Source: Cytophagales bacterium
Lineage (GTDB): Bacteria; Bacteroidota; Bacteroidia; Cytophagales; Spirosomataceae
NCBI GenBank assembly: GCA_013298215.1
Contig: JAAFKE010000007.1
Span: forward strand, 1-64,000
DNA: 64,000 nucleotides
Direction: 5' to 3'
The position numbers were made by a program, and so were the translations under genes. The notes under the pieces were generated by a model. That model searched no databases. It was not told the origin of the DNA and was given only the letters and a program-made list of their open reading frames with translations. How positions within the stretch are numbered: position 1 is the first letter of the stretch; every line of letters begins with the position of its first letter. Shown piece by piece: positions 1 through 64,000 of the stretch.

Positions 1-655
1 CGTGCTTTGGTGGTTTGAAAAGAATGGTGTTGCCCATCAAAATGGCGGGAATGAGCGTGGTGTAGGTCTCGTTGAGGGGATAATTGAAGGGCCCCATGCA
101 CAAAACCACGCCCAGCGGCGAGCGGCGCACTTGCCCAATGATTCCCTGCTCTATTTTGAACCGCGATGAGTTGCGGTCGATGTCTTTGAGCGCGTCGATG
201 GTGTCGTACATGTACTCCACCGTGCGGTCGAACTCCTTGTTAGAATCGGCCAGCGACTTGCCGATCTCCCACATGAGCAAGTTCACAACTTCGGCCTTTT
301 TCTCAATCATTTTGCCCGTAAAGTTCTCCAAACACTTAATCCTGTCGGCCACCGACATCATCGGCCACTCGCCGCGCCCGTTGTTGTAGGCGGCCACGGC
401 GGCGTTCAACGATTGCATCGCTTCCACTTCGGTGGCAATGGGGTAGCTACCAATGAGCTTGCGGGTGGGTGTGTCGGTTTCTTCGGTTCGGGTAAAAACG
501 GGCGAAAAAACGTCGTGGGTTGGGCCGTCCCAAGTCACCATTTCGCCGTTTACCAGCATCTCACGCTGATGGATCGGCTCTTTTAGTTGGTAGGCGGCGG
601 GAATTTGGCTCTCGCGCGGGAAAATGGCGGTTATTCTGTTCTCTAATTCGGTCAT
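1..655 (-). CDS. gapN: Aldehyde dehydrogenase, NADP-dependent glyceraldehyde-3-phosphate dehydrogenase type (5' part only)
   Basis: The N-terminal 218 codons read leftward from an ATG at 655 and run off the window. The product begins [16 protein letters not shown] and carries the aldehyde dehydrogenase N-terminal fold, ending just after the [10 protein letters not shown] segment that corresponds to the conserved P-[WF]-N-[FY]-P motif before the cofactor-binding loop. The stretch [14 protein letters not shown] resembles bacterial non-phosphorylating GAPDH (GapN), a cytoplasmic enzyme that oxidises glyceraldehyde-3-phosphate to 3-phosphoglycerate with NADP. The catalytic Cys and Glu lie outside the window, so the subfamily assignment rests on N-terminal resemblance alone. 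Confidence 0.75.
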
Positions 656-758
656 GGTTGTTAAACGAATAAGTACATGAAGTTGTTCGATGAGATTTAA
701 AAAAGTGTAAAAAAGAAAAGTCGCCCTTGGCTGTCCAAAAGCGACTCTTCTCTTAATG

Positions 759-842
759 TACCGGGAGCCGGAGTCGAACCGGCACGAGTGTAACCTCATT
801 GGTGTTTGAGACCAACGCGTCTACCAATTCCGCCATCCTGGC
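759..842 (-). tRNA. tRNA-Leu (anticodon CAA)
   Basis: Read on the minus strand, the gene starts GCCAGGATGGCGGAATTGG and folds into a cloverleaf with a long variable arm, as expected for a class II leucine tRNA. The anticodon stem TTGGT/ACCAA encloses the loop CTCAAAC, which gives anticodon CAA for UUG codons. The T arm is GCCGG-TTCGACT-CCGGC. The acceptor pairs GCCAGGA with TCCCGGT, leaving one A-C mismatch and one G-U pair, and the discriminator is A at position 759. CCA is not encoded. Confidence 0.93.
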
Positions 843-1220
843 AAATTGCCCCAACGCCGTGACCTGCATTCGGGAGTGCAAATATGCAGGACTGATTTTG
901 ATTTTGCAAAAAGAATTTCAAAAATGCGTGTTTTTGTGCAATTTTCTTGACCATGTTCTAAGTGATACACTTTTAAAGCGCTAAAATATAGAGGCTTGCC
1001 AACAAAGTAGGCTAAACCCAAATGCGTCCAATTACTTTCAGGCCAACCCAATAGCCAATTGAACGCATGGTCATTGCCGTTCAACAGGCTGGTAAAGAAA
1101 ACAAAGGGACTCACAAAGTGGTGTTTTGGCACTGTGGTAATTTGTTGGTATTTTTGTTAGGAAGTACGTAAATACGTATTTTTATTTCGTGCCTAACCCT
1201 CCAACATACGCCAAGTACCG
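843..1220. other. Intergenic region with no supported gene
   Basis: No convincing coding frame is present. The open frames here overlap the tRNA or resemble no protein. The only structure noted is a 12-base perfect palindrome, AAATACGTATTT at 1170-1181, about 40 bases before the DUF4038 gene. It could be an operator but has no other support. Confidence 0.5.
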
Positions 1221-2537
1221 ATGAGAAAATCGCTGATTTGTGTTTTGATGGTAATGAGTGCTTCGCAGCTCGCGGCCAATTACTACGCCCAGTTTCCAAT
1301 TAAAATTAGCAAAAACAGAAAACACCTTGTCGATAGCCGTGGGCAGCCCTTTTTGATGAATGCTGATTCTGGGTGGTTGCTGCTCCAAAAATTGGGCATC
1401 GACGAGGTGCAAGAGTATTTCGTGAAACGAAAACGGCAAGCTTTCAACACCATTTTTATTCAGCTTTTGCCGCCCGAACCTGGCGAAACCAATTTTTACG
1501 AACAAGCTCCGTTCCACAAGCCAGACGATTTTTCGTTGCCCAACGAAAACTACTTCGACCACGTGGCGGCGGTACTGGCCGAGGCCCAAAAACAAAACCT
1601 GCTGGTGGCCATAAACCCCGCTTGGTTGGGCTGTTGCGGCGGCAACTGGGCGAAAGCACAGTTGGCAAATGGGGATTCTGTCTGCAATAAATACGGCCAA
1701 TATCTGGGAGAAAGATTTAAAAAGTTCGATAACGTGGTGTGGATCATGGGCGGCGACCGCGACCCGCTGGGGGAGGAGGAGGCCGTGCGGGCGATGGCCT
1801 ACGGCATAAGGTCACAAACCGATGAGCAGCTGATGACCTACCACGCGGCCTCGTCGCGGTCGAGCACCGATGTTTTTATGGGCGAACCTTGGTTGGATTT
1901 TAGCATGGTTTACACCTATTTTAGGGGTAAGACAAACGCGTGGACTACCGATATGCCGCAAGTTTACGAAATAGCGCAAAAAGAATACCGTAGTCCTAAG
2001 CCCACGGCGTTTGTGTTGGGGGAGGCGCAGTACGAAAACGAAGACGTTGGCAACGCCCAAATGATGCGCCGGCAAGCGTACTGGACGATGCTCGCTGGTG
2101 GCTCGGGGCATTGCTATGGCAGTACTGTGTGGAAATTCGATAAAAATTGGCGCGTTGTTTCTAACTTACCAGGTGCGTTGCAAATGCAACATTTTTATAA
2201 ACTAATGAGCGGCCTGCCGTGGGAGCATTTTGTGCCAGATACCCAAAACCAGTTTGTGGTGGACGGACAAAGTCCCTGGCAAGACCCCAACTACGTCGCG
2301 GTGGCCAGTTTGTCGAACCGAAAACTGATGGTGGCGTATATTCCCCAAAGTGGGCCTTTGCAAATTGATTTTGGCCAGTTGAAAGGCAAACGCCTGCGCG
2401 TGAACTGGTACAGCCCCCGAACGGGCAAAAAATGGGTCACTGCGCACTACGCGCCCAGTGTTGGGGTGAGGCAGGTAGTGCCGCCAACCATCGGCGACGA
2501 TTGGCTGCTGGTGATTGGAAATGTATCGAAAGATTAA
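1221..2537 (+). CDS. Secreted glycoside hydrolase, DUF4038 / apiosidase-like with putative collagen-binding domain
   Basis: The 438-residue product has a signal peptide (about 1-19), a TIM-barrel-like DUF4038 domain (about 25-340) and a C-terminal beta domain (about 345-438) resembling the 'putative collagen-binding domain of a collagenase' found in this family. DUF4038 proteins include GH140 apiosidases, which act on plant cell-wall rhamnogalacturonan II. WIMGGDRDP (174-182) and GEAQYE (267-272) sit where the family's acidic catalytic residues lie, so Asp179 and Glu268 are the likely pair. It stands alone, with no polysaccharide-utilisation partner (SusC/SusD) nearby, so the true substrate cannot be read from context. 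Confidence 0.8.
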   Translation: MRKSLICVLMVMSASQLAANYYAQFPIKISKNRKHLVDSRGQPFLMNADSGWLLLQKLGIDEVQEYFVKRKRQAFNTIFIQLLPPEPGETNFYEQAPFHKPDDFSLPNENYFDHVAAVLAEAQKQNLLVAINPAWLGCCGGNWAKAQLANGDSVCNKYGQYLGERFKKFDNVVWIMGGDRDPLGEEEAVRAMAYGIRSQTDEQLMTYHAASSRSSTDVFMGEPWLDFSMVYTYFRGKTNAWTTDMPQVYEIAQKEYRSPKPTAFVLGEAQYENEDVGNAQMMRRQAYWTMLAGGSGHCYGSTVWKFDKNWRVVSNLPGALQMQHFYKLMSGLPWEHFVPDTQNQFVVDGQSPWQDPNYVAVASLSNRKLMVAYIPQSGPLQIDFGQLKGKRLRVNWYSPRTGKKWVTAHYAPSVGVRQVVPPTIGDDWLLVIGNVSKD

Positions 2538-2587
2538 TAAATGGAACGATTTTTGCTCTAATTTGGCTTGAAACCTACCTGACTTGC

Positions 2588-4612
2588 ATGAAATTTTGGA
2601 CTTTTACATTCGCTTTTCTATTACTCACATATGCAGCGCGGGCCCAAGAAGTACTTTGGGCAAGTAAAGTACTGGGTTTTTCGTCAGAATTTCAACAAGA
2701 GGTCGTTGGGCAGGAGTTTAGGGCCATTCAGGCTCTGGGCCGCCCCAATAAATACCCCGTGGCAGGCGAGTCGCCGTGTGCTTGGACTCCCTACAACGCA
2801 GACTCGCAGGGCGAGGAGTGGATCAAGGTGGGTTTTGGGGTGGCACTGAGAGCCAAACAGGTGGTGGTGGCCGAAAACCACAACGCGGGGGCCATAACCC
2901 GGGTGTTTGCCTACACGCCCAACAGTACCGAGATTCTTATTTATGAAGATTACGCGCCCTACGCGGGCAAAGAAAGCGCGCGGCTGTTGTCGATCCCGAT
3001 AAAAGATAGTACACTGATAATCAGTGCCGTAAAGATAGTTTTGAACCCCGCCCGGGTGCGGGGATACAACCAGATTGATGCCATCGGTATTTCGGCCTCA
3101 ACGGCCAAAGTACCCACTGGTGTGAATGTATCGGCGAAGGCTCCAGCCGAAATTATCAAAGAAAACCTGGGGAAGTCAATCAACTCTAAGGGCCAGGAGG
3201 TGGCCCCGATCATAGCCCCCGACGGCAAGACGCTGTACTTTACGCGCAGCAAACACGAGCTAAATATTGGTGCGCCCGAAAAACAGGACGTTTGGTTTTC
3301 TAAGTTAGAGTCGGGCAACGTTTGGGGGGCGGCCATGAATATGAGCACCCCCATTAACAATGCCGAGTCGAACGCCATCTGCGGGATAGCCGGCGACGGC
3401 AAGACGCTCTATTTGCTCAATGTCTATAAATCGGACGGCACGCTGATTGACGGCTTATCGAAATCGGTGCGCCAAAAAAGCGGCTGGTCGTTTCCCTCAG
3501 AATGTAAAATTACCAATAATTACAACCTCCAAAAAGACAACCTGCGCGAGTACGGGATGTCGCCCGACGGCAAGATTTTGGTGTTGTCGGTCAAGCGCAA
3601 GGACACATTTGGCAAAAAAGACCTGTACGTATCGTTTCAAAAGAAAGACAAAACGTGGTCTGAACCCCAAAACATGGGAGCCGACATTAACACCGCCGAC
3701 GAGGATGGTTGCCCTTTTGTGGCCTCCGACGGCCAGACGGTTTATTTTACCTCCACGGGGCGGCCTGGTTTCGGCGACGGCGATATTTTTGTGTCGAGAC
3801 GCTTGGATAGTACTTGGACAAAATGGACCGAACCCGAAAACCTCGGGCCTGCCATCAATACGGCTGGCTGGGACGGCTACCTGACCATTCCCGCGTCGGG
3901 AGAGTACGGGTACATGAGTTCGACCCAAAACTCAATGGGCGAAACGGACATATTTCGCTTCAAGCTTTATCCCGAAATAAAACCGCAGGCAGTGGCTATT
4001 ATTTCGGGCAGTGTGCTGAACGGTGCCACAAAACAGCCCGTGGGTACGGACGTAATTACGGACTTGCTGAAAGACAACAAAGAGATAACAAAGGTGGAGT
4101 ATAACCCCGAAACGGGCGAGTTTAAGATGATCGTGCCAGTGGGCGAAACTTACCGACTGACCGCACCCACGGACGGTTTTTTTTCGCAAAACAAAGTAAT
4201 TGACCTGAGCCGCGAGAAGCGGTTTCGCGAAATCAGAGAGAACATTACGCTCGTGCCAGTGCAGGCGGGCCAGAAAATAGTGCTGAACAACGTAGCTTTT
4301 GAGCAAAGCAAGTTCGAGCTCGTGGTGGGTTCGGAGGCCGAACTGAACGAAATTGTGCGCTTAATGGAAAAAAACGCGGCGATGGAGGTACTTTTAGAAG
4401 GCCACACCGACAACCAAGGCGACTTTAAGCTAAACATTAAGCTGTCGGAAGACCGCGTGGCGGAGGTAAAAAAATACTTTGTTGGCAAGGGCATTGCCGA
4501 AACCCGCGTGCAAACAAAGGGCTGGGGCCCCACCAAACCCGTGGCCAGCAACGAGTCGGAAGACCGCCGGAAGCTCAACCGCCGCGTGGAGTTTACGATC
4601 CTCAAAATGTGA
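2588..4612 (+). CDS. OmpA-family protein with PD40 repeats and discoidin-like N-terminus
   Basis: The 674-residue product starts at ATG 2588 with a clear signal peptide (MKFWTFTFAFLLLTYAARA); an open frame extends further upstream but overlaps the previous gene and lacks the signal. A discoidin-like beta domain (about 20-175) is followed by at least five PD40/WD40-like blades with the pattern DGKTLYFT, DGKTLYLL, DGKILVLS, DGQTVYFT and GEYGYMSS, then a linker and a C-terminal OmpA peptidoglycan-binding domain (about 555-674) containing EGHTDNQG and NRRVEF. Proteins of this layout sit in the periplasm or outer membrane of Bacteroidota; relatives include the gliding/T9SS component PorE. It is probably a cell-envelope anchor protein of unknown partner. 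Confidence 0.85.
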   Translation: MKFWTFTFAFLLLTYAARAQEVLWASKVLGFSSEFQQEVVGQEFRAIQALGRPNKYPVAGESPCAWTPYNADSQGEEWIKVGFGVALRAKQVVVAENHNAGAITRVFAYTPNSTEILIYEDYAPYAGKESARLLSIPIKDSTLIISAVKIVLNPARVRGYNQIDAIGISASTAKVPTGVNVSAKAPAEIIKENLGKSINSKGQEVAPIIAPDGKTLYFTRSKHELNIGAPEKQDVWFSKLESGNVWGAAMNMSTPINNAESNAICGIAGDGKTLYLLNVYKSDGTLIDGLSKSVRQKSGWSFPSECKITNNYNLQKDNLREYGMSPDGKILVLSVKRKDTFGKKDLYVSFQKKDKTWSEPQNMGADINTADEDGCPFVASDGQTVYFTSTGRPGFGDGDIFVSRRLDSTWTKWTEPENLGPAINTAGWDGYLTIPASGEYGYMSSTQNSMGETDIFRFKLYPEIKPQAVAIISGSVLNGATKQPVGTDVITDLLKDNKEITKVEYNPETGEFKMIVPVGETYRLTAPTDGFFSQNKVIDLSREKRFREIRENITLVPVQAGQKIVLNNVAFEQSKFELVVGSEAELNEIVRLMEKNAAMEVLLEGHTDNQGDFKLNIKLSEDRVAEVKKYFVGKGIAETRVQTKGWGPTKPVASNESEDRRKLNRRVEFTILKM

Positions 4613-4631
4613 GTTTGCCGAGCCAGGTGGG

Positions 4632-4661
4632 TTGCAAAACCCGTTGTTATGCTTATATTTG
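4632..4661 (+). promoter_or_regulatory. Bacteroidota promoter for the 4.7-12 kb gene run
   Basis: TTG at 4632-4634 is followed after 19 bases by TATATTTG at 4654-4661. This matches the Bacteroidota consensus (-33 TTG, -7 TAnnTTTG) closely and puts the transcript start near 4668, about 15 bases before the ATG at 4683. A small GGGCT/AGCCC hairpin lies in the leader at about 4663-4677. Confidence 0.65.
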
Positions 4662-4682
4662 CGGGCTTTTTAGCCCCAAAAT

Positions 4683-6374
4683 ATGTCTGCTTCTACGACC
4701 AAAAATACACTTCTTTTCGTTCCTCTGTTTGTTGCACCCGTTGCAGTTTATTTCTGGCTTTGGCAGAGCTACGCCGTCAATATTCCTAAGTGGGACGACC
4801 ACGCCCTCAAAGCCTTTGTGCTTGGTTTTGAGGCTGCGCCAACGCTGTTTGCCAAAATACAAACGCTATTTGCCCAACACAACGAACACCGCATTTTTTG
4901 GACGCGCCTGGTGACCATCACCGACTACGCCCTCTTTGGCAGGCTCAATTACGTGCATTTGATGTTTGTGGCCAACGCCGGGCTGGTACTTTTGAGCCTG
5001 ATTTTGGTTCGTTTCTTTCAAAAAAACAACATTTCGGTTTGGGCGGCTGCGCCCATCCCGTTCCTAATTTTCACGTTGGCCTTCTGGGAAAACACCTACT
5101 GGGGCATGGCATCGGTACAAAATTTTTGGGTGGTGGTGTGGTTTGTTCTCACCATGCACTGGCTGGCCCAAAACCGCCCAAACCGCTTTTTGCTTGCCTT
5201 TGTGAGTGCCTTTTTGTGCGTCTTTACGTCGGGCAACGGCCTGCTGGCCTGCGCTTGCGGAGCCGTGGTGCTGCTGGCGCAGTGCAACTGGAAACGCCTA
5301 ACGGCGTGGCTGGCGTTTTCGGGAGCATTGGCGTTTTCGTATTTTATAACCTACCAAAAACCCGTCGGGATTCCGTCGCCGCAATTAGATGCCAAGGTGT
5401 TTCTGAAAGGTTTTCTGGGTTTTCTGGGCGCGGCGGCAGAGTGCTTGGCAACTGGCGATGCCCTAAAAATGTGCTGGTTTTTTGGTGGTTTATTGCTCTT
5501 GATAAGTATTTTATTGGGCTCGGTTGCCATCTATAAATTTGGCCGAGGGTGGTTCAAAAAGCCTGTTTTGGGCGGTGGGTACGCGCCCGTTTTTGTGGTG
5601 TCTGTTTTGGTTTTTGTGTTTTTCAATGCGCTTTTGGTGGCCTACACGCGCTCTGGTTTTGGGTTGATGACGCTTGTAACGAGCCGCTACAAAATATACT
5701 CGGTGCTGCTCGTTGCCACGCTTTTCTGCTACGCCACGGCCTTGGTGTGGCCGTATGTACAAAGAAGCCGCACGCAGTTTTTTTATGTCTTTGCTACGCT
5801 CATGCCCGCGCTGTTTTTCTTTGTGGCCGCCAACCATTTCCACCTCAACGATACCCTCAAACTTCGCCAGTTTCTTGTCACGAGCCAGTTCAACAATACC
5901 ACCAATACCCCCGCCGCCAACGATTCGGTTTCGGTGGCGGTGAGGCGAATATACCAACCCCCCGCCGTTTTTTTAGACAGCCTACCCATTGTCACGCTGC
6001 CCGCTCCCGTTTTTTTGCCAGATTCTCAAAACGTCAGCGTGTTAAAAAGCACCGACGGGTTCACCTTTGCCATGCCCAACTACCAAGCACAAGGCCTGGG
6101 CGACGACGGTTTTTACTTAATCATGCGTTCTAAAACACGCGCCTACGTTTTTCCTGCCGAACGGCTTCGCCGAGAAGGGATCGTAAATTTGCTTAATTTT
6201 GACGGGTACTTTCAGGACGGAGCCGTGGTGCGCGTACCTTTTATTGAAACCGTACCCGACTATTATCGCCTACATTTGCTGGTGAGAATGGCTGGAAAGG
6301 GGAGGGTTTTTCCGACGGACAAAATCGTCAGAATGCCCCCCTCAAAGGACGCAATCGTGCAATCGAACTGGTAG
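4683..6374 (+). CDS. Polytopic membrane protein of unknown function, possibly a GT-C-type glycosyltransferase
   Basis: The 563-residue protein is dominated by hydrophobic segments (roughly 10-12 from residue 8 to about 400), followed by a soluble C-terminal tail of about 150 residues rich in beta-forming sequence. An early conserved-looking loop WDDHAL and NEHRIFWTRL lies between the first and second membrane segments. Such an acidic first loop is typical of GT-C glycosyltransferases that use lipid-linked sugars, but no family motif is strong enough to assign it. It is the first gene behind a strong promoter and is followed after 24 bases by an acyltransferase 3 gene, which favours a role in surface glycan assembly. 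That function is inferred from context only. Confidence 0.6.
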   Translation: MSASTTKNTLLFVPLFVAPVAVYFWLWQSYAVNIPKWDDHALKAFVLGFEAAPTLFAKIQTLFAQHNEHRIFWTRLVTITDYALFGRLNYVHLMFVANAGLVLLSLILVRFFQKNNISVWAAAPIPFLIFTLAFWENTYWGMASVQNFWVVVWFVLTMHWLAQNRPNRFLLAFVSAFLCVFTSGNGLLACACGAVVLLAQCNWKRLTAWLAFSGALAFSYFITYQKPVGIPSPQLDAKVFLKGFLGFLGAAAECLATGDALKMCWFFGGLLLLISILLGSVAIYKFGRGWFKKPVLGGGYAPVFVVSVLVFVFFNALLVAYTRSGFGLMTLVTSRYKIYSVLLVATLFCYATALVWPYVQRSRTQFFYVFATLMPALFFFVAANHFHLNDTLKLRQFLVTSQFNNTTNTPAANDSVSVAVRRIYQPPAVFLDSLPIVTLPAPVFLPDSQNVSVLKSTDGFTFAMPNYQAQGLGDDGFYLIMRSKTRAYVFPAERLRREGIVNLLNFDGYFQDGAVVRVPFIETVPDYYRLHLLVRMAGKGRVFPTDKIVRMPPSKDAIVQSNW

Positions 6375-6398
6375 AAAAACCGAAAACACCGTGACACA

Positions 6399-7505
6399 AT
6401 GATCCACAAAGAAGAAAGTTATTTCAAGCAATTAGACGGCGTTCGGTTTGTGGCGGTGGCACTGGTGCTTTGGGACCATTGGATGGGCGAGTACAATAAA
6501 ATCCCGTTTGGGGCGCTGGGGGTCAATCTTTTTTTTGTGTTGAGCGGGTTTCTCATCACCCGTATTTTGCTCAACAGCAAAGACAAATACCAACCGCAGG
6601 TGGGCGGGTTGGGGGTTTACCTCAAAAAGTTTTACGTTCGGCGCACCATCCGTATTTTTCCCGTTTACTACCTCACAATTGCGGCCTTGTTTTTGCTCAA
6701 TGTGCCGCCCGTTCGCCAAACTTGGGGCTGGTGTGTGCTGTATGCCTCCAACATTTACATAGCGTTTTACCAGCGCTGGATGGGAACGATCGACCACCTG
6801 TGGTCGCTGGCGGTGGAGGAGCAGTTTTACATTTTTTTTCCGCTAACGGTCTTCTTTGTGCCGCGCCGCCATTTTTTAAAACTAACGGCGGCCATGATCG
6901 TCGGCAGCGTTTTGTTGCGTTTATATTGCTCGCTCACTGGCGTTTGGTGGGGCGTGCCATACGTGCTCATGCCCACTTGTTTGGACGCGTTCGGGTTGGG
7001 CGGGCTGATGGCCTACTTGTTTACGTACCAAAGTGAGTTGTACGTCAAAATTATAAACCAAACCAAGTATTTGATAATGAGCTTATTGCTGTTGGTTTTG
7101 GTGCTTTTTTTATCCAAAACCTACACCGAGCCCCACAACATTATGTTCAGTGTTTGGGAGCGGCTGGCGGCATCGGTCTTTGGTTTCTTTTTTATTGGCA
7201 AAGCCGTATTGGGCTACGGTGGCCTGGCCAAAACTATTTTAGAGCACCCCGTTTCGAGTTATTTGGGGCGCATCAGCTACGGCATTTACATTTACCACAA
7301 TTTTGTCTATAATTTTTACCACACCACGGCGGCGCATCCCACGCTCAGAATCATCAACCGAATGTACCAATACCTACCCGCTCTGGTGGGTAGCCAGGTG
7401 TTCATTGTGTTGGTTTCGCTGGTGCTGACGGTGGCGCTGGCATCGGTTTCTTGGTTTTTAATCGAAAAACCAATCAACAGTTTAAAAGACCGTTTTCAGT
7501 ATTAG
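6399..7505 (+). CDS. Acyltransferase 3 family membrane protein (OafA/YrhL type)
   Basis: The 368-residue protein has about ten membrane segments and the acyltransferase 3 signature from the start: FKQLDGVRFVAVALVLWDHW (about 9-28), with the family histidine in WDHW, followed by FFVLSGFLITRILL. Further on are RRTIRIFPVYYL and DHLWSLAVEEQFYI, both diagnostic of the OafA branch. These enzymes move acyl groups, usually acetyl, across the inner membrane onto O-antigen, capsule or other sugars. The next but three gene encodes an SGNH/AlgJ-like periplasmic protein, a common partner for such transporters. Its frame overlaps the extended form of the next gene but not the start chosen there. Confidence 0.88.
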   Translation: MIHKEESYFKQLDGVRFVAVALVLWDHWMGEYNKIPFGALGVNLFFVLSGFLITRILLNSKDKYQPQVGGLGVYLKKFYVRRTIRIFPVYYLTIAALFLLNVPPVRQTWGWCVLYASNIYIAFYQRWMGTIDHLWSLAVEEQFYIFFPLTVFFVPRRHFLKLTAAMIVGSVLLRLYCSLTGVWWGVPYVLMPTCLDAFGLGGLMAYLFTYQSELYVKIINQTKYLIMSLLLLVLVLFLSKTYTEPHNIMFSVWERLAASVFGFFFIGKAVLGYGGLAKTILEHPVSSYLGRISYGIYIYHNFVYNFYHTTAAHPTLRIINRMYQYLPALVGSQVFIVLVSLVLTVALASVSWFLIEKPINSLKDRFQY

Positions 7506-7570
7506 TGCGACCAGTTACCGTAAAAATGACTATTTTTGATCCAAATTTTGTTTCAATCAATACCCAAATC

Positions 7571-8314
7571 ATGCCAATACACGTAGCCATTGTGATGCCC
7601 GCCTACAACGAACAAGAATGTATATCGGAGGTAGTGCGGCTGTGGACTGTTTTTCTGACGACGAATTTTCCAGGTAAAATCACCAAGCTAATCGTAATAA
7701 ATGATGGATCTAAAGACCAAACGGGGCAAATTTTAGACCAAATTGCGCCCCAGATAGACAACCTGCTGGTGGTGCATCAGAAAAACGGCGGCCACGGAAA
7801 CGCCGTTGTGAACGGCTACCGAAAGGCCATCGAGTTGCAGGCGGAGTACGTGTTTCAGACCGACTCCGATGACCAGTTTGTGACCGACGATTTTAACAAA
7901 TTGTGGGCAAGGCGCGGAGAGTCGGACTTTATTTTGGGCCACCGACAGGTGCGCTTCGATGCCACGGCGAGGTTGTTTATTACCCGAATATTGCGCTCAA
8001 CCATTTTTTTGGTGTACGGAACCTACATTCAAGATAGCAACATTCCGTTTAGGCTAATTAAAGGTACGTACCTCAAAAAACTCATTGACCAACTGCCCGT
8101 ACCCGAGCCGTTTGCCCCCAATATTTTTATTGCCGTGATGGCCCGAAAGGCTGGCCAAAAGCTACTCGACATTCCGATTACCCACAAAGAACGCCTCACG
8201 GGTACGGTCTCTATCTTGAAGTGGAACCTATTGAAAGTGTGTTTTAGGAGCTTTCAGGAGCTGCTCACGTTTAGGGTAGAACTCAACGAAAAAGTCAGAA
8301 ACATAAAGTCTTGA
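7571..8314 (+). CDS. Family 2 glycosyltransferase (dolichol-phosphate-mannose synthase-like)
   Basis: The start chosen is ATG 7571, giving a 247-residue GT-A enzyme that begins directly with HVAIVMPAYNEQE; an in-frame ATG at 7526 would add 15 residues. The nucleotide-binding region VINDGSKDQT and the acidic FQTDSDDQF motif (metal/NDP-sugar site) are present, followed by IQDSNIPFRLIKG, as in polyprenyl-phosphate glycosyltransferases. No membrane helix is visible, so the enzyme is probably cytoplasmic or peripheral and loads a sugar onto a lipid carrier for a GT-C enzyme such as the 4683-6374 product. Its TGA overlaps the TTG start of the next gene, indicating translational coupling. Confidence 0.85.
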   Translation: MPIHVAIVMPAYNEQECISEVVRLWTVFLTTNFPGKITKLIVINDGSKDQTGQILDQIAPQIDNLLVVHQKNGGHGNAVVNGYRKAIELQAEYVFQTDSDDQFVTDDFNKLWARRGESDFILGHRQVRFDATARLFITRILRSTIFLVYGTYIQDSNIPFRLIKGTYLKKLIDQLPVPEPFAPNIFIAVMARKAGQKLLDIPITHKERLTGTVSILKWNLLKVCFRSFQELLTFRVELNEKVRNIKS

Positions 8315-11031
8315 ACCGCCGACTGACATACATTGCCCTCGTTGGGCTGTTCACCGTTGGAGGTTGGGCGGCGTTTAGTTGGTGGTCGTCGTTTTCTAAT
8401 TCGGTTTGGAAGTACATCTCCGACGACTCCTATTTGGTCATTCAGAGCAACCAGTTGCAAGACTCTACCTTCTACGTGCCGCGCGGGGGCATAAACCTCC
8501 GCGAACTACCGATTATCCATTTGGCGGCCCAACAGTTGGACAAAATGCAATTACTGTGCGAAGACTCGCAGGTAGCCGAACAGTTTTTGAGAAAAAAACA
8601 GATCACGTTTTCGCTCCAAAAAACGGCCAAAAATAAGTTTAACTTCGTTATTTTTGTTCCCTATTCGCCCGTCGAGAGCACCGCCTGGCTCGAATCACCG
8701 CAAACGTCGAAGGTGCGGGTGCTCAACCACACCTTCGAGGGCGAGCGCATAAACGACGTGAACAGCGTGAAGTCTGAGCCACTTTTTTCGTATTTTTTCA
8801 AGGACAACTACCTCATTATCAGTAATTCAGGTTTTTTGTTGGAAGATATTGTCCGAAATAGCAACAATCCGCTCAGAAATCAGTCGGTCACTAAATTTCG
8901 TTTTTCTAACTCGACCGAAAACGACCTGACCGTTTACTTCGATAAAAATCTGTTCCGGGAGGTTTTCAGTACCGAGATCGTGAATGTGGACGATACGGGC
9001 TTGCTGAGTTTGCTCAATATGCTCCCCGACTTTTTGAACTTGCAGCTTTTTTGGCCACTCTCTGACCGCCACCTGACGCTGGGAGCGCCCGGCGACCGCA
9101 TAAACCAGGAGGGTTACGTGAGCGTTTTGAACGACCAGAAGGCGTCGGTGTTTCAGAACTGGGCGCGGGTGCCGAGCAACACCGCCGTGTTTTACCGCTT
9201 GGCCTGGGAAAACACGGGCCAGTTTGTAGAAAAACTCAAAAGTAATGTGCTCGATGCTGAATCCGAATACCTGAAAGAAAGCCGCAAGCTGCTCACCGAA
9301 ACCATTGGGGTAAACACCGACGGTTTCTACGAAGGCTTGGGAAAAGAGCTGCTTTTTTGTCAGTTGGAGGCCAACAACGTGGTTTCGAGGGGGCAGTTGC
9401 TGCTCCAGCCACTCGAAAATGGAACAAATTTAGAGCCGTTCATCAAAAAACTGGCCATCTTGGCCACCCAACAGGTACTTAGCCCAGTAGAAAAATACCA
9501 GGGGCGTAGCATTTACACCATCGAAGTGCCCGAGCTGCCAGCCATTCTGTTCGGTAATATTTTTAAGGGTTTTCCGCGCTCTTACGTTGCCGTCGAAAAC
9601 GGCTGGGTTATCTATTCCAACGACCCGCAGGTGCTCAAAGATTATTTGTTGAATTTAGAATACCAAAATACGTGGTTCTATTCAAAGGAGATAAATTCGT
9701 ACCTCGCTAATGTGGCCAAGCCCAGCAACTTTTTGTTGATGTTGAGCGCCCGCAAAAGTCGCTCCTACATGACCGATAAGGTGCTAAAATATGTGCAGCA
9801 AAAATTGGACTACGAGGTGAGCAACCTTTTTCCAGCCGAATACGTAACCTACCAAGCGGCGTTTAAAGACCAGCAGTCATACGCCTCGCTGTCGCTCGGG
9901 CGCGAGGGCAAGGCCAGCAGTGCAAAGGTTTTTAATAAAATATTTCTCCAAAAAGAATACACCCTAAAAGAGCAGCTCCAAGCGTCGCCGTTTGCGGTGC
10001 GAAGCAATTTGATTGGCCAAGAAAAACCGATTTTCGTCACCAAGTCCAACGTCATGCTGTTTCCAACCTCGGACAGTTCTCAGAAAAAAATTACGCAGTT
10101 AGACGGGCGGCTCGTGAGCGAAATCTACAATATTGACTTTTTGAATGTTGGCCGCTTGCAGTACGTTTTGGCCACCGATAGGTCGTTATACATGATCGAC
10201 GAGGACGATAACCACCGTTTGACAATTTTTACGAAGCAATTGCCCAACCGAAAAAAAATAAATTATTTTCTGAAAAACAGTGGCATCATTGCCGAAAACT
10301 ACCGCTTTTTGGTGGTGGACGAAGACGGCAACCTTTACACCTGGGACCGCCCCGACCAAGCCCCGCGCAAGATAAATAAGGGGGCTGGTTTTGAGCGGTT
10401 GCTGAATCCTATTCCGACCTTTGCCATGCGCGGTTTCAACCACTGGATCGTCATGCAGTCGAACGGAATATTGCGTTTGGTGCGCGAAAACGGTTTTGTG
10501 CCGCCGCCCTTCCCAATTAACTTCAAGAACACGTTTGTGAGTCCTTTTCAGGTGGTTTATGAACCCGAAAAAGGCACAACCCAGCTGGTGGGCATAACCC
10601 AGCAGGGCGTGCTGATAAACATAAATACCAACGGCGAGGTGATTGACAGCACCCAGTTGCCGCGCCCCGACCCCACGGCATCATACGGAATTTCGATGGA
10701 CAAGAACGAGCGCGACTGGATTTTGCTGAGGAGTTCGCAAACGCAGGTCGAAATATTGGACAAAAAGGGCAAAACAGCTTTTATTGTCAAAGATTTGGTG
10801 GCCGACCAAAAAACGGTGCGCTACCACTACTTTGGGGCCGGTCAGCAGTTTATTACCATTAAATCGGGCAATTTTACGACGCTTTACAACTTACAGGGCC
10901 AGCAAATTGGCGACAAGCCCATTCCGAGCGAGTATCCCGTTAATATCAGCTTTGTGCAGGGTTTTAACAAAATATTTATTTACAGCTACGCCAACAGCAA
11001 GTCGTTTACGTGGTCGGTCAAAGTAAAATAA
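8311..11031 (+). CDS. Unrecognised 906-residue membrane-anchored protein with C-terminal propeller-like repeats
   Basis: Translation starts at TTG 8311, overlapping the preceding stop by four bases. Residues about 6-24 form a single membrane anchor, so the rest should face the periplasm. The N-terminal half (about 30-560) has alternating alpha/beta sequence with blocks such as NNPLRNQSVTKF and YVAVENGWVIYSNDPQVLKDYL, reminiscent of DUF3352-type proteins, although the resemblance is weak. The last third (about 580-906) has repeated beta-strand blocks ending in hydrophobic-Asp patterns (LQYVLATDRSLYMID, RFLVVDEDGNLYTW, WIVMQSNGILRLV), suggesting a beta-propeller. Three bases later comes the SGNH gene. 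Probably a periplasmic scaffold for the surface-glycan system; no enzymatic residues could be named. Confidence 0.7.
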   Translation: MNRRLTYIALVGLFTVGGWAAFSWWSSFSNSVWKYISDDSYLVIQSNQLQDSTFYVPRGGINLRELPIIHLAAQQLDKMQLLCEDSQVAEQFLRKKQITFSLQKTAKNKFNFVIFVPYSPVESTAWLESPQTSKVRVLNHTFEGERINDVNSVKSEPLFSYFFKDNYLIISNSGFLLEDIVRNSNNPLRNQSVTKFRFSNSTENDLTVYFDKNLFREVFSTEIVNVDDTGLLSLLNMLPDFLNLQLFWPLSDRHLTLGAPGDRINQEGYVSVLNDQKASVFQNWARVPSNTAVFYRLAWENTGQFVEKLKSNVLDAESEYLKESRKLLTETIGVNTDGFYEGLGKELLFCQLEANNVVSRGQLLLQPLENGTNLEPFIKKLAILATQQVLSPVEKYQGRSIYTIEVPELPAILFGNIFKGFPRSYVAVENGWVIYSNDPQVLKDYLLNLEYQNTWFYSKEINSYLANVAKPSNFLLMLSARKSRSYMTDKVLKYVQQKLDYEVSNLFPAEYVTYQAAFKDQQSYASLSLGREGKASSAKVFNKIFLQKEYTLKEQLQASPFAVRSNLIGQEKPIFVTKSNVMLFPTSDSSQKKITQLDGRLVSEIYNIDFLNVGRLQYVLATDRSLYMIDEDDNHRLTIFTKQLPNRKKINYFLKNSGIIAENYRFLVVDEDGNLYTWDRPDQAPRKINKGAGFERLLNPIPTFAMRGFNHWIVMQSNGILRLVRENGFVPPPFPINFKNTFVSPFQVVYEPEKGTTQLVGITQQGVLININTNGEVIDSTQLPRPDPTASYGISMDKNERDWILLRSSQTQVEILDKKGKTAFIVKDLVADQKTVRYHYFGAGQQFITIKSGNFTTLYNLQGQQIGDKPIPSEYPVNISFVQGFNKIFIYSYANSKSFTWSVKVK

Positions 11032-11033
11032 AA

Positions 11034-12047
11034 ATGGGTTTAAAGATTTTACGTTATTCGGTACTGATTTTTGCCAGCGTCCTTTGGTTTTTGGGTTGCT
11101 CGCCGTCGCTGCTCCGAAAACTCAATGCGGCAGGTGTTTTGGCCGACGACTACCGCTACGGCGACCTGTACCGGTTGTCTAACTTACCCCAGTTTAAAGA
11201 AAGACTCGTTGCGTGCCCAAAAGAATTTACGGCCAGCACGCCCAAACTCCCCATCGACCTGTACGTGATCGGCGACAGCTTTACTGACCCCGAGCGACTT
11301 GACAAAAACGATTTCTTGGCTCAAAACTACCAGCGGATCCACTGGGCGCACACCAAAAGAATAGTTTTAGACACGGCCAAAACCAACGTGTTGATTCTGC
11401 AAAGCGTCGAAAGGCATTTTAGAGAACACCTCAGCGCCCCCGTCAGAAATTATGAGGTTGTTGGCCCGAATAATTTGGCCGAGCCACCCAAGCAAATGGG
11501 GTTCTGGGAAATGTTTAACCGAATAATACCCGCCGACACCGAAGAAATTTTCGAGAGTTTTTTGTTTGGCAACGATTTTACGCTGGTTTTCAAGGAGTGG
11601 AAGGCCGTTTTGAACGAATATTTTTTTGGGCGCACCAACCAAGTCGTGAGTTTTTCGAAGAACAAAAAATACATTTTTTTGGGATTAGACACCGACACCA
11701 CCCGCATCAATTCTTCGTTTACCGACCTGAGCAACGCCGAGGTGGATAGCCTGGTTGAGCAGCTCGACCGCACCCGCAAACACTACTCCGATGCTGGCTT
11801 TGATGCCGTTATGCTGTCGATCGTACCCAACAAAGCCAGTATTGTGGCGCAAACCGATGGGCAGTATAACCACCTCATTGAGCGGGTTCAGGCGCACCAA
11901 AAGCTGTCGGTAGGCTACATTGACACATACGGCCCCTTCTCAGAGACCAAGCGCGGACTGTATTTGAAGGGCGATTCGCACTGGTCGTGCGCTGGGCAAC
12001 GGGTCTGGACGGAGGCCGTAAACCAAAAATTGAAGCAGAAAAAGTAG
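11034..12047 (+). CDS. SGNH-hydrolase-like protein of the AlgJ/AlgX (DHHW) type
   Basis: The 337-residue product has an N-terminal hydrophobic segment ending in a Cys (FLGCSPS at about 19-25), so it is either a lipoprotein or a membrane-anchored periplasmic protein. It carries the SGNH block I motif GDSFTD (80-85) and the block V motif GDSHWS (313-318), which supplies the Asp-x-x-His pair typical of alginate O-acetyltransferases AlgJ/AlgX and of PatB. Such proteins transfer acetyl groups delivered by a membrane acyltransferase onto a polysaccharide, which fits the acyltransferase 3 gene at 6399. It is the last gene of the run, and its TAG stop overlaps the 3' end of a tRNA gene on the other strand. 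Confidence 0.78.
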   Translation: MGLKILRYSVLIFASVLWFLGCSPSLLRKLNAAGVLADDYRYGDLYRLSNLPQFKERLVACPKEFTASTPKLPIDLYVIGDSFTDPERLDKNDFLAQNYQRIHWAHTKRIVLDTAKTNVLILQSVERHFREHLSAPVRNYEVVGPNNLAEPPKQMGFWEMFNRIIPADTEEIFESFLFGNDFTLVFKEWKAVLNEYFFGRTNQVVSFSKNKKYIFLGLDTDTTRINSSFTDLSNAEVDSLVEQLDRTRKHYSDAGFDAVMLSIVPNKASIVAQTDGQYNHLIERVQAHQKLSVGYIDTYGPFSETKRGLYLKGDSHWSCAGQRVWTEAVNQKLKQKK

Positions 12048-12119
12048 GACTTAGCGGGCTCGAACCGCTGACCTCCGCCCTGTCAAGGCGGCGCTCTGAA
12101 CCAACTGAGCTAAAATCCT
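12045..12119 (-). tRNA. tRNA-Val (anticodon GAC)
   Basis: On the minus strand the gene starts AGGATTTTAGCTCAGTTGG. The acceptor AGGATTT/AAGTCCT is fully paired (one G-U), the anticodon stem CCGCC/GGCGG encloses TTGACAG, giving anticodon GAC, and the T arm is AGCGG-TTCGAGC-CCGCT. The discriminator A at 12045 falls within the TAG stop (12045-12047) of the convergent SGNH gene, so the two genes share three bases. CCA is not encoded. Confidence 0.93.
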
Positions 12120-12130
12120 AAAACGACGCA

Positions 12131-12138
12131 CAAATATA
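12131..12138 (-). promoter_or_regulatory. -7 box of the tRNA-Val promoter
   Basis: The minus strand reads TATATTTG, a perfect TAnnTTTG box, ending 11 bases before the tRNA 5' end. This would leave a 5' leader of about seven bases. No good -33 TTG was found at the usual distance. Confidence 0.5.
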
Positions 12139-12337
12139 GTATAATTTTGCGTACCCGCACATTCCGACTCAAAAACCAGCGGTGGCTTTTACATTTTTGT
12201 TGTTCTGAGCGATAACCAACCCGTTGCTATCGCCCAAAGAATTTGTTCTCTAACAATCAAAACGCCCGTTAAGAAACTGACTACGGGTTGGGGTACCCAC
12301 ACAAAACCATAAAACAGCGTACAATCACACCTTTTGA

Positions 12338-12389
12338 TTTGAAAAAGTGTATAAATTTACATTTATTCATTTGAAAAAGTGTAAATTTG
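12338..12389 (+). promoter_or_regulatory. Direct-repeat operator overlapping a -7 box, before the DUF4143 ATPase gene
   Basis: TTTGAAAAAGTGTA occurs at 12338-12351 and again at 12370-12383, 32 bases apart (about three helical turns on the same DNA face). The second copy runs directly into TAAATTTG (12382-12389), a TAnnTTTG promoter box. A repressor binding both copies could cover the promoter. The transcript would start near 12396. Confidence 0.45.
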
Positions 12390-12419
12390 TAATCAAAAAT
12401 GGCATTCAAGTCTTTGATT

Positions 12420-13718
12420 ATGAACAGAATACAGTATAAAAAACTACTTGAATGGAAAAATGATACGCTACGCAAGCCGCTTATCATTCAAGGCGCGAGG
12501 CAAGTGGGCAAAACTTGGTTGATGAAAGCCTTTGGAAAAGAGCAATTTGAGCAGGTGGTTTACCTCAATTTTGAAAGTAGTAGCCGACTCAAAAACTTGT
12601 TCGTAGCCGATTTCAACATCGACAGAATCATGGCAATAATAGCCATTGAAACTGGTCAAAAAATTGACGCACCGAACACTCTGCTCATTTTTGATGAAAT
12701 TCAAGAGGCCGAAAAGGGAATCACGAGTTTGAAGTATTTTTATGAACAAGCCCCCCAATATTTTGTCATGGCGGCGGGGTCGTTGCTGGGGGGTGCTATT
12801 CAAAAAAATAGCTCGTTTCCCGTGGGTAAGGTTGATTTTCTGCAACTGTCGCCGTTGAGCTTCATGGAGTTTTTAGAAAACATGGGCGAGGCAGCTTTGG
12901 CCGAAAAACTATCAGAACAAAACTGGGAAATCGTCGCTGTTTTTCACGATAAATTGGTTGAATTGTTGCGGCTATACTACTTCATTGGCGGTATGCCCGA
13001 AGCAGTGGCCAATTACATCAAAAACAAAAATCTCGGTACAGTACGGAGCATTCAGCAGAAAATATTGATGGGCTACGAAAACGATTTCACCAAATATGCT
13101 CCCACCGAAATCATACCCCGTATCAGGTTGGTTTGGATGTCGGTGATTGGTCAGTTGGCAAAAGAAAACAGGAAATTTGTGTACGGGCAAATCAAAAAAG
13201 GGTCGAGAGCCAAGGATTTTGAATTGGCCATCAACTGGTTGGTTGATGCAGGTTTAATCATCAAAGTAAACAGAATCAACAACGCCACCATACCGCTCAA
13301 CGCTTATTTGGACATTGACGCTTTCAAACTATTTTTTGTGGACATTGGGCTATTGAACGCCTTGGCCGATGTTTCGCCCAAGATATTACTCGAAAAAAAC
13401 AGCATCATGGTAGAATTTAAAGGAGCCATGACCGAACAATTTGTGTGTCAGCAACTGAAACTAAACCATCAGTTGTTCTATTGGTCGGCCAGCAACGCTA
13501 CCGCCGAAGTGGATTTTGTGCTGCAACACGAAAACGAAATTGTACCGATTGAAGTAAAAGCCGAAGAAAATTTAAAGTCGAAAAGCCTGGGTGTTTTCCA
13601 ACAAAAATACGGCCCCAAAGTATCGGTTCGGGTGTCGATGTCGCCGTTTAGAAACGAGGGTTGGCTGGTCAATGTGCCGTTGTATGGCGTTGGTGGAGTT
13701 GCAGGAAATTTGTTTTGA
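12420..13718 (+). CDS. DUF4143-family AAA+ ATPase (AAA_14)
   Basis: The start chosen is ATG 12420 (432 residues, MNRIQYKKLLEWKND), which matches the family's usual N-terminus and leaves room for a leader after the -7 box; ATG 12399 would give seven more residues and almost no leader. Walker A is GARQVGKT (about 24-31), Walker B LLIFDEIQEA (about 88-97), and a sensor-like FVMAAGSLLG follows. The C-terminal third has the DUF4143 restriction-endonuclease-like core VDFVLQHE...VPIEVKAEE. Members are scattered accessory genes of unclear role, often found near toxin-antitoxin and defence genes. Its location beside two toxin-antitoxin loci and a tRNA suggests a mobile or accessory patch. Confidence 0.88.
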   Translation: MNRIQYKKLLEWKNDTLRKPLIIQGARQVGKTWLMKAFGKEQFEQVVYLNFESSSRLKNLFVADFNIDRIMAIIAIETGQKIDAPNTLLIFDEIQEAEKGITSLKYFYEQAPQYFVMAAGSLLGGAIQKNSSFPVGKVDFLQLSPLSFMEFLENMGEAALAEKLSEQNWEIVAVFHDKLVELLRLYYFIGGMPEAVANYIKNKNLGTVRSIQQKILMGYENDFTKYAPTEIIPRIRLVWMSVIGQLAKENRKFVYGQIKKGSRAKDFELAINWLVDAGLIIKVNRINNATIPLNAYLDIDAFKLFFVDIGLLNALADVSPKILLEKNSIMVEFKGAMTEQFVCQQLKLNHQLFYWSASNATAEVDFVLQHENEIVPIEVKAEENLKSKSLGVFQQKYGPKVSVRVSMSPFRNEGWLVNVPLYGVGGVAGNLF

Positions 13719-13853
13719 GTAAGGCTGTCGCTGGTCAATTTTTGATGCGGCGTTTGGAAATGCTGTACTAAGACGCACCCAATTTGGAACTTGGGGCGAG
13801 CAGGGCGTAATTGCTTTTCTATTTCAACTCATAACCCCAGCCAAACTCCCCAC

Positions 13854-13908
13854 AAAAAAACATCGACCCGCAAACTGCGAGCCGATGAATGAACAAGCTA
13901 ACCTATGA
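13854..13908 (+). repeat. A-tract/hairpin/CTAACCTATGA leader-like element, copy A
   Basis: An A7 tract (13854-13860) precedes a 27-base hairpin (13861-13887; arms of 12 around an AAC loop). After ten bases comes CTAACCTATGA (13898-13908). The ATG at 13905 opens an eight-codon frame ending at 13931. The layout and spacing match copy B at 14528 exactly. The hairpin is better paired in the minus-strand transcript, where it would be followed by T7 and could act as a terminator, but no minus-strand gene ends here. Confidence 0.6.
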
Positions 13909-13932
13909 CGATTTTATTTTTTAAAATTTGAT

Positions 13933-13940
13933 TAGATTTG
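13933..13940 (+). promoter_or_regulatory. -7 box of the MazEF-like operon
   Basis: TAGATTTG fits TAnnTTTG and lies 19 bases before the antitoxin ATG. It is inside a 21-base block (13928-13948) that recurs with two mismatches at 17684-17704, before the VapBC-like pair. Confidence 0.5.
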
Positions 13941-13959
13941 TTAAAAAAATAAAAAAACA

Positions 13960-14160
13960 ATGGAATTAACTTATCGCCTCAATAGCCAAGAAATGAATGG
14001 GGCATTTCTTGATTCAATCAAAAACTTGTTTGATAGACAAGACATAGAAATAACCATCAGGCTACTCAACGACTTAGACCAAACCACCATACTTGCTCAA
14101 AATACGTTGGCCGAGGAATGGGACAGTACCGAAGACCAACGTTGGGACAAAATACTGTAA
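13960..14160 (+). CDS. Antitoxin of a MazEF/PemIK-like pair
   Basis: The 66-residue acidic protein begins MELTYRLNSQEMNGAFLDSIK and ends in a cluster of acidic and Trp residues (LAEEWDSTEDQRWDKIL), the tail typical of small antitoxins that block PemK/MazF-type RNases. The N-terminal half predicts strand-helix content consistent with a short DNA-binding or dimerisation region, but no AbrB or RHH motif is clear. The toxin frame starts six bases after its stop, so the two are co-transcribed from the 13933 promoter. The antitoxin frame is intact although the toxin frame is broken. Confidence 0.7.
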   Translation: MELTYRLNSQEMNGAFLDSIKNLFDRQDIEITIRLLNDLDQTTILAQNTLAEEWDSTEDQRWDKIL

Positions 14161-14165
14161 CCACT

Positions 14166-14506
14166 ATGCCAAATTATAAACAAGGCGATATTGTGTGGTT
14201 GTAAACTTCCCGTTTACAGACATCAGCCAAACTAAAAAACGCCCCGCGTTGGTGGTTTCCAACGATACTGTCAATCGAACTGGCGATTATCTTTTGGTTC
14301 AGATAACAAGCCAAGTGAAAAACGATGGCTTGTCGCTCCCTGTTTCTACAACCGATTTTGTAAATAATGCCCTGCCATTGGCAAGTTTTGTTCGGCTACA
14401 TAAGCTATTCTTGCTGAACGAGTCGCTGATTATCAAAAAAGCAACTGCCGTTGCCCCAACATTTTATCAAGAGTTAGTCCGTAAGATAATAACATTGATT
14501 GAATGA
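14166..14506 (+). pseudogene. MazF/PemK-family toxin, frame-shifted after codon 11
   Basis: From ATG 14166 the frame reads MPNYKQGDIVW and then hits TAA at 14202. Removing the two T bases at 14199-14200 would join it to VNFPFTDISQTKKRPALVV, the classical MazF/PemK core, which then runs intact to the stop at 14506 (NRTGDYLLVQITSQ and KIITLIE included). MazF family toxins are ribosome-independent mRNA endonucleases. A GTG at 14195 could restart translation but would lose the conserved first strand (QGDIV). The gene is probably an inactivated toxin; a sequencing error or an unusual start cannot be ruled out. The rest of the coding frame shows no other damage, suggesting a recent lesion. Confidence 0.75.
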
Positions 14507-14527
14507 TTTTTTGAGTACTTATCGTAT

Positions 14528-14584
14528 AAAAAAAAACATCGGCCCGCAAACTGCGAGCCGATGAGTGAACAATCTAACCTATGA
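14528..14584 (+). repeat. A-tract/hairpin/CTAACCTATGA leader-like element, copy B
   Basis: An A9 tract (14528-14536) is followed by a 27-base hairpin (14537-14563) differing from copy A by one base. A ten-base spacer leads to CTAACCTATGA (14574-14584). The ATG at 14581 opens a 65-codon frame beginning MKKFVRLK that runs through palindromic DNA and looks non-genuine. Together with copy A it brackets the MazEF-like pair. Confidence 0.6.
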
Positions 14585-14674
14585 AAAAATTTGTGCGACT
14601 TAAACCTTGCGCATTTTCTGTCCAAGAACGGGCTAACCCCAAAGAGAAACCTACAATTTATCCTCAATGGCTAC

Positions 14675-14754
14675 AAACCACGGATTGTGGTTTTAAACGC
14701 ACCGCTCCTTTCATTCGCGTTGTAAACGCAAACGAGCGGGGTTTGAAATCCCGC
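14675..14754. repeat. Cluster of three palindromes (REP-like)
   Basis: Three inverted repeats follow one another. AAACCAC/GTGGTTT occupies 14675-14693. CCGCTC/GAGCGG (14702-14739) has GCGTT/AACGC nested inside at 14717-14729. GCGGG/CCCGC occupies 14736-14754. Dense small palindromes of this kind resemble repetitive extragenic palindromic sequences, although no second copy exists in the window. Confidence 0.45.
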
Positions 14755-14771
14755 CCAACGGATTACAAACT

Positions 14772-15233
14772 TCAATAACCATTAATTTTAATGTCACCTT
14801 CCACCAATTGCCCTGTGCCATAATTAATCAACTGTCCTTTGTTGTCTTGCACTACGAATGAAATAATGTCAAAAGTGCCCCTGAATTCAGTATTTTTATT
14901 GTTTGCAATCATCAACCACATTTTACAGCCTTTGTAGTTTGGTAGGTTTTCATCCATATTGGCTGTAATAAAAAGCGTTGGATTGTGTTTGCCGTGAACA
15001 TTGACCGAGAAAAAAGTAGAGGATTTAAACTCGCCATTTGTTCCATCTGATAGTTTAGTATCAATTCGTAAACTCCCAATTGGATTTTCGTGAATGGCAG
15101 GGTTAAAATCAAAATTAATTTCAATCTTGAACGTACCATTAATAGCCCCTACTGCTCTACTCTCAATTTTTACTAAACCGCCACCTTGTGCAGAACACCT
15201 ATCGAGCGGCATGAATGCTGGTATATTTGCCAT
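14772..15233 (-). CDS. Hypothetical protein, 153 residues
   Basis: The product (MANIPAFMPLDRCSAQGG...) has no signal peptide or membrane segment and is predicted to be mostly beta strand, with alternating hydrophobic residues (GTFKIEINFDFN, PTLFITANMDEN, RGTFDIISFVVQDN). No family was recognised. It lies 43 bases upstream of a secreted protein gene on the same strand and inside the AT-rich accessory patch. Codon use looks coherent along the whole frame, so it is probably a real gene; a cytosolic or non-classically exported beta-sandwich is the most that can be said. Confidence 0.5.
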   Translation of the reverse strand: MANIPAFMPLDRCSAQGGGLVKIESRAVGAINGTFKIEINFDFNPAIHENPIGSLRIDTKLSDGTNGEFKSSTFFSVNVHGKHNPTLFITANMDENLPNYKGCKMWLMIANNKNTEFRGTFDIISFVVQDNKGQLINYGTGQLVEGDIKINGY

Positions 15234-15276
15234 TGTTTCAGTTGTTTAAATTGTTTGAAATATTGATTACAAAAGC

Positions 15277-15921
15277 CTAATTAACTTGCAGATTTGGTAA
15301 AAATCGGTAACTCATTGAAAATACGTGACCGTTATTAAGCTCACCGTAAAGAATTGAACCCAATTTGTAGGTTGTTTTTATCTGCCAACCCCATTCTTCA
15401 AATAAATTCATTTTTGAACCCTGCAAAGTAAAGGTTCCTTTTTCTATTCCTTCCGTAGAAAAGGGATGGTAGCCATCGACTAAGCAAGACCTAAAATCAG
15501 GTGTATTGGCAGTTGGTACTATTGTAATAGCACAACAACCAGTATAAAATTGTTTTCTAAAGCTGGCTTCATCCCAAACTCTATCGTTGAACCAATAAAC
15601 GACTTGATTGCTTTTAGAAAAAGAAATTACACCAGGTATTGTCCTATCTACATTTAGGGAGGTTGTACCAAAGCTTGCAAACCAATAATCAGCATTGGTA
15701 TCGCCTGGATCTTTTCCTGGACTCATTACCTCTATTATTAGCTGAACACTTTCAATTCTTCCGTTTTCAGCCTTCTCTAATTTACCTTTTAGCTCACTAA
15801 AATAACCACTTACTCCCAAATACATTTTGGGTAGTTTTGTTTGTTGGTTCTTTATTTGTGCTTGTAGTGAATTAGCCAAAGAATAGGCTACACATAAAAC
15901 CAAAATCATTCTCGTTTTCAT
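15277..15921 (-). CDS. Hypothetical secreted protein, 214 residues
   Basis: A clear signal peptide (MKTRMILVLCVAYSLANSLQAQ) is followed by a soluble domain rich in aromatic residues and beta patterns, with adjacent Cys residues in FYTGCCAITIV and a further Cys in FRSCLVDG that may form a disulfide. No family was recognised. It lies 52 bases downstream of the PQQ-repeat lipoprotein gene and 43 bases before the 153-residue gene, so the three probably form one leftward operon whose products act in the envelope. Base composition is AT-rich like its neighbours. Confidence 0.6.
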   Translation of the reverse strand: MKTRMILVLCVAYSLANSLQAQIKNQQTKLPKMYLGVSGYFSELKGKLEKAENGRIESVQLIIEVMSPGKDPGDTNADYWFASFGTTSLNVDRTIPGVISFSKSNQVVYWFNDRVWDEASFRKQFYTGCCAITIVPTANTPDFRSCLVDGYHPFSTEGIEKGTFTLQGSKMNLFEEWGWQIKTTYKLGSILYGELNNGHVFSMSYRFLPNLQVN

Positions 15922-15973
15922 AGTAATTTGCGTTTAGTTCAGCCGCCACTGTTTGTTTAAATTGATTTTGAAA

Positions 15974-17653
15974 TTATTGCTGCATACCCGTTTCACCACC
16001 ATAATAAACCTTACCGTCTTTGGCAAGTACACATGGTGAAGAGAAAATGGTATCACCTGCCTTAAATTCCCATCTTTTCTTGCCTGTTAAAGCATCTGTG
16101 GCATAAATGGTGGTATAAACACGGTTTCCTCCTCCACCGTAAAGCATATCATTGGCAAACGTCAGGGAATTATGACTGTATGTCGCATCAAAAACTACCC
16201 ACTTTTGTGCTCCAGTGGCCGAAACCACGGCATTATTAATACTTTGAAAAATCAGAGAATTTGTAGCAATGGGTGCGGTGTTTGAAATATTGCTTTCTCC
16301 AGATTTTTTCCAATTCAATTTTCCAGTTGCCGCATCTACAGAATACAAGTAAGGCCCACCATCCCGCATGAAGACCGATCCATTAAAGACGGTAGGGGAA
16401 ATAATATTGTATTGAGTAGTGTAATCCCATTTTTTTACACCAGTATTGGCATCAATAGCCATTATTCCTTTAATATTTGGAGCAAAAACTACTCCATCAA
16501 CTACCGCTATTGAGTTATCACCAAAAAAACTGGAAGTAAATTCACTATTCGTTTGTAACTTCCACTTGGTAGTGCCATCAGTAGCATTGAGGGCAAAAAT
16601 AGTATTGCCGTTGCTCGAGGTGTAAACGATACCATTTACGACAACAGGATTTGATGGAGAACTAACAAATGCACCAAGAGGAACAGACCACTTTTGTTTA
16701 CCCGTTAGTGCATCTATTGCTAAAAGAGAGCCGTTATTACTGATAAAAATAGTGTTATCAGCCAGAGTAGGTGAGTGGTCGAAATCGGCCAGTCCTAAAA
16801 ATTCCCATTTTTTAAGTCCAGTTGTCGCATCAACAGCATAAAATTTCTTGTCCCAACTTCCTACGTACACGATACCATTTGCGTAAGCAGGCGAAGCAGA
16901 TATGTTACCCCCCGTCAAAAATTCCCATCTTTTAGCCCCTGTGGTTGCATCAATAGCGTAAAGCTTTTTGTCATAGCTCCCAACAAATAGTACGTCATTT
17001 GCGCTTACGACAACTGGGGTAGGAGTTACGGTTATGGCTACGTTATACGCTTGTGTGCTGCCGTCTTCGGCGGTAACGGTGTAGGTTACGGCTTTGCTAA
17101 AATCTTGGGCGGTGCCAGTGGCGGGCGAGACGGTGGCTTTGGGCGAGAGCGTAATGGTGGGTACGAGCTTGGTGGCATCGGTACCTGCGGGCAGGGTGGC
17201 CGTAATGTTCAGGCCGCTAATGCTGGTCGCTACGGCGGGGCTTAGGGCATTGAAAGCAAAGGTCAAAATGGCTTTTTCGGTGCTTTTGGGGGCGACACTT
17301 TTCGTAACCGTTACGGTGTATTTCTGGTTCGTGCCGTCTTCGGCGGTAACGGTGTAGGTTACGGGGTTCGTAAAGTTTTGGGCCGCGCCAGAAGCGGGCG
17401 AGACCGTGGCTTTGGGCGAGAGCGCGATGGTGGGGGCGAGGGTCGTAACGTCCACGCTAAACGGCACGGTGGCCGAGATGCTCGTGCCGCTGATGGCGGC
17501 GTTCACGGCGGGGCTAATGCCACTAAACGCAAAAGTCGAGATGTCTTTGGCGGTGCTTTTGGGAGGAACGGCGTCTTCTTTTTTGCAAGACCAAATGATG
17601 CCCAACAGTAAAGCAAGGGCCACGAGAGAACGGAAAATTGGTTGTTTGTTCAT
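15974..17653 (-). CDS. Lipoprotein with two tandem DUF5018-like domains and a PQQ-type beta-propeller
   Basis: The 559-residue product has a lipoprotein signal (LLGIIWSCKKED, Cys at about 23). Two copies of an approximately 85-residue domain follow (about 37-120 and 124-208), each with STFAFSGISPAV or LTFAFNALSPAV followed by PTIxLSPKATVSPA and TYTVTAEDG. The C-terminal 350 residues contain seven or so PQQ/WD-like blades of the form VLFVGSYDKKLYAIDATTGAKRW, as in BamB and PQQ-dependent dehydrogenases. No dehydrogenase active site is seen, so a binding or structural role at the cell surface is likely. The two domains are also near-duplicate in DNA (17030-17260 and 17335-17560), indicating a recent internal duplication. 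The gene's first codons form part of a 49-base direct repeat. Confidence 0.78.
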   Translation of the reverse strand: MNKQPIFRSLVALALLLGIIWSCKKEDAVPPKSTAKDISTFAFSGISPAVNAAISGTSISATVPFSVDVTTLAPTIALSPKATVSPASGAAQNFTNPVTYTVTAEDGTNQKYTVTVTKSVAPKSTEKAILTFAFNALSPAVATSISGLNITATLPAGTDATKLVPTITLSPKATVSPATGTAQDFSKAVTYTVTAEDGSTQAYNVAITVTPTPVVVSANDVLFVGSYDKKLYAIDATTGAKRWEFLTGGNISASPAYANGIVYVGSWDKKFYAVDATTGLKKWEFLGLADFDHSPTLADNTIFISNNGSLLAIDALTGKQKWSVPLGAFVSSPSNPVVVNGIVYTSSNGNTIFALNATDGTTKWKLQTNSEFTSSFFGDNSIAVVDGVVFAPNIKGIMAIDANTGVKKWDYTTQYNIISPTVFNGSVFMRDGGPYLYSVDAATGKLNWKKSGESNISNTAPIATNSLIFQSINNAVVSATGAQKWVVFDATYSHNSLTFANDMLYGGGGNRVYTTIYATDALTGKKRWEFKAGDTIFSSPCVLAKDGKVYYGGETGMQQ

Positions 17654-17676
17654 TGTTTTGTTCGTTAAACGGTTTG
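17628..17676. repeat. 49-base direct repeat R1, before the VapBC-like pair
   Basis: The block begins GAACGGAAAATTG and ends TAAACGGTTTG. It covers the first eight codons and the leader of the lipoprotein gene on the minus strand. It matches R2 (18383-18431) at 46 of 49 positions, and the two copies bracket the VapBC-like locus. Confidence 0.75.
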
Positions 17677-17688
17677 TAAAAAATTGAT

Positions 17689-17696
17689 TATGTTTG
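17689..17696 (+). promoter_or_regulatory. -7 box of the VapBC-like operon
   Basis: TATGTTTG fits TAnnTTTG and lies 20 bases before the antitoxin ATG. The surrounding 21 bases (17684-17704) are almost identical to the promoter region of the MazEF-like pair (13928-13948). Confidence 0.5.
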
Positions 17697-17716
17697 TTAA
17701 AAAATTGGGAACTGTT

Positions 17717-17935
17717 ATGTACGCTACAATCAATGGTATTTTTGAGAACGGAATTTTGTTAATGCTCGAAACGCCGCCCACCGCCAAAAAATCGAAGGTG
17801 GTTATTACTTTTATGGAAGAATTAGAAACACTACCAAAGCCTACAAAGCGTAAATTGGGGGGCTTAGAGGGTAAAATTTCCATTCCAGACGATTTTAACG
17901 AGCCACTCGACGACCTCAAAGAATACATGTTCTGA
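17717..17935 (+). CDS. Antitoxin of a VapBC-like pair (DUF2281-like)
   Basis: The 72-residue protein starts at ATG 17717 (MYATINGIFENGILLMLE); an upstream in-frame start would run through the promoter. It contains a strand-rich N-terminus and the tail LGGLEGKISIPDDFNEPLDDLKEYM, which is characteristic of DUF2281/Phd-like antitoxins that pair with PIN-domain toxins. Its TGA overlaps the ATG of the toxin by one base (TGATG), so translation is coupled. The frame is intact, unlike the toxin. It would normally bind the PIN toxin and repress its own promoter at 17689. Confidence 0.72.
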   Translation: MYATINGIFENGILLMLETPPTAKKSKVVITFMEELETLPKPTKRKLGGLEGKISIPDDFNEPLDDLKEYMF

Positions 17936-18350
17936 TGCGTTACTTGATTGATACTCAGATTGCTATTTGGGCAAAAGAAAACAATGCCAGATTGAAGCCT
18001 TCCATAAGAGCCATTCTCGAAGACCTCGAAAACGACATTTACGTTAGCGCGTTCAGCATTCAAGAAATAGCCATCAAACATCAATTGGCAAAACTGCCGC
18101 ATTTCGTGGTTAGCGTTGAAAACTTTGCTCAAACACTCCTTGACGATGATTTTTCTATTCTTGCAATCAGCAATGCCCACCTTTTCAATTACCATCGCAT
18201 TCCATTTTACGACGACCACCGCGACTGGGCGTCCCCGACCCGTTTGACCGTTTCATTTTGTCAGTAGCATTAACTGAAAATATGACAGTTATAACGGCTG
18301 ATGAGAAATTTGAAAGATACGAGCCACTTGTCAATATTATCCTTGTCTGA
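17935..18350 (+). pseudogene. vapC: VapC-like PIN-domain toxin disrupted by a 14-base insertion
   Basis: The frame starts MRYLIDTQIAIWAKENN, with the first PIN aspartate at residue 6 and the central glutamate in SAFSIQEIAIKHQL. After YDDHRD a 14-base insertion (18226-18239) shifts the frame and ends it at 18267. Without it, translation would continue DPFDRFILSVALTENMTVI and TADEKFERYEPL to a TGA at 18348-18350, restoring the two C-terminal acidic residues (DPFDR and TAD) that complete the PIN nuclease site. The insertion carries a GAC that repeats the flanking GAC. PIN toxins cleave tRNA or rRNA; this copy should be inactive. Everything downstream of the insertion is still perfectly readable, so the lesion looks recent. 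Confidence 0.8.
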
Positions 18351-18382
18351 TTCATTTAACACCACTTTAAGGCGGCAAAAAC

Positions 18383-18431
18383 GAACGGAAAATTGCTTGT
18401 TTGTTCATTGTTTTGTTTGCTAAACGGTTTG
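18383..18431. repeat. 49-base direct repeat R2, after the VapBC-like pair
   Basis: This is a second copy of the block at 17628-17676, with three mismatches. On the minus strand it carries ATG AAC AAA CAA, the same first codons as the lipoprotein gene, but that frame stops after 13 codons. It therefore looks like a duplicated 5' gene end left beyond the VapBC-like pair. Confidence 0.75.
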
Positions 18432-19056
18432 AGATAAAACGAATGAATACGCAAGTCGGGGCCAGCAGGGTAGTTGAAATAGCTTACTGTTTGGTGTGTC
18501 GCTGTTCGTTTCTCTCTCCCATAACTTTCGCAACAAACGTAACCTGGAAGCGATAGAAACCATCACCACTTCCCGCCACTGGTAGGTATTAGTAGATTAA
18601 CGACGTGTTTTAGGGGGTGAAAAATTAAACGGTAGGTAGTTTTTGGCACTATAAGTGAGCCAACAGACATTGTAGTCTGTAAAGCACAGCGTGTCTAACG
18701 CTTTCCAGTTAAGTATGGTGGCAAAAGATTTTCTCTACCAAACCCGCATCAAGGTTATGAAACCGAGCAAGAGGCTCGTTTATTTTGCTGGTACTAAGTT
18801 CAAATGTGGAATTGGAAATGCCGTGCCACTACAAGTAGGGACGAGCATAATGAATGAGGGGAAATGCGAGATGAGTTTGTAGCAAAGGATAAACCACCCA
18901 TCACTCGTAGTCGATTGCCATTGCCCACATGGCCACTCAGCGAAAAATCGGTCTCCAGCCCAAACATTTTGTTAAGGTAAAATCCTGGGTTGCTGCGCAG
19001 ATAATAATTCGTTTTTGTTCTTAACTTCGCAACTTAGTTCAAAACCATATCTTTCC
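18432..19056. other. 625-base region with no supported gene; possible structured RNA or element remnant
   Basis: No frame here looks like a protein. A 63-codon frame at 18691-18882 has no recognisable content. The DNA contains several short hairpins, including ACAGAC/GTCTGT near 18665-18682 and GAGC/GCTC near 18763-18776, and a purine-rich stretch around 18840-18895 whose style resembles group II intron domains. No intron boundaries or reverse transcriptase were found, so the identity is open. Confidence 0.4.
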
Positions 19057-20232
19057 ATGACCAAATACATCACTTTCTGCGCCATTTTTACCGCACTCGT
19101 ACTCACAGAGACCAGCGTTGGAGCCCAATCGTTTTTTGATGATACAACCAAAATATACGCCGCCCCGCGCCTGGCCAAAACCCCGCAAGCTGGCGTGTTG
19201 CTCACTTGGACCGAGAAAGACCCGAGCGGAATGGCGGCTTTTTGCATGGCTTCGTCCGACGACGCTGGCCAGACCTTTGCCGACAAACGCGTAATTTACG
19301 CGAGCACGGGCATTGGCGGCAGCCGCTTGATGCAGCCCAAGGTGTTGTTCAAAAAAAATGGGGACATGGTGGCGGTGTTTTCTAACCGCTCCGACACGCC
19401 AACGGGCAAACGATCGCTGGACATACTTTTTAGCGTTTCAAACAACAATGGGGCCTCTTGGAGTGCGCCACAGTCGGTCGATGCCGACCCGACCAAAGGA
19501 ATTGTGCGGGGTTTTTACGATGCCGTTGTGTTGCCAAACGACGAAATTGCGGTGGCCTATTTGAAAGACGTGGCGGGTAGTACCAAGCACGAAGAGCGCG
19601 ACCTGCGTTTGGTGGTTACAAAAAATGGAGCCTTTGCGCCCGAAAGGGTCATAGACTCGGTCGTTTGCGACTGCTGTAACGTCAGTATGTTGGTAGATGC
19701 TACGGGTGCATTGCAGGTCTATTACCGCGACAACAACGACGACATTCGGGACATGGCCAGGCTCACATCGACCGACAACGCGGCCACGTTTTCCAAGTCG
19801 GCCGTTATTCATACCGACAATTGGAAAATAAAAGGTTGCCCCCACAGCGGTGCGGTGTCGGGTGTTTTTGGCAACAGTGCCCTGGTAACGTGGTTTTCGG
19901 GTGCGGCCAACCAGCCAGGCATCAGACTAACCACCCAAGAGGGCAAACGCCTCGCTATTTTGAGCGAACCGTCGGCCAAGAACGCAACGGTGTCGGTGCT
20001 GGCCAACACGGCGGTTTGGCTCTGGGAGCAAAACCAAGGCGAGGCGAAGGTGTCGCAGATCGGTTTCAAGACCCTGAACGCTGGTACGCTCTCGGAAACG
20101 GTTTGGGTCAAAAACTCAGAATACGCCACCAACGCGAGCGGTGTTTTGTTCGACAAAAAAATGGTTGTTGTTTATGAAGTCAAAAAGGCGGGCCAAAAAA
20201 CGAGCATCAGACGGCAAACGGTCGATCTGTAA
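19057..20232 (+). CDS. Secreted sialidase-fold (BNR/Asp-box) protein
   Basis: The start at ATG 19057 gives 391 residues with a signal peptide (MTKYITFCAIFTALVLTETSVGAQ). Two Asp-box motifs (SSDDAGQTF and VSNNNGASW) mark a six-bladed sialidase-type propeller. The middle contains a Cys-rich strand DSVVCDCCNVSMLV. Exo-alpha-sialidase catalytic arginines could not be placed confidently, so it may be a binding protein or hydrolase of unknown substrate. It converges on the dehydrogenase gene and overlaps its 3' end by 26 bases. An open frame extends 14 codons upstream but without a signal peptide. Confidence 0.72.
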   Translation: MTKYITFCAIFTALVLTETSVGAQSFFDDTTKIYAAPRLAKTPQAGVLLTWTEKDPSGMAAFCMASSDDAGQTFADKRVIYASTGIGGSRLMQPKVLFKKNGDMVAVFSNRSDTPTGKRSLDILFSVSNNNGASWSAPQSVDADPTKGIVRGFYDAVVLPNDEIAVAYLKDVAGSTKHEERDLRLVVTKNGAFAPERVIDSVVCDCCNVSMLVDATGALQVYYRDNNDDIRDMARLTSTDNAATFSKSAVIHTDNWKIKGCPHSGAVSGVFGNSALVTWFSGAANQPGIRLTTQEGKRLAILSEPSAKNATVSVLANTAVWLWEQNQGEAKVSQIGFKTLNAGTLSETVWVKNSEYATNASGVLFDKKMVVVYEVKKAGQKTSIRRQTVDL

Positions 20233-21160
20233 CCGAGGCCGCGATCTGCGCCACCAGCACTTGGTTAATGCGCTGGTAGCTTTCGTGGCTCCAGCCCGCC
20301 ACGTGGGGGGTGAGCAAAACGTTGTCTGAGGCGCAAAGATACCCGAACGCCGCACCCTGGGTAGGGGTGAGGGTATTGAGTTTCTCGTTTTCCAAAACAT
20401 CCAGCCCCGCTCCCCTGATTTTACCGCTTTCTAAGCCCCGAACGAGTGCCTCCAACTCCACAATTTCGCCGCGTGCGCAATTGAGTAAGTAAAAAGGCTT
20501 GGCGGCGGAGTCAATAAAACGGTCGTTTACCAACTGGCGGGTGTCGTCGTTCAACGGCACGTGCAGGCTTATTACGTCGGCTTGGGCCATAATTTCGGGC
20601 ATACTTACCGCCTGGGCGTAGGCATCGGCGTAGTCGTCGCGGTATTTGTCGAAACACAAAACGCGGCAACCAAAGCCGCTCAAACGTCTGGCCGTAGCTT
20701 GGCCGTTGTGGCCGTAGCCAATTATTCCCACTGTTTTGTGCATGAGTTCAAAGCCCCGATTGGCCTCTCTGTCCCAGATTTTTTGCCGCACTTGGCGGTC
20801 GGCCCGCACCAAATTGGTGAGCAGAGCCAGCAGCAAGGCCACGGCGTGTTCGGCCACGGTGTCGCAGTTGCCCGCATTGGCCTGAAAAAGTTTGATGTTG
20901 CGCCGCTGCACGGCGGCGGCATCTACCAGGTCTAACCCCGCACCCGCTCTGGCCACGAACCTAAGTTGCGTACCAAATTGCAGCAATGTTTCGTCAATTT
21001 TGGTTTTGGAGCGAATCACCAAACCCGCATAATCACCCAAAATAGCGCACATTTCCGAACGGTTTATGAGCGGACGGTAGTGGCCCTCCAAACCAATTGC
21101 ACTGAGCATGGGTAGGAGCGAGGGGTGCATCTCGTCGGCAATTAAAACCAATGGTTGCAT
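20207..21160 (-). CDS. D-isomer-specific 2-hydroxyacid dehydrogenase (SerA-like)
   Basis: The 317-residue enzyme starts at ATG 21160 (MQPLVLIADEMHPSL); ATG 21181 would add seven residues. The NAD-binding GIIGYGHNGQATARRL motif is followed by the catalytic triad in NCARGE (Arg), LDVLENE (Glu) and TPHVAGWSHES (His). The family reduces 2-keto acids or oxidises D-2-hydroxyacids, for example 3-phosphoglycerate in serine synthesis. No C-terminal ACT domain is present, so regulation by serine is unlikely. It is divergent from pdxA; because vitamin B6 synthesis by the DXP-dependent route uses an erythronate-4-phosphate dehydrogenase (PdxB) of this same family, the pairing with pdxA is suggestive but not proof. 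Confidence 0.85.
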   Translation of the reverse strand: MQPLVLIADEMHPSLLPMLSAIGLEGHYRPLINRSEMCAILGDYAGLVIRSKTKIDETLLQFGTQLRFVARAGAGLDLVDAAAVQRRNIKLFQANAGNCDTVAEHAVALLLALLTNLVRADRQVRQKIWDREANRGFELMHKTVGIIGYGHNGQATARRLSGFGCRVLCFDKYRDDYADAYAQAVSMPEIMAQADVISLHVPLNDDTRQLVNDRFIDSAAKPFYLLNCARGEIVELEALVRGLESGKIRGAGLDVLENEKLNTLTPTQGAAFGYLCASDNVLLTPHVAGWSHESYQRINQVLVAQIAASVTDRPFAV

Positions 21161-21201
21161 ATTTGAGTTGTTGGATTTCATTTTTGCGTAACTTGCAAAC
21201 G

Positions 21202-21209
21202 CAAAATTA
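21202..21209 (-). promoter_or_regulatory. -7 box for the 2-hydroxyacid dehydrogenase gene
   Basis: The minus strand reads TAATTTTG, a TAnnTTTG match, about 20-40 bases before the possible start codons. It lies in the 66-base divergent gap shared with pdxA. Confidence 0.4.
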
Positions 21210-21226
21210 ATAGATTGTAACAAATA

Positions 21227-22318
21227 ATGTCTGAAATAACCGAAAAGCCAGTAATCGGCATTACGATGGGCGACTACAACGGGATCGGCCCCGAGGTAAT
21301 ACTGAAAGCCCTCCACAACAACCAGATGAACCGCATCTGCACGCCAGTGGTTTATGGTTCGATGAAGGTATTGAACCGCTACCGTGCTTTGTCAGACATG
21401 AAAGATTGGCAACTAACGGGCGCACAAAGTGCCGAAACCGCCAACCCAAAACTGACCAATGTCATTACGTGTTTCAACGACCAGGCCACTGAGGTTGAGC
21501 CAGGTAAAGTAACGCCCGAAGCGGGAAAAGCGGCTTTTGAGTGCCTAAAACGCGGGGTAGAAGACCTCAAAGCGGGAAAAATTGCTGCGCTGGTGACGGC
21601 ACCAATCAACAAAAAAAATATTCAGAGCGACGATTTTGCGTTTCCTGGCCACACCGAGTACCTGGCCGATGCCTTTGGCGTAAAAGAAAACTTGATGTTC
21701 ATGATTAGCGAAGACCTGCGGGTGGCCGTCGTAACGGGGCACATTCCGTTGGCGGAGGTGTCGGCGGTGCTCACGCGGGATAAAATAACGAAGAAAATTA
21801 GCTTATTGACGCAATCGCTGCGCAACGACTTCGGCATTCGTAAACCGCGTATTGCTGTTTTGGGGCTCAACCCCCACGCTGGCGAAGATGGCCTGCTGGG
21901 GAGCGAAGATGCCCAGATTATTAGGCCAGCGGTGCAAGATTTGCAAAACAAAGGGCAACTCGTTTTTGGGCCGATGCCCGCCGACGGTTTTTTTGGTACC
22001 CAGCAATACAAAAAATACGATGCCGTGCTGGCCATGTACCACGACCAGGGTCTGATTCCGTTCAAGACAATTGCTTTTGAGGAGGGCGTAAACTTCACGG
22101 CGGGTATGGTGGCCGTCAGAACATCGCCCGACCACGGCACTGCCTACGACATTGCGGGCAAAAACCAAGCCAGCGAGGTGTCGATGCTCCACGCCATTTA
22201 CGCGGCCATCGACATTGCCAAAAACCGCGCCGAGCAGCAGAATTTGGAGAAAAACGCCCTCAAAAAGCAAGATTTAAGGGCCATTTTAAAGGGCGACGAC
22301 TCAAAATCGGGACGATGA
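21227..22318 (+). CDS. pdxA: 4-hydroxythreonine-4-phosphate dehydrogenase
   Basis: The 363-residue protein shows the PdxA pattern throughout: GITMGDYNGIGPEVILKAL near the N-terminus, the metal-binding FPGHTEYLAD, VAVVTGHIPL, LGLNPHAGEDGLLG and the substrate/metal loop AMYHDQGLIPFK. It oxidises 4-phosphohydroxy-L-threonine to an aminoketone phosphate in pyridoxal-5'-phosphate synthesis, in the cytoplasm, as a dimer. Length and motifs are complete. Its stop overlaps the next start (ATGA), coupling it to a radical SAM gene. Confidence 0.95.
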   Translation: MSEITEKPVIGITMGDYNGIGPEVILKALHNNQMNRICTPVVYGSMKVLNRYRALSDMKDWQLTGAQSAETANPKLTNVITCFNDQATEVEPGKVTPEAGKAAFECLKRGVEDLKAGKIAALVTAPINKKNIQSDDFAFPGHTEYLADAFGVKENLMFMISEDLRVAVVTGHIPLAEVSAVLTRDKITKKISLLTQSLRNDFGIRKPRIAVLGLNPHAGEDGLLGSEDAQIIRPAVQDLQNKGQLVFGPMPADGFFGTQQYKKYDAVLAMYHDQGLIPFKTIAFEEGVNFTAGMVAVRTSPDHGTAYDIAGKNQASEVSMLHAIYAAIDIAKNRAEQQNLEKNALKKQDLRAILKGDDSKSGR

Positions 22319-23340
22319 ACCAGAGCGCAATCGATGGTCTGAATTTCTTGTCCAAGCTCTCGCCGCAGCGCGCCTGGAACGCCCTCAAAGTGCTGGGCAG
22401 CTACTACGAGTCTAAGTGGCGCGGGCGGGCGGTTCACCGTGGCTTGCCGATTAGTATTTCGTTCGAGCCGACCACGTCGTGCAACCTGCGCTGCCCCGAG
22501 TGCCCCAGTGGGCTGCGGTCGTTTACGCGCCCAACGGGGATGTTGGAGGGCGACCTTTTTAAAAGAACCGTGGACGAGCTGGCCGACTCGCTGCTGTACC
22601 TGATCTTTTATTTTCAGGGCGAACCCTACCTGCACCCCCAATTTTTGGAGTTGGTGCAGTACGCAGCCCAAAAAAAAATATACACGGCAACCTCCACAAA
22701 TGCCCACTACCTAACCGATTCCAATGCCCGAAAAACGGTAGAATCGGGGCTCGACCGCCTCATTATTTCGATCGATGGAACCACGCAAGATGTGTATGAA
22801 CAGTACCGAGTGGGGGGTAAGTTAGAAAAAGTTTTGGAGGGAACGAAAAATGTGATCCGCTGGAAAAAGGCGCTTAAATCTAAAACCCCGCACGTGGTGT
22901 TTCAGTTTTTGGTGGTGCGCCCCAACGAGCACCAAATTGACCAGGTGCGGCAATTGGCCAAAGAACTCGGAGTGGACGAGGTGGGCTTGAAAACAGCGCA
23001 AATTTACGACTACGAAAACGGTTCGCCGCTCATACCGACCATTGAAAAGTATGCCCGCTACGCCAAACAAAGCGACGGTAAGTATCTGATTAAGAACGCC
23101 ATGGACGACAGTTGCTGGAAAATGTGGCACTCGTGCGTCATAACCTGGGACGGCCTGGTGGTGCCCTGTTGTTTTGACAAAGACGCCCACTACCGCCTCG
23201 GCGACGTGAAAACGCAGAGTTTCAAATCGCTCTGGCGGGGTCAAAAATACCAGCAGTTTAGGGCGAGTTTGGTGCGCTCGCGGTCAGAAATTGAGATGTG
23301 CAAAAACTGCACCGAAGGCACAAAAGTTTGGGCAGATTGA
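22315..23340 (+). CDS. Radical SAM protein with SPASM-type C-terminal cluster
   Basis: The 341-residue protein has the radical SAM CX3CX2C motif CNLRCPEC (Cys56, Cys60, Cys63), a central TIM-barrel with SIDGTTQDVYEQYR, and a Cys-rich C-terminus (VVPCCFDKD and CKNCTEG) that binds auxiliary [4Fe-4S] clusters as in SPASM proteins. Such enzymes modify peptides, sugars or nucleosides. It overlaps pdxA by four bases and is followed by recQ, so its substrate cannot be read from context; no precursor peptide gene is visible nearby. A free-standing metabolic role, perhaps sugar or cofactor modification, is as likely as peptide maturation. Confidence 0.85.
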   Translation: MNQSAIDGLNFLSKLSPQRAWNALKVLGSYYESKWRGRAVHRGLPISISFEPTTSCNLRCPECPSGLRSFTRPTGMLEGDLFKRTVDELADSLLYLIFYFQGEPYLHPQFLELVQYAAQKKIYTATSTNAHYLTDSNARKTVESGLDRLIISIDGTTQDVYEQYRVGGKLEKVLEGTKNVIRWKKALKSKTPHVVFQFLVVRPNEHQIDQVRQLAKELGVDEVGLKTAQIYDYENGSPLIPTIEKYARYAKQSDGKYLIKNAMDDSCWKMWHSCVITWDGLVVPCCFDKDAHYRLGDVKTQSFKSLWRGQKYQQFRASLVRSRSEIEMCKNCTEGTKVWAD

Positions 23341-23364
23341 TCCAACCACTCCACCCGTTTGGCG

Positions 23365-25296
23365 ATGTCGATCCACGAAATTCTTAAAAAATACTGGCAC
23401 TACGATACTTTCCGCCCCGCGCAAGAAGACATCATAAACGCAGCACTGGCCCGCCGCGACACCCTCGTGCTCCTACCCACGGGCGGTGGCAAGTCGCTGT
23501 GTTTCCAAGTGCCAGCGTTGGTGTTAGAGGGCCTGTGCGTGGTCATTACGCCGCTGGTGGCTTTGATGAAAGACCAAGTGGAGCAGCTCAAACGGCGCGG
23601 TATTTCGGCGGTGGGTATTCACGCAGGAATGCACCACCGCGAGATCGACTCGGTGCTCGATAATTGCATTTATGGCCACACCAAGTTTCTGTATTTGTCG
23701 CCCGAGCGCTTGCGGTCGGAGTTGCTGCTGGTTAGAGTCAAACAAATGAAAATTTGTATGCTGGCCGTCGATGAGGCACACTGCGTTTCGCAGTGGGGCC
23801 ACGATTTTAGGCCGTCCTACGCCCAAATTGCCGAGTTTCATGATTTCATAAACCACCAAACCCCCGCCCAACGCGTGCCTTTGATGGCCCTCACGGCCTC
23901 GGCCACCCGCGCGGTTCGGGCCGACATTGAGCAGCAATTGGCCATGCAGGCCGTAGCGATTTTTCAGCAAACGTTCGGGCGCGCAAACCTATCGTACTCG
24001 GCTTTTTTGGACGAAAACAAACCCGCGCGTTTGCTGCGCATTTTGCAAAATGTGGCGGGTTCGGCGGTGGTGTACGCCCGAAGTCGCCGCCGAACCAAAG
24101 AGCTGTCGGACTGGTTGAACCGCGCGGGCGTGGTAGCAAATTTCTACCACGCTGGCCTGACGGCCAAAGAACGGTCGGCCAGGCAAGACGCTTGGGTGCA
24201 AAACCGCGTGCGCGTAATGGTGGCCACCAACGCATTCGGCATGGGGATCGACAAACCCGACGTTCGGGTGGTGGTGCACATAGACCTGCCCGAAAACCTG
24301 GAAGCATACTACCAAGAAGCGGGCCGCGCTGGCCGCGACGGGCACCGAGCCTACGCCGTGGCTTTGTACACCAAGGCCGATCTGCTCGATTTGCAACAAA
24401 ACGTACTCCAAAAATACCCGCCCGTCGAGCTACTTCGGCGGGTGTACCAGGCACTGGCCAATTATTTTAAACTTCCCGTGGGCGGCGGCGAGTTGGTTAG
24501 TTTTGATTTTGACCTTGCCGAGTTTTGCCATTATTTCAACCTGCCCCTCAACGAGACCCACTACGCCCTAAAACGCTTGGAGGCCGAGGGCTTTATGCAA
24601 CTTTCGGACAGTTTCGATGCGCCCTCAAAAATGGTTATTTTGGTAGATAACCGCCAACTGTACGATTTTCAATTGAAAAACCCGAAGTATGACGTTTTTT
24701 TGAAATTAATCCTGCGCATTTACGGGGGCGAACTTTTTACGAATTTTACCAACATTTCGGAGTCTCAGATCGGCAAGTCTTTTTACTGCTCCGCCGCCGA
24801 GGTGGGTCAACTGTTGCAATTTTTGCACCAAAGCAAGGTGGTTTTTTACGATCCACAAAAAACAAAACCGCAGCTCACCTACCTCACCCCGCGCTACGAC
24901 GCTGGTTTTTTGCCCATCAATGTTTTTGGAATGGAACAAAAAAAAGAACGGGAGCTGTTCAAAATGCGGGCGGTGAGCCAGTATGTGCAGCACCAGACGC
25001 GCTGCCGAACCCAACTTATTTTGGCTTATTTTGATGAAAATACCGACGGCGAGTGCGGCGTTTGCGACAATTGCCGCGCCAAAAATCGGGCAGATGCGCC
25101 CAACAAGCAGGCCGACCTGATCCAGGCGGAGATACTTAAAGAGCTTCAAATTCAGGCACTTAGCCCCAGTGCGCTCGCCGAAAAACTGCCGCAGTTTGTT
25201 CTCGAGGCGGTTGTGATGGAACTAAAAAACCTGCTCACCACCCAGCGCGTAGCCTACAACGAATGGGGTTTGTTGCGCCCAAACCCTACAACTTAA
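23365..25296 (+). CDS. recQ: RecQ-type ATP-dependent DNA helicase
   Basis: The start at ATG 23365 gives 643 residues; a TTG two codons upstream is less likely. Helicase motifs are complete: FRPAQEDII (Q-like motif 0), TGGGKS (about 39-44), DEAH (about 136-139), LTASAT, and the second RecA domain with NAFGMGIDKPDVR and YYQEAGRAGRDG. A zinc-binding part of the RQC region (CRTQLILAYFDE, then CGVCDNC) and a winged-helix tail follow; no HRDC domain is apparent. It unwinds DNA 3' to 5' in recombination and fork repair. It converges on the MutS-like gene, overlapping by 11 bases. Bacteroidota carry several RecQ paralogues, so this may not be the main one. Confidence 0.92.
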   Translation: MSIHEILKKYWHYDTFRPAQEDIINAALARRDTLVLLPTGGGKSLCFQVPALVLEGLCVVITPLVALMKDQVEQLKRRGISAVGIHAGMHHREIDSVLDNCIYGHTKFLYLSPERLRSELLLVRVKQMKICMLAVDEAHCVSQWGHDFRPSYAQIAEFHDFINHQTPAQRVPLMALTASATRAVRADIEQQLAMQAVAIFQQTFGRANLSYSAFLDENKPARLLRILQNVAGSAVVYARSRRRTKELSDWLNRAGVVANFYHAGLTAKERSARQDAWVQNRVRVMVATNAFGMGIDKPDVRVVVHIDLPENLEAYYQEAGRAGRDGHRAYAVALYTKADLLDLQQNVLQKYPPVELLRRVYQALANYFKLPVGGGELVSFDFDLAEFCHYFNLPLNETHYALKRLEAEGFMQLSDSFDAPSKMVILVDNRQLYDFQLKNPKYDVFLKLILRIYGGELFTNFTNISESQIGKSFYCSAAEVGQLLQFLHQSKVVFYDPQKTKPQLTYLTPRYDAGFLPINVFGMEQKKERELFKMRAVSQYVQHQTRCRTQLILAYFDENTDGECGVCDNCRAKNRADAPNKQADLIQAEILKELQIQALSPSALAEKLPQFVLEAVVMELKNLLTTQRVAYNEWGLLRPNPTT

Positions 25297-27076
25297 TGCC
25301 TAAAGCCCGCATCAGTTGGCTGGCGTTGAAACTCCTACAAATACCGTCTTGCAGCAAATAATCGAAGATCAATTCCCCGTCTTTTACGTCGGAGTGTACG
25401 TGGTAGTTTTTGACAAAAGGGTGGGTGTCGCCAAGTGCGCCCAGTTCAATGTCGTGGGTAGACACAAAACCCGATGCGTTGAGGTCGTGCAGTTGCAAAA
25501 TGAGCGCGCGTGCACCGTTGTGGCGGTCGGCGGAGTTGGTTCCTTTCAGGATTTCGTCCAGAAAATACAAAATAGTGTCGCCGGGTGTTTCTGATAATTC
25601 GAGCAGCGTTTTTAGGCGTTTAAGTTCGGCATAAAACGACGACGTGTTCTCTTCGAGCGAGTCTTGGGTTCGCATACTGGTAAACAACCGCAGGGGCGCG
25701 CACCTAAAACTACGCGCACAAACCACCGCTCCCATCTGCGCCAAAACCAAGTTGAGGGCCACCGTTCGCAGAAAAGTGCTTTTTCCCGCCATATTTGCCC
25801 CAGTTATGAGCCCGGTCTGGCCCACGCCCGCCATGTTGAAATCGTTGGCAACGCGCTTTTGCGCGCCAATGAGCGGATGCCCCACTTGGGTGAGGTCGAT
25901 CTCGAAATTTCCAAGCGTTATTTGGGGGACGATAAAATCGGGGCTGGCCAGCGCAAAACCTGCCAAACTGTTGATGCCCTCGGCCTCGGCGAGGGCGTTG
26001 AGCCACGCGCCCAGGGCGTGGCGGTGGTTTTGTTTCCAGGTTTCTAATTGGCTCAGGGCGTGTAAATCCCAGAGCAGCGGAATGCCAAAGACGAGCGCAA
26101 AGTACGGATTGAGCCTAAAACTAAGGTTGTCGGTGATGGTTTTTAGTTGGGCAATGGCCGCCGATGCCGATGCCCCGTCGCTCCGCAGCAGCCAGCGCAG
26201 GTGTTTCAGTTTGGTGCTTTTGAAGTCGGAGTTTTCAACCTGTTTTGCCAACTCGGCAATGCCACTGAGCGTACCGACGATGGGAGTGGTTTTTTCGGAA
26301 ACGTATTTGGCATAGTTACTCGTGCGGCTGGTTATGTACAAACTAACCAGATACAAACCCACGGGAACGGCCAAAACGACGTAACCAAAAAACGCCAAAA
26401 CGACGCTGCAAATGGTGCAAGCGGGTAGCAACCAACGCCATTTCTGCCACTGCACTACGCGGGCATCGGCGGGTTCGTTGATCCAATGGTGCAAAAAAAC
26501 CGTGGGTTGCTCAATGGCTGGGTGGGCCAGCGCGGTGGCTTGGAGGTCTTGCTGCCAATCTATTTTGTTTTTTAATTCTTCAACGGCCTCCTGGCGGAGG
26601 TGGATCTCGTCTACATCGGCGGGGTACAGCAACCAATTTGCCAATTTTTGCGCGCCCTGTTGGGTGTGCGTTCGGTTGAGGAGGCGGTATATGGCGTGCT
26701 TTCCGAAGAGGTCTAAATCGGTGCAGTAGGGGTGGGCCACTGGCACAAACTCCAGGCCAGTTTCGGGGCGCAAAAAAACCAGATCGGTGCGGGCGGCTTC
26801 GTCTTTGTTCACAAAAACCAAGTTCTTGTACCGTTCAAGCCGCTTTTTTACGGCCAGGTGCTTTCTTAACAAAACCACAAAACCCAAAACGCCCGCGCCC
26901 AACGCTGCCCAGCCCCAAGCCGTCTGGCTGTTTTTAAACAAAACGTAGGCGAGAAGGATAGTCATAAAAAACCAAACCAACCGCCCCGTTGCCCACCAAT
27001 TGTAGGTGCGCTGCGCGCGGTTTTGGTCGTTTTCAAAGTGAGCCGCGCGGCTTTGGTACGTATTCAGTGGCAACAT
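25286..27076 (-). CDS. MutS-family ATPase with N-terminal membrane segments
   Basis: The 596-residue protein has hydrophobic segments at about 31-50 and 55-72 and again at about 216-250, then MutS core (lever) and ATPase domains. Walker A is GANMAGKST (426-434), followed by MRTQDSLEENTSSFYAELKR, Walker B ILYFLDEILKGTNS and the STHD switch. It lacks the mismatch-recognition (Phe-x-Glu) domain, so it is not canonical MutS; it belongs to a short MutS-like group common in Bacteroidota whose role is unknown. Its start shares one base with the stop of the preceding barrel protein gene (TAATG), so they are co-translated. Confidence 0.85.
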   Translation of the reverse strand: MLPLNTYQSRAAHFENDQNRAQRTYNWWATGRLVWFFMTILLAYVLFKNSQTAWGWAALGAGVLGFVVLLRKHLAVKKRLERYKNLVFVNKDEAARTDLVFLRPETGLEFVPVAHPYCTDLDLFGKHAIYRLLNRTHTQQGAQKLANWLLYPADVDEIHLRQEAVEELKNKIDWQQDLQATALAHPAIEQPTVFLHHWINEPADARVVQWQKWRWLLPACTICSVVLAFFGYVVLAVPVGLYLVSLYITSRTSNYAKYVSEKTTPIVGTLSGIAELAKQVENSDFKSTKLKHLRWLLRSDGASASAAIAQLKTITDNLSFRLNPYFALVFGIPLLWDLHALSQLETWKQNHRHALGAWLNALAEAEGINSLAGFALASPDFIVPQITLGNFEIDLTQVGHPLIGAQKRVANDFNMAGVGQTGLITGANMAGKSTFLRTVALNLVLAQMGAVVCARSFRCAPLRLFTSMRTQDSLEENTSSFYAELKRLKTLLELSETPGDTILYFLDEILKGTNSADRHNGARALILQLHDLNASGFVSTHDIELGALGDTHPFVKNYHVHSDVKDGELIFDYLLQDGICRSFNASQLMRALGIKL

Positions 27077-27810
27077 TAGTTATAAATCGGCAGGGTTATT
27101 GAAATGAAGGGCGTGGCTTGGCGATACCTGAAACGGTCGTTGTTGTTGGGTAGGTTTTTTTCGGCGGTGTGGTATTCGGAGGTAGAAAAGATATACCCAA
27201 ACTTGACCCCCACTTGCTGGCCCAGCCAAACGCGGGCATATACTTCGGCGTTTAGGTTGCCCAGGTTATTGTCGCCGAAGAGCCTCAAGTTTCCCAGTCC
27301 AGTGCTGGCCGTTTGCGGCGAGTTGTTCCATTTTATCGACTCGTTGGTAGCCAACGTACCAGCGCGGGTGCCCGCCAAGGCCAAACCAAATACGTCGGCA
27401 TTGGCACCAATATTAAACTTACCAACTTGCAGTTGCAAGGCCACCATAAAGTTGAGCGATGTAAGTTGGGCTTTGGGCATTTGCAGGGTGTCTATGTTGG
27501 CCCCCACCAGAGGCGCACCAATGCTACTGAGCCCTCCTTTGTTGGTAGTAAGGCGAGCCGGCGCGGTGATGAAGGGAACGTCTTGGCCCATAAACCGCGC
27601 CATTCTCACGCCCCAGCCAACCTGCAAAAGCCCCCGCTTGTCGATTTCTAAAAGCTGGGCGTAAGAAATAGCTACAACGGCATTTTTTTGTTTAACGCCA
27701 AAGCCCAGGTCCACGTGCGACATTACCTTGGACAGCCTTTGGGTTTGAGAAAATGAGGTGTTGTGCAACAGCAGTAATGCCAGTAGTGGGATTAAAAAGA
27801 TTCTTTTCAT
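27076..27810 (-). CDS. Secreted outer-membrane-like protein of unknown function
   Basis: The 244-residue product has a signal peptide (MKRIFLIPLLALLLLHNTSFSQ) and a run of alternating hydrophobic strands ending ATPFISITLPIYN, whose terminal aromatic pattern resembles outer-membrane barrels. No family was recognised. Translation is coupled to the downstream MutS-like gene by a one-base overlap. A TATCTTTG -7 box precedes it at 27836-27843. Confidence 0.6.
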   Translation of the reverse strand: MKRIFLIPLLALLLLHNTSFSQTQRLSKVMSHVDLGFGVKQKNAVVAISYAQLLEIDKRGLLQVGWGVRMARFMGQDVPFITAPARLTTNKGGLSSIGAPLVGANIDTLQMPKAQLTSLNFMVALQLQVGKFNIGANADVFGLALAGTRAGTLATNESIKWNNSPQTASTGLGNLRLFGDNNLGNLNAEVYARVWLGQQVGVKFGYIFSTSEYHTAEKNLPNNNDRFRYRQATPFISITLPIYN

Positions 27811-27835
27811 GGAGTAGATTGATATAAGTGATGAC

Positions 27836-27843
27836 CAAAGATA
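27836..27843 (-). promoter_or_regulatory. -7 box for the barrel-protein/MutS-like operon
   Basis: The minus strand reads TATCTTTG, matching TAnnTTTG, about 25 bases before the ATG at 27810. The hairpin of element copy C lies immediately upstream. Confidence 0.5.
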
Positions 27844-27848
27844 ACAAA

Positions 27849-27897
27849 AAAAGCCAGTGCGAATCGCGCTGGCTTTTCGCCCTAACCTAACCTATGA
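27849..27897 (+). repeat. A-tract/hairpin/CTAACCTATGA leader-like element, copy C
   Basis: A 29-base hairpin (27849-27877; 13-base arms AAAAGCCAGTGCG and CGCGCTGGCTTTT around AAT) is preceded by A residues and followed after nine bases by CTAACCTATGA (27887-27897). The stem sequence differs completely from copies A and B while shape, spacing and tail are kept. ATG 27894 opens a 13-codon frame (MRKNLQSLFYFDL) ending at 27935. The hairpin has T runs on both strands and could terminate either way. Confidence 0.6.
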
Positions 27898-27935
27898 GAA
27901 AAAACTTACAATCGCTGTTTTATTTTGATTTGTAA

Positions 27936-28202
27936 GGAACTGCAAAATTAGTGTAAATAAAGGTGCTATCTTAGCGTAGAACTACTTGTTTTGCTACCGT
28001 TTAATAAATTTACTGGGCTTGCGGATTTTACTTTTTTGGGTAGGTAAATATACGTGGTAGCGTTTTTAATCGGTTGATAATTAGCGCGTAATACTTTTTT
28101 GTTTTCTCACAAACAAAAAATAATTTGCTTGTAGAGAAGGTTCTGACCTACATTTAGCCTTTGTATTTAGTACTTATTTATAACCCCCAAATTTTTACTA
28201 AC
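27936..28202. other. AT-rich intergenic region
   Basis: Nothing coding is visible. TACATTTAG near 28149 and TAGCCTTTG near 28155 are imperfect -7 boxes that could serve the following gene. The rest shows no repeat or hairpin of note. Confidence 0.4.
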
Positions 28203-28598
28203 ATGAAAGACCAAGACCGTAAGTTTCCTGATTTGAAGCAAGCTGGGCAGCTCTATAGCCGAAAAGAAATAGATGGTTTTGTGAAAGACCACGACGACCC
28301 GTCGAGAACCAGCGAGGAGTTTAGCAAAGAAATATTGATGAAGCTCCTAAACCTCCCCAACTGTAGTGGCCTGCGGGTATACTACGGCAAGGCCCTCGAA
28401 ACCGAAGCCAACGGCCCCTACGAGCCGTCGCGGATGAGCGCGAAGGGTACTAAAAAAGGCAAAAGGCTGTTTTTTGTGCCGATTGATGCCAATTACCGAG
28501 AGATCGAATTTTCGCTCACCGCCGACGGCCTCAAAGATGGCGGCGATGGGCGCGGCGCGGGTAATGGAGTACCGATACCACCTTACGGAAGACCTTAA
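28203..28598 (+). CDS. Hypothetical protein, 131 residues
   Basis: The start at ATG 28203 gives MKDQDRKFPDLKQAGQLYSRKE; the upstream extension of the frame is AT-rich and has no plausible start context. The protein is hydrophilic, with SEEFSKEILMKLLNLPNCSG followed by a strand-rich region (LRVYYGKALE, KRLFFVPIDANY) and a Gly/Pro-rich end. No family was recognised. It is followed after eight bases by a seven-helix membrane protein and then a two-component pair, so it may belong to that signalling operon. Confidence 0.6.
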   Translation: MKDQDRKFPDLKQAGQLYSRKEIDGFVKDHDDPSRTSEEFSKEILMKLLNLPNCSGLRVYYGKALETEANGPYEPSRMSAKGTKKGKRLFFVPIDANYREIEFSLTADGLKDGGDGRGAGNGVPIPPYGRP

Positions 28599-28606
28599 CG
28601 AGCAAT

Positions 28607-29305
28607 ATGAATTCCAACACAGTAAAATTGTTGTGTTACCTGTCTGATTTTACGATCTTACTGCCCGTCGTTGTCTTACTCATTCGGTGGCGCTGCCTCA
28701 AAAACCTAATGAACTACATCGTTGCCTACGTGGCCGTACTGGTAGTTCGCAACGCGGTCGCTATCTTAATTGGGGAGTATTTCGACTACAAACTCAACAA
28801 TATTTTTTATTACAACCTGGCCAATGCAATCACTTTTTACGTGGTCATTGTGCTCAATTATTGGTTGGTTTTCAACGTAGCATACCGAAAACTGTTTAAG
28901 TTTTTTGGCGTTGTGTTTTCGGTATGCTGCGTAATAGATGTCTTCAACGGGTCGCTTTCTGACCTGCACACCAGCAGATGGGGGGTGTTTACGTACCCGG
29001 CCAGTGTTATTCTAATTATTCTGACGTTATTGTTTTACTTTTATGATTTTATCAAGGGAATGCGCGTGTTTCAGATCACGACGTACCCTTTTTTTTGGTT
29101 CAATGCGGGCGCACTACTTTTCTACTCGGGGAGTTCGCTGATTCATATATTAACCTCCGAAACACTTAACCAACCGCCCGACGTTGCCCTAAATTATTGG
29201 CTACTTGAGGCAGTTTTGGCTATTTTCTTCAACTGCATGATCGCGGTTTCGTTGCTATATTGTAAAAACGCAGAGCTTATAGAAGTCAAACATTCGCCAC
29301 AATAA
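28607..29305 (+). CDS. Seven-helix membrane protein linked to a two-component system
   Basis: The 232-residue protein has seven hydrophobic segments (approximately 10-30, 38-57, 65-92, 101-118, 126-147, 156-178 and 191-214) and short loops, with no signal peptide and no catalytic motif. It lies 12 bases before a histidine kinase gene whose product has only one short membrane anchor and no sensor domain. A likely reading is that this protein is the membrane sensor or signal receiver for that kinase. Its family was not recognised. Confidence 0.65.
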   Translation: MNSNTVKLLCYLSDFTILLPVVVLLIRWRCLKNLMNYIVAYVAVLVVRNAVAILIGEYFDYKLNNIFYYNLANAITFYVVIVLNYWLVFNVAYRKLFKFFGVVFSVCCVIDVFNGSLSDLHTSRWGVFTYPASVILIILTLLFYFYDFIKGMRVFQITTYPFFWFNAGALLFYSGSSLIHILTSETLNQPPDVALNYWLLEAVLAIFFNCMIAVSLLYCKNAELIEVKHSPQ

Positions 29306-29317
29306 ATACATTGACTC

Positions 29318-30109
29318 GTGGAAATATTCTTTGCTTCGTTGGCCATGGTATTTATGGCCATCTTTGTGATTGTCTTCATTATTTACTACCAGCGCAAGCA
29401 AATTCAGCAGCAGATCAACGACCGACAACGCGAAACTGAGTTCCAGCAGCAGCTTTTAGAAGTGGCCCTCCAAAGCACCGAAGCCGAACGTCGGCGCATT
29501 GCCCAAGACCTGCACGACGAAATCGGCGCGTCGCTATCGATCGTCAAATTGGGCATGGGTTCGTTGGCAAACCAATTAAATGATGCCCAACAGCGCGTCG
29601 TTTTGACCGATCTGCGTGGTGCAATGGAAGAGGCCATCTCAAACGTGAGGCGCATTAGCCGCGACCTGGTGCCTATTACCCTGGAGCGTTTTGGGCTGTC
29701 GGCGGCGCTTCAAGAATTTGCCGCCCGCAGCAACCACTCGGCGGCACTCCACATTACCTACACCCACGAGGGCCAAATGAGCCTGCGCTACAGTGCCAAA
29801 GTAGAACTGATGTTGTACAGAATTGCCCAAGAACTGGTCAATAATGCCATTAAACACGCGGAAGCTAAAAATATTCACATAAATTTTACGACATTGCCCG
29901 CCAATTCCGTTCTCGAAGTGCACGACGACGGACGCGGTTTTGTACTCAGCGAGGTTACGCGCCAAGCCAACCGTGGGCTGGGTTTGCAGGGAATTGAGGC
30001 CAGAATCAGGGTTATAAACGCCACCGTTAGCTACAACACCGCGCACGGGGCGGGCTGTAAGGCCACAATAGACGTAAAAATGGATACCTTGCCAATCACC
30101 AAACAATGA
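29318..30109 (+). CDS. Sensor histidine kinase, HisKA_3 (NarL/LytS-like partner) type
   Basis: Translation starts at GTG 29318. The 263-residue protein has one N-terminal helix (about 4-23), a coiled-coil linker and the dimerisation/phosphoacceptor helix RRIAQDLHDEIGASLS with His66. The ATPase part shows N box ELVNNAIKHA (172-181), G1 DDGRGF (203-208) and G2 GLGLQGIE (220-227). The absence of any extracellular loop means it cannot sense alone; the upstream 7TM protein may supply the input. It overlaps the response regulator by four bases (ATGA). Confidence 0.92.
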   Translation: MEIFFASLAMVFMAIFVIVFIIYYQRKQIQQQINDRQRETEFQQQLLEVALQSTEAERRRIAQDLHDEIGASLSIVKLGMGSLANQLNDAQQRVVLTDLRGAMEEAISNVRRISRDLVPITLERFGLSAALQEFAARSNHSAALHITYTHEGQMSLRYSAKVELMLYRIAQELVNNAIKHAEAKNIHINFTTLPANSVLEVHDDGRGFVLSEVTRQANRGLGLQGIEARIRVINATVSYNTAHGAGCKATIDVKMDTLPITKQ

Positions 30110-30759
30110 ACAAAATCAGAATTGCCCTGGCCGACGACCACGCACTTTTTAGGAAAGGTATGATGGCGATGCTCCAGACCATCGATGACTTTGAGATCGT
30201 TGGCGATGCTGCCAATGGCAAAGAGCTCATCAATATTATTCCCCACGTGCGGCCCGACGTGGTGCTGCTCGACCTCCAAATGCCAGTTATGGACGGCGTT
30301 CAAACGGCGGAACTCATCCACGCGCGTTTTCCTACCATAAAAATGGTTGTTGTGTCGATGCACGAAGAAGACCGTTTTATTATTCACCTCCTCGAAAAGG
30401 GAGTCCACGGATACATTCTCAAAGACAGCGACCCCGAAGAGGTAGAGAACGCCATTAGACGGGTGTTGGACGACGGTTTTTATTATTCAGACCTCGTAGC
30501 CAAGGCCATGCACCGCAAGGTTGTTACGCGCCCGGGCCAGAAACAACCGTTGCTTTTTAATAGCAAACTACAGATTTCGCAGCGCGAGTTGGAGGTGCTC
30601 CAGTTTACGTGCCAGGGGCTTTCGACCACCGAAATAGGCGAAAAAATGTTTGTTAGTCCGCGTACTGTGGAGGGGCACCGGCTGCGGTTGTTAGAAAAAA
30701 CCGAAACCAAAAACGTGGCCGCGCTTGTGGCCTACGCCTTCAAAAATGACCTGATTTAA
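30106..30759 (+). CDS. NarL/FixJ-family response regulator
   Basis: The 217-residue protein has a receiver domain with Asp10/Asp11, phosphoacceptor Asp56 (LLDLQMP) and Lys106 (YILKDS), then a LuxR-type helix-turn-helix at about 150-210 (SQRELEVLQFTCQGLSTTEI, then VSPRTVEGHR). It is phosphorylated by the kinase encoded just upstream and binds DNA as a dimer. Its targets are unknown; autoregulation of the 28.2-30.8 kb operon is possible. It ends convergent with pyrE, overlapping by four bases. Confidence 0.94.
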   Translation: MNKIRIALADDHALFRKGMMAMLQTIDDFEIVGDAANGKELINIIPHVRPDVVLLDLQMPVMDGVQTAELIHARFPTIKMVVVSMHEEDRFIIHLLEKGVHGYILKDSDPEEVENAIRRVLDDGFYYSDLVAKAMHRKVVTRPGQKQPLLFNSKLQISQRELEVLQFTCQGLSTTEIGEKMFVSPRTVEGHRLRLLEKTETKNVAALVAYAFKNDLI

Positions 30760-31385
30760 AGCATCCACTCGCTGGGGTTTTGCCGCCATTCCGACAGTTT
30801 TTGCATGGCCTCGGGCTTGATGTAATGCCGTTCGAGGGCTTCGGTGAGCAGGGCTTCGTAGTTGCTCAAACACACCAAATTAATGTTGTAGTGGGCGAAG
30901 TTTTGCGCCGCCACCTCAAAACCATACGTAAAAATAGCGGCCATGCCCAGCACCTGGCCACCCGCCTGGAGCAGCGCGTCGGCGGCTTTGAGCGAGCTAC
31001 CGCCCGTTGAGATGAGATCTTCTACCAAAACCACTTTCTGGTTTTCTGCCAGCCGTCCTTCAATTTGGTTGCCCATTCCGTGCTCTTTTGGCTTTGGCCG
31101 AACGTAGAAAAAGGGCAAATTGAGCACGTCGGCCACCAGTGCGCCCTGCGGAATACCCGCCGTGGCTACGCCTGCAATGGCCTCGGCGGCTGGAAAGTGG
31201 GTTCGGATGGTCTCAGCCAGCGCGTTTTTGATGAAGGTACGGATTTCGGGAAACGACAGCGTGACGCGGTTGTCGCAATAAATGGGCGAGTTCCAGCCAG
31301 AACTCCACTTAAAAGGGCGGTCGGGACTAAGTTTGACGGCTTGCGCGTCGAGGAGCATCGACGCCACAGTTTGGGCGGTAGTCAT
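30756..31385 (-). CDS. pyrE: Orotate phosphoribosyltransferase
   Basis: The 209-residue enzyme transfers ribose-5-phosphate from PRPP to orotate, the fifth step of pyrimidine synthesis. The PRPP-binding motif VVLVEDLISTGGSS lies at about 118-131, preceded by RPKPKEHGMGNQIEG (flexible catalytic loop) and AGVATAGIPQGAL. Length and motifs are typical of the family. It lies 32 bases downstream of a CBS-domain membrane protein gene and may be co-transcribed with it. Confidence 0.95.
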   Translation of the reverse strand: MTTAQTVASMLLDAQAVKLSPDRPFKWSSGWNSPIYCDNRVTLSFPEIRTFIKNALAETIRTHFPAAEAIAGVATAGIPQGALVADVLNLPFFYVRPKPKEHGMGNQIEGRLAENQKVVLVEDLISTGGSSLKAADALLQAGGQVLGMAAIFTYGFEVAAQNFAHYNINLVCLSNYEALLTEALERHYIKPEAMQKLSEWRQNPSEWML

Positions 31386-31417
31386 GTTGGGTGGTGTTGG
31401 GCGGAGTACGCCCTTGT

Positions 31418-32701
31418 TTAGTCGTTGGATAGCCTGGTCATCAGTATTTTGTCGATACGGCTCTTGTCCATGTCCACGATCTCAAATTCATAATCTTGCC
31501 AAACGAATTTTTCGCCCGTTTCGGGAATATCCTCAATAATGTGCATCGCAAAACCGCCGAGGGTGTCGAAGCCGACAAGGTCTTTTTTGTTTTCGGCAGT
31601 AATCTCGAAGTGGTTCAAGAAATCTTCGAAGGGCAACTGGGCATCAATGAGATAGCTACCGTCTTCGCGCTCAAAAATCTCAAAATCAAACTCATCCGTC
31701 ACCGACAAATCTCCCACCAGCGCGTCCAAAATGTCGTTTAGTGTGACAACCCCCAGCACCGCCCCGTACTCATCGACGATGGTGGCAAAGTGGATTCTTT
31801 TTTCCTGAAACTTCTCTAACGCTTGGTACGCTTTGTTGTTCTCGGCAATGTACAAAACATCGCGTTTATACTTTTCTAACTCGGTTAGTGCCACGTCGAG
31901 GTCTTCGCCGAGCATATCTTTTACGTAAATCAGCCCGATGATGTTGTCTAAGCCGTCTTTGCAGAGCGGGTACGTTGAGTGCTTGTGCTCAACGATCCGC
32001 TGCTTGTTTTCGGTCACTTCGTCGTCTAAATCCAAATAAACAACTTCTTGGCGGTTGGTCATCAAACTGGTAATACGCCGGTCGCCGAGGTGAAAAACGT
32101 TTTGAACAATCTCTTGCTCGATTTCCTCGATTGTTCCACCCGATTTACCCTCCTCCATCAAACTTTTTATTTCCTCGCCCGTCACCGAGTTGTCTTTTGG
32201 TTTGAGGCGCAGGGCCTTAATAATTACGTCGCTCGACGCGCCCAGCAACCAAATAAATGGCTGGGTAATTTTGGAGAGGATCGTCATTGGGGTAGCCATT
32301 ACTTTGGCTATGCCCTCGGGGTTGGACATTCCGATGCGTTTGGGGACCAGCTCGCCCAGTACCAGCGACAGGTAGCCAGTGAGCAGCACCACCAAGCCAA
32401 CCGCAACGGGGTGGCTGTAGGCTTTTACAAACTCAAATTGCTCGAGGAATGTCTGCACGGGCACCGTGATGCTGTCGCCAGAATAAATACCCAATAATAT
32501 ACCGATGAGCGTAATGCCGATCTGAACCGTAGAGAGTAGCCGAGTGGGGGTGCTTGAGAGATCGAGGGCGGCTTGGGCTTGGCGGTCGCCGTTGCGGGCG
32601 GCGGTTTCAAGTTTCGATTTTCGGGCCGACACCAGCGCGATCTCCGACATGGAGAAAACCCCGTTTAAAAGTACTAACAGTAAAATTATGATGATTTCCA
32701 C
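31418..32701 (-). CDS. CNNM/HlyC-CorC family membrane protein with CBS domains
   Basis: The start is GTG 32701. The 427-residue protein has a DUF21 (CNNM) membrane domain with about four helices (1-135; SMSEIALVSARKSKLE and GELVPKRIGMSNPEG are typical), a CBS pair (about 200-330, including IVDEYGAVLGVVTLNDILDALVG) and a C-terminal CorC_HlyC domain. Family members export or sense Mg2+/Co2+; they were once mis-named hemolysins. A TAATTTTG promoter box precedes it at 32728-32735. Confidence 0.92.
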   Translation of the reverse strand: MEIIIILLLVLLNGVFSMSEIALVSARKSKLETAARNGDRQAQAALDLSSTPTRLLSTVQIGITLIGILLGIYSGDSITVPVQTFLEQFEFVKAYSHPVAVGLVVLLTGYLSLVLGELVPKRIGMSNPEGIAKVMATPMTILSKITQPFIWLLGASSDVIIKALRLKPKDNSVTGEEIKSLMEEGKSGGTIEEIEQEIVQNVFHLGDRRITSLMTNRQEVVYLDLDDEVTENKQRIVEHKHSTYPLCKDGLDNIIGLIYVKDMLGEDLDVALTELEKYKRDVLYIAENNKAYQALEKFQEKRIHFATIVDEYGAVLGVVTLNDILDALVGDLSVTDEFDFEIFEREDGSYLIDAQLPFEDFLNHFEITAENKKDLVGFDTLGGFAMHIIEDIPETGEKFVWQDYEFEIVDMDKSRIDKILMTRLSND

Positions 32702-32727
32702 GAAGGAATAAACATTGGTTATGTGTG

Positions 32728-32735
32728 CAAAATTA
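32728..32735 (-). promoter_or_regulatory. -7 box for the CNNM/pyrE operon
   Basis: The minus strand reads TAATTTTG (TAnnTTTG match), placing the transcript start about 20 bases before the GTG at 32701. Confidence 0.5.
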
Positions 32736-32788
32736 GGAAAACTATTGCGATCAACGCATTATTACATCTTAAAATAAACGCTTTTCCG

Positions 32789-32796
32789 TAACTTTG
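32789..32796 (+). promoter_or_regulatory. -7 box for the Nudix/DUF983 operon
   Basis: TAACTTTG matches TAnnTTTG and puts the transcript start near 32803, about 29 bases before the ATG at 32832. Confidence 0.5.
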
Positions 32797-32831
32797 TCAA
32801 GTTTTGAGCCTCTTAAATTTACAAATACTGA

Positions 32832-33521
32832 ATGATTATATTTATCAACGACCGTCTGGTTCTGATTAGTCAAATGAAAAAGGCCCGAGACCTGTCGATA
32901 AATCCCCATTTTGACCATGTTATTGATGCCCGTTTGAGTTCTATCAAGCGTGCCGATTTTAGAGGACACCTACTGGTTTTGAACGCCACGGCCATCACTG
33001 CCGAAAAAATATTTCATTTCTTGAACAACACCAATTTTGAAGAACTGCAATCGCTGACGCTCCTGGCCAACGACGAAGCCGCCGTGGAGAGTCGGATAAA
33101 AAAAATGTATACCGTCGTGAAGGCGGCGGGTGGTGTGGTTCAGAAAAACGATTCTTTCCTGCTGATGTTGAGGCGCGGTAAGTGGGATTTGCCAAAGGGA
33201 AAGTTGGACGCTGGCGAGAAATCGAGAACGGCCGCCCTGCGCGAGGTGCAAGAAGAGACGGGCGTGAAGGCCGAACTGGGCGAGAAACTCTGCGTGACGT
33301 GGCACTCCTACACCATGAACAACAAAATGATTCTGAAACGAACAAAGTGGTACAGAATGACTTGCCTCGACGACACCCAGATGGTGCCCCAAGCCGAAGA
33401 AGATATAACCGCCCTGAACTGGCTCACCGAATCTGACGTTAGGAAAGCAATGGTGAACTCTTTTAGCTCGATCCGCTACGTGATCGACTGCTATTTTCGG
33501 AGGCAACCAGCCGTTCTCTAA
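32832..33521 (+). CDS. Nudix hydrolase with an N-terminal extension
   Basis: The 229-residue protein has a complete Nudix box (GKLDAGE then REVQEETG, residues 123-144), preceded by KWDLPK. The first 95 residues form a separate domain (IIFINDRLV, a 'PHFDHVIDARLSS' segment and a helical part) that is not part of the hydrolase core. Nudix enzymes cleave nucleoside diphosphates linked to other groups; the family member and substrate are not evident. The gene probably forms an operon with DUF983 downstream (13-base gap). Confidence 0.88.
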   Translation: MIIFINDRLVLISQMKKARDLSINPHFDHVIDARLSSIKRADFRGHLLVLNATAITAEKIFHFLNNTNFEELQSLTLLANDEAAVESRIKKMYTVVKAAGGVVQKNDSFLLMLRRGKWDLPKGKLDAGEKSRTAALREVQEETGVKAELGEKLCVTWHSYTMNNKMILKRTKWYRMTCLDDTQMVPQAEEDITALNWLTESDVRKAMVNSFSSIRYVIDCYFRRQPAVL

Positions 33522-33534
33522 AAACAAACCAGCT

Positions 33535-33909
33535 ATGCCTCTTTTAGACAGTTTAACCAGTGTGCGCAAAAACAAATGCCCGCGTTGCCACCAAGGGCAG
33601 TTTTTTGTGACCAATAACCACTATAATCTCAAGCACTTCGACGAAATGAACACCGCTTGCAGCCACTGCGGTGAGTCGTTTGTGCGCGAGCCAGGCTTCT
33701 ACATCGGAGCCATGTACATTAGCTACGCCATCTCGGTGGCCATAACCACCGTCGGTTTTTGGGGGCTGGTGGTTTATCTGGGCGTGAACCACTACCTGGT
33801 GCTGGGGTGTTTGATTTTTATTTTTGTGGCCAACTGGACGCTGTTTTTCCGCTTGGCGCGGCTGATCTGGATCAATATGTTTGTGAAATACGACCCTACC
33901 CAACGGTGA
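33535..33909 (+). CDS. DUF983 family membrane protein with two CxxC motifs
   Basis: The 124-residue protein has the DUF983 layout: an N-terminal zinc-ribbon-like CPRCHQG and CSHCGESF followed by two membrane helices (about 60-80 and 84-105). The function of DUF983 is unknown. It overlaps the convergent IscA-like gene by 14 bases. Confidence 0.85.
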   Translation: MPLLDSLTSVRKNKCPRCHQGQFFVTNNHYNLKHFDEMNTACSHCGESFVREPGFYIGAMYISYAISVAITTVGFWGLVVYLGVNHYLVLGCLIFIFVANWTLFFRLARLIWINMFVKYDPTQR

Positions 33910-34183
33910 AACCACTGCCGTCTGGACCGTCTTGGTGGCCAACTTCTACCCCCAACACATACATGAGGTGGCGGCGGTCGATCAGTACCTTTACGCCCGC
34001 TACCTGGTAAAGTTGGTCAAAACTACTGGGTTCGTCGAAACCCAGCAGCAGCGTGGCTCCGCAACCGCCGCCTTTCACGCCCACCCGCAGGCCGTAGGAG
34101 TCGGGTATTTTGTTGGCACGCAGGGTGTCTTCGATGGCCGCCTTGGCCGCCTCAGTTATTTTTATGGGTTCTTCTACTTGCAT
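33896..34183 (-). CDS. IscA/HesB-like Fe-S assembly protein lacking the C-terminal CGC motif
   Basis: The 95-residue protein has the HesB/IscA core (ITEAAKAAIEDTL, GLRVGVKGGGCGATLLLGFD with the first conserved Cys, and GVKVLIDRRHLMYVLGVEV). It stops after GSGFTVG, exactly where family members continue into NPN...CGCG, so the two clustered cysteines that complete the Fe-S or iron site are absent. It may be a divergent member or a truncated one. The lost tail would overlap the end of the convergent DUF983 gene. A TAACTTTG promoter box precedes it. Confidence 0.75.
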   Translation of the reverse strand: MQVEEPIKITEAAKAAIEDTLRANKIPDSYGLRVGVKGGGCGATLLLGFDEPSSFDQLYQVAGVKVLIDRRHLMYVLGVEVGHQDGPDGSGFTVG

Positions 34184-34205
34184 TTCTAAACATTGTATTT
34201 GTTCG

Positions 34206-34213
34206 CAAAGTTA
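34206..34213 (-). promoter_or_regulatory. -7 box for the IscA-like gene
   Basis: The minus strand reads TAACTTTG, a TAnnTTTG match, about 20 bases before the ATG at 34183. Confidence 0.5.
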
Positions 34214-34272
34214 AGCACCCAAACGGATTTCTTTTGTGTTTCATCGCCCTCAAACCACCCATATACCCGCCA

Positions 34273-34818
34273 ATGACACCACTCAAAGGAAAGTTGCTAA
34301 TTGCCGAACCATTTCTGAACGACCCAAACTTTGATAGGAGCGTGGTTTTTTTGTGCCAGCACAACGCCAACGGTTCGCTGGGGTTTGTGTTCAACCAGGC
34401 CACAACGCTGACACTCAGCGACGTGATCGAGGATACTTATTCTGAGTTGCCCCTCCACACGGGTGGCCCAGTAGAGCCCAATACGCTGCATTTTATCCAT
34501 AGATTAGGCACCGAAATAGACGAGTCGGTGCTGGTGGGCAACGGAATTTACTGGAGCGGTAATTTTGAGCAACTTAAAACGTTATTGAACACGGGGCGGC
34601 TCACGGCGCAGGATATTCGTTTTTTTGTGGGGTATTCGGGTTGGGCGGCGGGGCAGTTGCTGCGCGAAATGCAACAGAAAACTTGGATAGTGGCCGACGC
34701 CGACGCGCCACTGCTCTTCGACACGCCCACGCCAGCGCTGTGGCGCGAGGTGCTCAAAAGAAAAGGCGGCGAATACCGCTCCAAGGCCCATTACCCAACC
34801 GACCCGCGTTTGAATTGA
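34273..34818 (+). CDS. YqgE/AlgH family protein (DUF179)
   Basis: The start chosen is ATG 34273, giving 181 residues that begin MTPLKGKLLIAEPFLND, as in other members; the longer frame begins with atypical sequence. The conserved blocks FLCQHNANGSLGFVFN, TGGPVEPN, RFFVGYSGWAAGQL and TWIVADAD are all present. AlgH-type proteins have been implicated in alginate regulation and in ribosome-linked or redox functions, but the mechanism is unsettled. It is a stand-alone gene in the window. Confidence 0.92.
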   Translation: MTPLKGKLLIAEPFLNDPNFDRSVVFLCQHNANGSLGFVFNQATTLTLSDVIEDTYSELPLHTGGPVEPNTLHFIHRLGTEIDESVLVGNGIYWSGNFEQLKTLLNTGRLTAQDIRFFVGYSGWAAGQLLREMQQKTWIVADADAPLLFDTPTPALWREVLKRKGGEYRSKAHYPTDPRLN

Positions 34819-34911
34819 ATCGAAATTGTGTGATTAACGCCCCAAAAATTGCCCGTTTCACCGAATGTTCGTTACTTTGTGTTCGTTTAGGGGGCAAAAC
34901 ACCCAAAAAAT

Positions 34912-35529
34912 ATGATCCAAATACAAATCCCAACCCGCTTTTCCCGACTATTAATACTTTTGGTGTTTACGTGTGTGGTTCTGTTGCAGCCCACGCGGTC
35001 GTCGTGCCAGGTGTTGTACCGCCCCAATTTTTTTGGCCTTAAAGCAGGTACAAATACCGCCAAAACGGTGGTGAACGGCAGCGATTTGTTTATTAGCAAA
35101 TACAATACGGGTTTTCATTTGGGGGGCTTCTACCACGCGCGGTTTGGTAAGTTTGTGGTTCAGCCCGAGATTTTGTACCAGGTCAAGGGAGGTACTTTCA
35201 GAAATGCGGACGTGCTAATCCGCAACAATTACAACTACATTACTGTACCAATTATCGTGGGGTACGTTGTCACGGAGGGACTTACTGTGGAGGCAGGCGC
35301 GGAGTGGAGCCGCGCCCTGAACGGCGTAAAAACTATTGGGCCAGAGATAAATCGCGACTTCGGCATTACGGCTGGCTTGCGGTTCGATCTGCTCGATGCC
35401 GCCGATAAGTTTAGCCTAAACCTGCGCTACAACTACGGAACGGCGGATATTTCGGCCATACCAGGCATCCAAAAATACAACCGCGCCATCCAGTTCTCGG
35501 TCATTTATAATTTTTACAAAGAGAAATAA
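34912..35529 (+). CDS. Outer-membrane beta-barrel protein (porin-like, PF13568 type)
   Basis: The 205-residue product has a signal peptide (to about residue 32) and eight or so amphipathic strands, with motifs typical of small Bacteroidota barrels: FGLKAGTNTA, GFHLGGFYHARFGKFVVQPE and ILYQVKGG, then VEAGAEWSRAL and a final strand AIQFSVIYNFYKE ending in an aromatic-rich C-terminus. It probably sits in the outer membrane; its cargo is unknown. It precedes a LolA-like gene by 28 bases. Confidence 0.8.
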   Translation: MIQIQIPTRFSRLLILLVFTCVVLLQPTRSSCQVLYRPNFFGLKAGTNTAKTVVNGSDLFISKYNTGFHLGGFYHARFGKFVVQPEILYQVKGGTFRNADVLIRNNYNYITVPIIVGYVVTEGLTVEAGAEWSRALNGVKTIGPEINRDFGITAGLRFDLLDAADKFSLNLRYNYGTADISAIPGIQKYNRAIQFSVIYNFYKEK

Positions 35530-35557
35530 TACCCAATCCTAACCTCAATTCAACGCA

Positions 35558-36190
35558 ATGAAGTCGCTACTGGTAGTTTTATTTTTGTCGCTCAATGTTG
35601 CTGCCGCCCAAACCGACAAGCGGGCGGGGGCTATTTTAGATGCCATGAGCAACAAATTCAAGACCATGACCTCGTTTCGGGTGGCTTTCACGTACCTGAC
35701 CGAAGGAGCTGGCCCCCGCGAAACCCTCAAAGGCGATGCCACCATAAAAGGGACAAAGTTCAGGTTGAAAATGGCGGGGCAGGAGATTTTTAACGACGGC
35801 AAAATACAGACAACCTACATCAAAGAATCGAACGAGGCCAACATCTCGGAGTTCGACCCTATGGATGCCGCCGAGCTAAACCCGACCAAAATTTATACCA
35901 TCTACAAAAAAGGCTACAAGTACGTTTTCATTGAAGAGGTGAAAGAAAACGGCGCGGTTTATGAGGTCATCGAGTTGTCGCCCGACAACAAGGCCAGCAA
36001 GGTGTCTAAGGTGCAGGTGAAGGTGAACAAAGCCGATAAGTCGGTGAAAAGTTGGAGAGTGACCCAAAAAAATGGCCAAAAATTGGTTTTTCGGGTCGAT
36101 AAAATAACCCCCAATCTGCGGGTGGAGGACAAGTTTTTTGTGTTCGATGCCAAGCAATATCCTGGCGTCGAAACAATCGACCTCCGCTAA
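35558..36190 (+). CDS. LolA-like outer-membrane lipoprotein carrier family protein
   Basis: The 210-residue product has a signal peptide (MKSLLVVLFLSLNVAAAQ) and a LolA/DUF4292-type fold: an N-terminal helix (DKRAGAILDAMSNKFKTMTS), then long alternating beta strands (FRLKMAGQEIFNDGKIQTTY, then EVIELSPDN). LolA proteins carry lipoproteins across the periplasm. A conserved Arg/hydrophobic lining could not be checked, so it may be a paralogue with another cargo. It is followed by a glycosyltransferase gene after two bases. Confidence 0.78.
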   Translation: MKSLLVVLFLSLNVAAAQTDKRAGAILDAMSNKFKTMTSFRVAFTYLTEGAGPRETLKGDATIKGTKFRLKMAGQEIFNDGKIQTTYIKESNEANISEFDPMDAAELNPTKIYTIYKKGYKYVFIEEVKENGAVYEVIELSPDNKASKVSKVQVKVNKADKSVKSWRVTQKNGQKLVFRVDKITPNLRVEDKFFVFDAKQYPGVETIDLR

Positions 36191-36192
36191 TT

Positions 36193-37311
36193 GTGCTGGT
36201 AGCTGTTGTTTTTTGGCTGTTTGTTGCGGCGGCCGCCGTTCAGTTTTTCTTTTTGGTGTACGTTTTTCCGCGTCTAACGTTCCACCGTGCTGATGCTGCC
36301 CCCAACACCGACCTGCAACCTGTTTCGGTACTGGTGGCCGCCCACAACGAGCTGCCTAATCTGCGAGAGCTACTGCCGTTGCTCCAAAATCAAAACTATC
36401 CCGACTTTGAGGTCATCGTGCTCGACGACCGCTCCAACGATGGCACCAACGGCTTCGCACGGGACTGTATCGCCGCTTTCGACCGCGTTAGGTTCGTACA
36501 CATCAAGGAAACATACTCCCACATTACTCCCAAAAAATATGCCATCACGGTGGGGGTGAAACAAGCCAAACACAACATAATACTGCTCACCGATGCCGAC
36601 TGCCGCCCAGAATCCGACGGCTGGATCGGTAGAATGGTGGCCCAACTCCCCGCCGACAAGGAAATTGTGTTGGGGTTTTCGCCCTACGAGGCCAGGCCTG
36701 GGTTTTTGAACAGTTTTGTGCGCTACGAGACCTTCTACACTGCTTTGCAGTACTTTTCGTTGGCCCTGGCGGGCAGCCCGTACATGGGCGTGGGGCGTAA
36801 TTTGTTGTACCGAAAATCGATTTTTCTAAAAAATAGGGGCTTTTTCTCGCACATAAACGTAGTGGGCGGCGACGACGACCTGCTCATGAACGAGATAGCC
36901 ACGGCGGCCAACACCGCCGTTTGTGTGCACCCAGATGCTTTCGTGGGGTCGTCTCCGAAAGAGACCTGGGGGGCGTGGTTTACCCAAAAGAAAAGACACC
37001 TCTCAGTGGGTAAATACTACAAAACACGGCACAAGGTTGTTTTAGGTTTGTTGAGTGGCTCGCAGGTTTTAACGTGGGCATTGGGCGTTTTTTTGCTCAC
37101 CCAGCCAGCACCCACGCGGGCGGTGGTGGGGGCATTGCTGGGCGGGAGGCTGCTGGTTTTGTGGCTCGTGCACGCGCTGGCCAACCGAAAACTGGGAAGC
37201 CGCGCAGATTGGTACACGCTTCCTTTTTATGATTTTTTGACGGTCTTTTACGTCGGATTCATGGCTATAACCAGCTTTTTGAACCGCAAGAACCGCGTAA
37301 CCTGGAAGTGA
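36193..37311 (+). CDS. Membrane-anchored family 2 glycosyltransferase
   Basis: The start is GTG 36193, two bases after the previous stop. The 372-residue protein has an N-terminal helix, a GT-A domain (VSVLVAAHNELPNLRELLPL, VLDDRSNDGTN, and the acidic LLTDADCRPES) and a QKKRHLSVGKYY segment resembling the (Q/R)xxRW-type motif of processive or lipid-linked GT2 enzymes. Two to three C-terminal helices follow. The acceptor is unknown. It converges on the cytochrome gene with a three-base gap. Confidence 0.88.
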   Translation: MLVAVVFWLFVAAAAVQFFFLVYVFPRLTFHRADAAPNTDLQPVSVLVAAHNELPNLRELLPLLQNQNYPDFEVIVLDDRSNDGTNGFARDCIAAFDRVRFVHIKETYSHITPKKYAITVGVKQAKHNIILLTDADCRPESDGWIGRMVAQLPADKEIVLGFSPYEARPGFLNSFVRYETFYTALQYFSLALAGSPYMGVGRNLLYRKSIFLKNRGFFSHINVVGGDDDLLMNEIATAANTAVCVHPDAFVGSSPKETWGAWFTQKKRHLSVGKYYKTRHKVVLGLLSGSQVLTWALGVFLLTQPAPTRAVVGALLGGRLLVLWLVHALANRKLGSRADWYTLPFYDFLTVFYVGFMAITSFLNRKNRVTWK

Positions 37312-37314
37312 TTT

Positions 37315-37713
37315 TTACTCGGGTTTGATGTCTGCGACCATTTTTTCGGTCATCATTTTGGGGTTGCTATTGCCCCAGGCGTTCAAAATGTAATTCATCA
37401 CGTCGGCGGTTTCTGCGTCGGTCAGGCCCGCCTCGGGCATCATAGAGTCGTACTTTGTTCCGTTCACGGTTATTGCTCCCATCAGGCCGTATTTGATGGC
37501 GCGGACGGCCTTGGCGGGTGTTTTTACCAAATAATCTGACTTTGCCAGCGGTGGAAACGCCCCCGCCATGCCCTGCCCCTGGGCCAAATGGCAGCTTGCG
37601 CAGTTGTTGGTATAAATAATCTGGCCGCGTATTTTGCTTTTTTCAAAATCCGAATCGGACGTACCCAAAATCGAAACGAGCGAGAATAGACTAAGGAGCG
37701 TTATTTTGAACAT
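37315..37713 (-). CDS. Monohaem c-type cytochrome
   Basis: The 132-residue protein has a signal peptide and one CASCH haem-binding motif (Cys38, Cys41, His42). Met91 or Met92 in YDSMMPEAG is the likely sixth ligand. This is the small class I cytochrome c fold, acting in the periplasm as an electron carrier. The next gene to the right on the same strand encodes a PQQ-dependent sugar dehydrogenase, a natural electron donor for such a cytochrome, although the 154-base gap leaves co-transcription unproven. Confidence 0.9.
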   Translation of the reverse strand: MFKITLLSLFSLVSILGTSDSDFEKSKIRGQIIYTNNCASCHLAQGQGMAGAFPPLAKSDYLVKTPAKAVRAIKYGLMGAITVNGTKYDSMMPEAGLTDAETADVMNYILNAWGNSNPKMMTEKMVADIKPE

Positions 37714-37867
37714 ATCTGGTGCAAGTAGGGAATTATGAATTACAAATGATGAATTGAAAATGTATAACTTACTGTGAGTAGTTTGAAATCAAAAATCCAT
37801 CATCTTATTCTGATTGATTCGCTTATTTGATTTTTAGCGTTTTATGTACTCGCTGCCCGCCGCTTGT

Positions 37868-39028
37868 TTACTGGGGGCTCACGCGCAACACTTTGCCGTT
37901 TTCTACCACCACGTAGATGTTTCCGTCGGGGCCTTCGCGCACGTCGCGCACGCGGCCGATGTTCTCTAAAATTGTTTCTTGGCTCACCAATTTGTTATTT
38001 TTGATGATGCACCGCTTCAGATAATTAAATTTCAACGACCCCACCAGCAGATTGCCCGACCAATCTTTAAAGGCCGATTTTGACGAAATGAAGGTCATTC
38101 CGCAGGGGGCAATCGACGGTTTGTAGTACAGCACGGGTTGTTCCATGCCCGCCTTGGCGGTGTCGGTGCTGATAACCGAATTGTCGTAGCCGATGCCAAA
38201 AGTAATAACTGGCCACCCGTAATTGTTGCCTCGCTTCACCAAATTGACCTCGTCGCCGCCTTGCGGGCCGTGTTCGTGTTCCCAAACGTCGCCAGTTTCG
38301 GGGTTTAGCACCAATCCCTGCGGGTTTCGGTGGCCATACGAAAAAATCTCGGGCATGGCGCCAGCCTGTCCCACAAAGGGGTTGTCTTTTGGCACACTGC
38401 CGTCGTCGTTCAGGCGCAGTACTTTTCCACGGTGGTTGGTCAATTTTTGGGCTTCGTCTTGGCCACCTCGGTCGCCGATGGTCAGGTACATAAACCCTTT
38501 TTTGTCAAATATAATGCGCCCGCCAAAGTGGTGGCTGGTTTCTACGTTGGGCTTACCCTTGAACAACAACTGCTGGTCGGTTAGGGCCATGCCGTTGAGC
38601 TTGGCGCGCATGAAACCAGTGTTTGCGCCAGCGCCTTCCTCGCCAGCTTTTGCGGGCGACGAAAACGAAAGGTATATCCAACCATTTTGGGCGTAGTTGG
38701 GGTGGAGGGTCACGTCCAAGAGGCCACCCTGCCCCTTAAATACGACTTCTGGTAGTCCTTTGATGGGTTCGGGGTTTAGTATGCCGCCCTCAACGAGCCG
38801 CAACTGGCCGCCACGTTCGGTCACGAGCATATTTCCGTTTGGCAAAAAAGCAACCGCCCACGGCGATTTGAGGCCCTGAACGGCGGTTTCGACTTTTAGA
38901 TTGGTTTTGCCCTGCAACGGTGCACCGTCGGTGGTGGTGGAGTCGGCGCAGTAGCTCATCAAAAAGCCCGAAGCCGCCACAAAGCCAACAGAAGCGATAA
39001 GTCTGATAATTTTTGAGTGGGTACGCAT
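37868..39028 (-). CDS. PQQ-dependent soluble aldose sugar dehydrogenase
   Basis: The 386-residue product has a lipoprotein-like signal (SGFLMSYCADS) and a six-bladed propeller of the GSDH family (Yli/PF07995): LKSPWAVAFLPNGNMLVTER, GQGGLLDVTLHPNY, FGGRIIFDKKGFMYLTIGDR, RNPQGLVLNPETGDVWEHEHGPQGGDEVN and a basic, conserved RVRDVREGPDGNIYV. The PQQ- and calcium-binding residues are present as far as can be seen. It oxidises aldose sugars in the periplasm, probably passing electrons to the cytochrome encoded next door. Confidence 0.92.
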   Translation of the reverse strand: MRTHSKIIRLIASVGFVAASGFLMSYCADSTTTDGAPLQGKTNLKVETAVQGLKSPWAVAFLPNGNMLVTERGGQLRLVEGGILNPEPIKGLPEVVFKGQGGLLDVTLHPNYAQNGWIYLSFSSPAKAGEEGAGANTGFMRAKLNGMALTDQQLLFKGKPNVETSHHFGGRIIFDKKGFMYLTIGDRGGQDEAQKLTNHRGKVLRLNDDGSVPKDNPFVGQAGAMPEIFSYGHRNPQGLVLNPETGDVWEHEHGPQGGDEVNLVKRGNNYGWPVITFGIGYDNSVISTDTAKAGMEQPVLYYKPSIAPCGMTFISSKSAFKDWSGNLLVGSLKFNYLKRCIIKNNKLVSQETILENIGRVRDVREGPDGNIYVVVENGKVLRVSPQ

Positions 39029-39232
39029 GGTGTGTAATAATGTTGAATTTTGAGTGATAGAATGGTGGAATAAGTGACGGGGCTCTCGACCTCAATTAAA
39101 TATTTACCATAAAAAATGTAGATTATTTAATTGCAATTATCGGTATTTTAAGTTGTGATATGAGAAGTGCATTACCTTGAAAACGAGTATTGGGCCTAAA
39201 AACGTTCCAAATGGGTTTCCAGCGGAACTCAT

Positions 39233-39270
39233 TTCAACAACGTAATGCCAAAAACTTATATTGTTGAAAA
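39233..39270. repeat. Inverted repeat before the LEA-like gene
   Basis: TTTCAACAA (39233-39241) and TTGTTGAAA (39262-39270) are perfect nine-base arms separated by 20 bases. It lies about 70 bases upstream of the -7 box of the LEA-like gene and may be an operator; no T tract follows. Confidence 0.45.
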
Positions 39271-39338
39271 TGTGGGGATTGACTGTTAAATAACCGCATA
39301 TTTTGCGGTTCGGAAACGTCAATGTGGGTAGAATATAG

Positions 39339-39346
39339 TAAATTTG
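39339..39346 (+). promoter_or_regulatory. -7 box of the LEA-like gene
   Basis: TAAATTTG matches TAnnTTTG and lies 34 bases before the ATG at 39381. Confidence 0.5.
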
Positions 39347-39380
39347 GGCAGTTTTAAACCAAAAAAAAGAAAATAACCCG

Positions 39381-39719
39381 ATGGAAGATCAACTAAAAAG
39401 TGCGGTCGAGCAGGCCAAAGCGAAGGCGCAAGAACTGGCAGGCGAAGCACAGGGCAAATTTGAAGACCTCAAAGGCGATATTACTGAGCGTTTGCAGGAG
39501 GTGGACGTAGAAGATTTGAAGGCTCAGGCAATGGCCAAAGCCGAGGAACTAAAAGGCGAGGCAACCGAAGCCTATGCCGATGCCAAAGTGAAGGCCGGGG
39601 AACTTGCGGCTGAGGCGCAGGAAAAATTTGAAGACCTTAAAGCAGATGCCCAGGGAGCGCTCGACAAAGCTACTGGTTTTATTACAGGCTTATTTGGGGG
39701 TGACGACGAAAAAAAATAG
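39381..39719 (+). CDS. LEA/apolipoprotein-like alanine-rich helical protein
   Basis: The 112-residue product is almost entirely amphipathic helix with 11-mer-like repeats: AKAQELAGEAQGKFEDLKGD recurs as AGELAAEAQEKFEDLKAD, with DVEDLKAQAMAKAEELKGEA between. This is the pattern of late-embryogenesis-abundant and similar stress or desiccation proteins that are disordered until bound to membranes or surfaces. No signal peptide is seen, so it should be cytoplasmic. A strong stand-alone promoter box and its own terminator make it monocistronic. Confidence 0.75.
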   Translation: MEDQLKSAVEQAKAKAQELAGEAQGKFEDLKGDITERLQEVDVEDLKAQAMAKAEELKGEATEAYADAKVKAGELAAEAQEKFEDLKADAQGALDKATGFITGLFGGDDEKK

Positions 39720-39751
39720 TTAGCCATACAACGTATTTGGCGTTGTGAGAG

Positions 39752-39792
39752 GTGCCAGCCCTGCTACGCGGTAGTGGGCTGGCACTTTTTTT
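39752..39792 (+). terminator. Intrinsic terminator of the LEA-like gene
   Basis: GTGCCAGCCC (39752-39761) and GGGCTGGCAC (39776-39785) form a perfect ten-base stem with a 14-base loop, followed by T7 (39786-39792). It begins 32 bases after the stop codon and its T tract touches the stop codon of the convergent inositol monophosphatase gene. Confidence 0.9.
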
Positions 39793-40594
39793 ACGGCCAA
39801 AAATCTTGGATTACCTCCAAAAGTTCTGGGTGCACCGCGCAGGCCGCCACCACGTTGCCGCCGAACAGAAAATCGTCGCCGCCAGCAAAGTCGGTCACGG
39901 TGCCGCCCGCCTCGCGAACCAAAATAATGCCCGCCGCCATGTCCCAAGAGTTGAGGTTGTATTCGTAAAATCCTTCAAATTTGCCCGCCGCCACGTAGGC
40001 CAAGTCAATGGCCGCCGCGCCCATGCGGCGCAGGCCGTGGGTGCGCTTCATGAGCTCTTCTAAAATTTGGAGGTACTTGTCTTGGTTTTCAAATTTATAA
40101 TACGGAAACCCCGTGGCCAACAGGCTTTTATCGAGCGTTTGGGCGGTAGAAACACCAATCCGTCGCCCGTTGCAAAACGCGCCCCCACCTTGCCAGGCGG
40201 AGTAGGTTTCGTCGTTGGGAACGTGGTACACTACGCCCGCGATGGGCGTTTTTTGTTGCACCAAACCCACGCTCACGCAGTAAACGGGCAGGCCGTGAAC
40301 AAAATTTGTCGTGCCGTCGAGCGGGTCAATCACCCAAAAGAGCTGGTCGGGGTTTGCGTGCTGGGCCATTGCCGCCGTTGTGCCTTCTTCGGTAATAAAC
40401 CCCGCCTCGGGCAGTAGTTCATGAAGCGCGGCCACGAGCATTTTTTCGGTTTCTTTATCAACGTAAGAAACCAGGTTATTCACGTCTTTGTACTCAATGC
40501 TGTGGTGGTCGAAGTGCGCCGCTTCTTGCCTAATAAACGCTCCCGCCTTTTGGGCAATCGTGCAAAGTTGTTGGGTGATGTGTTCTAAGTTCAT
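39791..40594 (-). CDS. suhB: Inositol monophosphatase family protein
   Basis: The 267-residue enzyme has the metal-binding motif DPLDGTTNFVHGLP (from residue 90), Glu69/Glu70 in TEEG, and the second signature WDMAAGIILVREAGG with the second catalytic Asp. It is a Mg2+-dependent, lithium-sensitive phosphatase of inositol or related sugar phosphates; bacterial SuhB also affects rRNA transcription. Length is typical. The symbol is by similarity only, because CysQ-like relatives share these motifs. Confidence 0.88.
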   Translation of the reverse strand: MNLEHITQQLCTIAQKAGAFIRQEAAHFDHHSIEYKDVNNLVSYVDKETEKMLVAALHELLPEAGFITEEGTTAAMAQHANPDQLFWVIDPLDGTTNFVHGLPVYCVSVGLVQQKTPIAGVVYHVPNDETYSAWQGGGAFCNGRRIGVSTAQTLDKSLLATGFPYYKFENQDKYLQILEELMKRTHGLRRMGAAAIDLAYVAAGKFEGFYEYNLNSWDMAAGIILVREAGGTVTDFAGGDDFLFGGNVVAACAVHPELLEVIQDFWP

Positions 40595-40599
40595 GCGTT

Positions 40600-41805
40600 T
40601 TAAGATTTAGCAATAAAATAGCTGCGAACCGATATAATGGCTAGTAATGGAAAAAATAGGACATCGACTCCCTGAAAAGCGGATGTTTGGGTAGCGAAAA
40701 TCACCAAAAAAACGATAGTCGTACCAACTGCCATGATGAAAGTGAGTTGAAAATACCGCTTCGGCCATTCTGACAAAGCGTTTTTCAACCAGAAAACGGC
40801 CACCAAATGGGTGGGTGCCAACCAGGCCACGTTCCAGTTGGGGCGTGTGGTTTGGTGGTCGGTGCCGAGCCACAGGAACAAGATCAAGCAGCCACACAGC
40901 CCCGCCGTGCCAAAAAACAGGCGATCGAACCACCAATTTTGGTTGTTGGTTTGGAGCTGCCACCGCGTAAAAAAAACGACTGCAACCACCAATCCCAGCA
41001 AAATAATGGCAGCTGATACGTCGTAGTTGGCAGGGCGTATTGTGCTGGCCACGCGCAGGTATTGCGTTGCCAAAACGAGGGGTTTGCCGTTTGCTTTTGC
41101 TGCCTCGAAGGCATCGCGGAGATCGTTGGGCAAAAACATTTCTTGTTCGTCGCTCACCAGCACGTCCGTCGATGCCCCCAGCACCATGTTCATGCCCAGA
41201 CTTACCCACGGTTTTCGGGGCATGGCTTGTTGTAGTTGTTTTCTGAAAGTGAGGTTGGCGGCAGTGGGTTTGAAACGCAGGTTGGCGCCGCAGGTTTGTT
41301 TGAGTAGGTCTCTGATTCTGGTGGCGCAATTGTCATAAAAAAAATCGTATTGGTAGTACCTGTTTTCGGGGAGCAGATTTGCTTCGACCAGTTCGTAGAG
41401 CCGTTGTTTTTGGGCTTGCAACAGGTCGAGTTCGCTTTCTTGCACGGCGCGGTCTTCGAGGGTGGCTCCGTAAATCATGTAGTCTATGCGGTCGGGGGCG
41501 CAGAGGTAGCGCATCTTTCCGCGCAAAAAATTGGCGTAGAAATTAGGTTCCGTAAAGTCGAAAACGCCCCAACTATACACCTTGTCGATGCCCAGCTGCG
41601 GGTCTAAAACCCGAATAGCACTGTGGCCGTAGGCCGAGTAGAGCTCGTCGCCAGGCGAAACGGTGATGAGGCTCACCCGCGCCGAATTGGTGAGCGTTTG
41701 GGCCCGTAAACCGCAAGCACAAGCCAGGGTTAAGCACCAGATTATAAGCAGGTTAGGGTTTGCCAGCCAAGCAAATGACGATCTCGCCCTTGATTGTTTT
41801 TTCAT
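40600..41805 (-). CDS. DUF4105 family membrane protein
   Basis: The start chosen is ATG 41805 (401 residues, MKKQSRARSSF), which leads into a signal-anchor; an ATG at 41853 is in frame but lies deeper inside rsmI. The N-terminal half is the DUF4105 (Lnb N-terminal periplasmic-like) domain: VSPGDELYSAYGHSAIRV, GVFDFTEPNFYANFLRG and the Cys-containing YQYDFFYDNCATRIRD, which resembles a papain-like or NlpC-like Cys/His arrangement. The C-terminal half has about five membrane helices. Function is unknown. Its start overlaps rsmI by 53 bases, so the two are almost certainly co-transcribed. Confidence 0.85.
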   Translation of the reverse strand: MKKQSRARSSFAWLANPNLLIIWCLTLACACGLRAQTLTNSARVSLITVSPGDELYSAYGHSAIRVLDPQLGIDKVYSWGVFDFTEPNFYANFLRGKMRYLCAPDRIDYMIYGATLEDRAVQESELDLLQAQKQRLYELVEANLLPENRYYQYDFFYDNCATRIRDLLKQTCGANLRFKPTAANLTFRKQLQQAMPRKPWVSLGMNMVLGASTDVLVSDEQEMFLPNDLRDAFEAAKANGKPLVLATQYLRVASTIRPANYDVSAAIILLGLVVAVVFFTRWQLQTNNQNWWFDRLFFGTAGLCGCLILFLWLGTDHQTTRPNWNVAWLAPTHLVAVFWLKNALSEWPKRYFQLTFIMAVGTTIVFLVIFATQTSAFQGVDVLFFPLLAIISVRSYFIAKS

Positions 41806-42454
41806 CGTAGTAAGCAATAATTTCTTGAACAGTACCACGTTTGGTTTCTTCATAAATCTTAGTCAGCTCGCGCGATACCGACGCGGGGCGGTCTGCGCCA
41901 AAGTACTCAGAAAACTGTTGCAGGGTTTTGAGCAGTCGGTGCGGCGACTCGTAAAAAACCATCGTTCGCTCCTCGTTTTGGAGTGCTTGCAGGCGCGTTT
42001 GTCGGCCTTTTTTGTGGGGCAAAAAACCCTCAAACGTAAAACGGTCGGTGGGCAGACCCGAATTTACCAGGGCAGGAATCAGGGCGGTTGGCCCAGGTAA
42101 GCACTCGATTTCGATGCCATTTTTGAGGCACTCGCGCACCAACAAAAAACCAGGATCGGAGATGGCGGGCGTACCAGCGTCGGAGATCAGCGCTATTTTT
42201 TCGCCTTTTTTGATGCGCTCAATCAGCCGCTGCACGCTTTGGTGTTCGTTGAAAATATGGTAGCTCTGCAACGGTTTGTTGATGCCCAGGTGTTTCATCA
42301 GCACGCTCGACGTGCGGGTGTCTTCGGCCAAAACAGCGTCCACGGTTCTAAGAACGGTGATGGCACGCAGGGTGATGTCCTCCAAATTGCCGATGGGCGT
42401 GGGTACCAAATGCAGTTTTAGCAAGGTAGATTCGGGTGTTTGATGAATGGCCAA
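41753..42454 (-). CDS. rsmI: 16S rRNA (cytidine(1402)-2'-O)-methyltransferase
   Basis: The 233-residue protein shows the RsmI pattern: LHLVPTPIGNLEDITLRAI, VLAEDTRTSSVLMKHLGI, IALISDAGTPAISDPGFLLV, and LPGPTALIPALVNSGL, with a C-terminal REL-TKIYEET block. It methylates the ribose of C1402 in 16S rRNA with SAM. Only TTG starts are available: 42454 (used here) or 42424, ten codons later and closer to the usual family start. A GC-rich imperfect hairpin with a T6 tract lies in the leader at about 42475-42525 on this strand. Confidence 0.93.
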   Translation of the reverse strand: MAIHQTPESTLLKLHLVPTPIGNLEDITLRAITVLRTVDAVLAEDTRTSSVLMKHLGINKPLQSYHIFNEHQSVQRLIERIKKGEKIALISDAGTPAISDPGFLLVRECLKNGIEIECLPGPTALIPALVNSGLPTDRFTFEGFLPHKKGRQTRLQALQNEERTMVFYESPHRLLKTLQQFSEYFGADRPASVSRELTKIYEETKRGTVQEIIAYYDEKTIKGEIVICLAGKP

Positions 42455-42585
42455 AGTTCGGTGATTCTATCCAAATAAAAAAGGCCGTCCCGCCCTTTGC
42501 GGCAATACGAGCCGGGTTGGCTTTAAAATAATAATTGCGTAAACTTGGCAGTCAGATTCATCATTCACCCTTTTTACCTCTGTCC

Positions 42586-43089
42586 ATGAACCTCCAAGAG
42601 TTTGTAGTGTGGCTCGGCCAAAGTCCCGATTTTTTGATCCTATACTTCGTTGGTGTGCCGCTTTTGGCGTTGTTGTGTGGCGTGTTGGGCCGCAACGAGG
42701 GTCATCTTTCGCCCTGGCGCGAGGTGTATGCGGTGCTCATTTATTTGGTATGCGTGCCTGGTATTTTTGCGGTCACGCTCAATATTTATCTTTTTTTGTT
42801 CGAGCGGCGCAGCGTTTTTCAGACCGATTTATACACCCAACTCGTTCCCGTTCTGATAATGATCCTCACGCTGTGGCTCATTCGGCGCAATGTTTCGTTG
42901 AGTGCCGTGCCTGGTTTTAGTAGTTTGTCGGGGCTCATGCTCATGATTTTTGCCACCATCGCGCTCATGTGGTTTGCCGACCGCACCCGTATTATGGTTT
43001 TTGCGTACCTGCCTTTCCAGTATTTGTTGGCCATATTCGCGGGTTTGTTCGTGGTTATTTACTTGGGCTGGAAACGTTTTTTTGGGTAA
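42586..43089 (+). CDS. Membrane protein of unknown function, five helices
   Basis: The start at ATG 42586 gives 167 residues (MNLQEFVVWLGQSPDFLILY); an upstream in-frame start is less likely. Five hydrophobic segments cover most of the chain, with short loops holding Arg/Lys. No family was recognised. It is divergent from rsmI and converges on queG with a two-base gap. Confidence 0.65.
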   Translation: MNLQEFVVWLGQSPDFLILYFVGVPLLALLCGVLGRNEGHLSPWREVYAVLIYLVCVPGIFAVTLNIYLFLFERRSVFQTDLYTQLVPVLIMILTLWLIRRNVSLSAVPGFSSLSGLMLMIFATIALMWFADRTRIMVFAYLPFQYLLAIFAGLFVVIYLGWKRFFG

Positions 43090-43091
43090 AC

Positions 43092-44030
43092 CTACTGCCC
43101 GCTCACAAAGTCAATATTGCGTTTGAGCCCCGCCAACTGGGTGCGTTTTATGGCCGACCGCCGAAAAACTTCTTTGAAAACCTCCTCCGATATTTCTTGC
43201 CAGTCGCCGTTGGTAAACTCCCTCAGCTCGGGGCTCGGGCTGAAAGCGGGCGTTTTGTGGGGCCGCGAAAAAGAGTTCCACGGGCACACATCCTGGCAAA
43301 TGTCGCAGCCAAAAATCCAATTTTCAAACTTCCCTTTCACCTCCTGCGGGATCGCCTCTTTGAGTTCGATCGTAAAATAACTAATACATTTGGAGGCATC
43401 TACCACGTAGGGTTGGGCAATGGCCGCCGTGGGGCAAGCATCCACGCAACGGGTGCAAGTGCCGCAGTAGTCGCGGATGGGGCCGTCGGGAGTTAGGTCT
43501 AAATCGCAGATAATTTCGCCGATAAAAAAGAAACTACCCATGTCGCGGTTTATCAAGTTGCTGTGTTTGCCCACCCAGCCCACGCCGCTGCGTTGCGCCC
43601 AAACTTTGTCCATCACTGGGGCCGAATCCACGAACACGCGCCCGTTCACTTCGCCAATTTCTTGGTTCATGTACACCATTAGTTCGCCCAGTTTTTCTTT
43701 CAGAACGTAGTGATAATCAGTGCCGTAGGCGTATTTTGAGATTTTGAAATCGTCGTTTCCTTCGGGTAGTTTTTGGTCGGGGTAGTAGTTGAGCAGCACC
43801 GAAATAACCGAGCGTGCGCCCTCTACCAAGCGTCGTGGGTCAAGCCTTTTATCGAAGTGGTTGGCCATGTAGGCCATTTTGCCGTGGTAGTTTTTGTGGA
43901 GCCACGCCTCCAAACGGGGAGCCTCTTCTTCCAAAAATTGTGCCTTAGAAATACCGCAGAAATCAAAGCCAAGTTCGGTGGCTTTGGTTTTTATTTGTTG
44001 GGCGTATCGGGTGGCGAGGTTCGGAAGCAC
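43092..44030 (-). CDS. queG: Epoxyqueuosine reductase
   Basis: The 312-residue protein starts at GTG 44030. It has the QueG N-terminal cobalamin-binding domain ([11 protein letters not shown], then [14 protein letters not shown]) and two [4Fe-4S] motifs, [12 protein letters not shown] and [10 protein letters not shown]. It reduces epoxyqueuosine to queuosine in tRNA, the last step of Q34 synthesis. Length is a little short of E. coli QueG (no HEAT repeat tail), as is usual in Bacteroidota. Confidence 0.94.
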
Positions 44031-44050
44031 GGTTTGGCGGTTGGGTTGGG

Positions 44051-46447
44051 TTAGTAAAGAACCAATATATTTCCACGGTAAACAAAGTTTTCTTCTGCGC
44101 CGTTGGTTTGCACAAAATAAATGTATGTCCCTGCGGGAACTCGCTCGCCCTGGTACGTACCGTCCCAGGCCGAAGAGCTTCCTTTATTACTAAAAACTAC
44201 CTCGCCCCAGCGGTTATAAATGTAGGTTTGGCAGTTGGGGAAATTTTTTAGATTTTTTATCTCGAAAGTGTCGTTAGAGCCGTCGGCGTTTGGGGTAAAT
44301 ACCCCGGGAATAAATATTTTTTCAAAAACCAAGATTTTTACCGAACCGCTACTGGTGCAGCCATTGAGGGCGGTGGCGGTGAGTTTGTAGGTGGTCGATG
44401 CCAAAGGAGAGGCCGACGGACGCATCACAAAAGGGTCGTTTAAATAAAGGGCTGGCGACCAAACGTAGCGCAAGTCGGGCATATCTGCGTCGGCCCGAAT
44501 CAACACGCTGTCGCCCCGAAGAACCGAAATATAGTTTGGCAACCCAACCACGGGAGACGCTTTGACTACAATATCTCGTTGGGCAATTACGGTGCAACCC
44601 ACCGTACTTTTTACCACGTAAGTCAGCTTGTGCGTGCCCAGGCCTGCAAGTGGGGCGTTGAAGGTGTTGTTTACGATGCTTTTTACCAAAAAAGTCCCTC
44701 CGATCGGTGTTGCCAGCAACTTTCGGGGTACTGAATCGTTCAGGCAAATGGGCGCGAGGCTGTCGATGGCGACAACGGGTACGGGTAGGTGTGTTAGTGT
44801 AAGTTTTTCGGAACGTGCCACGCAGTTTTGGCCGTTGCGAACAATGCCTTGGTAGTTGCCTGGTTGGCGTAAGAAAATTTGCTTTTCATAACTTATCAGC
44901 ACCACATTATTAGCATACCATTCGACCCGTTCGTCGGGTAGTTGGGGCAAAACCTCCAACTTAACCGAGTCGCTGGGGCAGATTGAGGGTGTGCCAAAAG
45001 TGAACTTCGGATTTGGTTTTGGCTTTAAATCCACCCGAACGGTGTCTCGGGCGGGGCAAGCCAACCCCGTTTCTCTCATCACCGCTTCGTACAGGCCCGC
45101 CTGCTTGACTTTGAGCACGTTTGCCGTTTGATTTTTAATTTCGGAGCCGTCCAGCAACCATTGGTAGCGGTATTTGTCAGACAGCGTAGCGACGATGGCC
45201 GACGAGTCGCCGTCGCAGAATCTGAGCGTATCGGCAGTGGTGAGTTTGGCGGCGGGAGCTTTTCCCAGCACCACCCTCACCACTGCCGACGTGGTGTCGT
45301 TGGCGCACGTCTTGGCAAAACTCACCACGGCGTTGTAGTTGCCAATCTCATTAATGTTTATAGAATGGCTGGTAGCATTGGCAATATTGACACCATCTTT
45401 TTGCCATTGGTAGCTCCAATTATCGTTTTTCGGAACCGACAAAAGGAGCGGAGTAGCCGCACAAATTTCGATGGTTTGTCCACCCAATTTTGTGTTCACA
45501 TCGGTTGAAATAACGGGGAGAGGCGGTGTTGTGCGCGTACATTCGACCACTGGCAGCTGAAACTCGCGCCTGACCGCCCCGATCTTTACGCCCGCTCGGT
45601 ATTCTTCTACCAACACCGCAAAAACGTACAGACCCACGCGGTTGGCAACCAGCGTGAGCAGGCCCGTTCGGGGGTTTATGCTCATGGGCCTGGGGCCTGG
45701 AATGGCCGTGGTGGGCGAAAACCCCGCCAGCCAACGCACCTCCGGGTAGCTGCTATACGACTGCCCCGTGCCGAGTGCCTGAAATGGCGACGCCGACGTG
45801 TAGCCGGCCAGTGGCGCAACCAGCGAGTAGCGTAGTTCGTCGCCGTCGCTGTCTTTTGCGCCCATATCAAACGTAAAAGGCTTGTTGATGCATATATAGT
45901 CGCCGTTGGGGATGTTAAAGTCGGGCGATGAATTTTTGAACGGTGCCGAATTTGAGGCCACCAGCGGCGGAAAATCGAAGGTGAACACCATGCCCGTTGT
46001 TTCGGGGTTTCTGATGTTGTCAATGTCGTTGGAGCGGCAACAGCGTTCCCAAATAATGTAGTATCCCTGCGGGTGGGTATAAATGGCCGGGTCTAAGAAT
46101 ACCTCCTCCGAAAACCTTACCTCCGACGTTTGTAGTTTCCGGAGTTCGGCGCAGGCCACGTTGTCGTAGGTAACGGGGGTAGTGGTGGTAATGGGGAGCT
46201 GTATTTGCCGGATGCGTTGGTTGTCGCTTTTCCGAAAAACAGTGACCGTAATCCGTTGCTCGTAGTCATTTGCGTTGGCTATGTTCTGGTCAAAATAAAG
46301 GTTTAGGGTCAAATTGAACCAACCGCTCTGGGCACGCGATGCCAGCATGGTGAAATCTCCACCAAAAATATGTTTTCCATTTGACACATGGGCAATCGTC
46401 AGAAAGCAGCAGCACAGCGCCACCCACTTTCTCCGCCGCGTTTTCAT
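44051..46447 (-). CDS. Secreted T9SS protein with type B (gliding motility) C-terminal sorting domain
   Basis: The 798-residue product has a signal peptide, a large N-terminal region with many Cys and Trp residues ([19 protein letters not shown]), several Ig-like/PKD-like domains in the middle (repeated QWKDGVN, YQWLLDG, APICLND patterns) and the type B CTD at the end ([37 protein letters not shown]). Type B CTDs direct proteins through the type IX secretion system to the cell surface. It is probably an adhesin or surface structural protein. A TACGTTTG promoter box lies at 46488-46495; queG follows 20 bases downstream. Confidence 0.92.
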
Positions 46448-46487
46448 AACAAATCTTGTTACGGGATTAAAAGCACGCTAATATACT

Positions 46488-46495
46488 CAAACGTA
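46488..46495 (-). promoter_or_regulatory. -7 box of the T9SS protein/queG operon
   Basis: The minus strand reads TACGTTTG (TAnnTTTG), giving a leader of about 35 bases before the ATG at 46447. Confidence 0.5.
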
Positions 46496-46560
46496 GGAAG
46501 TTAGCAGAATTGGGTCTCATTTTTTTATTTTTGATTTCCCGATCTGCTAAAAAACCGTCG

Positions 46561-46568
46561 TAAGTTTG
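46561..46568 (+). promoter_or_regulatory. -7 box of the SRPBCC-like gene
   Basis: TAAGTTTG matches TAnnTTTG, about 21 bases before the ATG at 46590. The nearest TTG is 27 bases upstream, longer than the usual spacing. Confidence 0.45.
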
Positions 46569-46589
46569 TGCCCATCAAACGCCAAATAC

Positions 46590-47027
46590 ATGAAAATTAG
46601 TATCAGTACGCCCGTTGGGCAAAGCATGGAGAAAGTCTGGGAGGGCTTCGATGAGCGTTTATTTGAGGCGTTGGCACCGCCTTTTCCGCCCGTAAAAGTA
46701 CTGGCTTTTGGGGGTTGCTCCAAGGGAAACGTGGTGTCGCTCGAACTCAATTTTCTGGTATTTAAGCAGAAATGGACGAGCGTAATCATAGACCAAAAAA
46801 GCACCCCCGACGAGATTTATTTTATCGACCAGGGCACGCAACTGCCCTTCTTCCTGTCGTCTTGGCAGCACAAACACCGCATCGTAAAAACCCAGAACGG
46901 CAGCACAATTATCGACGAGATTCACTATAAATCGCCTTTTTGGCTTACCGATTACATTCTTTTTCCGCTGATGTACGTGCAATTTTCGTACCGAAAACCG
47001 ATCTACCAAAAAGTTTTTTCGGCCTGA
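46590..47027 (+). CDS. Small SRPBCC-like ligand-binding protein
   Basis: The start at ATG 46590 gives 145 residues (MKISISTPVGQSMEKVWEGF). The alternating helix/strand pattern, with KVWEGFDERLFEALAP at the start and strands VVSLELNFLVFKQKWTSVI, EIYFIDQGTQLPFF and IIDEIHYKSPF, resembles the START/SRPBCC (Bet v 1-like) fold used to bind hydrophobic ligands. No catalytic residues are recognisable. It converges on an ABC transporter gene. Confidence 0.6.
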   Translation: MKISISTPVGQSMEKVWEGFDERLFEALAPPFPPVKVLAFGGCSKGNVVSLELNFLVFKQKWTSVIIDQKSTPDEIYFIDQGTQLPFFLSSWQHKHRIVKTQNGSTIIDEIHYKSPFWLTDYILFPLMYVQFSYRKPIYQKVFSA

Positions 47028-47052
47028 GCATTGTTTGGTGCGCGGGGTTTGC

Positions 47053-47718
47053 CTACGCCTCGGCCCACCCGTCTTTGAGTCGTATCACCCTGTTGCCGAA
47101 AGTAGCGTTGTGTTCGGAGTGCGTCACCTGCACCACCGTGACTTTGTCTTTTTGGTTGAGTTCTTTAAAGAGCTTCATTATTTGTTCTGCCTGTTCGGAG
47201 TGCAGGTTTCCCGTGGGTTCGTCGGCAAATATTACTTTGGGCTCGGCCACCAACGCCCGCGCAATGCCCACCAGTTGCTGCTGCCCGCCAGATAATTGGC
47301 TCGGAAACAGGTCTTTTTTAGCCACAATATTGAAGCGGTCTAAAACATCCGCCACCCTACTTTTGCGCTCCGAGCTGGGCGTGCCTTTGTAGAGCAGCGG
47401 TGTTTCGATGTTTTCGTACACCGTTAGTTCGTCGATCAGGTGGTACGCCTGAAAAACAAATCCGATGTGGTTTCGGTGGTACTCAGTCCGTTTTTTCTCC
47501 GAAAACTGCTCCACGGGTTCGTTCATAAACAAATATTGCCCCTCGGTTGGCTCTTCGAGGAGCCCCAAAATGTGCAACAAAGTAGATTTACCCGAACCCG
47601 AAGGCCCCATGATCGATACAAATTCGCCCGCCTCGATGGTCAGATTGATGTTTCGGAGCACGTAGCTGCGTCCGAAGCCAACGGGAAATGATTTTGATAG
47701 ATTTTTGAGTGCAAGCAT
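47053..47718 (-). CDS. ABC transporter ATP-binding protein (LolD/MacB type)
   Basis: The 221-residue ATPase has Walker A GPSGSGKST (38-46), the Q-loop GFVFQAYHL, signature LSGGQ (142-146), Walker B VIFADEP (162-168) and an H-loop VTHSE. The N-terminus FPVGFGRSYVLRNINLTIEAGEF is typical of LolD/MacB/FtsE-like subunits that power lipoprotein release or peptide export. The permease is not adjacent (a DUF4097 gene lies upstream), so the transporter may be assembled with a distant partner. Confidence 0.9.
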   Translation of the reverse strand: MLALKNLSKSFPVGFGRSYVLRNINLTIEAGEFVSIMGPSGSGKSTLLHILGLLEEPTEGQYLFMNEPVEQFSEKKRTEYHRNHIGFVFQAYHLIDELTVYENIETPLLYKGTPSSERKSRVADVLDRFNIVAKKDLFPSQLSGGQQQLVGIARALVAEPKVIFADEPTGNLHSEQAEQIMKLFKELNQKDKVTVVQVTHSEHNATFGNRVIRLKDGWAEA

Positions 47719-47743
47719 TAGAGAAAAAATAAAGGTTTACTGC

Positions 47744-48778
47744 TTAATTGATCCGAATTTGCTGCGAGGCCGTCATTTTGACGGGAATCCCACCGCCGTT
47801 CATGCGCCCGCGCACGACGCTGCGCTCGGTTTGGCCGTCGAAGTTTTTCAAGTCCATTTTTACATTACTGCCCCGAAGGTCTAAGTCCATGCCCTGGTTG
47901 GTGGGCATTTCAACGTCGATACTCCCGCTTGATGTGTTTAGGGTCAGGAACTTGTCTAAGGTGGTAATTTGCGCCCTGATTACCCCCCCGCTGGTGTTGG
48001 CTTCGAGGCCGCCCGACATTTGGCGGAGCGTCATGCTGCCGCCCGACGTGGCCAAGCGACACTCGCCGTTCAGGTCGTTGGCTTCTACGCTACCGCCACT
48101 GGTGCGGGCAGAAATTGTACCGCTCAATTTCGATAGATTTAAACTACCGCCCGACGTAGCAAGCGTGATGATTCCCGACGTGTTTTCTGCCCTGATGCTG
48201 CCGCCGCTCGTGGCCGCATCCATGCGCTTGCGGCAGTTGCTAATGGCCAAGCTCCCACCCGAAGTGCGGGCGCGAACGTCGCCCGCCAGGTCGTCGAGTG
48301 TTATGCTGCCGCCGCTGGTGCTGAGGGTCTGGTTTCCGTCTAAGTTTTTGGCCACCAGACTACCGCCACTCGTTCTTACAACGCTCGACGCCGCCTCAGG
48401 TACTGACACCACAAACGAAATGCTCAGGCCGTTTTTGCCATTGCCCCAGCTGTTGCCATTGAGTGGCTTGGCCGACACCATGAGCTTGCCGCCCTCGCGC
48501 TCGATTCGTACTAAATACGTTTTGAGCCGCTCGGCAATTTCTTCTTTGCTTATCTTGCCGTTCCAGTTGTTGGCACTCACAAACATATCTACTTTGGAGC
48601 CACTTTGGCTGCCGCCGTATACTTTTACGAAACCGCCGCTTGTTTCTACCACCACGTCGTTGATTGCCTCCCCCGAAAAACTCTTGGAAAAATAAGGGCT
48701 ATCGTTGTCTTGGCCAAAGCCCGTCGTTAGCAGTAGAAACAAACCGACGATCAATAATTGAAGTGTTTTCATGGTCAT
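47744..48778 (-). CDS. DUF4097-family secreted beta-helix protein
   Basis: The 344-residue protein has a signal peptide (MTMKTLQLLIVGLFLLLTTG; ATG 48778 or 48772) and about ten short repeats in residues 50-290, each with the core TSGGSxxAxx (TSGGSLVAKN, TSGGSIRAEN, TSGGSLNLSK, TSGGSVEAND, and so on) spaced about 18-22 residues. This gives a right-handed beta-helix like those in DUF4097/FapA-like surface proteins. A short strand-rich C-terminus follows. It could sit on the cell surface or in the periplasm. It is upstream of the LolD-like ATPase by 25 bases and may be part of its operon. Confidence 0.85.
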   Translation of the reverse strand: MTMKTLQLLIVGLFLLLTTGFGQDNDSPYFSKSFSGEAINDVVVETSGGFVKVYGGSQSGSKVDMFVSANNWNGKISKEEIAERLKTYLVRIEREGGKLMVSAKPLNGNSWGNGKNGLSISFVVSVPEAASSVVRTSGGSLVAKNLDGNQTLSTSGGSITLDDLAGDVRARTSGGSLAISNCRKRMDAATSGGSIRAENTSGIITLATSGGSLNLSKLSGTISARTSGGSVEANDLNGECRLATSGGSMTLRQMSGGLEANTSGGVIRAQITTLDKFLTLNTSSGSIDVEMPTNQGMDLDLRGSNVKMDLKNFDGQTERSVVRGRMNGGGIPVKMTASQQIRIN

Positions 48779-48993
48779 AATAGTTTTTGTTTAAAGTTCA
48801 AACCGTAGATGCAATTTGTAGGCTGTTTGTTGCACAACCCAGCGCCAAAGTTGTGCCAAAAACAATTAGGTGCTGATTGTTAGGTATTTACCAAAAAAAA
48901 TAAATACAAAAGCGTCCGAATTCGGACAGTTGGTGTCCGATTTTGGAGCGCAGATTGGCGAGGGCGTTGCCCAAAAATAAGGTGGTGCTGGCG

Positions 48994-49620
48994 TTAGAGA
49001 AACGCAGCCAAGTTGCCCAAGCCCTGCCGTATCACCTCGAAGTCGTTGGTGGTGGCATCTACGATCGTCGAAGCTTCGAGGCTTCCGAAACCGCCGTCGA
49101 TCACCAGATCGACTTGGTGTTGGTACTGCTCAAAAATCTCTTCGGGGTCGGTCGGGTACTCTATAAAATCGTCGGTTAGTTTCAACGACGTGGTAATGAT
49201 GGGGTTGCCGAGCAGCTCAACAATTTGGCGCGGAATGTGGTGGTCGGGGATTCTGATACCGACCGTTTTTTTGTTTGAGTTGAGCAACTTGGGCACTTTT
49301 CCGCTGGCTTCGAGCACAAAAGTAAAGGGGCCAGGCAGGGCCTTTTTCATGAGCTTAAACGCCGCGTTGCTCACCTTGGCGTAGTCGGCAATGTGGCTGA
49401 GGTCGTTGCAGATGAACGAAAAATCGTTTTTTTGGGGTTTTATACCCTTAATTTTCGCGATCCGCTCCACGGCGCGGGCATTATGAATGTCGCAGCCCAT
49501 GCCATACACAGTGTCGGTTGGGTAAACGATCACGCCGCCGTTTTGTAGGCAAGCCAGTACTTTCTGCATCTTGCGTGGGTCAGGATTTTTTGGGTGTATT
49601 TGCAGAAACTCAGCTGACAT
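48994..49620 (-). CDS. L-threonylcarbamoyladenylate synthase (Sua5/YciO/YrdC family)
   Basis: The start at ATG 49620 gives 208 residues. Motifs are complete for the family: GGVIVYPTDTVYGMGCD, RIAKIKGIKP, GPFTFVLEASGKVPK and VGIRIPDHHI. The enzyme makes threonylcarbamoyl-AMP for t6A modification of ANN-decoding tRNAs, acting with TsaD/B/E. The shorter YrdC/YciO form is seen (no Sua5 C-terminal domain). Confidence 0.9.
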   Translation of the reverse strand: MSAEFLQIHPKNPDPRKMQKVLACLQNGGVIVYPTDTVYGMGCDIHNARAVERIAKIKGIKPQKNDFSFICNDLSHIADYAKVSNAAFKLMKKALPGPFTFVLEASGKVPKLLNSNKKTVGIRIPDHHIPRQIVELLGNPIITTSLKLTDDFIEYPTDPEEIFEQYQHQVDLVIDGGFGSLEASTIVDATTNDFEVIRQGLGNLAAFL

Positions 49621-49640
49621 TGTTGTGTGGTCTAAGATCG

Positions 49641-50660
49641 TCACTCGTGCAGTTGCACGTGCGGCAGTCCTTTTTGGTGCAATTTACGCCTTTTGCGGTT
49701 TCTGAGTTGGTCATAAAACAAATAAAAACGATTTATGGGCAGTTTCAGGCCGCTCGCCCACACCAATAACTTGGTTTTCCAGCCAATTTCCTGCATCTCA
49801 CCCAGCAACGCCGCAAAAGCCACCGCCTGCTGGTGATTGCCCACCACGGCGCATTTTTTTATAAACTCGCCAATGCGCCCAGCCAACAAATTGCGTTGGT
49901 GGGGCGTGTTGGTTAGGTTGTAGGCTTTGCCGCAAACCACCAGGCTCGAGCGCAGCAGGTCGTTTTCGGGTCGGTAGAACTGGCCACTCAACGACCCGCT
50001 CACGATCCGTTTTTGCATCAGAACATCGTCCAAATAATGGTATTTGTAGTGCGGGGTGGTTCGTACCCAAAAGTCAAAATCTTCGTAACCCAACGACTCG
50101 TCGTAGCCGCCAATCTGCGTGAGCACATCGCGCCGAATCATCATGGTGGGCGTACAAATAAAATAGTGTTTTAGTATTTGCTCAAACACAAACCCCTGGG
50201 GCACTGCGCCCACTGCCCTATTTTGGGGGTCTGTTTTGTAGTGATACCCCGCGTGCTGGTCGTGTTCGTCTATGTACTGAGCATTGGTGAAAACCACTGC
50301 GTAGCTGGCACTAAGTTGTTCAAAAGCAGCTACTTGCGCTTGTATTTTGCGGGGGGGCATCACATCGTCGGCCGCCAGGTCGATCACGTATTTGCCCGTG
50401 GCTTGCGCCAAGCCCACGTTGAAGGCCTTGCACAAGCCCACGTTTTGGGCCAACGGCAAGAACGCCACCTCGGGGTGTTTTTTTAAAATACGTTCAATCG
50501 TTTCTTTGGTTCCGTCGGTGCTCCCGTTGTCGATCACAATCAGTTGAATGGACTGGTATGTCTGCCCCCAAACCGATTCGATGGCCCGTTCTACGAAGCG
50601 GTTTTGGTTGTAACTCGTGCAAATTACGGTTACTTGGGGCGGCTTTTCTCGGGCGTGCAC
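49641..50660 (-). CDS. Family 2 glycosyltransferase
   Basis: The start is GTG 50660. The 339-residue GT-A enzyme begins PPQVTVICTSYNQNRFVERAI, has IVIDNGSTDGTKET, the acidic DLAADDVMPPRKI and a C-terminal region RRDVLTQIGGYDESLGYEDFDFW typical of surface glycan synthases. No membrane segment is obvious, so it is probably a peripheral cytoplasmic enzyme. It lies 20 bases upstream of the Sua5 gene and 13 bases downstream of the BT_3928-like gene in a leftward operon. Confidence 0.88.
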   Translation of the reverse strand: MHAREKPPQVTVICTSYNQNRFVERAIESVWGQTYQSIQLIVIDNGSTDGTKETIERILKKHPEVAFLPLAQNVGLCKAFNVGLAQATGKYVIDLAADDVMPPRKIQAQVAAFEQLSASYAVVFTNAQYIDEHDQHAGYHYKTDPQNRAVGAVPQGFVFEQILKHYFICTPTMMIRRDVLTQIGGYDESLGYEDFDFWVRTTPHYKYHYLDDVLMQKRIVSGSLSGQFYRPENDLLRSSLVVCGKAYNLTNTPHQRNLLAGRIGEFIKKCAVVGNHQQAVAFAALLGEMQEIGWKTKLLVWASGLKLPINRFYLFYDQLRNRKRRKLHQKGLPHVQLHE

Positions 50661-50673
50661 CTAATGTGACGGG

Positions 50674-51768
50674 TCAGTTCATTCGTTTCATTACCTCGGC
50701 TTTGTCGGGCGTGTTGTTGTAGTGCCATTTGCCCTTCACGATGCCATCCTCTAAAACCAAAATGCACGGGTTAGACCGGGCCATGGTTTTTAGCACCGTG
50801 CCGTCGGCAAAATAAAATGGTACATCGCTCATTTGCTGCGACCGCCGAAGGTTGTTCATTTGGTCGGCGTTTTTGGAGGTCAGTATCCAGGTTGTGATGC
50901 CAGTGTTTTTGAGGTTTTCGGTCAGCTTTCGGATGCCTGGCATGGCGGCTTCGTTGAAGTCGTCGGTGTTTTTTACGATGATAAAAACCTTTTTGCCCTT
51001 GAAACTGGCCTCCGTAAAATCGCCCGTCTCGTCCCAAATTCGGTAGTCGGTAATCTTGGGTTTGGCGTTTTCGTTCAGCACCCGCATATCTTTGTATTTG
51101 TAGGTGGTGTCGGAGGGGTATTGTTCAAACTCGAATGTTTTGCCGTCTTTTTCCATCACGTATTCGTACCGCAGCGGCTCGGAGACCTTCATTTGGGCGG
51201 GTATGCTCGCGCCCACGCGGTAGGCGAGCAAATCTACGGGCGGCAAATACATAATGGCGTAAATGGCCAGCACCAACGAACCCAGCGCGGCAAAGGCCAC
51301 AATGCCCCCCGTCTTGGTGTTTTTAAATATTTTCCGTTGCCAGAGCATGAATAAAATCAAGACGAGCAAGAAAATATCTTTGCCAAAAGATGTCCACGGT
51401 TTTAGTTTTATGGCATCGCCAAAGCAACCGCAGTCGGTCACTTTATTAAAATAGGCCGAATAAAAAGTCAGAAATGTGAAGAAGACCACAATGGCCAAAA
51501 GCAGCCAAGTGGTGAGTTTCATTCGGAACGAACATAGCAGCGCTACGCCCAAAATAACCTCAGCGGCGCACATAAAAACCGACAGGTAGAGTGCGTATGG
51601 TACCAAGGCCATCCAGAAATCGTGCATAAACGCAAAGTCCTGGGCAAAAACCTCAAAGTATTCCTCGAACTTAATCTGCGTGCCCACTGGGTCGTTGAGC
51701 TTGATAAGGCCCGAAAAAATAAAAATTGCTCCAACCACAAAGCGAGCAATCTGCGCCACTATTTTCAT
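50674..51768 (-). CDS. BT_3928-like DoxX-type membrane protein with thioredoxin-like tail
   Basis: The start at ATG 51768 gives 364 residues. The first third has four helices of the DoxX type (RFVVGAIFIFSGLIKLNDPVG), including TDCGCFGDAI with paired Cys. The second half is periplasmic and includes FKGKKVFIIVKNTDDFNEAA, ITTWILTSKNADQMNN and PFYFADGTVLK, a thioredoxin-like fold without a clear CxxC. The protein is a signature neighbour of DUF1599 and folP in Bacteroidota. Its function is unknown. Confidence 0.85.
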   Translation of the reverse strand: MKIVAQIARFVVGAIFIFSGLIKLNDPVGTQIKFEEYFEVFAQDFAFMHDFWMALVPYALYLSVFMCAAEVILGVALLCSFRMKLTTWLLLAIVVFFTFLTFYSAYFNKVTDCGCFGDAIKLKPWTSFGKDIFLLVLILFMLWQRKIFKNTKTGGIVAFAALGSLVLAIYAIMYLPPVDLLAYRVGASIPAQMKVSEPLRYEYVMEKDGKTFEFEQYPSDTTYKYKDMRVLNENAKPKITDYRIWDETGDFTEASFKGKKVFIIVKNTDDFNEAAMPGIRKLTENLKNTGITTWILTSKNADQMNNLRRSQQMSDVPFYFADGTVLKTMARSNPCILVLEDGIVKGKWHYNNTPDKAEVMKRMN

Positions 51769-51773
51769 AAAAA

Positions 51774-52307
51774 TTACTTTAACTGTATTAAACAAAAAAC
51801 TGAATAATTTATAATGTCTTGATAACCAGCCGATACGCCTTCCGAAACAAGCGTTTTTCCGTGGTTGTCTTCAATTTGTTTTATTCTGAGCAGCTTCATC
51901 AAAATAATGTCGGTCATGCTCGCCACGCGCATTTGCCGCCAGGCTTCGTTGTAGTCGTGGTTTTTGTTGAGCAGCAAATCCATCACCTCGCCCACCTGCT
52001 GGTCGTAGAGGTCGCTGAGTTGGCGGGAGTCCAAATCGGTGCGCGTGTCGGTGCCCAGTTTCATTTGAATGAGCGCCATGACGCAATAATTCACCATGCC
52101 CATAAACTCGGAGCGCTCGCCTTCTTGTACTTTTGCGAAACCGTTTTCTTGGAGCGTGCGGATGCGCTGGGCTTTGATAAAAACCTGGTCGGTGATCGAC
52201 GGCAACCGCAGCACCCGCCAACTGCTGCCGTAGTCTTGGTTTTTTTTCTGAAAAATTTCTTTGCAACCTGCAATCACTTCCCGATATTCGGATTCAGTCT
52301 GGGTCAT
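51774..52307 (-). CDS. DUF1599 family protein with an internal duplication
   Basis: The start at ATG 52307 gives 177 residues (MTQTESEYREVIAGCKEIFQ). Two halves repeat the same motif: KNQDYGSSWRVLRLPSITD (first half) and KNHDYNEAWRQMRVASMTD (second half), each followed by IKAQRIRTLQ or MKLLRIKQIE. This suggests two similar helical domains. It is cytoplasmic, and its role is unknown. It is divergent from folP with a 32-base gap and six bases upstream of the BT_3928-like gene. Confidence 0.88.
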   Translation of the reverse strand: MTQTESEYREVIAGCKEIFQKKNQDYGSSWRVLRLPSITDQVFIKAQRIRTLQENGFAKVQEGERSEFMGMVNYCVMALIQMKLGTDTRTDLDSRQLSDLYDQQVGEVMDLLLNKNHDYNEAWRQMRVASMTDIILMKLLRIKQIEDNHGKTLVSEGVSAGYQDIINYSVFCLIQLK

Positions 52308-52339
52308 TTTTATGTTTACTGGGGTCAATTTAAAACGCA

Positions 52340-53200
52340 ATGCCAATCGAAAATAAGTACAAAATTACAAAAAAAACGCTCAACGTTGCAGGAAAATTGC
52401 TCGATCTGTCCACGCCGCGCGTCATGGGCGTGCTCAACATCACCCCCGATTCTTTCTACGAGGGCAGCCGTTTCGACGTTTCTGCTGACATGCTGCAAAA
52501 AGCCTACCAAATGGTTGAGGAGGGCGCAACTTTTATTGACGTTGGCGGCTACTCTACCCGCCCAAACGCCGCCGACGTGCCCGAATCGGTCGAACTCGAG
52601 CGGGTTTTGCCAGTGGTCGAACTCCTCAAAAAACACCTGCCCGACGCAATCGTTTCGATCGATACTTTCAGGGCTAACGTGGCGCGGCAGGCTGTGGAGG
52701 CGGGAGCGGGGGTGATTAACGACGTGTCGGGTGGTACGCTCGACGCGGATATGTTCGATACGGTGGCCAAACTCGGCGTGCCTTACGTGCTGATGCACCT
52801 GCGCGGCAACCCCCAGACGATGGCTCAACTCAACCACTACCAAGACCTTACCGCCGAGGTGATCCAAGAACTCCAAGCCCAGTTGTACAAACTTCAGCAA
52901 CTTGGCGCAAAAGACATTGTGGTTGATCCAGGCTTTGGTTTTGCCAAAAATATTGACCAAAACTTTGAAATGCTCAACCAATTGGAGGCATTCGAGCTGC
53001 TCGAACGACCCGTTTTGGTGGGCATCTCGCGCAAGTCTATGATCTGGCGCACCCTGCAAATCGAGGCCGCCGAAGCTCTCAACGGCACGAGCGTTCTCAA
53101 CACGGTGGCGCTGCTCAAAGGGGCGGCCATTCTGCGCGTCCACGACGTGCGGCAGGCCACCGAAGCCATTAAATTAGTGCAACAATTAAAAAATAAGTAG
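52340..53200 (+). CDS. folP: Dihydropteroate synthase
   Basis: The 286-residue enzyme has the two family signatures MGVLNITPDSF (29-39) and DVGGYSTRPNA (67-77), then VDPGFGFAKN and GISRKSMI. It joins p-aminobenzoate to 6-hydroxymethyl-dihydropterin pyrophosphate in folate synthesis and is the target of sulfonamides. It is 46 bases upstream of cdaA, on the same strand. Length is typical. Confidence 0.96.
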   Translation: MPIENKYKITKKTLNVAGKLLDLSTPRVMGVLNITPDSFYEGSRFDVSADMLQKAYQMVEEGATFIDVGGYSTRPNAADVPESVELERVLPVVELLKKHLPDAIVSIDTFRANVARQAVEAGAGVINDVSGGTLDADMFDTVAKLGVPYVLMHLRGNPQTMAQLNHYQDLTAEVIQELQAQLYKLQQLGAKDIVVDPGFGFAKNIDQNFEMLNQLEAFELLERPVLVGISRKSMIWRTLQIEAAEALNGTSVLNTVALLKGAAILRVHDVRQATEAIKLVQQLKNK

Positions 53201-53246
53201 CCGCCGTTTTTCGTTCAGCTATGTACTGAACCTCACCCACGCACCC

Positions 53247-54074
53247 ATGATTTTTGTTTTGAAGATAGGCTTTTTAGAATTTGGTTGGTTAGATGCCCTC
53301 GACATTGCGTTGGTGGCCTTTTTGATGTACCAAATATATTTTTTGGTGCGGGGAAGCTTGGCCAGCCGCGTTTTTGTGGGCTATTTACTCATCTATTTGC
53401 TCTATCTGATCGTGAGGGCGTTGGGTTTGCGGTTGCTCACCACTATTTTAGAGTATTTTATGAGCGTGGGAGCCATTACGCTCATCGTGCTGTTTCAACA
53501 AGAAATACGGCGGTTTTTGTTGATGATCGGCAAATCGACGGTTTTTGCCAACAGCCGAATCCTGCGAAGATTCCTTAAGAACGACTCCAAAAATCGGTCT
53601 GTTACCGACACAAAAACCCTCGTCGATGCCTGCCGTACCATGTCGGCCGATTTTATGGGTGGTTTAATCATCATCAAAAAAGACGATGAGTTAGACAAGT
53701 TTACGCGGTCGGGCGACGAACTCGACGCGCTGCTATCTAAACGCCTATTGCTTTCGATTTTTAACCAGTATAGCCCGCTGCACGACGGCGCGGTGATTGT
53801 TTCTAACGGGCGGATACTGGCGGCGCGGTGCATTTTGCCCGTATCGGAGAGCGTGGCAGTGCCCGCCTCGATGGGTTTTAGGCACCGCGCTGCGCTCGGC
53901 ATGACCGACGCCACCGATGCCGCAGCCGTGGTGGTGTCGGAAGAAACGGGCCGAATTTCGGTTTGCATGGAGGGCAAAATCTACCACAGCATTTCGCCTT
54001 CTGAGCTCGAGGAACGTCTGCGGCAGTACCTCGGCAACGCCAAACGCAGAGGAGCGGCCAGCAAGCAGGCGTAG
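53247..54074 (+). CDS. cdaA: Diadenylate cyclase CdaA
   Basis: The 275-residue protein has three N-terminal helices (about 18-90) that anchor it in the membrane, then a DAC domain with the active-site motifs DGA (180-182) and RHR (212-214, in GFRHRAALG). It makes cyclic di-AMP from two ATP molecules; c-di-AMP controls potassium and osmotic balance and cell-wall state. It follows folP, the usual Bacteroidota order. It converges on the SanA-like gene with a one-base gap. Confidence 0.95.
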   Translation: MIFVLKIGFLEFGWLDALDIALVAFLMYQIYFLVRGSLASRVFVGYLLIYLLYLIVRALGLRLLTTILEYFMSVGAITLIVLFQQEIRRFLLMIGKSTVFANSRILRRFLKNDSKNRSVTDTKTLVDACRTMSADFMGGLIIIKKDDELDKFTRSGDELDALLSKRLLLSIFNQYSPLHDGAVIVSNGRILAARCILPVSESVAVPASMGFRHRAALGMTDATDAAAVVVSEETGRISVCMEGKIYHSISPSELEERLRQYLGNAKRRGAASKQA

Positions 54075-54075
54075 C

Positions 54076-54780
54076 CTACTTTATTTCTTGGTTGCCTTTT
54101 TTAACGAACGGACTGATAAAAAACAGGTCGATCATTGCTTTCGGACGCGCCATGTACTCCCGCAAGAGGGTTTTGAGTGGGTAGCCGCCTGGCACGTCTT
54201 GGGCGGCAAAGGCCACCGCCTCTACGCCCTGCTGTTGGCAAATGTACAGGGCGCGGGCGTTGTGAAAATTCTGGGATATGATCGTCAGTTTTTTCTTTTT
54301 GAACACATCCTTGGCGCGCACCACCGAGTCGAAAGTCCGAAAGCCCGCAAAGTCCAACGTCATCACCTCGGACGGAATACCCATGCCCACCAACACGTTT
54401 TTCATGTCTTCGGGTTCGTTGTAGTATTCGGAGTCGTTGTTGCCGCTCAAAATAATGTATTTTATTTTTCCCTCTTTATAAAGCCGCGAAGTAGCCTGCA
54501 TTCGGTACGTAAAAAAAAGGTTTTCTTTGCCCTTGGCCACGAACCTATTTGTACCCAAAACCAGCGCGTAGTCGTTTGAGGGCAAAGTGTTTACGTTGAA
54601 AAAAATAGCCTTTTTTGTGCTGTAAACCACCCAAAAATTACAGATCAGAATAGCCAGCACAACGCTAAAAAGTAGCCACAGCGCGGCCTTGGCCAGTTTT
54701 TTGAGCCGCCTCACCGTGAGCCGCCGCTGGGCTCGCTCGCGGCTCAATTCGTTGCCGTTGCTGAATAAAAGCGGGTTCAT
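54076..54780 (-). CDS. SanA/YdcF family (DUF218) membrane protein
   Basis: The start at ATG 54780 gives 234 residues with one N-terminal helix (about 32-52). The DUF218 domain shows DYALVLGTNRFV, IKYIILSGNNDSEYYNEPEDMKNVL, LDFAGFRTFDSVVRAKDVF and LTIISQNFHNARALYI, as in SanA/YdcF proteins linked to envelope barrier function and vancomycin resistance at high temperature. The catalytic role is unproven. The stop lies next to that of cdaA. Confidence 0.85.
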   Translation of the reverse strand: MNPLLFSNGNELSRERAQRRLTVRRLKKLAKAALWLLFSVVLAILICNFWVVYSTKKAIFFNVNTLPSNDYALVLGTNRFVAKGKENLFFTYRMQATSRLYKEGKIKYIILSGNNDSEYYNEPEDMKNVLVGMGIPSEVMTLDFAGFRTFDSVVRAKDVFKKKKLTIISQNFHNARALYICQQQGVEAVAFAAQDVPGGYPLKTLLREYMARPKAMIDLFFISPFVKKGNQEIK

Positions 54781-54790
54781 GGTGTGCTTC

Positions 54791-57412
54791 TCAGAACAAA
54801 CCCAGCTGCCCGCCCGCTTCGGCATCGTCGGTTTCGGGTGCGTCGGTGTTGGTCGGTTTGCTGGTTGGTTTTTCGTCTATTTTTACCTTTTCTACTTCTA
54901 CTTCAATGGCCTTGGGTTCGGCCGAAGCCAGGGCCGTTATTTCTTTAACAATGAAGGAGGTTAGTTTGTTGCCGAGGGCTTTCCAGCCGCGTGTTTCCAC
55001 AAATTCGTCGATCGGCACACTGCTTTTTTCGACCTCGCCTTTGTTGGTTCTCATAAACGAAAACTCCACGCGCGGGCGTTGGTCGGTCGAGATGAACACC
55101 AACTTTGCGCCCTTGGCATCGCCAATGAACGAAAACTTTTTGTCGAGCGAGGTGGTCTCGACCTTGAACCTTTTGACGTAGTAAATTTTTTGAGCGGCCT
55201 CAAAATAAACGCACGAAACGACGGTATCGGGTTCAAATTTTTCTAAGATCGCAATGGCCGAAGGTTCGTAGCGGTTGGTGAGTTCAAAATTAGTTTGCTC
55301 GTAGGTTCCGTCTTTGTAAACCACCAAAACCATGTCGTTCGAGTCGAAATTGCCCAGTTTGCGCCCGTGCCCGTCTTTGTTTAGGCGGCCAATGGTGCTG
55401 TCGTACCACAGGTCCATGCCGCCCAGCGTAGATTGTCCCGCCGCTTTAAAGGCAATTTTACGAACTGGGTATTTGGTGACGACGTTTCCCATGGCCGACC
55501 GATTTTTGATGAGCAACTTAGAAAAGTCGAAGTCGAACTGCTTCACCCGGGCGGTGCTTTGGGCGGTCAGGTTCACGGTTATGACCTCGGCCTCGCCGTT
55601 TTCGTTGGCCGTAAAGTAGGTTGCCTTCGATTTGGGCGCACCCGCCGTTAGGTCATATTCTTTGTCGCGGGTGGTGCCAGTTACGTAAAAACGCTTGGCG
55701 TAGGTCACGCCCGATTTTCCTTCCAGATAGGCCACATTATACACTTTCCGCTCGTCGTTTTTCTTGAACACCGAGGCGTAAATAATGTCTTTGCCCACAA
55801 AAACTTTTTCGGCGGCCTTCACAATTTGGTACTTGCCGTCGCGTCTGAACACAATAATGTCGTCGATGTCCGAGCAATCCATCACGTACTCGTCTTTTTT
55901 GAGGCCGTAGCCCACAAAACCGTCCTCGCGGTTCACGTACAGTTTTTGGTTGGCAATGGCCACCACATTGGCCGAAATCGTGTTGAAGGATCGAATTTCG
56001 GTGAGTCGTTCGCGGCCTTTGCCGTATTTTTTTAGCAGGTCTTTGTAATAATTAATGGCAAAACGGGTCAGATTGAGCAGGTTATCTTCCACTTCGTTGA
56101 GTTCGGTCTGCAAACGTTTCATCAGTTCGTCGGCCTTGAAGGAGTCGAATTTCGAGATGCGTTTGATGCGAATTTCGGTCAGTTTCAGAATGTCGTCTTG
56201 GGTAATGAGGCGATAAAAATCTTTTTTGTAGGGCTCCAAACCCGCGTCGATGGTGGCAATAACGGCCTCAAAAGTTTCGCACTCTTCGATGTCGCGGTAA
56301 ATTCGGTTCTCAATAAATATTTTTTCGAGCGAACTATACAGCAGCCGTTCTTTGAGGTCGTGGCGTTTGATCTCTAATTCTCGCTTGAGCAGGTGCACCG
56401 TCTGGTCGGTACAAATGCTGAGAATGTTGCTAACGGTCGTAAAAATGGGTTTATCGTCGATAATTATACACGCATTGGGCGACACCGACACGTCACACTC
56501 CGTGAACGCGTAGAGGGCATCGATGCTAATATCGGGCGAAACCCCAGGGGCCAGGTGCACAATAATCTCGATGTCGCGCGAGGTCAAGTCCTCTACCTTT
56601 TTGATCTTTATTTTACCGTCTTCATTGGCCTTAATGATCGATTCTTTGATCGAGGTCGTGGTAGTGCCGAAGGGTATTTCCTTGATAATCAGCGTTTTTT
56701 TGTCTAATTCTTCAATTTTGGCCCGCACCCTAATTTTGCCACCGCGCAGGCCGTCGTTGTAGTTGGAAACGTCGATCTGGCCGCCCGTCAAAAAATCGGG
56801 AAATAGCTTAAAGGGTTCTTTTTTTAGGTAGGCAATCGATGCCTCAATGAGTTCGATAAAATTGTGGGGCATTACCTTCGTCGAAAGCCCCACGGCAATT
56901 CCCTCCACGCCCATCGCCAACAGCAGCGGAAACTTCACGGGCAGCGTGACGGGTTCGCGTTTGCGGCCGTCGTAGGAGGTTTGCCACTCGGTGGTGTCGG
57001 CGTTGAAAACCACCTCGTTGCCAAACTTCGAGAGCCTCGTCTCAATGTAGCGCGGGGCGGCGGCGTTGTCGCCAGTGCGCACGTCTCCCCAGTTGCCTTG
57101 GGTATCTAAGACCAAGTTTTTTTGGCCAATATTCACGATCGCATCGTTTATCGACGCGTCGCCGTGGGGGTGGTACTGCATGGTAGCCCCAATCACGTTG
57201 GCCACTTTATTAAACCGCCCGTCGTCCATTTCTTTGAGGGCGTGCAAAATGCGCCGCTGAACGGGTTTTAGGCCGTCTTCGATGGCAGGCACGGCGCGTT
57301 CGAGAATTACGTAGGAGGCATAATCTAAAAACCAGTTTTGGTACAGGCCGTCAATTCCGATCTGTTCGTGGAGGGCTTCATTGGCTGGTTTCGACTCGGG
57401 GGTTTCGCTCAT
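54791..57412 (-). CDS. parC: DNA topoisomerase IV subunit A (or gyrase A paralogue)
   Basis: The 873-residue protein has the breakage-reunion domain with active-site Arg121 and Tyr122 (AAAPRYIETRL), the PVQRRILHALKEMD motif, HPHGDASINDAIV and LLAMGVEGIAVGLSTKVMPHN. The C-terminal region has degenerate beta-pinwheel repeats and ends in a tail rich in acid residues (DAPETDDAEAGG). In Bacteroidota, ParC is usually shorter than or divergent from GyrA in this tail; no GyrA-box (QRRGGKG) is seen, so ParC is preferred. The partner ParE gene is not in the window. Confidence 0.88.
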   Translation of the reverse strand: MSETPESKPANEALHEQIGIDGLYQNWFLDYASYVILERAVPAIEDGLKPVQRRILHALKEMDDGRFNKVANVIGATMQYHPHGDASINDAIVNIGQKNLVLDTQGNWGDVRTGDNAAAPRYIETRLSKFGNEVVFNADTTEWQTSYDGRKREPVTLPVKFPLLLAMGVEGIAVGLSTKVMPHNFIELIEASIAYLKKEPFKLFPDFLTGGQIDVSNYNDGLRGGKIRVRAKIEELDKKTLIIKEIPFGTTTTSIKESIIKANEDGKIKIKKVEDLTSRDIEIIVHLAPGVSPDISIDALYAFTECDVSVSPNACIIIDDKPIFTTVSNILSICTDQTVHLLKRELEIKRHDLKERLLYSSLEKIFIENRIYRDIEECETFEAVIATIDAGLEPYKKDFYRLITQDDILKLTEIRIKRISKFDSFKADELMKRLQTELNEVEDNLLNLTRFAINYYKDLLKKYGKGRERLTEIRSFNTISANVVAIANQKLYVNREDGFVGYGLKKDEYVMDCSDIDDIIVFRRDGKYQIVKAAEKVFVGKDIIYASVFKKNDERKVYNVAYLEGKSGVTYAKRFYVTGTTRDKEYDLTAGAPKSKATYFTANENGEAEVITVNLTAQSTARVKQFDFDFSKLLIKNRSAMGNVVTKYPVRKIAFKAAGQSTLGGMDLWYDSTIGRLNKDGHGRKLGNFDSNDMVLVVYKDGTYEQTNFELTNRYEPSAIAILEKFEPDTVVSCVYFEAAQKIYYVKRFKVETTSLDKKFSFIGDAKGAKLVFISTDQRPRVEFSFMRTNKGEVEKSSVPIDEFVETRGWKALGNKLTSFIVKEITALASAEPKAIEVEVEKVKIDEKPTSKPTNTDAPETDDAEAGGQLGLF

Positions 57413-57463
57413 GAATGGGTTTATTTGGGCTATTCTTTCTATTTGGTGACACCAAAAGTATTA

Positions 57464-58108
57464 TTAATTCTCAATTTTGTCAATTAATGCCAGCAATTCG
57501 GCGATCATCAGGGCCGTTGCACCCCAGATTTTGTGGCCCTCAATGCCATAAAAAGGCGCGTCGAAGTCGTGGCCTTTGGTTGTTACGGTGGTTATTCCTT
57601 TGATGTTTTCGTCGGCCAATGTCCGCATCGGTACCTCAAAAACCCGTTCTACTTCGCGCGGGTCTGGGTAAAAATCGGGTCGGTAATCGATAAACCCCAC
57701 CACTGGCAGCACAAAAAAGTTGCTCGGCGGAATAAACAGTTCGGTCAGCTGCCCAATAACCTCCACGTCGGTGGCCTTTATTCCGATCTCTTCTTGGGCT
57801 TCGCGGAGGGCGGTTCGGGTCAGGTTTTCGTCGGTGTGTTCGTGGCGGCCACCCGCAAATGCCATCTGGCTGGCGTGCACGCCGTCGTAGGCGGGGCGCA
57901 AAATGAGCGGCAGGTGCACTTCGTTTTGGTGCGGATAAAACAAAATAAGCACCGCACTCTTGCGGGTTTTATCGTTCGGAGTCACCAACCGCCGCAGCGG
58001 CGACTGCGTGTTCATGCGTTCGTGCGCCTCGGCTCCAGGCAATGGTTCGGCCAATTGGCGGCGGAGTTTTTCCGTAAAATCTTTAAAGTTAATCGAATAA
58101 TCCTTCAT
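57464..58108 (-). CDS. Nudix hydrolase, CoA pyrophosphatase type
   Basis: The 214-residue protein has the CoA-type Nudix pattern: LRPAYDGVHASQMAFAGG, then REAQEEIG (102-109). The family Glu in the box is replaced by Asp93 or Glu94 depending on alignment. Upstream, SAVLILFYPHQNEVHLPLI is conserved in this branch, which cleaves CoA and CoA derivatives to 3',5'-ADP and phosphopantetheine. It is 21 bases downstream of the FAD dehydrogenase gene on the same strand. Confidence 0.88.
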   Translation of the reverse strand: MKDYSINFKDFTEKLRRQLAEPLPGAEAHERMNTQSPLRRLVTPNDKTRKSAVLILFYPHQNEVHLPLILRPAYDGVHASQMAFAGGRHEHTDENLTRTALREAQEEIGIKATDVEVIGQLTELFIPPSNFFVLPVVGFIDYRPDFYPDPREVERVFEVPMRTLADENIKGITTVTTKGHDFDAPFYGIEGHKIWGATALMIAELLALIDKIEN

Positions 58109-58129
58109 TCGTCGGTGGGTTAGGTCGTT

Positions 58130-59698
58130 TCAAGCGCCGTATTGTTTCACAAGTTGCTCGGCACAAAACGTACCATCCATGGCCGCCGACATAATGCCGC
58201 CAGCGTAGCCTGCACCCTCACCGCACGGAAAAAGTCGTTTTATTTGTGGGTGTTCGGCCGTATCGCGGTTGCGCGGTATGCGCACTGGCGACGAAGTACG
58301 GCTCTCAATACCAATAAGTTGCGCATCGTTGCTGACGTACCCGCGCATTTTTTGGCCAAACTGTTTGAGGCCATCTCTCAGTGGTTCGGTAATGTGGGCT
58401 GGCAGGTATTCGCGCAAATCCAACGACTCCAAACCTGGTTGGTACGACGTTTCATTTAAACTTCCAGACGTTTTGAACTGCGTAAAATCCAGCACGCGCT
58501 GGGCGGGGGCCGTTTGCCGCCCACCCGCCACCGCGCAGGCGCGTTGCTCAATGTCTTTTTGGAGTTGCAAGCCCGCCAAAGCGCCAAACTGCTGGTACGC
58601 TTCCAGGTCTTGCGCCTCCACGCTCACCACCATGCCCGAGTTGGCAAACCGCGAATCGCGCCGCGACGGCGACATTCCGTTCACGACCAACTCGCCTGGG
58701 GCGGTGGCGGCTGGCACAATGAACCCCCCTGGGCACATACAAAACGAAAAAACGCCGCGCTGCACGCCCTTGTAGCGGGTTTGCGCCACCAAGCTGTAGG
58801 AGGCCGCTGGCAGCAGGCCACGGTCGGTGGTTTTATACTGTAAATTGTCGATCAGGGCCTGCTGGTGCTCGATCCGCACGCCGATGGCAAAAGACTTGGC
58901 CTCGATCAGTACATTTTTGCGTTGCAGCAGTTCAAAAATATCCCGCGCCGAGTGTCCCGTGGCCAAAATTGTACCTATCCCTGTCAATTCTTGTCCGTTG
59001 GTTGTTACAACGCCCTTTATTTTTTCGGCTTCAATAATCAAATCTTGCACGCAGGTTTCAAAGTGTATTTCGCCGCCCGCGTTCAGAATACTCTCGCGGA
59101 GGCTTTGCACCACGGCGGGCAGTTTGTTGGTGCCAATGTGCGGGTGAGCCTCGTGCAAAATCCGTTCGGTGGCTCCGTGGGCAACCAATATTTCGAGCGC
59201 GCGGCGAATGTCGCCCCGCTTCTTTGAACGCGTATACAGTTTGCCGTCGGAGTACGTACCCGCGCCGCCCTCGCCGAAACAGTAGTTAGATTCAGGATTT
59301 ACGACGTGGTCGCGGTTGATGGCCGCCAGGTCGCGCCGCCGCGCCCGCACGTCTTTGCCGCGTTCAATTACAATTGGTTTTATGTTCAGTTCGATGAGCC
59401 GCAGGGCCGCAAACATACCCGCTGGCCCAGCACCCACCACAATGGCGGCGGGGCGCAGGCGCACGTCGGGGTAGTTTTTTTGGTACGCAATAATCGGCGG
59501 CGGGGTCTGGTCCACAAAAACGTCGGCACTCACGTTCACCTTAATGTTTCCGTGGCGGGCATCGATCGACTGGCGGGTTTGTCGCACCGCCATCGCGGCG
59601 GGGTTGTCTATGCCCAACTGCGCCCCAATTTCGGTCTGCAGCTTGGCATCGTCGAGCGCAATATCGGGGGGTAATGTCAGGTGAACTGTTTGGTGCAT
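58130..59698 (-). CDS. FAD-dependent dehydrogenase (COG2509-like)
   Basis: The 522-residue flavoprotein has the dinucleotide-binding motif AAIVVGAGPAGMFAALRLIE and the FAD GG-motif ERGKDVRARRRDL, then a long conserved region including EGGAGTYSDGKLYTRSKKRG and GTILATGHSARDIFELL. The N-terminal 90 residues form a separate alpha/beta domain. The family's substrate is unknown; it is widespread and often called 'uncharacterised FAD-dependent dehydrogenase'. It may be in an operon with the Nudix gene. Confidence 0.88.
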   Translation of the reverse strand: MHQTVHLTLPPDIALDDAKLQTEIGAQLGIDNPAAMAVRQTRQSIDARHGNIKVNVSADVFVDQTPPPIIAYQKNYPDVRLRPAAIVVGAGPAGMFAALRLIELNIKPIVIERGKDVRARRRDLAAINRDHVVNPESNYCFGEGGAGTYSDGKLYTRSKKRGDIRRALEILVAHGATERILHEAHPHIGTNKLPAVVQSLRESILNAGGEIHFETCVQDLIIEAEKIKGVVTTNGQELTGIGTILATGHSARDIFELLQRKNVLIEAKSFAIGVRIEHQQALIDNLQYKTTDRGLLPAASYSLVAQTRYKGVQRGVFSFCMCPGGFIVPAATAPGELVVNGMSPSRRDSRFANSGMVVSVEAQDLEAYQQFGALAGLQLQKDIEQRACAVAGGRQTAPAQRVLDFTQFKTSGSLNETSYQPGLESLDLREYLPAHITEPLRDGLKQFGQKMRGYVSNDAQLIGIESRTSSPVRIPRNRDTAEHPQIKRLFPCGEGAGYAGGIMSAAMDGTFCAEQLVKQYGA

Positions 59699-59728
59699 AG
59701 CTTATAAACTATTTTCGGGCTGTGGTGG

Positions 59729-61216
59729 TTAATTTTTAGTCAGTTTTTCCATGGCTTTTCGCATGGCATCGTTGCGGGTGCGCTGTTGTAGCACTTTGGG
59801 CGCGGCTTGGCGTTCTTTGCAGTCGAAAGCCGCGCAACGCTCGCAGGTCTCGTTTACCTCAACGCCCAGTATCAAGGGGTCGTCCATAAATTTAATGAGC
59901 TGCCTCACGTGGTCGTCAATCAAAATCCCCATCGAAACGCACACATTTTGGTTAGGATTCGGTTGGTTCGATTTGGCAAACGAAATCACTAAGTACTCTT
60001 CTTTGCTGTCCATGTACCGCGACCGTTGCACCCGCACCAAGGTCTCGGCATTGGGCAAAGGGTTGGTCGCGATCTCTTGCAGGGCTTTTATGGCAATCCA
60101 GCGGCGGCAGTAGTGTTCGTCTTTTACGGTGTGTGGGCGGTGTTTGCGGGCAATGTGCATTTCTTTGGTCACTTCATAAACGGCCTGGTTGGGCTGGTTG
60201 CTGATCCGAAAGAAAAACAACTGGCGCACGTCAAAATACTTGGGTAGCACGTTGCTCAATCGGTAGCAAAAGGTTTCGGGGGTGGTATTGAAATAGGCCA
60301 TTATTTCGAGGAGTTTTTGGCCGTCGAAACTGGGTTGGGCAAAAAAGCTGGCCATTTTTTCGGCCATCAGTTTGTGTTTAATCAGAATGGCACTCGAAAA
60401 ATACGCCGCTTTGTAGTTGTTGAGGAGCTCCTCGAAGGTTTCGGCTTTTACGAGGGAGGTGGTGTCGAGCCGCTTCTTGAGTTTCATGTACTGATAGCCC
60501 ACCTCGCGCCCAAATATAAAAGCGCGTTGGTTGTCCGACAGCTGCTTGTTGATGTAGAGCCGCATTTGTTCGCCTTTTGGGATGGTCATTGAGCGAACGT
60601 CGGCAAGTTCGGGGTACTTGTCGGGGTCGATGTTTTCAATCTGGTAGCCGTAGTGCTTTTTTAGGAGATCAGAAAGGTATTTTTCGTCCAGCAAAACAGT
60701 GTCGGCAATGTCAAACTCCTCCAAAAACCACTCGGCTTCTTGTTCCAAATCTTCAAAATAATTGTCGTACATCTCCTGGTAGGTTCGGAGCGCCGAGAAA
60801 TAAAACTGCTCGACCGACATATTATAATTGCGCGATATTTCGATGAGCGTTCCAATGAAGGCACTCAATTTGGTGGGCGCATCCGACAGCATTTGCAGCA
60901 GGTCGGCGGGGTCTATGCCGAACATATTGAGGGGCAGTTCGGTCAAAATGTTGGAGTTGAGCAGTTCGGAAATAGGCTCCAATTTTTTGCTCAATTTCAA
61001 AGACACCAGCGAGTCGTAGTCCACGCCAAAAGCCTCCGACAACGCCATAATCTTGTCCGACTTGGGGTACTTTCGGCCTTTTTCTATTTCATTAATGTAC
61101 GAAATCGAAAGCCCCGATTTTATCGATAAGTCATTCAAAGACAGGCTTTTGTCGATCCGTAGTTGTTTGAGCTTTAACCCAAAAAGCAGGCGAATATGAT
61201 CTTGGTTAAGAGCCAC
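59729..61216 (-). CDS. XRE-family regulator with a DUF955-like domain lacking the zinc motif
   Basis: Reading from GTG 61216 gives 495 residues; the longer open frame continues 37 codons upstream without a start in good context. An N-terminal Cro/CI-type helix-turn-helix (KQLRIDKSLSLNDLSIKSGL, then ISYINEIEKGRKYP) is followed by a long helical region and a DUF955/ImmA-like domain in which the usual HExxH is replaced by GREVGYQYM, so it should not be a peptidase. The C-terminus has a Cys-rich DUF2083-like segment (NETCERCAAFDCKERQ). Such proteins act as transcriptional regulators of fatty acid or propionate metabolism. The target operon is not evident. Confidence 0.82.
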   Translation of the reverse strand: MALNQDHIRLLFGLKLKQLRIDKSLSLNDLSIKSGLSISYINEIEKGRKYPKSDKIMALSEAFGVDYDSLVSLKLSKKLEPISELLNSNILTELPLNMFGIDPADLLQMLSDAPTKLSAFIGTLIEISRNYNMSVEQFYFSALRTYQEMYDNYFEDLEQEAEWFLEEFDIADTVLLDEKYLSDLLKKHYGYQIENIDPDKYPELADVRSMTIPKGEQMRLYINKQLSDNQRAFIFGREVGYQYMKLKKRLDTTSLVKAETFEELLNNYKAAYFSSAILIKHKLMAEKMASFFAQPSFDGQKLLEIMAYFNTTPETFCYRLSNVLPKYFDVRQLFFFRISNQPNQAVYEVTKEMHIARKHRPHTVKDEHYCRRWIAIKALQEIATNPLPNAETLVRVQRSRYMDSKEEYLVISFAKSNQPNPNQNVCVSMGILIDDHVRQLIKFMDDPLILGVEVNETCERCAAFDCKERQAAPKVLQQRTRNDAMRKAMEKLTKN

Positions 61217-61277
61217 GTGGATAGGTATGAACAATTGATGAAATAAACAATTTAGCGAACACCGCTGGGTGGTTCGT

Positions 61278-63869
61278 TTATTTTTCTTCGTTGGTATTAA
61301 AAGTAGGAACGATGATGTTTTGGCCAAAAAACAGGGCGTTCAAAAAAAGTTTATTGGTGCCGTACCAGATGCCCCTAAAATTGGGGTTGTCGGCAAAAAG
61401 TATGATCCTGCCGTTGCCCTCGCCTGCCACCAAAATACCCGCCGAGCCCGCAATTTTCTTCAAACTTTGCGGGTGCACGTAGCCGTTCAGCAGGGGTTTG
61501 TCGGCATATTGCACCACCGTATTAAAACCCACGCCCGACGGTTCTAAAAACGTGTTGTTGTTTCGATAGAGCGCAATTTTGCGGGTGCTGTAGCCGTAGC
61601 CGAGCGGGTGGGTGGTGTCTAAATCGGCCTCATAAATGCTGCCTCCCGTGTTTTTTGCGCCCTCCGTAGCAATGGCATCCTCAAAATTAATGCGTGTTTT
61701 TTTGATGCTCAAGGAGTCGGCTTTTGTGGCGGTTCTCAGCTTTTCTTTGGCCAAGCCGTTTTTTATGGCCCACTCCGAAGCCGTTTTTAGGGTAATGAGC
61801 GTGCCGCCGTTGGCCACCCAATTTTTAATTTTTGTTACCAAAGCGGCATCATTCGGGTACTGCCCCGACACCATCACCAACGTGTTGTAGCGGTTTAGGT
61901 TCAGCCTGGCCAGGTTGGGCAGTTCCACCTTGGTTATCGGCATTCCTACTTTGGTGTCTAACAAGTGCCAAACTTCGCCAGCCTCGTAGGCACTCACGCC
62001 CTGCCCAACCACCAGCAGTGCTTCGGGCTTGGTGGTTTTTTGGATGAAATTACTGCCCAAGTCTACCCCATTTTGGGCAAAACCAGTGCTAAGACCCACA
62101 AAGCCGACGTTGGCATCCTGGCTTATCTTTCGCACCACCGAAAAAACAGAGTCGGACGTGAGCGTCTGAATCTGCAACGGTATCACCAGCGTACCGTAGC
62201 CAAATTGGCGGTTGTTGGTCTTGAAAGGCTTGCTCGAAACCTTCACGGCAACGCCCGCTTTCTGCAACTGATACAACGCCTTGGTGGCATTGTAGTCGCT
62301 GTAGTTTAGAGCGTAGGCGTAGTCCGATTTTTGGACAGCGGGCTGCTTGCCGTCGAGGGTTTCTGCTTTGATAATACTGCCCTTGGTGAACGCCGTTTTG
62401 AGTTCGGCGTGCGGAAGCCCGAACGACAGGGCCAAGTTCCAGGCCGAGGCATCGTAAAAAATACTGTCGGCAAACTTGGTGGGGCGTTCAAAAATAGACT
62501 GCACCATTCGGTATTGTGGCTGCGACGTGGGTATTAATAGGGCCTGGCCTTTTTCAAAATTAAGTCCGTCGGCACTCACGGGCGCGTCCAATTCATAACA
62601 TTCAATTTTGTGCTGGAGCATCAACCGCGTAAACTCCCGAACCCTGGTGGCATCGCTCGCGTCGCCGATCACGTAGGCTTTCACGGGTTTTTTTAGCGCG
62701 TCGTTCACGGCAGTAGAAAAAAACTCGCGCTGAAACTTCAACAGTTCAGTTCGGTTGTCTTGGCTTGCTTTGAGCGTAGCGAGGGCATTGACCAGTTGGT
62801 TTCTGATCGTAAAAGCAAAAGTAAGCACGCCGTTTTGGCTTTCTTGAACGTGGCCCCGCGCGCTACCTTGCTCGAAGAGCAGCCCCAAGCCACCCTGCAT
62901 ATCTGGGTACGAAGACCCGTAGCCAGGGTACAAATTGTCGAACGATTCTTTGGTATAATACAACGCGCCGATGTCGTTCATGGCCGACTCAAAGTATTTG
63001 GCAAATTTGGTGTTTAGGGTCTTGTAAACGTAAGTTGGCACGAGCGGGTTTTCGGCGTTTTCTTTCGATGGCTCGAAGAAAAAAGTGGAGTTAGTACCCA
63101 TTTCGTGGTGGTCGGTCACAACATTGGGATACCACGAATGGTACATCTTCAACCTGTTTTGGCTTTCGACGTGTACGTTCAAGTACCAGTCGCGGTTGGG
63201 GTCAAACCAGTAGTGGTTCATCCGCCCGCCAGGCCAAACCTCGTTGTGTTCGCGGTCGGCGGGGTCGGCACTTGGCGGTTCGGCGCGGTGCACATTCACC
63301 CAGTTCACAAAGCGGTCGCGCCCGTCGGGGTTCAGCACGGGTTCGATCAGCACCACCGCCTCGTCCATCAGCTTTTTAAGGTCAGCATCCTCGCAGGCGG
63401 CCAGGTAATACGCCGTTAGAATCATGGCCTCGCCGCCCGATGTTTCGTTGCCGTGCACGTTGGCCCCCAATTGCACCACCACGGGCATACTGGTTACGTC
63501 GGGCATGGGCTTGGTGGGGTCGGTCAGCGTGAGGTGGTCGCGCTGGATGTTTTCTAATTTCGACAGGTTCGACTTGGCACTAAACGCCACGTAAATCTGC
63601 GGGCGCATCTCGTTGGTGTAGCCAATGGTCTGAATTTTGGCGCGTTGGGTGGCGGTGGTCAGGTACGTCATGTAGTTCACGATCATGTCGTAGCGGGCCT
63701 GGTGGCTGCCAATCGGAAAGCCAAAAAACTGTTCGGGCGTTTTGATGGCCGCGTTAAATTTTTTGCCAGGAAAGTAGTAGTTGTTTTGGCTATACGACTC
63801 AAAACCAACCACCACGATCGCCAGAAAGAGCAGGGCAATTTTGAAAAAATGGGTAAAACGTGGTCTCAT
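61278..63869 (-). CDS. Secreted M14-family zinc carboxypeptidase
   Basis: The 863-residue product has a signal peptide, and the M14 zinc ligands are in VVQLGANVHGNETSGGEAM (His139, Glu142) and TDHHEMGTN (His254 or His255), with LNPDGRDRFVNW (substrate region) and FDPNRDWYL. After the catalytic domain (about 40-370) comes a long C-terminal part with several Ig-like or glutamine-amidotransferase-like folds (for example LLVVGQGVSAYEAGEVW). Typical of Bacteroidota secreted M14 proteins; probably exported to the periplasm or outside. It is separated from the XRE gene by 61 bases. Confidence 0.92.
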   Translation of the reverse strand: MRPRFTHFFKIALLFLAIVVVGFESYSQNNYYFPGKKFNAAIKTPEQFFGFPIGSHQARYDMIVNYMTYLTTATQRAKIQTIGYTNEMRPQIYVAFSAKSNLSKLENIQRDHLTLTDPTKPMPDVTSMPVVVQLGANVHGNETSGGEAMILTAYYLAACEDADLKKLMDEAVVLIEPVLNPDGRDRFVNWVNVHRAEPPSADPADREHNEVWPGGRMNHYWFDPNRDWYLNVHVESQNRLKMYHSWYPNVVTDHHEMGTNSTFFFEPSKENAENPLVPTYVYKTLNTKFAKYFESAMNDIGALYYTKESFDNLYPGYGSSYPDMQGGLGLLFEQGSARGHVQESQNGVLTFAFTIRNQLVNALATLKASQDNRTELLKFQREFFSTAVNDALKKPVKAYVIGDASDATRVREFTRLMLQHKIECYELDAPVSADGLNFEKGQALLIPTSQPQYRMVQSIFERPTKFADSIFYDASAWNLALSFGLPHAELKTAFTKGSIIKAETLDGKQPAVQKSDYAYALNYSDYNATKALYQLQKAGVAVKVSSKPFKTNNRQFGYGTLVIPLQIQTLTSDSVFSVVRKISQDANVGFVGLSTGFAQNGVDLGSNFIQKTTKPEALLVVGQGVSAYEAGEVWHLLDTKVGMPITKVELPNLARLNLNRYNTLVMVSGQYPNDAALVTKIKNWVANGGTLITLKTASEWAIKNGLAKEKLRTATKADSLSIKKTRINFEDAIATEGAKNTGGSIYEADLDTTHPLGYGYSTRKIALYRNNNTFLEPSGVGFNTVVQYADKPLLNGYVHPQSLKKIAGSAGILVAGEGNGRIILFADNPNFRGIWYGTNKLFLNALFFGQNIIVPTFNTNEEK

Positions 63870-63904
63870 TTGCTAATGCGTTTATGGGTTTGGAGGGTGG
63901 TTAA

Positions 63905-64000
63905 TCAAAGGTTTTTTAGGGCTGCGATGGTCTGAACAGGGTCTGCCGACGAAAATACAAAGTTGCCCGCCACCAGCGCGTCTGCGCCCGCTTCGATGAG
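63905..64000 (-). CDS. rpe: Ribulose-phosphate 3-epimerase (3' end only)
   Basis: The last 31 codons read LIEAGADALVAGNFVFSS, then ADPVQTIAALKNL and a TGA at 63905-63907. This is the C-terminal signature of ribulose-phosphate 3-epimerase, a TIM-barrel enzyme of the pentose phosphate pathway that interconverts ribulose-5-phosphate and xylulose-5-phosphate. The rest lies beyond the window. Confidence 0.88.
   Translation of the reverse strand, partial: LIEAGADALVAGNFVFSSADPVQTIAALKNL

Follow-up and report, generated by a model that had tools for sequence, protein, structure and literature searches.

A probable minus-strand small RNA gene, conserved among Spirosomataceae, beside a divergent two-component operon

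In the 64,000-nucleotide stretch of Cytophagales DNA analysed here (the window), a hairpin with a short tail occurs in three copies, A, B and C. Copy C probably forms the 3′ half of a small RNA (sRNA) that is encoded alone and acts in trans. This RNA would be transcribed from the minus strand, activated by the two-component system encoded divergently beside it, and paired with the translation starts of other mRNAs. The anatomy, the conservation and the synteny of this locus were established from the sequences of the window and of relatives.

The hairpin of copy C, with arms at 27849-27862 and 27864-27877, and its tail CTAACCTATGA at 27887-27897 are present as originally predicted. The number of copies was also confirmed, as CTAACCTATGA was found three times in the 3.55 Mb genome, each time within the window and on the same strand, and the pattern read backwards was found nowhere in the genome. 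Copies A and B form a 55-nt direct repeat with 95% identity, 676 nt apart. Copy C resembles them in its poly-A, in the shape of its hairpin, in the spacer and in the 11-mer; of the sequence of the sRNA gene of copy C, only the core is found in A and B. The features are as follows.

13854..13908, minus strand: copy A, core TCATAGGTTAG and terminator (terminator-like-site scan, repeat comparison, minus-strand sequence)
14530..14584, minus strand: copy B, core TCATAGGTTAG and terminator (terminator-like-site scan, repeat comparison, minus-strand sequence)
27836..27843, minus strand: TATCTTTG box, which may be a promoter belonging to the next gene downstream on this strand, 27079-27810 (sequence)
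27846..27938, minus strand: candidate small RNA gene, about 93 nt (relatives keep the box, the core and the terminator)
27849..27877, minus strand: intrinsic terminator hairpin, the hairpin of the original prediction, followed by a T-run at 27852-27846 (pair changes in relatives)
27885..27898, minus strand: core CTCATAGGTTAGGT, the complement of the originally described tail, candidate seed (conserved in relatives)
27943..27950, minus strand: -7 promoter box TAATTTTG of the small RNA (consensus TAnnTTTG, PMC7366714)
27974..27985, minus strand: palindromic activator-like site GTAGTTCTACGC, separated by 23 nt from the -7 box downstream of it (spacing in relatives)
28203..28598, plus strand: first gene (gene 1) of the divergent operon, 131 aa, without a Pfam/NCBIfam family (23 of the 35 scanned loci have a frame of similar size, place and motif)
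28607..29305, plus strand: gene 2, 232 aa, membrane-like as judged from sequence, no known family and no Pfam or NCBIfam match (22 of the 35 scanned loci have a frame of similar size and place)
29318..30109, plus strand: histidine kinase, HisKA_3 and HATPase_c (domain matches)
30106..30759, plus strand: NarL/LuxR-type response regulator, Response_reg and GerE, candidate activator of the small RNA (domain matches)

As a side observation, the repeats A and B flank a small module (13854-14584), which contains a 66-aa frame without a clear family and a PemK/MazF-like toxin gene. The reading frame of the toxin gene seems disrupted near its start.

Read on the minus strand, the elements of copy C follow in the order of site, box, core, spacer and terminator. 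In this reading, the poly-A that lies 5′ of the plus-strand hairpin becomes a T-run behind the hairpin, and a run of at least 7 T follows all three hairpins in this direction. The invariant core of the RNA, CUCAUAGGUUAGGU, lies just before the terminator. The NANNTTTG box and the upstream site point to a promoter of its own, by sequence only; TAnnTTTG is the published -7 consensus according to PMC7366714. The start of the RNA was predicted from the -7 box, with a margin of about ±3 nt, and its end was taken as the end of the T-run. The predicted RNA has neither ATG nor GTG in the minus-strand sequence of copy C. A scan for minus-strand terminator-like sites listed A and B; C was absent from the list. 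The hairpin would also be able to end plus-strand transcripts, and wobble pairs were not decisive as a test of the strand, with 14 G-T versus 17 A-C cells in the aligned loci. The minus-strand gene downstream has the TATCTTTG box of its own, and its match to an outer-membrane barrel was only sub-threshold.

Using a strict script on 60 SusC loci and the window (382 kb), the core was detected just upstream of 3 of 69 terminators, and all three are in the window. This result indicates that the association of core and hairpin is beyond chance, and it rules out the core as a general feature of terminators.

The original view of copy C as a selected RNA element, in which the structure is kept while the stem sequence varies, was supported by the relatives. 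Forty-seven loci (40 distinct rows), a hand-picked set from which most near-identical copies were left out, were aligned to the model at a stricter threshold, which kept out opposite-strand hairpin matches. In this alignment, which was fitted to the structure being scored, 95.4% of the stem cells were paired, and 10 of the 12 terminator pairs were changed on both sides among the 40 distinct sequences. The covariation score was 0.441 versus 0.135 for shuffles, none of the 500 shuffles was as high, and sliding the partner by 1-3 columns left 40.7-61.4% of the cells paired. Of 50 distinct loci, 47 have a NANNTTTG box at a distance of 40-95 nt upstream of the core. When the sequence above the box was compared with GTRTTTMTRCGC, a consensus drawn by eye from part of the same loci, many of them close relatives, the best match ended 23 nt above the box in 41 of 47 loci, 24 nt in four, and 22 and 25 nt in one each. 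CATAGGTTAGGT is present in all 47 aligned loci, partly by selection, and the core is weakly paired in some single-sequence and alignment folds. The 15 C-type sequences align with an invariant CTCATAGGTTAGGT; all of them were sought with the 11-mer, and therefore this invariance is partly circular. In the 5′ part, eight distinct sequences of Larkinella have a stem-loop with compensatory changes, nine of the Runella group (L074 included) have a predicted stem with hardly any, and the prediction gave no stem for eight sequences from a Spirosoma subgroup.

The element belongs to a family, as originally supposed, since it is present in relatives. A pattern of AAAAA, 26-50 nt and the 11-mer matched in 84 of 200 family genomes, and the reversed control was non-zero in 23 of 200 (hand count). 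The bare 11-mer was not enriched genome-wide, a hand tally over 59 genomes giving 111 places for it and 112 for its reversed control, so that the neighbourhood of the terminator is what is special. Two groups of context were seen among the relatives, namely the C-type locus, and the 3′ ends of unrelated genes carrying the same core. Model R1 was built from 10 of the 15 C-type sequences, leaving out a near-duplicate (L071) and four sequences whose stems were shifted by MAFFT. In the 200 family genomes, the best E-value of R1 was 3.1e-16; the match in the own genome (27846-27913 of the window, minus strand) had 2.1e-10, with the same sequence being among the ten of the model. About 68 of the 200 genomes had a match at E ≤ 1e-5 (hand count), of which at least six (G003, G013, G016, G083, G115 and G139) were 3′-UTR or other matches away from the C-type locus. 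Not all genomes of the family have the RNA. At E ≤ 0.01 the count was 169 of 200, which overstates the family because the weaker matches include bare terminators and other 3′ UTRs. In the order, 16 of 291 genomes matched at E ≤ 1e-5, all in family f1. The covariance model and the scan of relatives, which had been suggested at the outset, gave further matches and covariation; the adjoining operon encodes a two-component system and not a TonB receptor.

Scanning named genomes with a pattern yielded 35 loci, of which 33 are the C-type locus; the other two (L164 and L189) are matches inside unrelated genes. The 33 loci carry the labels Spirosoma, Rudanella and Fibrella, which we take to be Spirosomataceae, as well as Larkinella, Runella and Fibrivirga; further labels are those of MAGs (Spirosomataceae, Cytophagia and Cytophagales) and, once, Flavobacterium. 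Larkinella, Runella and Fibrivirga are placed in the Spirosomataceae by NCBI taxonomy. The record labelled Flavobacterium sp. SUN052 (L182, NZ_JAPQNS010000003.1) may be mislabelled, because its locus is close to the Rudanella form.

Other motifs and cores before terminators were also observed. A second motif, ATATTGGTGTC, with T-rich sequence before it, was seen at L253, L256, L259 and L262, and in the own genome at L243 (G000:C4:82603-82671). It follows genes for similar proteins (561-562 aa) in three of four relatives, and is preceded by TTTC in two of five copies, giving TTTCATATTGGTGTC. Cores of the CATAGGTT type stand directly after stop codons and before terminators at L245, L246, L254, L255 and L260, from several genera, and three of these five follow genes judged from sequence to be SusD-like.

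On the plus strand, the final ATG of the three tails opens frames of 8, 65 and 13 codons, as originally claimed, and none of these is a proper gene. However, the absence of a proper gene does not extend further, since the four-gene operon, which has no internal stops, starts at 28203, 306 nt past the tail of copy C. Copy C is not orphaned either, as the operon beside it is complete and its synteny is kept. Gene 1 and/or gene 2, found in relatives by a script using size, place and a simple motif, is divergent from the RNA in 25 of the 33 true loci, with L172 and L173 resting on this script. Six loci are cut off on the operon side (L167, L168, L176, L180, L183 and L185), and L181 has a probable gene 1. 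In L170, the same locus as L074, the RNA is present and the operon is not beside it; an 886-aa outer-membrane-like gene is found instead, ending about 190 nt upstream on the RNA's own strand. The gene 1 family often ends in CPxxC, a motif that the copy in the window does not have.

The position of the conserved site just above the -7 box, together with the divergent regulator, suggests how the RNA could be controlled. The response regulator of the divergent operon probably binds the palindromic site, and would thereby activate the sRNA. Because the core is complementary to ACCUAACCUAUGAG, which resembles a start codon and its surroundings, CUCAUAGGUUAGGU is most likely a seed that would cover the start codons of target mRNAs.

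Candidate targets were searched with the core. In the own genome, the 17-nt complement with up to 3 mismatches was found at seven places (control, 3): C, B and five others, two of which are exactly at start codons, of accA (named by TIGR00513) and of a 154-aa protein. Among 29 genomes, the pairing with accA was strongest in the own genome, at -23.7, and reached -19.2 in G064; it was -8.1 to -17.3 in the other genomes taken as carrying the RNA and -5.6 to -17.9 in eight taken as being without it. In G103 the position of the start was wrong. Since the pairing is not generally kept among the 29 genomes, accA was rejected as a conserved target. With the start taken as the first ATG of each frame, SusC-like starts of the own genome paired with the core better than other starts, and none of 61 control seeds was as good (18 versus 85 starts). 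This result may rest on the U-run, because shuffling of the letters breaks the U-run, which alone pairs with ATGAAAAA. In four relatives the same difference between SusC and other starts was not significant, with 24 of 100 controls (30 versus 44 starts) and, for the SusC energies alone, 5 of 100. For the 3′-UTR cores, no motif complementary to the core was found at their own SusCD start in three operons (L263, L264 and L265).

Hfq was not found in any of 15 family genomes, in a search with positive controls, and RRM_1 proteins gave no match in the own genome, although the same search was positive in Bacteroides. Thus, no known chaperone of these two types was found, and the RNA would act alone or with another chaperone.

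RNAs of the CsrB/RsmZ type, under the control of GacA, titrate or recruit an RNA-binding protein. The present locus resembles them in joining a LuxR-type regulator with a small RNA that has a repeated short motif, which is AGGUUAGG here and ANGGA in those RNAs. It is conceivable, though on our analysis rather unlikely, that the core is in the same manner a protein-binding site, through which the RNA would titrate or recruit a protein by its AGGUUAGG repeats. The motif is repeated in window C, AGGUUAGGUUAGGG, the core stands before the terminators of several unrelated genes in relatives, and the regulator scores with the NarL and GacA models among others, below their cut-offs. In B. thetaiotaomicron, RbpB prefers GUAGGAUA according to PMC12119571, which also names Csr. 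Against a binding site of this kind stand the lack of RRM_1 and Hfq matches in the genomes searched, and the presence of an anti-start codon within the CUCAU of the conserved stretch.

It is improbable that the element is merely a conserved, partly bidirectional intrinsic terminator, the RNA having no function of its own. In many loci the other flank has a convergent plus-strand gene, presumably rfbA-like, which ends just before the hairpin, and some opposite-strand matches of the model cover the hairpin, as expected for such a terminator. However, neither the core nor a promoter box at a constant distance from an upstream site is needed by a terminator, and the compensatory changes in the 5′ stem of Larkinella also argue for more than termination. 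In addition, the window and Runella retain the element, although their other flank has a gene on the RNA's strand in place of rfbA.

The element was originally described as a 5′ leader on the plus strand. Such a leader, or a leader peptide, controlling the downstream two-component operon is very improbable, even though the operon starts about 300 nt downstream on that strand and the tail holds an ATG. The plus-strand frames range from 2 to 65 codons in the C-type loci inspected and in A and B, and have no common peptide, many relatives having only Met-Arg-stop, so that a leader peptide is ruled out and the ATG does not appear to be a start. The box, the site and the longer T-run are all on the minus strand, and copy C is most likely the 3′ end of a minus-strand transcript. 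The further idea of an orphaned leader of a TonB-dependent receptor gene is hardly credible, because none of the C-type loci examined has a receptor gene after the tail on the plus strand, the SusC test in four genomes was negative and the conserved synteny with another operon speaks against a cis leader, despite the pairing of SusC starts in the own genome and the presence of CTAACCTATGA at the start of two genes judged from sequence to be SusC-like among 29 relatives' loci, neither of C type.

Rfam at gathering score gave no match in the window, except tRNA elsewhere in it, or in 15 relative loci, and at a relaxed threshold 27780-28210 gave only 15-21 bits, far below the gathering scores. 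No plasmid DNA similarity was found. Among the top-ranked titles of the open-access literature on small RNAs of Spirosoma, Runella, Larkinella and Cytophagales, nothing resembled the copy C RNA. OmrA and OmrB of Enterobacterales are controlled by OmpR and have TonB-receptor targets. The copy C RNA is like them in being tied to a two-component regulator, by which it would be controlled, and no sequence relation is claimed; unlike OmrA/OmrB, which need an RNA chaperone (PMC12692685), it is found where Hfq was not.

The nearest in kind to the copy C RNA is FopS/GibS of Bacteroides. According to PMC11697453, FopS binds the translation starts of SusC mRNAs and represses SusC translation. It has 14 paralogues in one genome, and one FopS originates from a 3′ UTR. 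FopS is found in association with RbpB, an RRM protein, and is said to be deposited in Rfam; the Rfam copy searched here, which gave no match, may or may not hold it. The FopS/GibS RNAs described there are Bacteroidota sRNAs with a single-stranded conserved seed and a Rho-independent terminator; the predicted copy C RNA has such a terminator and a candidate seed, and its core is also found in 3′ UTRs of relatives. Unlike the FopS described there, one stand-alone gene was found here, the core adjoins the terminator and not the 5′ end, a conserved activator-like site lies upstream, and the own genome has no RRM_1 match.

We tentatively consider, as a less likely extension of the sRNA reading, that UCAUAGGUUAG before a terminator is a shared address, by which the stand-alone two-component RNA and scattered 3′-UTR ends would form a network of competing RNAs without an Hfq- or RbpB-type protein. 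If true, 3′-UTR ends after SusD-like and other genes would share an anti-start-codon core with the stand-alone RNA. In the literature consulted, most of what is known about regulatory RNAs of Bacteroidota comes from gut Bacteroides. The locus in Spirosoma, Runella and Larkinella, with its predicted promoter, regulator and seed, makes the action of an sRNA directly testable in such genomes, where Hfq was found in none of the 15 searched and, in the own genome, no RRM_1 protein was found.
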